Shown here piece after piece: positions 1 to 22,347 of a stretch of DNA of 22,347 nt; within the stretch, counting starts at the first letter, position 1; every line of letters begins with the position of its first letter. Source of the stretch: a virus. The translations under genes and the position numbers were made by a program. The stretch covers positions 1-22,347 of IMG/VR virus record IMGVR_UViG_3300003691_000058; one strand, written 5' to 3'. Under the pieces are notes generated by a model that saw only the letters and a program-made list of their open reading frames with translations, searched no databases and was not told the origin of the DNA.

Positions 1-490
1 CTCCGGTAAGAGCTGACGTATCTACCCCATTTACTGTACCACCCCAAGTAGCCCACCCATAAGTACCCACTTCGATATCATGGGTAACAATACCGATAGT
101 ATTCAGTGCTGAGATTTTATCAGATGCAATTGCAAGCTCAACTTCAACCACACCATCAACTGTAACTCCTGTAACCGTAACCGCTTGTCCATTCAGTAGA
201 GTTACTCCATTGGCATTAAAAACTCTTACGCGCTCTTCTTCGCCGATCTGTAGGGTTGTTTCAGCTTCGTCATTAAAGAATGCTAAAGTCCTAGCAACGT
301 TATCATAGAAGAGTCTACCTTCTACGTGTGCAGGAGTTCCTGTAGTGGGATCAAAATCCACATAGGTAGCTGCCACATCAGCAAGCGCAGAAGAGCCGCT
401 TACATCTAGTGCAGGCAGCTCCAATATATCGGCAGCAGGAATTTCTGCAAGCAGCCCGCTATTAAGAACAATAGGTTTACGATTAGCCAT
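1..490 (-). CDS. Phage tail protein, partial (C-terminus beyond window)
   Basis: The reading frame opens at ATG 490-488 and stays open to the left window edge, so about 163 N-terminal residues are visible and the C-terminus is missing. It begins MANRKPIVLNSGLLAEIPA. The visible C-terminal part has a beta-rich segment with an alternating pattern (GQAVTVTGVTVDGVVEVELA, then a stretch including IGIVTHDIEVGTYGWATWGG and VDTSALTG). Such segments occur in phage tail fibre and adhesin accessory proteins. It lies 3 nt after the preceding tail gene and lacks a clear Shine-Dalgarno, so translation may be coupled. Assignment to the tail is by context and fold pattern; the exact role is not known. Confidence 0.7.
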   Translation of the reverse strand, partial: MANRKPIVLNSGLLAEIPAADILELPALDVSGSSALADVAATYVDFDPTTGTPAHVEGRLFYDNVARTLAFFNDEAETTLQIGEEERVRVFNANGVTLLNGQAVTVTGVTVDGVVEVELAIASDKISALNTIGIVTHDIEVGTYGWATWGGTVNGVDTSALTG

Positions 491-493
491 TGT

Positions 494-1003
494 TTATGCC
501 AGTAAGATAGTCTGCGCTCTTTCGAAGTCCAGATCGGTTGCACTAAAAGCAATTCCTACACGCTGTACAATCTCACCTGTTCCTGTTGGGGGAGTTGCTG
601 TAGTAGCACCGACAGTACCCAGAAAGTAAACAGCTCCCGGAGTCAGACCAGTTAACTGGTCATTAGTCCCCTCCTTGTGAACCAGTGCACTTTGGGCAGC
701 AGCATAACCCACCTTCACAAAACCATGAACAGGGCGATTATTGGAGTTATCCGCTAACCGAGCTTTAGGCCCTGCATTATCATAGATATTAACATTATCC
801 CCAGCACTAAGAGTTACGCCTGTATCTACAGTAACTGCAATGGCATCTGCAAGATCTGTAGCTTCGAGCAGACTAACGTCTATTTTTCCAGAGGCATTTA
901 AAGCCACTACCTTATTCGCATCGTCTCCACCGACAGATGTATTGGAGGCTGCAACCTCTTTAATCTGCCCTGCATTCTGCTCTAAATATTTATTCCCAGC
1001 CAT
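494..1003 (-). CDS. Small phage tail protein (169 aa)
   Basis: Begins MAGNKYLEQNAGQIKEVAA after a strong Shine-Dalgarno (AGGAGG, 7 nt before ATG). The N-terminus (about 1-45) resembles the short attachment segment of phage structural proteins that ends in 'NASGKIDVSLLE'. The remainder (about 55-169) is a beta-rich module with glycine turns, 'LSAGDNVNIYDNAG', 'LTGLTPGAVYFLG' and a closing 'GEIVQRVGIAFSATDL'. That closing pattern is common in the outer modules of phage tail fibres. It follows the 153-residue tail protein by 9 nt and precedes the partial gene at the window edge. It is probably a virion tail or fibre accessory protein; no catalytic motif is visible. Confidence 0.7.
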   Translation of the reverse strand: MAGNKYLEQNAGQIKEVAASNTSVGGDDANKVVALNASGKIDVSLLEATDLADAIAVTVDTGVTLSAGDNVNIYDNAGPKARLADNSNNRPVHGFVKVGYAAAQSALVHKEGTNDQLTGLTPGAVYFLGTVGATTATPPTGTGEIVQRVGIAFSATDLDFERAQTILLA

Positions 1004-1012
1004 AACAGCCTC

Positions 1013-1474
1013 CTATAGTAAAATTATTGCGTGATTGATATTAATGAATATAGTCGTAGGATTAGTAGGCCAACCCACAACAACGCTATATCCGTTTGTA
1101 GGAGGCGTTTGAGTTAGCACGCCATTAGTACCTACAAATAAAGGGCCAGTTCCTGCCCATGACCAACCAGCATCAGTTAAAATACCCTCTGTCTGCAGAG
1201 TAACGTTTGCCCCTAAAAGACCGGTCGATATGCTAATGCCCATGACTTTAAATGCCTGCCCAACGCTGTTATTATCCGCGTACACTACCTGACCTAAATC
1301 ATCAGAGGCCAGCACCCGTAATGCAGAAATATTCTCAGCAGCTATTAACTGCAGTACTGCAGTACGATCATATAACTCTGTAAAATTAGCATTTATTTTT
1401 AAACCGCCAGATCGTAATGATTCTCCTGTACCATCATCTTCAGCAGCACCGACATTAATAACTTGCTTAGCCAT
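1013..1474 (-). CDS. Small phage tail protein with 'DDGTGESLR' N-terminal motif (153 aa)
   Basis: The N-terminus MAKQVINVGAAEDDGTGESL followed by a short 'KINANFTELY' is a recurrent opening of phage tail fibre and tail-spike proteins, thought to be a virion attachment segment. The rest (about 45-153) is a beta-rich module, with 'GPLFVGTNGVLTQTPPTNG' and a closing 'VVVGWPTNPTTIFI', similar in layout to the two genes that follow. The ATG overlaps the stop of the 1496-residue tail gene by one base (TAATG), so translational coupling is likely; only a weak Shine-Dalgarno is visible. Structural role is a family-level inference. Confidence 0.72.
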   Translation of the reverse strand: MAKQVINVGAAEDDGTGESLRSGGLKINANFTELYDRTAVLQLIAAENISALRVLASDDLGQVVYADNNSVGQAFKVMGISISTGLLGANVTLQTEGILTDAGWSWAGTGPLFVGTNGVLTQTPPTNGYSVVVGWPTNPTTIFININHAIILL

Positions 1475-4400
1475 TATTGTGGAGTCCCTGACAAGGGTGT
1501 ATCAACTGCACTTTTTATGTTAGCGTCTACTTCCCCTGGTACTGTATACGTTAGTCCACTTGTCTTAGTAACGATGGTATCAATCTTCGGAGTGTTAGCT
1601 TGAGACTCAGTAAGAATAAGACCTATAGAAGTGTTGTCAGGGACCACTGTATTAAAGCCTGTAGCAGTTAGCCAATTACCCTGATTGAGTTGCAGCTCGT
1701 TAGAGTCGGCAAGGATATCAGTTATCCCATCTATTAAGGGGCTTCTGGCAACAGTATAGCCCTGTTCAGTCATAGCATCCTTAACAGTGGCTTTATTCAC
1801 TGCTGTACCTGTATTGACTTCTACCACGCTCACACTCCCCAACCAGTTACCAATACCGACTCCATAACCTGAAGTTGTAGGCTCTCTCACTGGATAAGCT
1901 CCGTCTGATCTATATATCCGTTTTGAGTCTGTACGGTGAAATGAGGTGGCTACGTTGTTGTTAAACCATAAGGCAAGAATGGGCACCTCAATCCTATAAG
2001 CCCCTTCTAGAGCAGTTATGCCTTCCCAGAAGTTCTCTATCCCGTCCGAGGTGGTTAGCATATAGCAGTAAAAAGCGTATGCCTCATCAGATGTCCACGC
2101 ACCAGCTATTATAAAGTCAATCTCATCGTTAATGAAATCGCCAGAAAACTTATTGGTAACAGGTGCCGAAGAACCGTCTACCCCATTAATACCATATTGC
2201 AGTTGCTCATTTCCTGCATAAATTGCAGCCCAACCAGTGCTAGTAGCAATAGCAGAACCTGTCCACATTTTAAATGTTTGGTCTGTGGCCAACTCAGCAA
2301 ACCGTATCCTTATAATATCCCCTGCTGCATAAGTAGTTCCTTCGGTATACGAGTCAGAGAATCCAGTACCTCCTGGGTCTCCATCAAAGGGGGTAGTTCC
2401 TTTTGTTTCATTTTTGATCTGCAGCCAAATAGCATTACCAGCCACGGGTAAGCCCGTGATACTGGCATTAGCTGTAACGGGCTTATCATAGTAATCACCT
2501 GGAGTATCTGACTCGAACCGAGTAAAGTCAGGATGATCAGCACCTGAACGTTCAACATAGAACCCTACAGCTACAGGGGTTGCACCCTCTTTAAGTCCAT
2601 TTCCAGTCTCTATTGTCGCACCATTATAGATCACCATATCTGGCATCTCGAACCATGTCAGCCCTGTACCGCCAGATATCACGCCATTCGGATCAGCTAC
2701 CCCTTGCATGTTTATCCAGTTTGCAATGTCGGCCCCTGAGTTGTTGTTAGCATCAACCCATTTATACGCAAATGTTTTACCGCCAACTACTCCACCAGCA
2801 ACCAGTGTCATGCCAGTAATGCTTGGATCAATTCCTGTATAGCCATGGTCGGCATTTGATAGCGGGATTGTGTACAGCGTTGATTTAAGAGCTGATACGC
2901 CTGCATTAACCAACACATCTAACCGTGCCTGCTTTGAGCCAGCCAGAAATGATTTAATCAACAGATAATCATCGGTGTTACTGTCCGGCGTTCCATCATG
3001 ATTAGCGTCAGCGTAATATTGAAAAGTTTCATCAACCACATCATTTGTCAGAGTGATAGCAGTTGAATTACCGGAATTAGTGTTTCTGTAATGCGTAGTA
3101 GCTCCAGCGATATTTCCGACTGATTGGATTGAGTACCACTTTTCAATCGGGTTTAAGGAATCAAGTACGTGGAAAACTTCTGACCCAGCCCCTTTCCAGT
3201 ACTGCATATCTAATACAGTCATACCGTCAGTTTGATCGATACGGACTAGACCTGGGATAGCATCCATCAGTAACGGAGTGTTAAAGTAGCCGCTATTCAA
3301 ACGTATCAAATCAGCCATTGATGACCTAACATCAAGCGCATTCTGATCTGCTAGGATATTCAGGGCTTTCGTCACTATGTTGTATGTGTAGTGCGTTGTT
3401 ACTGCCAGTGAATGACTCGCATTATAAGCCTCATCAAAATCCATCTCGATATTTAGTGTGCCGAAAAAGGGAACTGAGTCTTGTATATTTACGGGGACAT
3501 ACCCCTCTTTTAAAACTTCAATATCTATGGGGTCTGAGGTTGAGTAGTCATAGTCAAGAGTTAACCCTGTAACGCTATCATTTGGCGTTTGATCGTCACC
3601 AGCGCCATCAAAATACCGTATGTCTGAGTTTATGCCGGGGGATATTGTGAATGTTTCCGTCGGAGCAGGAAACTGTCGCTCTACTCCACCAACGTCAGTA
3701 AATCGATAGTCTAATTGCTGCACTACCTGAAACCCATCTATTGCAACGCCTTGTGCTGTAATTAAAATATCACCTAAGAATGACATTAATAAATCAGCAG
3801 TATCCCCTCGGGTAGTACCAGCCCCTGAATCAATATCTGTTGATTGTCTCAATAAATACTGCGACTTCTCATAAATCTGCTGTGTAGTACCTGAGTTACC
3901 TGTGAATACGACATTAAACGCATAGTACACACTATCAATTGATCGCTCTCCTGAGTATGCAACCCAGTCCGTAACACCAACATCATCACCTACCCCGGTT
4001 CCACTCGACGTACCACCCAGTGCCGTGATGTACCAGCGACCACCATCTGACACCACGGAATCCGCAGCATAAACAGTTGAATTTATCCATGCATCAAATC
4101 CAGAACCAACAAGATATTCGACGGACATCCCCGTATAAATTGCAGCCACTGCTATTGTTGCATCACTTGCTGATATTTTTGGATCAGTTGAGTTAGCTAG
4201 GGGTATAAAATAGGTTTTATTGGTTAGCTCTGTTACTCCCTGATCTGCAAACAAATCATATTGCGAGTAAGTTTTCCCTTGTTCTCTTAAGAACATCTTA
4301 AACCCATCTCGCTTATCAAAGTTTCCGTGTGTCCCATCACCATAAATCTTAATAACAGTATCTTGCACATCGGTTCGCTGAGTACTCACCGGAACAGTAT

Positions 4401-5964
4401 CGACACCAAGTAAATAATAAGGTTGCCCTGCTGCCGATCCAAGAGTCTTAGCGTTTAACCACTGCTCAAGTTTTACAGCATTTGTGTCAACTAATGCCCA
4501 CCCTGCTCCACGAGTATTGTGTCTTGTAGCATCATCAGCAAAATCCCAACCTTCTATAAATTCATAAATGCCTGCCTCTGCCGATACTGCATCGAAAGGG
4601 AACTCAAAAACAGGTAGTGCTGCATCTGCTTTCCACTGTTCTATTGTGTACGAATAAATATCCTGTAATTCCTGTACTGTATCAACAGTCAGTAGACTTG
4701 TTCCTGTTGCAAAGCTGACATCACTAACTGACATTCCAGCCGTTACTGTATAATCTCTATCACTACTGATTGAAACAGGGAATGTTGCACCATCACCGTT
4801 AATGAGTGCATTAACTTTTGCGTACTCAAAATTAGGTTGTATAAATACAAATCGCGCAGTCAGCACAGCAGTAAAAGGAACATCAAATGACGCAGGATCA
4901 GCGAGCGTAGTTTCAATCCCACCAACAATCGCATCATCAGTAACCGCAAAAGCCCTGATCTCAGAACCAACAGGAACACCATCAATTGTGATTGTAACAG
5001 TGAATTCACCGGGTTGGTCTACACCAATTGAGTAGGGAAGTTCCCATGGTTGAGCGTCAATATCTAATGTTAATGACGATGATGCGTCCACGCCCGCATC
5101 TTCTAAAGGAGACCCTGCTTTTAGATGGATATTATTAGCTGTAATATCTTCGAATACAAGTAGTGGATGTGTAGTGTCTAAGTCACTTATTGATGTACCA
5201 CCGGCAGGTGCTGAGAGGTCACCGGATGCACAGTTTAAAAATGTCGGTGTAGCAACGGGTGACCAATCCCCTCCTGTATTATTAATTGCTACACAGTTAC
5301 TAAGGGAGCTACCGGCGTTTACGTTAGCGTGTATTGTGAACCCCAAACCTCCATTATTTATGGCTACACAGTTTCTATATGTTACTTGAGCATACGGGCC
5401 TGCATCAAACCCAAAGCTACCACATTCATACGCTAGGCATCCGTAAATCCTGCCAATACTCCCTGGTGAAATACCATGATTGTTATCAGATTTTACAATT
5501 AGTCGCTCTAAAATAGGCGCACCTACTATACTACTAAGTGTTACACAACCCGCCTGACTTCTAATCCTTAAACCTGTTATTCGCGTGTAACCTGTTATTC
5601 TAATTGCTATGGTGTACAGCCCTAGCCCAGTACGGAAATCAAGCATGGCCCCCGATAATACATTACCACCATGCTCATGCCCGACAGCCGCCCGTATTGT
5701 CGCAAAATTACTCACCCCGTCATGCAGGTGAAAAGAGCCTTTTATGACCGCTGATTCGACAGTATAAATACCATCATCGAATACCTCATAAAATATATTC
5801 TCTCCATTATTCGCTAGAGGTCTAGTACTCCCCCAAGTCGCATCCGCCTGTGCAGCAGTAAATGTTAAAAATCCAGCATCATAGGTAATCGTATCACCTG
5901 ATCCCGGAACAAACTCACCTGTTCTATCATGATCATTGGATATAGCAACGTATTTATCAACCAC
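1474..5964 (-). CDS. Large tail fibre/tailspike-like protein (1496 aa)
   Basis: Begins at GTG 5964-5962 (VVDKYVAISNDHDRTGEF) with GGTGAT upstream; no nearby ATG exists. Visible layout: residues about 40-275 form a probable right-handed beta-helix (repeated short rungs such as 'TRITGLRIRSQAG', 'GRIYGCLAYECGSFGF', 'YRNCVAINNGGLGF', 'LSNCVAINNTGG'). About 320-408 is a small beta-sandwich. About 415-605 and 855-1050 look like two diverged copies of one domain, each ending in 'YFIPLANSTDPKI' or 'YTIPLSNADHGYT'. About 623-670 has the spacing of a CBM5/12-like binding module (W...Y..G..V...GRWY...W). This is the longest product of the late block and sits where receptor-binding or depolymerase proteins occur in podoviruses. 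Whether the helix is enzymatic cannot be told from sequence alone. Confidence 0.85.
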   Translation of the reverse strand: MVDKYVAISNDHDRTGEFVPGSGDTITYDAGFLTFTAAQADATWGSTRPLANNGENIFYEVFDDGIYTVESAVIKGSFHLHDGVSNFATIRAAVGHEHGGNVLSGAMLDFRTGLGLYTIAIRITGYTRITGLRIRSQAGCVTLSSIVGAPILERLIVKSDNNHGISPGSIGRIYGCLAYECGSFGFDAGPYAQVTYRNCVAINNGGLGFTIHANVNAGSSLSNCVAINNTGGDWSPVATPTFLNCASGDLSAPAGGTSISDLDTTHPLLVFEDITANNIHLKAGSPLEDAGVDASSSLTLDIDAQPWELPYSIGVDQPGEFTVTITIDGVPVGSEIRAFAVTDDAIVGGIETTLADPASFDVPFTAVLTARFVFIQPNFEYAKVNALINGDGATFPVSISSDRDYTVTAGMSVSDVSFATGTSLLTVDTVQELQDIYSYTIEQWKADAALPVFEFPFDAVSAEAGIYEFIEGWDFADDATRHNTRGAGWALVDTNAVKLEQWLNAKTLGSAAGQPYYLLGVDTVPVSTQRTDVQDTVIKIYGDGTHGNFDKRDGFKMFLREQGKTYSQYDLFADQGVTELTNKTYFIPLANSTDPKISASDATIAVAAIYTGMSVEYLVGSGFDAWINSTVYAADSVVSDGGRWYITALGGTSSGTGVGDDVGVTDWVAYSGERSIDSVYYAFNVVFTGNSGTTQQIYEKSQYLLRQSTDIDSGAGTTRGDTADLLMSFLGDILITAQGVAIDGFQVVQQLDYRFTDVGGVERQFPAPTETFTISPGINSDIRYFDGAGDDQTPNDSVTGLTLDYDYSTSDPIDIEVLKEGYVPVNIQDSVPFFGTLNIEMDFDEAYNASHSLAVTTHYTYNIVTKALNILADQNALDVRSSMADLIRLNSGYFNTPLLMDAIPGLVRIDQTDGMTVLDMQYWKGAGSEVFHVLDSLNPIEKWYSIQSVGNIAGATTHYRNTNSGNSTAITLTNDVVDETFQYYADANHDGTPDSNTDDYLLIKSFLAGSKQARLDVLVNAGVSALKSTLYTIPLSNADHGYTGIDPSITGMTLVAGGVVGGKTFAYKWVDANNNSGADIANWINMQGVADPNGVISGGTGLTWFEMPDMVIYNGATIETGNGLKEGATPVAVGFYVERSGADHPDFTRFESDTPGDYYDKPVTANASITGLPVAGNAIWLQIKNETKGTTPFDGDPGGTGFSDSYTEGTTYAAGDIIRIRFAELATDQTFKMWTGSAIATSTGWAAIYAGNEQLQYGINGVDGSSAPVTNKFSGDFINDEIDFIIAGAWTSDEAYAFYCYMLTTSDGIENFWEGITALEGAYRIEVPILALWFNNNVATSFHRTDSKRIYRSDGAYPVREPTTSGYGVGIGNWLGSVSVVEVNTGTAVNKATVKDAMTEQGYTVARSPLIDGITDILADSNELQLNQGNWLTATGFNTVVPDNTSIGLILTESQANTPKIDTIVTKTSGLTYTVPGEVDANIKSAVDTPLSGTPQ

Positions 5965-5969
5965 TTATA

Positions 5970-6443
5970 TCACCATTCAAGCCTATTCAGCAGATCATAA
6001 TCATCCGTGTATTTGATTTTTAGTTCCTTTGCTCGATAAGATGTATCAACTAGCAATTTATTGGTTACATGCTGACGTTCGCATTGCAACCTTAATACTC
6101 CTGTCATCTGCGATAAGTGATAAATTCTATCAACAGGATAATCATCAATGAACTTTGCTATAGGGTGTATATGCGTATCCAGATCATCACCGTCTAGTAC
6201 CCAGTCAATAAAATCTGCCCACGTCAAAGACTCCGGCATATTGGGAGGAAAGCACTCAAATTGTCTCTGGAAAGAGTAGAAGCTAACAAGGCGGTCGATA
6301 GGGTCACGAATAAAAGCAATTTTATCAGTATTTACCGGGTCTACACTACTACCATACTCCGCCGAACGTAAAGTTTGAGAGCCACATTTAGTAATCTGCA
6401 AAACAGCTATAACACCCTTGTTAGTTTCTATTAAACTGTACAT
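5970..6443 (-). CDS. Sulfotransferase-like protein (157 aa)
   Basis: The two PAPS-binding signatures of the sulfotransferase superfamily are both visible. The 5'-phosphosulfate loop is 'ITKCGSQTL' at residues 17-25 (compare the usual PKxGSxxL/T). The 3'-phosphate motif is 'FIRDPIDRLVSFY' at 44-56, with R46 and S54 eight residues apart as in the family. Sulfotransferases move a sulfuryl group from PAPS to a hydroxyl or amine, often on a carbohydrate. At 157 residues this is shorter than typical enzymes (roughly 200-300), so it may be a minimal or divergent version; no catalytic histidine or glutamate can be assigned with certainty. It lies between virion genes, 5 nt before the giant tail gene. 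Substrate unknown; a host surface glycan, virion glycan or capsule precursor are possibilities (inference). Confidence 0.72.
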   Translation of the reverse strand: MYSLIETNKGVIAVLQITKCGSQTLRSAEYGSSVDPVNTDKIAFIRDPIDRLVSFYSFQRQFECFPPNMPESLTWADFIDWVLDGDDLDTHIHPIAKFIDDYPVDRIYHLSQMTGVLRLQCERQHVTNKLLVDTSYRAKELKIKYTDDYDLLNRLEW

Positions 6444-6471
6444 TACGTTTTAACCCATACAGTCATCTCAT

Positions 6472-6843
6472 TCACCCCTTCTTAGCCCAGACGCCGACAC
6501 CCAAGATAAATACAGCTTGGAGCAAATGCAGTAGCCAGTTTACAGCCCTCCCTCTTCCAGTTGAGACTACCTCAAGTGTGGTAATACGCTTTTCGTCTTT
6601 TTGCCTATTTAATTTAATAGTGTTTATTTCTATTTCGCACCCGACTTTACAGGTCTTTAATTCTCCCCCTATCCTAGTAATTGTTAGCCGGTCATCATTC
6701 TGCCTTTCATTGAGTACAGCAACAGAGGCTTTCATATCAGAGGCAACCTGGCCTAACGTATCAATTTTACTGAACAGGACTTTATTACCGTCTATTAACT
6801 GCTGGATAAGGATTGATTCTTGAGTCACTGTTATATTCCGCAT
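6472..6843 (-). CDS. Coiled-coil protein with C-terminal membrane segment (123 aa)
   Basis: The N-terminal 90 residues are hydrophilic with heptad-like leucine/isoleucine spacing (for example 'LIQQLIDGNKVLFSKIDTLG', 'IEINTIKLNRQKDEKRITTL'), suggesting a coiled coil. A hydrophobic stretch near the C-terminus ('VNWLLHLLQAVFILGVGVW') is followed by a short lysine tail (AKKG). This layout resembles XhlA-type hemolysin/holin accessory proteins, where a coiled coil precedes one membrane helix, but XhlA is usually shorter and the match is by architecture only. Its start overlaps the adaptor stop by one base (TAATG). It could be a membrane-anchored lysis or DNA-ejection accessory; function is not established. 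Confidence 0.62.
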   Translation of the reverse strand: MRNITVTQESILIQQLIDGNKVLFSKIDTLGQVASDMKASVAVLNERQNDDRLTITRIGGELKTCKVGCEIEINTIKLNRQKDEKRITTLEVVSTGRGRAVNWLLHLLQAVFILGVGVWAKKG

Positions 6844-7544
6844 TAACCGTTTTCAGACTGAACAAAACCCACCCCAGGAGGAGGAGTAAGAAGGCGAACT
6901 TGCATACGAAGTGCAGTTTGTAGAAGTAGTGCTGCCCTTGCTATTCGCTTCTGCCACACAAGCTGTTTTAATGCAACAGCTTCTTTGTCATAAAGTTCTT
7001 GATCAGGAACATCGTATAAATAAGCACAAGCTCCAATCACAAGATCAGAATGATAAGGAGAGGGAATTTCGGCAAGCACCTCCGGTCCAAGACCTATTTG
7101 CGCTGTAGGTAATCGATAATAATCAAGAGTTATAGTGACATTAGCTGCAGGTTTTGGAATAAGATTCAATGCCTGTACACCATAATTAGGCAGGCAAAAT
7201 GTTGGAGTACCTGTAGTTGTACGCCAGCCAGTATACCGTGTTGAGGCTTCAACCCCTTCTATCCCAAAATAACCAAAGTCCAATTCGTGCTGAGTTACAA
7301 TACGTAAAGGCGTGCCTATACTCACAGACGTTACCCACAAAATCCCATCAGATAATGGAATAATCCCAGTAACTGCCCCATCTGTAATCTCGGCACTCCC
7401 GGTAAACAAACACAGAGTCTGCCGCGCAAACTCATCTTGTGCATCATTAAGCGCCGTTAAAACTTCAGCATCAGAAAAACTGTAGGGCGTTATCTTATCG
7501 TCCATCTTCAAACGCACTTGATCAATTAGAGCCTGTGTGTTCAT
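6843..7544 (-). CDS. Phage head-tail adaptor-like protein 2 (233 aa)
   Basis: The N-terminal helices (MNTQALIDQVRLKMDDKITP, then 'SDAEVLTALNDAQDEFAR') are typical of phage adaptor/connector proteins that sit under the portal and begin the neck. A central beta region (about 45-150) precedes a C-terminal helical segment ('EIPSPYHSDLVIGACAYLYD', then 'ALKQLVWQKRIARAALLL'). The overall plan matches the preceding 216-residue protein, so the pair appears to be diverged tandem paralogues. Start and upstream stop overlap (ATGA), indicating coupled translation. Role inferred from family architecture and position between capsid and tail genes. Confidence 0.72.
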   Translation of the reverse strand: MNTQALIDQVRLKMDDKITPYSFSDAEVLTALNDAQDEFARQTLCLFTGSAEITDGAVTGIIPLSDGILWVTSVSIGTPLRIVTQHELDFGYFGIEGVEASTRYTGWRTTTGTPTFCLPNYGVQALNLIPKPAANVTITLDYYRLPTAQIGLGPEVLAEIPSPYHSDLVIGACAYLYDVPDQELYDKEAVALKQLVWQKRIARAALLLQTALRMQVRLLTPPPGVGFVQSENG

Positions 7545-8191
7545 GCGTGTGCCTTTGTAGAGCCGATAGCAGGAAGATACCTTGCTTTAAACACACGCTC
7601 CATAAGAGGTAATCGCTCCCGTATTTGTGCTGCCATAACAAGCGACTCAGGAGATTCAGGACGCAATGCTATAGCAATCTTCATCGCGTCCAAAAGCACA
7701 ATCTCATGGTATTCACTCTCCCAAATTGGTTCTGCCGTGAGAGCTGCAAACTCACTAGGCACAATCCACCGATCAGCAAAAATACGATAAACCCTATCTG
7801 GAGTTGGGTAGACTTTCCAACTAAAGTCAGGCATTTCAATAAGATAAAGAGGTACAGAAGGGGTTAAATCAACTCCATTCGCTTGATCACGTACCCAAGC
7901 AGCATAATCCGTAAGGTACAACGGAATGCGAGCGTTTGTGTCTGGAGCAATATAGTAAATCGACTGTGGATCAATATCCTTTATCGGAGGAAGAGTATAG
8001 TCAGCAACGTTCGCTTCCGTAACAATAAAACTATCCCTCGTATGAAGGAAGCTCCAAAATGAAGAAGCAAGCTGTCTGTCCATATAAGCACCCTGCAGCC
8101 ATAAGAATAATCTCGCTGTAGGATATTTATATGGCTCTTCCTGATCCTCAAGGGATAAGCGCAGCCGAGTAATCATTTCAGAAACAAGCAC
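7541..8191 (-). CDS. Phage head-tail adaptor-like protein 1 (216 aa)
   Basis: Begins at GTG 8191-8189 (MLVSEMITRLRLSLEDQEEP) with a strong Shine-Dalgarno AAGGGGAG about 6 nt upstream; the later in-frame ATG is less well placed. N-terminal helices ('MITRLRLSLED', 'ARLFLWLQGAYMDRQLAS'), a middle beta part including 'YTLPPIKDIDPQSIYYI', and a C-terminal helical part ('WESEYHEIVLLDAMKIAIAL') fit phage adaptor or neck proteins. In podoviruses these connect the portal to the tail hub. Ends in an ATGA overlap with the second adaptor-like gene. No enzymatic motif is visible. Confidence 0.7.
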   Translation of the reverse strand: MLVSEMITRLRLSLEDQEEPYKYPTARLFLWLQGAYMDRQLASSFWSFLHTRDSFIVTEANVADYTLPPIKDIDPQSIYYIAPDTNARIPLYLTDYAAWVRDQANGVDLTPSVPLYLIEMPDFSWKVYPTPDRVYRIFADRWIVPSEFAALTAEPIWESEYHEIVLLDAMKIAIALRPESPESLVMAAQIRERLPLMERVFKARYLPAIGSTKAHA

Positions 8192-8204
8192 TAGACGCTC
8201 CCCT

Positions 8205-8684
8205 TTACATATGACCGTTTTTAATAGAATCGTACCACGCCATCCCTTTCGGATTTACATCCTTAAACTGGTGTGGATACCTCAATGCTCGATGCATCTG
8301 GTTTGTGTCAGACGTTGAACCGTCAATGTTCTTCTTGTAGGCAAAATTCCAAGATTCTTTCTTTGTCTTAGCCAAGATTTCTAGAACATAGCGGGGAACA
8401 GTTGACCACTCTCCACGTAGCAGGTTATACATTTTGCCGTTAACTCCAATAGGGCAAAGCCGAGTAGTATCATTAGGATTGTTTGAATCCATAATAAGCA
8501 CCTGGACTTTTTCAGACATAAATGCAAGTTCGTCTGCATAGGCCATTGCTCCCTGGCCTTCAACAGCAATAATCTCACCCTCTTCCACGATTAAGGGGGA
8601 ATCTTCATGGCGAATAGAATCTGCTGCTTTCACACCGTCAGTATTCTCATTCGTATTAGTTTTAGTTTTATCTAATGTAGGCAT
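8205..8684 (-). CDS. Conserved phage protein near capsid genes (159 aa)
   Basis: Starts at ATG 8684-8682 (MPTLDKTKTNTNENTDGVKA). An in-frame GTG at 8726 would add 14 residues but lies inside a hairpin, has no Shine-Dalgarno and is not preferred. The first 45 residues are polar and acidic, probably disordered. The rest carries 'YADELAFMSEKVQVLIMDS', 'VNGKMYNLLRGEWSTVPRYV', 'ALRYPHQF' and 'NPKGMAWYDSIKNG'. Proteins with this combination (F-M-x-E/K-x-V, an RG..x.VPR segment and a closing NPKG.xW) are frequent neighbours of N4-gp56-like capsid genes in phages. Their role is unknown to me; a head-completion or structural role is inferred from position. Confidence 0.65.
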   Translation of the reverse strand: MPTLDKTKTNTNENTDGVKAADSIRHEDSPLIVEEGEIIAVEGQGAMAYADELAFMSEKVQVLIMDSNNPNDTTRLCPIGVNGKMYNLLRGEWSTVPRYVLEILAKTKKESWNFAYKKNIDGSTSDTNQMHRALRYPHQFKDVNPKGMAWYDSIKNGHM

Positions 8685-8704
8685 GGGTATTTTCTCTAGA
8701 TATG

Positions 8705-8724
8705 GGGAGAGCTTTCGCCCTCCC
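8705..8724 (-). other. Intergenic hairpin with GAAA tetraloop
   Basis: On the minus-strand transcript an 8-bp stem (GGGAGGGC pairing with GCTCTCCC, one G-U pair) closes a GAAA loop of the GNRA class. It lies between the 116-residue and 159-residue genes, some 20 nt before the start codon at 8684. No U-tract follows, so it is not a standard intrinsic terminator; an mRNA processing, stability or partial-attenuation element is possible. Confidence 0.6.
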
Positions 8725-8740
8725 ACTTATGATTTACTAA

Positions 8741-9091
8741 TTAAGACCAGGCTTCCCAATATACGTCATCATCGTCGGTCTCTAAACCCGCGACAGATAC
8801 ATCTACGGTAAAGCCTCGTGCATCAGCGTCCAGGGTAATACCTACATCTGCATAGGTTTTCGTTCCTGCAGCGACGGTCTTGACCCCCTTTGCATTACTT
8901 CCGCCATCCAGAGCAGCATCAAGGATCATAAAACCCTCAACGCGATCGGTCAGGTTACGGACGCAAATGTGTGTGGGCGTGAAGCCCAGGTCAATAGAAA
9001 AGTCAGCTGCGGTTCGCGTACCTGTACGGATACCGCAAGCCCGACGGCGAGCTTCCTGCATTGTTGAAAGATCTGTTGAAACTAATGGCAT
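8741..9091 (-). CDS. Small head structural protein (116 aa)
   Basis: Starts at ATG 9091-9089 with AAGGGG upstream. The sequence (MPLVSTDLSTMQEARRRACG, then 'DLGFTPTHICVRNLTDRVEG', 'VKTVAAGTKTYADVGITLDA', closing 'DDDDVYWEAWS') has the pattern of a compact beta-rich phage protein. Proteins ending this way are often encoded directly downstream of major capsid genes. A decoration or capsid-stabilising role is plausible from position (inference). It follows the 188-residue protein by 6 nt. Confidence 0.6.
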   Translation of the reverse strand: MPLVSTDLSTMQEARRRACGIRTGTRTAADFSIDLGFTPTHICVRNLTDRVEGFMILDAALDGGSNAKGVKTVAAGTKTYADVGITLDADARGFTVDVSVAGLETDDDDVYWEAWS

Positions 9092-9097
9092 AACTAA

Positions 9098-9664
9098 TTA
9101 CCCCTTGGTATATTCGAGCCAAGCACTGTAGATATAGACAGCATCACCGTCATTAGTCCCACCTAGTGCAAGTACAATGGAAAGAGAAGAAGGTGGTGTT
9201 AAAACACCATCGGCTCCGCAAGTGAAGACCAGCTCAGAAGCAGCCAGAGTGACAGTTTGAGCTGCTGTATCTTGTGCATCTGCATTGGCAACATCGCCTG
9301 CAGCGCAAAAGAAAGCTTCAGCATCCAGCGTCAATACATCATTATCAGCAGCTTTACCCGCCATAACGTGAATGGTCACTTTTTTGCCTGAGTCTAATTC
9401 AGGTGGAAGAGGGACACTTACCCCTAACGACTCACCCGCAGAGCAGTTAACAGGGATGTTAATAACAGTTTCCTTGTTAGCTATCTGCGCAAAGCCAGCA
9501 ACAGTTGTCGCTTGCTTGATTAATGGTGTACCATCCTCCCGTGTAAACGATGTAAGGGGAATCGGAACAAAACCGCCCCCTTGCATCCACTCGTGGAATA
9601 CGGCAGCCCCAGGGCCACCAATACTCCGCTGCAGCTCGATAGCTGCTTGCTTACCCGTAATCAT
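9098..9664 (-). CDS. Capsid-associated structural protein (188 aa)
   Basis: Start chosen at ATG 9664-9662 (MITGKQAAIELQRSIGGPGA) because GGAGG lies just upstream and the start is one base beyond the capsid stop; a longer frame from 9709 would run deep into the capsid gene. Beta-rich, with 'VINIPVNCSAGESLGVSVPL', 'VLTLDAEAFF', 'GDVANADAQDTAAQTVTLAA' and a closing 'LGGTNDGDAVYIYSAWLEYT'. It reads as a jelly-roll-like head accessory protein: decoration, head fibre or portal-vertex protein. Position immediately after the major capsid gene supports this. Not recognised to a named family. Confidence 0.62.
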   Translation of the reverse strand: MITGKQAAIELQRSIGGPGAAVFHEWMQGGGFVPIPLTSFTREDGTPLIKQATTVAGFAQIANKETVINIPVNCSAGESLGVSVPLPPELDSGKKVTIHVMAGKAADNDVLTLDAEAFFCAAGDVANADAQDTAAQTVTLAASELVFTCGADGVLTPPSSLSIVLALGGTNDGDAVYIYSAWLEYTKG

Positions 9665-9665
9665 A

Positions 9666-10745
9666 TTATGCCTCCGTACCGACAAAAGCGACAGCCATCC
9701 AAGCGTCATTCAGTACTGCCTGAGCCTGCCAAGTTTGCGCTGAAACATACCCACGCTGACCGAGCATATCGGACTTACTTTTGACATTAGGCGGAATGTG
9801 ATGTGAGTCAATCGCGTTCATACCACGAAGCGCAACCTGACCAAAAGCATCACCACCAGCCTTACCACGACCCAGAGTCACCAAAGGATAGACATCGATG
9901 TTAGTGCCTACATCAGATTTAGCAGTACCACTACCAGTCCACCCTGCAACCAATGCACCAGCGCCTGGCTGATAAGTCAGGATTGGGTTAATGACGACAC
10001 GAAAACGACCGATAGCTCCAATCTCATAATCCTCATCCAGCAGCTTGACATTAGAGCCATAGTCTACGACCTTGGTAAAACCTACCATATTTTCAAAGGT
10101 CTTCTCCATATCCGTATGGCAATAAACAGGCCAAGAGGCCTGAACAGACTGCATACCAAACGCAGGCCCAGATTTCAACATCTTGTTAACCGTAGTACCA
10201 TGAGCACCCAGAATGGCACGTGAGATACGCTGGAACATTGCCTTATCTGGAGGGCCATTCACTGTTGCAATGTTAGTGCCTGCACCACCGAAGAATTGAT
10301 TCGTACAGGATTTCATTTCCCCATAGGTCATCATTTCCCGAGCAAGAACAATACGAGCTGCAGCTTGATCTTCCATTTCAGGAGGGACAGTAGCACCTTC
10401 TTCGTGCACATAACGCTTCTTATCCGTATAGGAATACAGGCAACCGATTTGCTGCAAAGTCGCAGAAAGTGTTGTCCACGCAATAGAGTCGGCAGAAGGA
10501 GTGACACCCTCTTGCACGATGTGCTTGTTAATAAAATCAGTGTCACCACCAGCGGCAAGCCACTGGTTGTCTACACCACCATAAGGGAGAAAACGCATCC
10601 ACTCAATCAATTCAGATTGGTTTTGCGGAATCTCTTCTTGAGTGCCGAGTTTCGTCAGCATCTCCTGGGTTTGTGCTTTAGCCAATATTCGCCCTTTGTA
10701 CTTCTCATGGCGACCGGCTTGTGTTGCATATTGTTGACCTGGCAT
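9666..10745 (-). CDS. Major capsid protein, N4-gp56-like family
   Basis: At 359 residues, with ATG 10745-10743 and a good Shine-Dalgarno (AGAGGAAAG), this follows the scaffold gene by 15 nt. Key segments are 'GRILAKAQTQEMLTKLGTQE' followed by 'IPQNQSELIEWMRFLPYGG' near the N-terminus, a pattern characteristic of N4-gp56-family HK97-fold capsids. The central part contains 'ILGAHGTTVNKML' and 'YPVCHTDMEK'-like peripheral-domain residues ('VYCHTDMEKTFENM'). The C-terminal part has 'VYPLVTLGRGKAGGDAFGQV' and 'YVSAQTWQAQAVLNDAWMAV'. The assembled capsid shell would be built from this product with help of the scaffold. Confidence is high for capsid and moderate for the family name. Confidence 0.85.
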   Translation of the reverse strand: MPGQQYATQAGRHEKYKGRILAKAQTQEMLTKLGTQEEIPQNQSELIEWMRFLPYGGVDNQWLAAGGDTDFINKHIVQEGVTPSADSIAWTTLSATLQQIGCLYSYTDKKRYVHEEGATVPPEMEDQAAARIVLAREMMTYGEMKSCTNQFFGGAGTNIATVNGPPDKAMFQRISRAILGAHGTTVNKMLKSGPAFGMQSVQASWPVYCHTDMEKTFENMVGFTKVVDYGSNVKLLDEDYEIGAIGRFRVVINPILTYQPGAGALVAGWTGSGTAKSDVGTNIDVYPLVTLGRGKAGGDAFGQVALRGMNAIDSHHIPPNVKSKSDMLGQRGYVSAQTWQAQAVLNDAWMAVAFVGTEA

Positions 10746-10760
10746 GGTATCTTTCCTCTG

Positions 10761-11603
10761 CTATATTTCGTTAAATCCGGCCATGAAAGCATCTTCATCA
10801 GATAGCTTCTTCGACTGGGCTGGTTTGCGGTGTTGGCCTGCTGGGACTTGTCCCTTTGCTAAGCGCTCTTGGGTTCCGGTCGCAACTGCAACTTTATTCC
10901 CATTCCTGTTTGTTTCCCATGCTTCAAATTTCCGTAAGGAGTTGATATATGGGGCACCGAATGATAACAGGCTTTGCTGGGTCTCATACCCCTGCTGGCC
11001 ATACCAATCGGCGAAGTCTTTCTGCCGTTGTCCTTCCGGCATAAATTTCCCATCCACAACTTGTGGAATAATTTCGCCTATAGTCTCGGGAGAATAGACT
11101 GACCGGACAAGCTGCTCACCTACATAGTTTCGCATCTGCTCCTGCATAGGATCAAGATGCGGACGTAATGAGTTTTCGTCCAGCGCGCTTACTTTAAATG
11201 CGTCCTGCAACAGAGGGCCAAGAACTTCAGCCAATTTTGGATCATAAGCTTCCAAACCTTTTGTGAGCGCTTCTACATCGAAAGAGGACTGCGTAGGCAA
11301 CCCCTTTTCATATGCAGTCATTCGCTCAGACAGAGCATTAACTCCACCATTCATTCGAGACTCAACAGCGCCAAGCTGGTTAGGGAACTCGTTTACGCGG
11401 TTGAGGCGGTCATACACATCATCCTCTGAGAGGTCACGCAGATAGGGAGGAATCTCTTCCGCTGTCCCTTCACCCTCTCCCTCTCCCTCTCCTAAACCGC
11501 CTGCTCCAATTCCTTCGCCTAACCCCTCACCTGTACCTAAACCATCACCTGCACCTTCGATACTGAGTCTAAATCTATTCTTTCTATTTCGTGGGATAAA
11601 CAT
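10761..11603 (-). CDS. Phage scaffolding/head assembly protein (280 aa)
   Basis: Located directly before the major capsid gene, the usual scaffold position. Residues about 16-50 are an unusual Gly/Glu-rich low-complexity linker (GAGDGLGTGEGLGEGIGAGG and onward), encoded partly by CCCTCT hexanucleotide repeats (plus strand 11473-11490). It is followed by 'AEEIPPYLRDLSEDDVYDRL' and a long charged, largely helical region. The C-terminus is basic ('QHRKPAQSKKLSDEDAFMAG'), as in scaffolds whose basic tail docks to the capsid. It acts inside the procapsid and is lost or cleaved before packaging (family knowledge). The N-terminus overlaps the end of the 81-residue gene by 20 nt. Confidence 0.75.
   Translation of the reverse strand: MFIPRNRKNRFRLSIEGAGDGLGTGEGLGEGIGAGGLGEGEGEGEGTAEEIPPYLRDLSEDDVYDRLNRVNEFPNQLGAVESRMNGGVNALSERMTAYEKGLPTQSSFDVEALTKGLEAYDPKLAEVLGPLLQDAFKVSALDENSLRPHLDPMQEQMRNYVGEQLVRSVYSPETIGEIIPQVVDGKFMPEGQRQKDFADWYGQQGYETQQSLLSFGAPYINSLRKFEAWETNRNGNKVAVATGTQERLAKGQVPAGQHRKPAQSKKLSDEDAFMAGFNEI
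11473..11490 (+). repeat. CCCTCT hexanucleotide repeat inside scaffold gene
   Basis: Three perfect tandem CCCTCT units on the plus strand, continuing into a partial CCT. On the coding strand they give alternating Gly-Glu codons, so slippage by whole units would keep frame and change linker length. Confidence 0.8.
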
Positions 11604-11829
11604 TTTTAGTTACCTTTATAAGTTCGGCTTGCAAAGCTAAAACTTCCTGACGATGACCGCGTAGCAATTCAGTTTGAACTGCGGGCGTTCCAGGCTTAGC
11701 CGTGCGCTCTGCAAGTAATATAGCACGATTGTCGAGGTATTTCAACAACTTTATAGGATCAATATGCGCACCTGCTGAAGGAGCAAAAGTAATACAAGGC
11801 GACAAGTCAATAGGAGGTGAATCATTCAT
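11584..11829 (-). CDS. Small protein between portal and scaffold (81 aa)
   Basis: Begins MNDSPPIDLSPCITFAPSAG; ATG 11829-11827 overlaps the portal stop, preceded by TTAGGT as a moderate Shine-Dalgarno. The first 25 residues are proline-rich and likely unstructured. The rest is helical ('IKLLKYLDNRAILLAERTAK', 'LRGHRQEVLALQAELIKVTK'), suggesting a short coiled-coil or helical hairpin. It ends 20 nt inside the scaffold gene. Small helical genes at this place occur in many podovirus head modules, but I do not recognise the family; a head-assembly cofactor is possible. Confidence 0.6.
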   Translation of the reverse strand: MNDSPPIDLSPCITFAPSAGAHIDPIKLLKYLDNRAILLAERTAKPGTPAVQTELLRGHRQEVLALQAELIKVTKNVYPTK

Positions 11830-13924
11830 CTTGCATACCTAAAGAGTCAAGGGCTGCATCTACAGGATCAGGAGTAGGCTGTTTCGCACCTTCTTCTTGT
11901 TTAGCCTGCCCTTCCGCCAACTTAAGATCAGCCTGAAGCTCAGCAATAGAAATATCTTTATCCATTCCAAGCTCCTTCAGATTCTTTTCAACCATAAGCT
12001 TCAGTTCATCAAACTCACCTTTTAAATCAGCACGATAGATATCAGCCTTAGCTTGTATCTCGGCCACAGTCACTTTAGGATCAGGCTCTTTCGCAGCAGC
12101 TTCCAACTCTGCCTTTTCATCATCATCAAGCATAAGAGGTTCAGGATCAACCTGAAAACCCTCAAGATATAGCTTCATCCACTTTTTAGGAGACAACCCA
12201 TAAACAGGCTGCACTGCTTTATCTCCGATCTGCAGAAGGGCCTGCTGCTGTAACTCACGAACAATCAGTGCCGCTGACCCAAGTGGAGTTACCGTCGCAT
12301 CTCCCTTCGCGGTTTCAGGCCCATACAATTGCGTCCACTCATAATACGCATTAATACTCGGAGCACAAGTACGATCATCCCACTCCTTGATAACCAACCG
12401 CAGGTTAGTAGTAGCATTCGCCATAAGCTGTTGACTTACACCAACAGCCTGAGTAACAGCCTGCCCCTGAAGAAGTAGTGACAGCCCAGTCGTATCTTCA
12501 GCCATCTTTAGCCACCAGTTAATCACCGGCATAATCTCATTAAGGTAGTTAGGGAACTCCAAGAACACCAACGCATTTTTAGCCTCAACAACCGCATCAA
12601 CTCCAGGCAGTCCAGAAGTGATCTTCCATCGTTTATAAGGGTAAGGTTTCCAATCTCCATCAACAGGCTCGATAACCCCATCCTGCTCCAATACTTGCGG
12701 CCCGACAGAGTACCCCATATTATCCATCAGTGCCCTTACAGAAGAGTTCAGCCCACGCTGTGGAGTCTCAATCTGTTCAGGAATCCCGATCCCCGCCCAC
12801 GAACTCTCACGTGGTTCCCAGGGTAATATCCAATAAGGGAATTTAGTTGTTTCAAGCCAAAAAGCCTCACTCTTAATAATACGCTCGTTGCAGAGGATAG
12901 TAACACTGAAGCCATAAGAGATCTTTTCCCCGTCCTCCGTCTTGTGATCCAGTTGCCCGGTTCGCACCCACAGCTCAAACGGACCTTTGCCCTTGTCTTT
13001 CCCCTGCCCGTGAATCTTAGGCCCTTCATCCAAGCACGCTTGAATTTGCCCAGCATCATATGGCCCTTCCTCCATATACTCCCCAAGCTGACGCCTGGTG
13101 ACTTCGGGTATACGCTCGTAAAAGAATCTACCATTCTGGTGATCAGACCCACACTCAGGATCGGGATAACAATTCTCAACCTTGATACATTCTGAAGCCG
13201 GAGCGTAAGCCAGCAGGGTACGAAGCTCAGCCTGCAGAAGTTGCCCTACCTCAGGCTGCGGAAATGCCGTAGGCAATGCTTCCAACAGGTCATTAACTTC
13301 AGCACTGATCCGTCTTGCTTTAGGAAACGGGCCTTTTATAATTCCAGTCCCAGTCTTACCACTCTCAATTAGCTGTGCCCTTACTGCACCTGCCCAACTC
13401 GTTTCCTGCAGCCAATCCCGAATAAGCTTCGAAGCAACCTCAAGCGCCTCTTTCGCTTCATTCTCAGGAGTACTGAGCTTTTGATGGATGCCAGGAGCAA
13501 GCGAAGGAAGAAGCTCAGCCAATTGCGGATAATTCTCCAGCACACCACGCAGCGCCTCCAGATCACTTACAGCCGTCAGGTCAAGCTTAAAAGGTAAACG
13601 ATTAGTCGGGAGCAGAATATTCGCAACCTGCGCTGTCCCAGCATTAGTATAGGGGCGGGTGATATTAACCGAAACAGTAGAGCCAGTTTTAACATCCTCC
13701 GCTTTATAAGCGGTAAGAGGAGAGTCGAGCGTAGCTCCCTTTTCGTACGTAGTAGCTTTTCCACTCTCCATCGCATCCCCAGTTTGATACTGACGGCGAG
13801 ACTTAGCCCAAACCGCTTCAAGCTCCCGTCTTGACTGTGCATTAGCTGCTTTGTCACGCTCCTTACAAAGCTTTGAGGCTAAAGCTTCGAGAGAGTCTTC
13901 ATCTAAATCAAATACCTGCGGCAT
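11822..13924 (-). CDS. Portal protein (700 aa)
   Basis: The size (700 residues), position right after the large terminase and before the scaffold, and content fit a large podovirus-type portal (P22 portal is 725 residues). Starts at ATG 13924-13922 with AGGAACAGGG upstream. Early residues (MPQVFDLDEDSLEALASKLC, then 'VWAKSRRQYQTGD') are the usual portal N-terminal helix region. The centre includes 'WILPWEPRESSWAGIGIPEQ' and 'MAEDTTGLSLLLQGQAVTQA', a portal clip/stem-like segment. The C-terminal 110 residues are highly charged, helical coiled-coil ('EIQAKADIYRADLKGEFDEL' and onward), like the barrel of long portals. A dodecamer at one capsid vertex would form the DNA channel and dock the terminase. 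Confidence 0.85.
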   Translation of the reverse strand: MPQVFDLDEDSLEALASKLCKERDKAANAQSRRELEAVWAKSRRQYQTGDAMESGKATTYEKGATLDSPLTAYKAEDVKTGSTVSVNITRPYTNAGTAQVANILLPTNRLPFKLDLTAVSDLEALRGVLENYPQLAELLPSLAPGIHQKLSTPENEAKEALEVASKLIRDWLQETSWAGAVRAQLIESGKTGTGIIKGPFPKARRISAEVNDLLEALPTAFPQPEVGQLLQAELRTLLAYAPASECIKVENCYPDPECGSDHQNGRFFYERIPEVTRRQLGEYMEEGPYDAGQIQACLDEGPKIHGQGKDKGKGPFELWVRTGQLDHKTEDGEKISYGFSVTILCNERIIKSEAFWLETTKFPYWILPWEPRESSWAGIGIPEQIETPQRGLNSSVRALMDNMGYSVGPQVLEQDGVIEPVDGDWKPYPYKRWKITSGLPGVDAVVEAKNALVFLEFPNYLNEIMPVINWWLKMAEDTTGLSLLLQGQAVTQAVGVSQQLMANATTNLRLVIKEWDDRTCAPSINAYYEWTQLYGPETAKGDATVTPLGSAALIVRELQQQALLQIGDKAVQPVYGLSPKKWMKLYLEGFQVDPEPLMLDDDEKAELEAAAKEPDPKVTVAEIQAKADIYRADLKGEFDELKLMVEKNLKELGMDKDISIAELQADLKLAEGQAKQEEGAKQPTPDPVDAALDSLGMQDE

Positions 13925-13952
13925 AATACCCTGTTCCTATATAAGTTTATCA

Positions 13953-13962
13953 TATGTACGAA
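13953..13962 (-). promoter_or_regulatory. TTCGTACATA motif, copy B
   Basis: Exact 10-mer copy, overlapping one arm of the inverted repeat between terminase and portal. Same orientation relative to the late genes as the copy at 17733-17724. Confidence 0.4.
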
Positions 13963-13981
13963 TGGCACAACGCCATTCGTA
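13957..13981. repeat. Perfect 10-bp inverted repeat between terminase and portal
   Basis: TACGAATGGC and its exact complement GCCATTCGTA are separated by a 5-nt loop (ACAAC). It starts just 4 nt past the large terminase stop, in one of the few real gaps of the late block. No U-tract follows on either strand, so it is not a standard terminator. A 19-nt part (13963-13981) recurs with 17 of 19 identities at 21971-21989. Confidence 0.85.
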
Positions 13982-13984
13982 TTG

Positions 13985-15652
13985 CTAGTAGCCCATAACC
14001 CGATCTTGTGGCTGCCAGTTTGCTTTCCCCCTCTGAGGAAAGAATTCACTATCGCTCATCATCTGCTTAATTGGCTTAGCCCTTGATGGTGTAAAAGTCA
14101 GCACAAACGAGTCCCAACGGTCAGGAGAGCGAGAAGCCGCCTTTTCCGCTTTCGTCCTACCAAGGGCAAACCGTGCGCGGTAGTCCTCTTTCGACTCGAT
14201 AAGCAGTAGTCCACCTTTAGTAAGAGATTGAATTGCGGCTGCCTGCCCCTCAAAGATCATATCCCGAGGCAACACGCACTCTTGCTCCACAAGATAGTCG
14301 TAGGCCTCTTGGTGAAGGAAAGCACGCAAGTTATAATTCCTTCCATCCTTCAGCTTGGCCCCTGTATGGATCGCTCGTACAATAGAAGCATAACGCCCGT
14401 ACTTTAATTGGTCTGCAGCACTACCACCAGGTCCATCCCTCTCTATCGAGATAAGGTCACAAGGGCCAGTCAGCAGAAGGTTATCTACTTTCCGTTCAAT
14501 CAAACCCGCCAGTTGAACCCCATCCATCTTCTGGTAAACTTCAGGTTCGATATTAACCCGTCCCCTCCTTGCCCAAATAAGAATCTCATCATTACCCATT
14601 CCAGCCGCATCCACACCAACCTTCCAGCAAACCGAGTCAGACTGCTGGACTTGTCCGTTTGTCCTTTGGAAAGCCTCCTTCAGTGCTTCCGTTCCAGCCT
14701 CTCCGAGGAAGTTATTCGCAGCAGCAGCATGATAGTTCCGATCCACCTGAGAAGCAAGGGTGGTAGGCAAAAGGTCTTTCTTTTGCTTCACATACCAAGG
14801 CTCTTCTTCAGGAGGGAGATGTGGATTAAGGCGCTTACGTGGATCATCCTTCCAGTCGAATATGAATATCTGCTTAGTAGCCAGGAAATGTCGTAACCTA
14901 TAAAACAAATTTCCTGGCCCATTAACAGTCGAAACATATATACGACAGTCCGTGTTAGCAGATAAAGAACTCTCTGCCATTTCAGGGTGCTCAAGATGCG
15001 CAAACTCATCCACAAAATAGATACCCGCTCTACCTCCCCTTCCGATCTCGTCGCCGATCTCACCCTTAATTACAGCCTTGTTTGCCGAATTAGGTATGAC
15101 CATACTCTTCCGCCCTGTAGTAAGATTAGCAGGGAGAAAATCAACTGGGAGCGAATCTATAAACATCCTGCATTTCCAGAAGATACTATCCGGATCAGCA
15201 TCCCCATTATCCACAAGTTCCTTCTTACGAGAGCCAAACCCCACAACTGCATGAGGGTAGAACAGCCAAATACAAACTGCGACAGCCACGCAAAGCCAGG
15301 TAAAACCCACCTCACGAGACTTCTCCGCCAATCCCCTTTCCCCTTCCGTAAACGAGCGGTAGAGCCAATTAACATAATCCTCCTGGCGAGGGAACAGAAT
15401 AAACGGAGCATATTTCTGCCCTTGCTTCCGAGGGTCGTAGGTCATTCCCCAGTCATTAATAAAATCCACCCAGTTATCTTTATAGTACAGCTTTAGCCGT
15501 TCTAAAGCTTGCGGGTTAGCCCTTAAACGCTCTAGAGCTTCAGCCCGAAATGTAAACACCTCCGAGTAGTCAGGATTCTTCCAATCAAGGTCAAACCCGC
15601 CCGTCAGGATAGGGCCGGGACTAGGAGCAGGAGATGTGTCTAATTCACTCAT
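13985..15652 (-). CDS. terL: Terminase large subunit (555 aa)
   Basis: The packaging motor ATPase and headful/cos nuclease. The ATPase half shows a Walker A variant 'EKSREVGFTW' (K111 to T118), Walker B 'GIYFVDE' (D215, E216) and a coupling motif 'YVSTVNGPGN' (239-248). The C-terminal nuclease half shows the RNase H-like acidic residues in 'VGVDAAG' (D348), 'SIERDG' (E404, D406) and 'SPDRWDS' (D511, D514). Start chosen at ATG 15652-15650 (MSELDTSPAPSPGPILTGGF), which overlaps the small terminase stop by 8 nt with GGGA upstream; the longer frame from 15673 needs TTG. Works with the small terminase and portal. Confidence 0.93.
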   Translation of the reverse strand: MSELDTSPAPSPGPILTGGFDLDWKNPDYSEVFTFRAEALERLRANPQALERLKLYYKDNWVDFINDWGMTYDPRKQGQKYAPFILFPRQEDYVNWLYRSFTEGERGLAEKSREVGFTWLCVAVAVCIWLFYPHAVVGFGSRKKELVDNGDADPDSIFWKCRMFIDSLPVDFLPANLTTGRKSMVIPNSANKAVIKGEIGDEIGRGGRAGIYFVDEFAHLEHPEMAESSLSANTDCRIYVSTVNGPGNLFYRLRHFLATKQIFIFDWKDDPRKRLNPHLPPEEEPWYVKQKKDLLPTTLASQVDRNYHAAAANNFLGEAGTEALKEAFQRTNGQVQQSDSVCWKVGVDAAGMGNDEILIWARRGRVNIEPEVYQKMDGVQLAGLIERKVDNLLLTGPCDLISIERDGPGGSAADQLKYGRYASIVRAIHTGAKLKDGRNYNLRAFLHQEAYDYLVEQECVLPRDMIFEGQAAAIQSLTKGGLLLIESKEDYRARFALGRTKAEKAASRSPDRWDSFVLTFTPSRAKPIKQMMSDSEFFPQRGKANWQPQDRVMGY

Positions 15653-16289
15653 CAGTTGTCCCAATAATATCAAAGAGCCTTTGCTGCGGGGATAGTGTAA
15701 CAGACCCTGCTTTCGAAAGCACCGTCATAGCACCTACACCACCACGCTTCTTAATTACGCTCATATAGACCTCAACCGGATCGACATCCGTGTCATAGTC
15801 TGTGCCTTCAGTTGCAGCCCCATGAACCTCGGCCTGAAGCAAGATCTCTTTCCGATCATTAAAGAATTGTACCCCTGGAGCACCCATAGGATCTTCAGGA
15901 TCGAAATCGGGTATATTCTTCAGCATGAATTGTGCTCCTGCACTAGCCCCACCTGCACCGATCAACTGCTCGTACTGGTGAGCAACAGCTGTCATGCAAC
16001 GAGAGATAGCATGGCGGAGTTCGGGAATACGCTGGCCAAGTCTAATAAGGGAGGTAGGTCCAGGAAGTCCTGTGGCTAAAGCTAAACCAGTAATGGTAGG
16101 TCGAGTTTCAGTATCGAGGCACTCCCCGAAATAGATGTTAGCCCTCGTAGCGAAATCCTCAATCGAATTAATCGGATTTATAGTAGCTGGAGAGCGCAAC
16201 CATTCTGGAGCTTCAACCGTTACCACTTCCCCCATATCCCCCATATCTTTGTGAGCAGGGAAACCCAAGTTTAAACCCGAACCTGCCAT
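15645..16289 (-). CDS. terS: Terminase small subunit (214 aa)
   Basis: Position directly before and overlapping the large terminase gene (8 nt) supports this call. ATG 16289-16287 has a strong Shine-Dalgarno (GGAGGGG). A central helical region, 'TITGLALATGLPGPTSLIRL' then 'PELRHAISRCMTAVAHQYEQ', fits the helix-turn-helix and oligomerisation core of small terminases, with 'GASAGAQFMLKNI' typical of the family's central part. The C-terminus ('VTLSPQQRLFDIIGTTDE') would contact the large subunit. It recognises the packaging site and loads DNA; the recognition site itself is not visible to me. Confidence 0.8.
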   Translation of the reverse strand: MAGSGLNLGFPAHKDMGDMGEVVTVEAPEWLRSPATINPINSIEDFATRANIYFGECLDTETRPTITGLALATGLPGPTSLIRLGQRIPELRHAISRCMTAVAHQYEQLIGAGGASAGAQFMLKNIPDFDPEDPMGAPGVQFFNDRKEILLQAEVHGAATEGTDYDTDVDPVEVYMSVIKKRGGVGAMTVLSKAGSVTLSPQQRLFDIIGTTDE

Positions 16290-16759
16290 ACCGACCCCTC
16301 CGCAATTTCATCGAAAGAATGAACCAAACTGGCTATTGGAGTAGCCCCCGTAAGGCGCAGGCATATTGTGCAAGCCATAACAGGCCCAAGTCCTACAGCC
16401 TCCAGCAGACTACGATAAAGATTCAATTGATCCGTAGTATCTACCCAAGTCTGTTTAACCTCGAACAACAACACACTTTTACTTGGAAAGATCATAAAAT
16501 AATCAGGTTGATAATATCGTCCATCAGCTTCGATCCAAATGTGACTATATAAATCAGCCCCCAAAGGTTTAGCAAGTTTCGCCAACTCCTCTCCTATCCG
16601 ATTCTCATAACGCATCCCTGCTTTTTGAGCTACAGTCCCAGAAGGGCGCTGTAAATCCTGTCTAGGAGAAATACGAACAGAGTACCATTCTTTCACCTCC
16701 CGTTTCTTTTGTGCAATGTGATGGATAGGGGGAGCGAATAAGGAAGCCGGAATACCCAT
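16271..16759 (-). CDS. PD-(D/E)XK nuclease-like protein (162 aa)
   Basis: The core of a restriction-endonuclease-like fold is visible: an N-terminal helix with E52 ('GMRYENRIGEELAKLAK'), then D86 in 'YYQPDYFMIF', then E100 and K102 in 'VLLFEVKQTW', followed by Q111 in 'QLNLYRSLLE'. Spacing D-x13-E-x-K matches PD-(D/E)XK enzymes. ATG overlaps the holin stop (TAATG), with Shine-Dalgarno AGGGGAA. It overlaps the small terminase by 19 nt. Such enzymes in phages include Holliday-junction resolvases, replication endonucleases and packaging-associated nucleases; which one applies here is unknown. Its place between lysis and terminase suggests late expression and a role in processing DNA before or during packaging (inference). 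Confidence 0.78.
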   Translation of the reverse strand: MGIPASLFAPPIHHIAQKKREVKEWYSVRISPRQDLQRPSGTVAQKAGMRYENRIGEELAKLAKPLGADLYSHIWIEADGRYYQPDYFMIFPSKSVLLFEVKQTWVDTTDQLNLYRSLLEAVGLGPVMACTICLRLTGATPIASLVHSFDEIAEGSVWQVRV

Positions 16760-17172
16760 TAGTTCCCCTGCTTCACATTTGCATAGTTAACCCCGAAGCT
16801 TGCGCTTACGATAGCCGTCCAAGACCCTGTTATAGGGAGGAACAAATTCGCCATTGCATGGACTGCTTCGGCAATAACCTCTTTCTGCATAGTGATAACA
16901 GCCAGCGAGGCTGCATTCGCCTCCCCTGCAACAAAGAAGGAAAAACCTGCATAGAAAAATATCAAGATTACCGTCGAACCAAGGTAGAAAGCATAAGCCC
17001 GACTAGCGAACAAGGCTAAATCCCTGCGCATCTTCCCATTCGGGTCGAGTGCTTTAATCATGAGAGTGTTGGCTTCTGCAGTCTCCCCCGCAGTATCGAT
17101 ATACTCCAGTGCTACGTTTTCAAGGGATTTAGTTAATCCACTACCCCCAAGTAAAGTGCTAAAGAGCCCCAT
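16759..17172 (-). CDS. Holin, probable 3TM type (137 aa)
   Basis: Begins MGLFSTLLGGSGLTKSLENV with Shine-Dalgarno GGAGAG. Hydrophobic segments lie at about 53-82 ('AYAFYLGSTVILIFFYAGFS') and 104-128 ('HAMANLFLPITGSWTAIVSA'). A charged 'NGKMRRDLALFASRAY' lies before the first and a short polar tail (NYANVKQGN) at the end. This layout fits the GTA-type three-helix holin family. It would form lesions in the inner membrane and release the adjacent endopeptidase. Start overlaps the endopeptidase stop by one base. The number of membrane helices needs a predictor; the holin call comes from architecture and neighbours. Confidence 0.8.
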   Translation of the reverse strand: MGLFSTLLGGSGLTKSLENVALEYIDTAGETAEANTLMIKALDPNGKMRRDLALFASRAYAFYLGSTVILIFFYAGFSFFVAGEANAASLAVITMQKEVIAEAVHAMANLFLPITGSWTAIVSASFGVNYANVKQGN

Positions 17173-17558
17173 TACACTCTCTCCACATGAGGCATGTCAG
17201 TAAAGGAGCGAAACAATCCGCCCCAGCGGATATCGATCCGCATCTCTCCTGCAGCCTGAAGGAATGCAGCGGCGATTTGCGCAAGATGCTCCTTCTCCCA
17301 CGAGGCCTTTCCATCCACATAGGCATAGAAATCGAGTGCATTACCCGTTTGGTGCTTACCTATTTCGTCAAGCCCGTCTGCTTTTGACTTACCTGCTTTA
17401 TATAGCTCATTCTGCTGCATAGCCGTTCGACGACCGCCGGTGCTTGGAATCCCGAAATCGACCTTAGTAAGCTCAATTGCCCGAAGCGCAAGCGCTTGGA
17501 GGTCGGAGTGTGCACCTGACATATTCTTTTTTGAGGTAGTGCTAAGGAAGAATTTCAT
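17172..17558 (-). CDS. Endolysin, M15 family peptidoglycan peptidase (128 aa)
   Basis: The zinc-binding and catalytic pattern of M15/VanY-type peptidases is visible: 'GKHQTGNALDFYAY' gives H69 and D76 (HxxGxAxD), and 'DMPHVE' gives D121, H124 and E125. At 128 residues it is close to the T5-type L-alanyl-D-glutamate endopeptidase size (137). It cleaves peptide cross-bridges of peptidoglycan at the end of infection. There is no signal peptide, so export would rely on the holin encoded next, which overlaps by one base. Start at ATG 17558-17556 overlaps the stop of the small upstream ORF (ATGA), suggesting coupling. No spanin gene was recognised nearby. Confidence 0.88.
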   Translation of the reverse strand: MKFFLSTTSKKNMSGAHSDLQALALRAIELTKVDFGIPSTGGRRTAMQQNELYKAGKSKADGLDEIGKHQTGNALDFYAYVDGKASWEKEHLAQIAAAFLQAAGEMRIDIRWGGLFRSFTDMPHVERV

Positions 17559-17698
17559 GACTGCACCGCCTTCATCTCTTTAACAGCAGGAGAGCGAGCC
17601 ATTGTAGGCTCATTCTTTTTATCTAACAGCCGTTGATGGAGCTGGGCTAGAGCTGGAGCACGAGCAAAGTTAGGAGGGGTAGGAGATCTCGTATTCAT
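17555..17698 (-). CDS. Small ORF upstream of endolysin (47 aa)
   Basis: An ATG at 17698-17696 opens a frame that ends with TGA overlapping the endolysin start (ATGA). The product starts MNTRSPTPPNFARAPALAQL and ends 'MARSPAVKEMKAVQS'; 'FARAPAL' and 'MARSPAV' look like a repeated short motif. The Shine-Dalgarno is weak (GGTAAAG). Its overlap with the next gene and the absence of another gene in this gap argue for a real coding sequence or at least a translational coupling leader. Function unknown. Confidence 0.5.
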   Translation of the reverse strand: MNTRSPTPPNFARAPALAQLHQRLLDKKNEPTMARSPAVKEMKAVQS

Positions 17699-17723
17699 TA
17701 GACTTTACCACATGGGGTTATTG

Positions 17724-17733
17724 TATGTACGAA
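17724..17733 (-). promoter_or_regulatory. TTCGTACATA motif, copy A
   Basis: Exact 10-mer shared with 13953-13962 and 22103-22112, read in the same orientation on the minus strand. All three are in or at the edge of non-coding gaps. This copy overlaps the -10 end of a promoter candidate, so a regulator site is plausible. Confidence 0.45.
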
Positions 17734-17761
17734 ATATAACACGTTCGGCGCAGGATTGCAA
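17733..17761 (-). promoter_or_regulatory. Promoter candidate upstream of lysis-packaging genes
   Basis: On the minus strand TTGCAA (17761-17756) and TATATT (17738-17733) are spaced by 17 nt, matching sigma70 consensus at 4 of 6 and 5 of 6. It sits in the 71-nt gap between the 831-residue gene and the small ORF, and would give a second start for lysis, terminase and head genes. The motif TTCGTACATA begins at the last base of the -10 element. Confidence 0.5.
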
Positions 17762-17769
17762 CCCACATA

Positions 17770-20265
17770 TTATGGTTCACTAACAGCCTGAAGTGCATCA
17801 GTCGTTACTACCATAGTTACCTCCTGGGGAAACAAAGTATAATATTCTAAATAGAATGGATTCAACACAGCATCTGCAAGGAATAAATAATATAAAAATT
17901 CATAAGATGCGAAATCATTATAAAGTATCTTACTTCCGTAGTTAGCTGTAAAAGCGGTCAAGGCACCTTCAGCTGCGGCGAGCAAACTTAAATCACCTTC
18001 AGTTAAATCTGCTGCATCTTTCGTATCTAGAGCTAGATTAACCACCTCCCTATGATGACGCATAAAACCGATTAAAGCTATTTGAAAGTCTATACTCCAA
18101 ATTAAATCACAATGTCCTATTTGGTTGAAGGCTAAGTCAACCAAATAGATTCGATGGAAGCGCTCAGCATTAGGGGGGATAGAGAAATTCGATTGATACT
18201 TAATCGGATTGGAAAGTACATTGATACCAGGAACAAACTGAACATTAATATAGGGATTAATATTAAAATGATTAGTAGCCCCTACAAACATCCTAACCAT
18301 ACTAGTGAGGTCGTAACCTGCATATTGTCTGAAAGTGGGAGTAATTTCTCCCCACAGAGTATCAAACAGAAATAAAACCGAAGGATAGTTCTCCATATCA
18401 TTAAAACCTCCACCTGTACTTGTATTCGTCCTTTTAGATGTAAGTTGCCAAGCTGCAGTACTTTCAAAATCCTGCCCTGTTTCAATAGTAGCAATGGGGT
18501 CGATGGTAGAAAGAAAAGCTAGAAGAGAATTGATGTCAGTGATATTTGCTGCTATTTGCTCTTTTGACACTATATAAGTATCTACTACCGTATCAGGAGT
18601 TGTCCTAAAAATCGAGGCATAATCCGTTTGGAGAAAACCAGTTTCTTTACGTACTATCAACTCACCGAAGTAAGAGAAGCAGATTGTATATGCTGTTAAG
18701 TCACTTTCAGGAGATAGCCCACTAAGTGTGCCTGTGCTAAAGCCGCCATTCCAAATATGACCTACTGTATAAGGAGTTTCATATCCATTAAAAACTATCT
18801 TTCCGTACATTGTATGTACCTGATCTCCTGGGAAGCTAGGGTTAACAGATATCAAGGGCATTTGCGCTGTTTTGATCTCGGGCAGTGCAGCTGCCTTAAA
18901 GATGAAATTAGCAACACCAGGTAATAGAGGTTGTGCTAGCCCTTCTGTATAGTCTGCTTCATCTATTGTCCTGTAATAGTCAAGCCCGTCACTTACATTG
19001 TAAAAATGAGCAATAGGATGGTAGCCCGTGTAGCCAGGGCCAGTAACTAACTGCTGTGCCTCTGCAGTAACATAAGATGGAGTGTTGTAGTCTGTTAAAT
19101 AACGCCGCCCTGTAGTTACTATGAAGTTAATATTTAGCTCAACCGCAGAGTCAAAACTTATAAACTCGCCTTCTATTGTGAAAGCCGAGCTAAAAATGTG
19201 TACACCATAGAAAGGGAATATAAAATGATTTTGATAAGTAGGTTTATTTTTCAGCTCGGTTCCGTCGAAGTAAAAAGTTAAATAAGGAGGATAGTGAGCA
19301 CCATACCTATCAGCCTGCTCAAGCGGTACATCAAAAACATACCTCAAATCCCCTGGTTCAATATCTTCTAGGGGTGGAGGTTCAGCATCCCAGAACTGTG
19401 GAACCGAGACATCAATATACTTAACGGAGTCATACTGGACTTGCCCTATAAAATTAATAACGTAGGGGTGTTCGGGATCAAGTGTATCGAATAGCTCAGG
19501 AACAGGAGCATAAACAGCTGCAGGATCTTCATCGTTACTATCGAGCACATTAAAGTCTAGATAGGGGTTATCATAGTAATTTAGTAGTGCAATATTCGGA
19601 ACTAGCCCATAATCACTTATCGGCTGAATAGTAGCATCAGTTTGTGCATAAAAAGCACCTAAAGCAATCACTAGCGCTTTTATGGTAATCCGCTTCTCGA
19701 GCGTATCCGGTTTCGCATTATAATCAAGGAACAGTTGACGTAATTTCTCCCCATATATAGCCTTTGGAAATGGGTAAGGAATAAGAAACCCACCTTGTAA
19801 GATATTCAACTTCAGGGTTATATCCGTAACGCAGAGCAAGTGCGAATAAACAAGTCCACTATTATTAGGAATTTCATTAAAGGTGTTACAGAGAGCTATT
19901 TCGGGAAGGGCAAGCGGAAACTCGACCTCGGTCTGCTGTACAATCTTCAGTACCTGGGCAGTGCTCCCTTGAAAAAACTTACTCCCCTTCCATGGTTTCC
20001 GAATTCCTGCAGTTTCTTCTAAATAGCGATTTGTGATTAAAGGCCCTCCACCTCCCAGCACTAAAAAGTCATACTTCACTGCATAGATAACAATGATTAA
20101 GTTCTGGGGAATAAGGAAAAGCAGGACGTAGAGGTCTTTAAAGCCGACCATTGCTTTCTTCTTTCCTGCTCCCTTAAACGCTATGAAGAGTCCTCGTCCA
20201 TAGCCCTCCAGCTCTTTCCGCTCTTCCTCAAATAAATCTCCATCGGGGTATGCAAAGACAGTCAT
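17770..20265 (-). CDS. Unrecognised large protein, first gene of late block (831 aa)
   Basis: Start chosen at ATG 20265-20263 (MTVFAYPDGDLFEEERKELE), because AGGTG lies 6 nt upstream; an in-frame GTG at 20274 would put that Shine-Dalgarno too close. A short hydrophobic stretch near residues 40-75 ('FKDLYVLLFLIPQNLIIVIY') is followed by 'YDFLVLGGGGPLITNRYLEE'. The remaining 750 residues are rich in Tyr, Phe and Pro with many short beta-like segments and no cysteine pattern, catalytic motif or repeat that I recognise. It is about 20 nt downstream of the predicted late promoter, so it should be strongly expressed. A virion structural or ejected internal protein is a reasonable guess, not a finding. 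It is more AT-rich than the head genes. Confidence 0.75.
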   Translation of the reverse strand: MTVFAYPDGDLFEEERKELEGYGRGLFIAFKGAGKKKAMVGFKDLYVLLFLIPQNLIIVIYAVKYDFLVLGGGGPLITNRYLEETAGIRKPWKGSKFFQGSTAQVLKIVQQTEVEFPLALPEIALCNTFNEIPNNSGLVYSHLLCVTDITLKLNILQGGFLIPYPFPKAIYGEKLRQLFLDYNAKPDTLEKRITIKALVIALGAFYAQTDATIQPISDYGLVPNIALLNYYDNPYLDFNVLDSNDEDPAAVYAPVPELFDTLDPEHPYVINFIGQVQYDSVKYIDVSVPQFWDAEPPPLEDIEPGDLRYVFDVPLEQADRYGAHYPPYLTFYFDGTELKNKPTYQNHFIFPFYGVHIFSSAFTIEGEFISFDSAVELNINFIVTTGRRYLTDYNTPSYVTAEAQQLVTGPGYTGYHPIAHFYNVSDGLDYYRTIDEADYTEGLAQPLLPGVANFIFKAAALPEIKTAQMPLISVNPSFPGDQVHTMYGKIVFNGYETPYTVGHIWNGGFSTGTLSGLSPESDLTAYTICFSYFGELIVRKETGFLQTDYASIFRTTPDTVVDTYIVSKEQIAANITDINSLLAFLSTIDPIATIETGQDFESTAAWQLTSKRTNTSTGGGFNDMENYPSVLFLFDTLWGEITPTFRQYAGYDLTSMVRMFVGATNHFNINPYINVQFVPGINVLSNPIKYQSNFSIPPNAERFHRIYLVDLAFNQIGHCDLIWSIDFQIALIGFMRHHREVVNLALDTKDAADLTEGDLSLLAAAEGALTAFTANYGSKILYNDFASYEFLYYLFLADAVLNPFYLEYYTLFPQEVTMVVTTDALQAVSEP

Positions 20266-20290
20266 AACACTCACCTATTAACTTTCGGGT

Positions 20291-20319
20291 ATTATATCAC
20301 GAGCAGGAGGTGGAGTCAA
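20291..20319 (-). promoter_or_regulatory. Strong sigma70-type promoter for the late block
   Basis: On the minus strand TTGACT (20319-20314), a 17-nt spacer and a perfect TATAAT (20296-20291) lie upstream of the 831-residue gene. Expected transcription start is near 20284, giving a leader of about 20 nt before ATG 20265. This is the best promoter match in the window. Confidence 0.8.
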
Positions 20320-20393
20320 GGGCAAGGTGGTGAGGCAAAGGTATTGCTCTAACTCTCACGAAATATAGTATAATATTTCCATCAGGCTCAGAG

Positions 20394-20496
20394 GGGTAGA
20401 ATTTTGAGAGCCTGGTATGGGCCTCAGTTTTGCGTGTATATAAAATTTCCTTACCAGGCTTAAGGGCCTCAGTTTTGCGTGTGGGTAGAATTTTGA
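20394..20496 (+). repeat. Direct repeat pair GGGTAGAATTTTGA
   Basis: Two exact 14-bp copies at 20394-20407 and 20483-20496, flanking the 19-bp repeat pair, so the whole block reads as an A-B-B-A-like arrangement of two repeat types. Confidence 0.8.
20419..20482 (+). repeat. Direct repeat pair GGGCCTCAGTTTTGCGTGT
   Basis: Two exact 19-bp copies at 20419-20437 and 20464-20482, a 45-bp period. An inverted pair AGCCTGGTA (20409-20417) and TACCAGGCT (20452-20460) brackets the first copy. No gene is present, so these are candidate regulator or replication sites. Confidence 0.85.
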
Positions 20497-20686
20497 CACG
20501 ATGGACGATAGTATATTTCAACCTCCAATAAAGAAAGGGTGGGGGTCGAAAGAGGGGAAATGGAAAACCCTAAACGCAAGGCTAAAGCCATTAGCTCGCA
20601 TAGTATAGTCAAGGGGTGAACTGATACGTACGTATGGCGCTCCATTGTCGCGCGCGAGGGCCAGTGGACGGTGGTGAATTAATCGC

Positions 20687-20715
20687 TTGACACACCACGC
20701 CGTTGGGTGTATACG
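20687..20715 (+). promoter_or_regulatory. Plus-strand promoter candidate 1
   Basis: A perfect TTGACA (20687-20692) with a 17-nt spacer and TATACG (20710-20715, 4 of 6) could start transcription near 20722 towards the two plus-strand genes, giving a long leader of about 240 nt. Confidence 0.4.
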
Positions 20716-20811
20716 CGCGCGCCCGTTCCTTATATACCCCATATCGTGGGCCATTAACGTATTGTATGCAGGGTATAAGAAAGATAGATGGTAAATAAAT
20801 ACGATAACGTA

Positions 20812-20840
20812 TTGACAACGGCAATACGAAAGATTAAGAT
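20812..20840 (+). promoter_or_regulatory. Plus-strand promoter candidate 2
   Basis: A perfect TTGACA (20812-20817), exact 17-nt spacer and TAAGAT (20835-20840, 4 of 6). Expected start is near 20847, giving a leader of about 120 nt that contains the hairpin and boxA-like element before the gene at 20966. Confidence 0.6.
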
Positions 20841-20873
20841 GTGTTTCATGGGTTGCAAATGATCCATTGGTTA

Positions 20874-20896
20874 CCGAGGTGGCGTTCCCACCACGG
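20874..20896 (+). other. Leader hairpin before boxA-like site
   Basis: CCG and CGG outer pairs, one A-A mismatch, then GGTGG (20878-20882) pairs with CCACC (20888-20892) around a 5-nt loop CGTTC. It lies 3 nt before the boxA-like element, the order seen in ribosomal RNA leaders (boxB then boxA). Confidence 0.6.
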
Positions 20897-20898
20897 AC

Positions 20899-20911
20899 TG
20901 TTCTTTAACAA
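20899..20911 (+). promoter_or_regulatory. boxA-like antitermination element
   Basis: TGTTCTTTAACAA closely matches the rrn-type boxA (TGCTCTTTAACAA), differing at one position. It lies in the leader of the plus-strand unit, after a hairpin. In ribosomal and phage leaders boxA RNA recruits NusB/S10 for antitermination; that role here is inferred. Confidence 0.55.
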
Positions 20912-20915
20912 CTTT

Positions 20916-20940
20916 TGTATGCAGGTTAATCGTGTAAATT
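20916..20940 (+). repeat. Left arm of 25-bp inverted repeat
   Basis: Starts TGTATGCAGG and continues to 20940. Its reverse complement occurs at 21292-21316 with 23 of 25 identities, so the two arms bracket the 95-residue gene. The sequence also forms a local 10-bp inverted repeat (GTTAATCGTG, 20925-20934, with CACGACTAAC, 20943-20952, one mismatch). Confidence 0.85.
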
Positions 20941-20965
20941 CGCACGACTAACTATAGGTCATATC

Positions 20966-21253
20966 ATGAAACATACATTACCTACACTATCTTTCCCGTC
21001 CGCACCGGCATTCCTTGATATACATGGGGATGCAATATGGCTAGAAATTTGTGATGAAATTATGGAGGATACATTTTGTCCCAGAGATATTGTTGACCGC
21101 ATTACCTATTTAAAGCGATTTAAACATACACAGCGGTTAAGATATTTACGCCTCGTACTTACTAACGTAGCATATACGGCGAAAAATGTTCGCTCATTAG
21201 ATGCGGCTGTAAGCAAACTCACAGGCCAAGTTTATCAATGGGAAAGCAATTAA
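20966..21253 (+). CDS. Unrecognised small protein, first gene of plus-strand unit (95 aa)
   Basis: ATG 20966 follows TAGGT at proper distance. The product begins MKHTLPTLSFPSAPAFLDIH and appears helical: 'AIWLEICDEIMEDTFCPRDI', 'TYLKRFKHTQRLRYLRLVLT', and a closing 'LDAAVSKLTGQVYQWESN'. The basic central helix region could bind nucleic acid, but no helix-turn-helix can be assigned with confidence. It is bracketed by the arms of a 25-bp inverted repeat and followed by the parS-like sites, so an autoregulator or DNA-binding partner of those sites is a natural hypothesis. No known family recognised. Confidence 0.7.
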   Translation: MKHTLPTLSFPSAPAFLDIHGDAIWLEICDEIMEDTFCPRDIVDRITYLKRFKHTQRLRYLRLVLTNVAYTAKNVRSLDAAVSKLTGQVYQWESN

Positions 21254-21264
21254 AGCTAAACGTA

Positions 21265-21290
21265 TGGTATGTTCCACGTGGAACATACCA
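21265..21290. promoter_or_regulatory. parS-like palindrome 1
   Basis: A perfect 26-bp palindrome whose central 16 bp (21270-21285) read TGTTCCACGTGGAACA. This fits the bacterial parS pattern TGTTnCACGTGnAACA at all fixed positions and contains GTTCCACGTGGAAC, the Pseudomonas-type core. The palindrome extends 5 bp beyond the core each side. No U-tract follows, so it is not a terminator. Confidence 0.7.
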
Positions 21291-21291
21291 C

Positions 21292-21316
21292 AGTTTACAC
21301 GACTAACCTGCATACA
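21292..21316 (+). repeat. Right arm of 25-bp inverted repeat
   Basis: Pairs with 20916-20940 (23 of 25). Contains CACGACTAAC, also present at 20943-20952, and ends CCTGCATACA, the complement of a motif also found at 20764-20773. Lies between the two parS-like palindromes. Confidence 0.85.
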
Positions 21317-21319
21317 CCC

Positions 21320-21341
21320 TAGTGTTTTACGTGAAACACTA
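21320..21341. promoter_or_regulatory. parS-like palindrome 2
   Basis: A 22-bp palindrome with one mismatch; its central 16 bp (21323-21338) read TGTTTTACGTGAAACA, one base from the Bacillus-type parS TGTTTCACGTGAAACA. Its centre is 53 bp from that of palindrome 1, about five helical turns. Its right edge abuts a perfect TATAAT. Confidence 0.65.
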
Positions 21342-21345
21342 TAAT
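21340..21345 (+). promoter_or_regulatory. -10 element TATAAT before the 178-aa gene
   Basis: A perfect TATAAT, about 20 nt before ATG 21367, with no good -35 at the usual spacing; the -35 zone is taken up by palindrome 2. This arrangement suits a promoter controlled by whatever binds the palindrome. Confidence 0.5.
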
Positions 21346-21366
21346 TAACCCACAAGGTAAAATACC

Positions 21367-21903
21367 ATGAAAACCATTACATTAAACGCAACAATCGGTA
21401 ATCGCGACAATTCATTCAGTTTCAACTACAAGATGGACGTTGAACTACCACAAGACATACATCCCAGTGTTGAGGGCATGTTGAACAAGGGCTTTGGTGA
21501 ACTGTTACGGGATAAATTCAGCACGTTTAAGATCAAAGCCGTTGGTGATACACCTGAACGTGATGCAACACCCCAAGAGAAGGATGTTCACACCAGAAAA
21601 AGTGAACTTGCCTTACAAACAGGGACATATCAGTTCGGAGGATTCGGAACTAGAATCTCTCCAGAAGACAAGGCAATGAAAGCATCGCTAAAAGACGCCG
21701 GATATACCGTGAAGAAAGACTCCAGTATTGAAGAAATGCTCGAAAAAGCCACAAAAGACCTAGCTCTAGCTCAAGAAAAAGAGTTTGACATTGAAATGAT
21801 CCAAAAAGTTGAAGCTGCACTTAAAGCAAGTGAAGTATACAAGACAACTTTAAAGGCAAACTTACCCAAAAAAGCAACAGATATTGCAGGAATAAGCCTG
21901 TAA
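21367..21903 (+). CDS. Unrecognised protein, second gene of plus-strand unit (178 aa)
   Basis: ATG 21367 with AAGGT upstream. The N-terminal half (MKTITLNATIGNRDNSFSFN, then 'YKMDVELPQDIHPSVEGMLN') looks beta-strand rich followed by helix; the middle has 'TGTYQFGGFGTRISPEDKAM'. The C-terminal 65 residues are charged and helical ('SSIEEMLEKATKDLALAQEK', 'DIEMIQKVEAALKASEVYKT'), compatible with a coiled coil. No transmembrane segment, signal peptide or catalytic motif is seen and I do not recognise the family. It ends 10 nt before a strong terminator, so it closes the visible operon. An early accessory or DNA-associated role is inference. Confidence 0.75.
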   Translation: MKTITLNATIGNRDNSFSFNYKMDVELPQDIHPSVEGMLNKGFGELLRDKFSTFKIKAVGDTPERDATPQEKDVHTRKSELALQTGTYQFGGFGTRISPEDKAMKASLKDAGYTVKKDSSIEEMLEKATKDLALAQEKEFDIEMIQKVEAALKASEVYKTTLKANLPKKATDIAGISL

Positions 21904-21913
21904 AGCACCAATT

Positions 21914-21948
21914 AAGCCAGAAGATACCATATCTTCTGGCTTTTTTTT
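21914..21948 (+). terminator. Intrinsic terminator of the plus-strand unit
   Basis: GCCAGAAGATA (21916-21926) pairs perfectly with TATCTTCTGGC (21930-21940) around a 3-nt loop, and is followed by eight T residues (21941-21948). Two A-T pairs extend the stem. It lies 10 nt after the stop of the 178-residue gene. Confidence 0.93.
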
Positions 21949-21970
21949 GTAAACCTACCATATTGCTAAT

Positions 21971-21989
21971 TGGCACAGCGCCATTTGTA
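21971..21989 (+). repeat. Second copy of hairpin element
   Basis: Matches 13963-13981 at 17 of 19 positions (core TGGCACA, then CGCCATT). The 4-bp inner stem and 5-nt loop are kept, but outer pairing is weaker than in the copy next to terminase. Confidence 0.65.
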
Positions 21990-22094
21990 CATTCATTATC
22001 CTACAAAACCCCATAAATCCACCAAAAACCACCTATAAACCCCCATAAATCACCTCAACCCACCTTTAAAACACTAAACTCACTAAAAAACACA
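21988..22094 (+). other. 107-nt G-free tract
   Basis: No G occurs on the plus strand between G21987 and G22095. It has short A/C-rich direct repeats, including CCCCATAAATC at 22009-22019 and 22041-22051. No gene is present. Extreme strand asymmetry of this type is seen at some origins, R-loop or single-strand-binding sites; no specific assignment is possible. Confidence 0.8.
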
Positions 22095-22102
22095 GCATAA
22101 CG

Positions 22103-22112
22103 TATGTACGAA
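22103..22112 (-). promoter_or_regulatory. TTCGTACATA motif, copy C
   Basis: Third exact copy. It shares 12 nt (TTTCGTACATAC) with the copy at 17733-17724. A near copy (TCCGTACATA) lies at 22221-22230 on the opposite strand. Confidence 0.4.
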
Positions 22113-22292
22113 AACAACCAATACAACCGCCCCACTACCAACCACCGACCAATACAACCAAAACAACCAATCCCCGTTTCGCCAACACACATAAATACCC
22201 TCCTCTCAGCTGCCGCAGGCTCCGTACATACACGCCCCTATAGGGAGTCCTATTTACGAGCAATACGGAGAGAAAAAGAGAGAGTGTTATAG
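22104..22292 (+). CDS. Doubtful small ORF (62 aa)
   Basis: ATG 22104 has no Shine-Dalgarno. The first half is Asn/Gln/Pro-rich (MYENNQYNRPTTNHRPIQPK), reflecting CAACCAAT-like DNA repeats (ACCAATACAACC at 22117-22128 and 22148-22159). The second half looks more protein-like, 'HINTLLSAAAGSVHTRPYRE' then 'SYLRAIRREKERVL'. It may be a real small protein or chance coding in low-complexity DNA; I lean to the latter. Confidence 0.25.
   Translation: MYENNQYNRPTTNHRPIQPKQPIPVSPTHINTLLSAAAGSVHTRPYRESYLRAIRREKERVL
22226..22248 (+). promoter_or_regulatory. Weak T7-like promoter resemblance
   Basis: CTATAGGGAG (22238-22247) with ATAC at 22228-22231 matches the T7 phage consensus at 10 of 17 upstream and 5 of 6 downstream positions, but not in the specificity region. 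CCCTATAGGG is itself a palindrome, so chance is likely. Confidence 0.15.
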
Positions 22293-22336
22293 AATATATA
22301 TATATATATATATATATACTAACTACCACTCTCTCT
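22277..22336. repeat. (AT)12 tract flanked by inverted GA/CT repeats
   Basis: Alternating AT from 22294 to 22318 lies between AGAGAGAGTG (22277-22286) and its exact complement CACTCTCTCT (22327-22336). The structure could extrude as a cruciform. Its position next to the window end also allows an assembly-edge artefact. Confidence 0.75.
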
Positions 22337-22347
22337 CTCCCTCACCC

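Follow-up and report, generated by a model that had tools for sequence, protein, structure and literature searches.

What is a sulfotransferase-like gene doing among the structural genes of a short-tailed phage, and what would its product sulfate? The question is raised by an open reading frame (ORF) at 5970..6443 on the minus strand of a virus fragment from an uncultured short-tailed (podovirus-like) phage. The record is incomplete and comes without a host genome; its whole length of 22,347 bases was analysed and is called the window here. An earlier note, made from the letters of this DNA, had given the ORF as 157 residues, which is exact, and had placed it directly before a giant tail gene.

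The locus and its late operon

The ORF lies in a minus-strand late block with the order large terminase, portal, scaffold-position ORF, major capsid protein, SU10-type adaptor, 123-residue ORF, ORF 5970..6443 and 1496-residue ORF. The head–tail adaptor (6843..7544, minus strand) matches SU10_adaptor (PF24175; 63.5 bits in Pfam). The upstream neighbour in the ORF list (6472..6843, minus strand) encodes 123 residues with a C-terminal hydrophobic stretch, and has no Pfam family above the cut-off and no PHROG match. The downstream neighbour (1474..5964, minus strand, GTG start) is tail-like: it has a weak β-helix match in Pfam (22.2 bits against a cut-off of 25.9) and shares 24–28% identity with the same-position genes of two related phages. 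The described placement therefore stands as regards the structural block and the 5 bp that separate the ORF from the GTG of the 1496-residue ORF, whereas the tail assignment of the latter is likely rather than proven. A search for relatives of the N-terminus of the 1496-residue protein found none, so that the neighbourhood could not be traced through the tail gene. The gap on the other side, to the 123-residue ORF, is 28 bp. A consensus scan found no promoter-like or terminator-like site flanking the ORF; with nothing promoter-like in the interval to the upstream gene, late expression of the ORF is probable. No RNA families were found in the window.

Several other features of the window were recorded. 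Upstream of the terminase block is a large ORF of 834 residues (17770–20274, minus strand) with no PHROG or Pfam match. A probable endolysin is encoded at 17172–17558 (minus strand; M15-type peptidase, PF13539, 26.8 bits against a cut-off of 25), followed by a 137-residue ORF, a possible holin gene in view of its hydrophobic stretches (16759–17172, minus strand). The putative lysis genes are on the terminase side here, whereas in two relatives (L004 and L010) lysis-like ORFs occupy the slot taken by the sulfotransferase gene in this phage. Close to the end of the record is a TA-rich simple repeat (22280–22329), the antisense ORF of which reads IYIYIYIY.

Assignment to the Sulfotransfer_2 family

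The 157-residue protein matches Sulfotransfer_2 (PF03567) above the curated gathering cut-off (28.6 bits against 22, E = 1.9e-6), with the match spanning residues 40–114 only; the score for PF00685 was 21.7 bits (cut-off 22). A profile was also built from 21 other viral members, two of which (L046 and L047) came from an alignment query and the remainder from DNA patterns for the 3'-phosphate motif. With this profile the protein scored 43.3 bits, compared with 11.5 for the best of 20,000 shuffles and 1.4 for the second-best ORF of the window, the rows of the profile having been aligned with the window protein present, which introduces a mild bias. A chance occurrence of the motifs is ruled out by this shuffle control. 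All 22 aligned viral proteins match PF03567, and a profile of the 22 searched against the PDB retrieved heparan sulfate 2-O-sulfotransferase (E = 1.5e-8) and 6-O-sulfotransferase (E = 1.5e-5). NCBIfam and PHROGs gave no confident family for the protein. A truncation through a missed upstream start is ruled out by an in-frame stop three codons above the ATG, in an open frame of 159 codons. Judged from its sequence, the ORF almost certainly belongs to the Sulfotransfer_2 family, as the sulfotransferase-like reading had proposed.

The protein shares with this family, which includes the heparan sulfate 2-O-, chondroitin and HNK-1 type carbohydrate sulfotransferases, the PSB lysine, the PXXRXXS site and, in the predicted structure, the order of strands and helices. 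It differs in its small size, with 157 residues against 252 profile positions and an interval of only 27 residues from the motif lysine to the motif arginine. The suggestion that it is a minimal family member was borne out: it is the shortest full-length protein among the 25 compared (the next has 174 residues), and in the same comparison the PSB lysine and the 3'-phosphate arginine are 32 residues apart in the next protein and 41 or more in the others. One viral protein (L061) is shorter, at 143 residues, but is without the first motif. With both cofactor motifs retained, the window protein can hardly be much smaller, and its size is of interest for a minimal PAPS-binding fold.

PAPS motifs, predicted structure and candidate catalytic residues

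Translation confirmed that both PAPS-binding motifs are intact. The 5'-phosphosulfate (PAPS) loop is formed by residues 17–25 (ITKCGSQTL; 6369..6395, minus strand) with K19, G21 and S22, and K19 is nearly invariant in the 22-sequence alignment. The 3'-phosphate site comprises residues 44–56 (FIRDPIDRLVSFY; 6276..6314, minus strand) with R46, P48, R51, S54 and Y56. This second motif is invariant in the alignment, partly by construction because most members were retrieved through it; the conservation of K19 and of D148 does not stem from the search in this way.

The base of HS2ST is a histidine between the two PAPS motifs; the window protein has no histidine in that interval. It also has a serine, S111, at the position of a glutamate found in nearly all homologues, the column being uncertain at about 20% identity. 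Candidate catalytic or acceptor-site histidines, from the alignment, would be those of H91-I92-H93 (6165..6173, minus strand), of which H91 falls in a column that has a histidine in roughly half of the homologues, with the same uncertainty of column assignment at about 20% identity. In the PF03567 family the 3'-phosphate consensus is PXXRXXS, which reads P48-I-D-R51-L-V-S54 here, and the catalytic base lies outside the conserved regions (PMC11625862); S111 and the missing inter-motif histidine therefore neither prove nor exclude activity.

An AlphaFold2 model based on the 22-row alignment (pLDDT 76, pTM 0.71) contains both PAPS half-sites, as strand 11–15, loop and helix 22–28 and as strand 40–45, turn and helix 48–62, so that the PAPS-loop site is present in the predicted structure. 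The placement of side chains around the pocket is inferred from this topology. Beyond the half-sites the model has helices 75–83 and 95–101, strand 106–109 and helix 110–123, and residues 138–152 are unreliable. Folding without an alignment gave no usable model (pLDDT 30), and the fold evidence thus depends on the alignment. In a Foldseek search against the PDB, PAPS sulfotransferases took the first 21 places, with weak scores (E of at least 0.03, TM about 0.4). Against viral models the best match was a Fadolivirus 'carbohydrate sulfotransferase 8-10' and the second was SIO1 Gp5.1, with E about 3e-4.

These features bear on whether the fold is still catalytic. A degenerate or repurposed protein, for example one that binds PAP or serves as a virion or assembly protein, could account for the very short chain, the serine at the glutamate position, the lack of an inter-motif histidine and the poorly modelled C-terminal region. 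Against this, all of the residues that define the PAPS site are kept in an intact frame, and related phage genes of nearly the same size (the CBW1004C type described below) are under purifying selection. Loss of catalysis appears improbable, and by its sequence the protein is probably an active enzyme.

An accessory gene in a variable slot

The major capsid protein as a query retrieved 41 loci. Phages with a 73–80% identical capsid protein and the region visible have the order adaptor, small genes and tail-like genes, with other ORFs in the slot. A search over the full length of 20 records, related or of the same capsid type and in many cases fragments, found no PF03567 gene. In this lineage the gene is therefore an accessory one, missing from relatives in which other small genes occupy its slot. 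The expectation that related phages would carry the same gene beside tail genes thus failed for the phage's own relatives; it is unrelated phages that have other PF03567 genes beside structural genes. As in a moron (an autonomous accessory gene), near relatives lack the gene at this place, but the consensus scan showed no promoter-like or terminator-like site of its own at its flanks. Its G+C content of 39.2% is the lowest among 20 genes compared, which hints weakly at a foreign origin. Searches of IMG/VR gave no close homologue, and annotated phage and plasmid records only weak, partial matches. Picocyanobacterial genomes encode larger PF03567 proteins (open frames of 220–352 residues) and were rejected as a near source of the gene.

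Phage-borne members of the PAPS sulfotransferase superfamily also include the galactose-3-O-sulfotransferase of PHROG 3347, Sulfotransfer_3 (PF13469) proteins of OM43 phages and SIO1 Gp5.1; the match of phrog_3347 to the window protein has an E of 0.088 only, and PF13469 is absent from the Pfam matches of the latter. Phage sulfotransferases are known, with a function stated as unclear (PMC10580990), and the literature mostly describes them as auxiliary metabolic genes (PMC10580990, PMC8290583, PMC10829341). The gene might accordingly be general metabolic or lysogenic-conversion cargo: its product would sulfate a host molecule, the host or lysogen would profit, and phage adsorption would not be directly involved. 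One of the phages with a related gene, CBW1004C-Prop1, is named as a prophage. Such a role is unlikely for a gene that is packed tightly into a late block and shows neither a promoter nor a terminator of its own, since this block would be silent in a lysogen; in addition, no integrase was recognised in the (incomplete) fragment. Of the three roles suggested in the earlier note, a superinfection block and a modified virion glycan would fit the late-operon position better than metabolic cargo.

Homologues in other phages and bacteria

The best pairwise relatives of the window protein in the viral set are gp47 of CBW1004C-Prop1 and its counterparts in the IMG/VR loci L046 and L047 (sulfotransferase family 2, 174–176 residues; about 27% identity over about 100–118 residues). 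They are likewise compact, and their genes stand alone, packed into a podophage virion operon. These lie directly behind a capsid-position ORF and before stabilisation genes, between the capsid ORF and the adaptor position, whereas the window gene lies between the adaptor and the tail gene. The neighbouring ORF is called capsid on the basis of its position and of homologous ORFs of 365–367 residues. The relatives keep the glutamate that is S111 in the window protein. Within the group the sulfotransferases are 94–97% identical with dN/dS of 0.10–0.28, values indicating that they are kept by selection, and they are perhaps exchanged between phages. When L046 (4587–6214) and L047 (380–2001) are compared, the capsid-position ORFs are 80% identical and the adjoining sulfotransferases at least 94%, which suggests either that recombination took place where the two genes meet or that the sulfotransferase is the more constrained of the two.

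Further PF03567 genes were located among structural genes. In L057 the gene is flanked by a tail protein on one side and minor tail proteins on the other, in L063 it overlaps a tail terminator, in L062 it follows a tail fibre and a 308-residue ORF, and in L066 it separates terminase from portal. The L070 gene is upstream of a capsid gene (PF13252) and of terminase-position and portal-position genes, that of L078 comes directly after a prohead protease, and that of L075 is next to an endolysin. Other PF03567 genes accompany glycosyltransferases (L060/L068 and L071), lie in what reads from sequence as a sugar-gene cluster of a large phage (L055) or follow a ribonucleotide reductase (L054). Two large phage contigs each have two PF03567 genes close together (L065, 3037–4340; L067, 1532–3505); a phage can thus have more than one such gene. 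In picocyanobacteria (L052/L053), homologues lie amid ORFs that resemble glucose-1-phosphate thymidylyltransferase and dTDP-4-dehydrorhamnose reductase, a setting that reads as a dTDP-sugar cluster for envelope polysaccharide.

These placements bear on the main rival to a host-directed enzyme, namely that it sulfates the phage's own virion, on a tyrosine or glycan of the adjacent tail protein or of the capsid, and so alters charge, stability or adsorption. To our knowledge, sulfation of phage particles has not been reported. The position of the gene just ahead of the tail-like gene is what would be expected, as are homologues in unrelated phages directly behind a capsid ORF, a prohead protease or tail genes, often with no glycosyltransferase near. 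No excess of such placements over chance is claimed, since the sample is small and was gathered with motif patterns, and virion modules make up a large part of phage genomes. Moreover, close relatives with similar structural genes do without a sulfotransferase gene, and PF03567 members of known function are understood to act on carbohydrates (see the review PMC11625862). Virion sulfation is on balance rather unlikely. The wider proposition, that minimal PAPS sulfotransferases have been taken into the virion operons of unrelated tailed phages again and again because they sulfate a tail or capsid protein or a glycan on it, is quite improbable. General cargo and a dead enzyme are each less likely than sulfation of a host glycan or of the virion.

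Proposed function

The reading that we tentatively prefer, at somewhat less than even confidence in the whole, is that the gene encodes a PAPS-dependent carbohydrate sulfotransferase that is expressed late, stays in the cytosol and acts on precursors of host envelope glycans, with activity, acceptor, timing and benefit all inferred. A carbohydrate acceptor can be put forward with reasonable to good confidence, and the host envelope is fairly likely to be the target rather than the virion. A podovirus-like lineage would have acquired a single accessory gene in the variable slot between head–tail adaptor and tail gene, to be expressed together with the late operon. The enzyme would bind host-made PAPS through K19, G21 and S22 and through R46 and S54, and transfer the sulfuryl group to a hydroxyl of the acceptor sugar. 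As the protein has no obvious signal, export or membrane segment, it would act in the cytosol, on the precursors of the envelope polysaccharide. Receptor glycan exported late in infection would then be sulfated and capture less phage, and the benefit would be a block to superinfection and fewer progeny lost to a dying host.

The family, the predicted cytosolic location, the probable late expression and the bacterial homologues in what reads as an envelope-polysaccharide cluster (L052/L053) together favour this host-glycan reading. It is also consistent with the phage homologues beside glycosyltransferases (L060/L068, L071) and with the best viral fold match being annotated as carbohydrate sulfotransferase 8-10. 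Counting against it, the phage has no known acceptor, host or glycosyltransferase gene, and a late gene comes late for superinfection exclusion. S111, the missing inter-motif histidine, the poorly modelled residues 138–152, the weak PDB fold matches and the lack of a close homologue weigh on the same side.

The gene is genuine and compact, both its family and its type of setting, that of a phage accessory gene, are known, and it is ordinary in kind; the pattern of late-operon placement is modestly interesting. Together with its counterparts in the late operons of unrelated phages, it forms a concrete, testable set for the question of whether a host glycan or the virion is sulfated late in infection. 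The answer would either add sulfation to the tricks by which phages change receptors or reveal a new virion modification.
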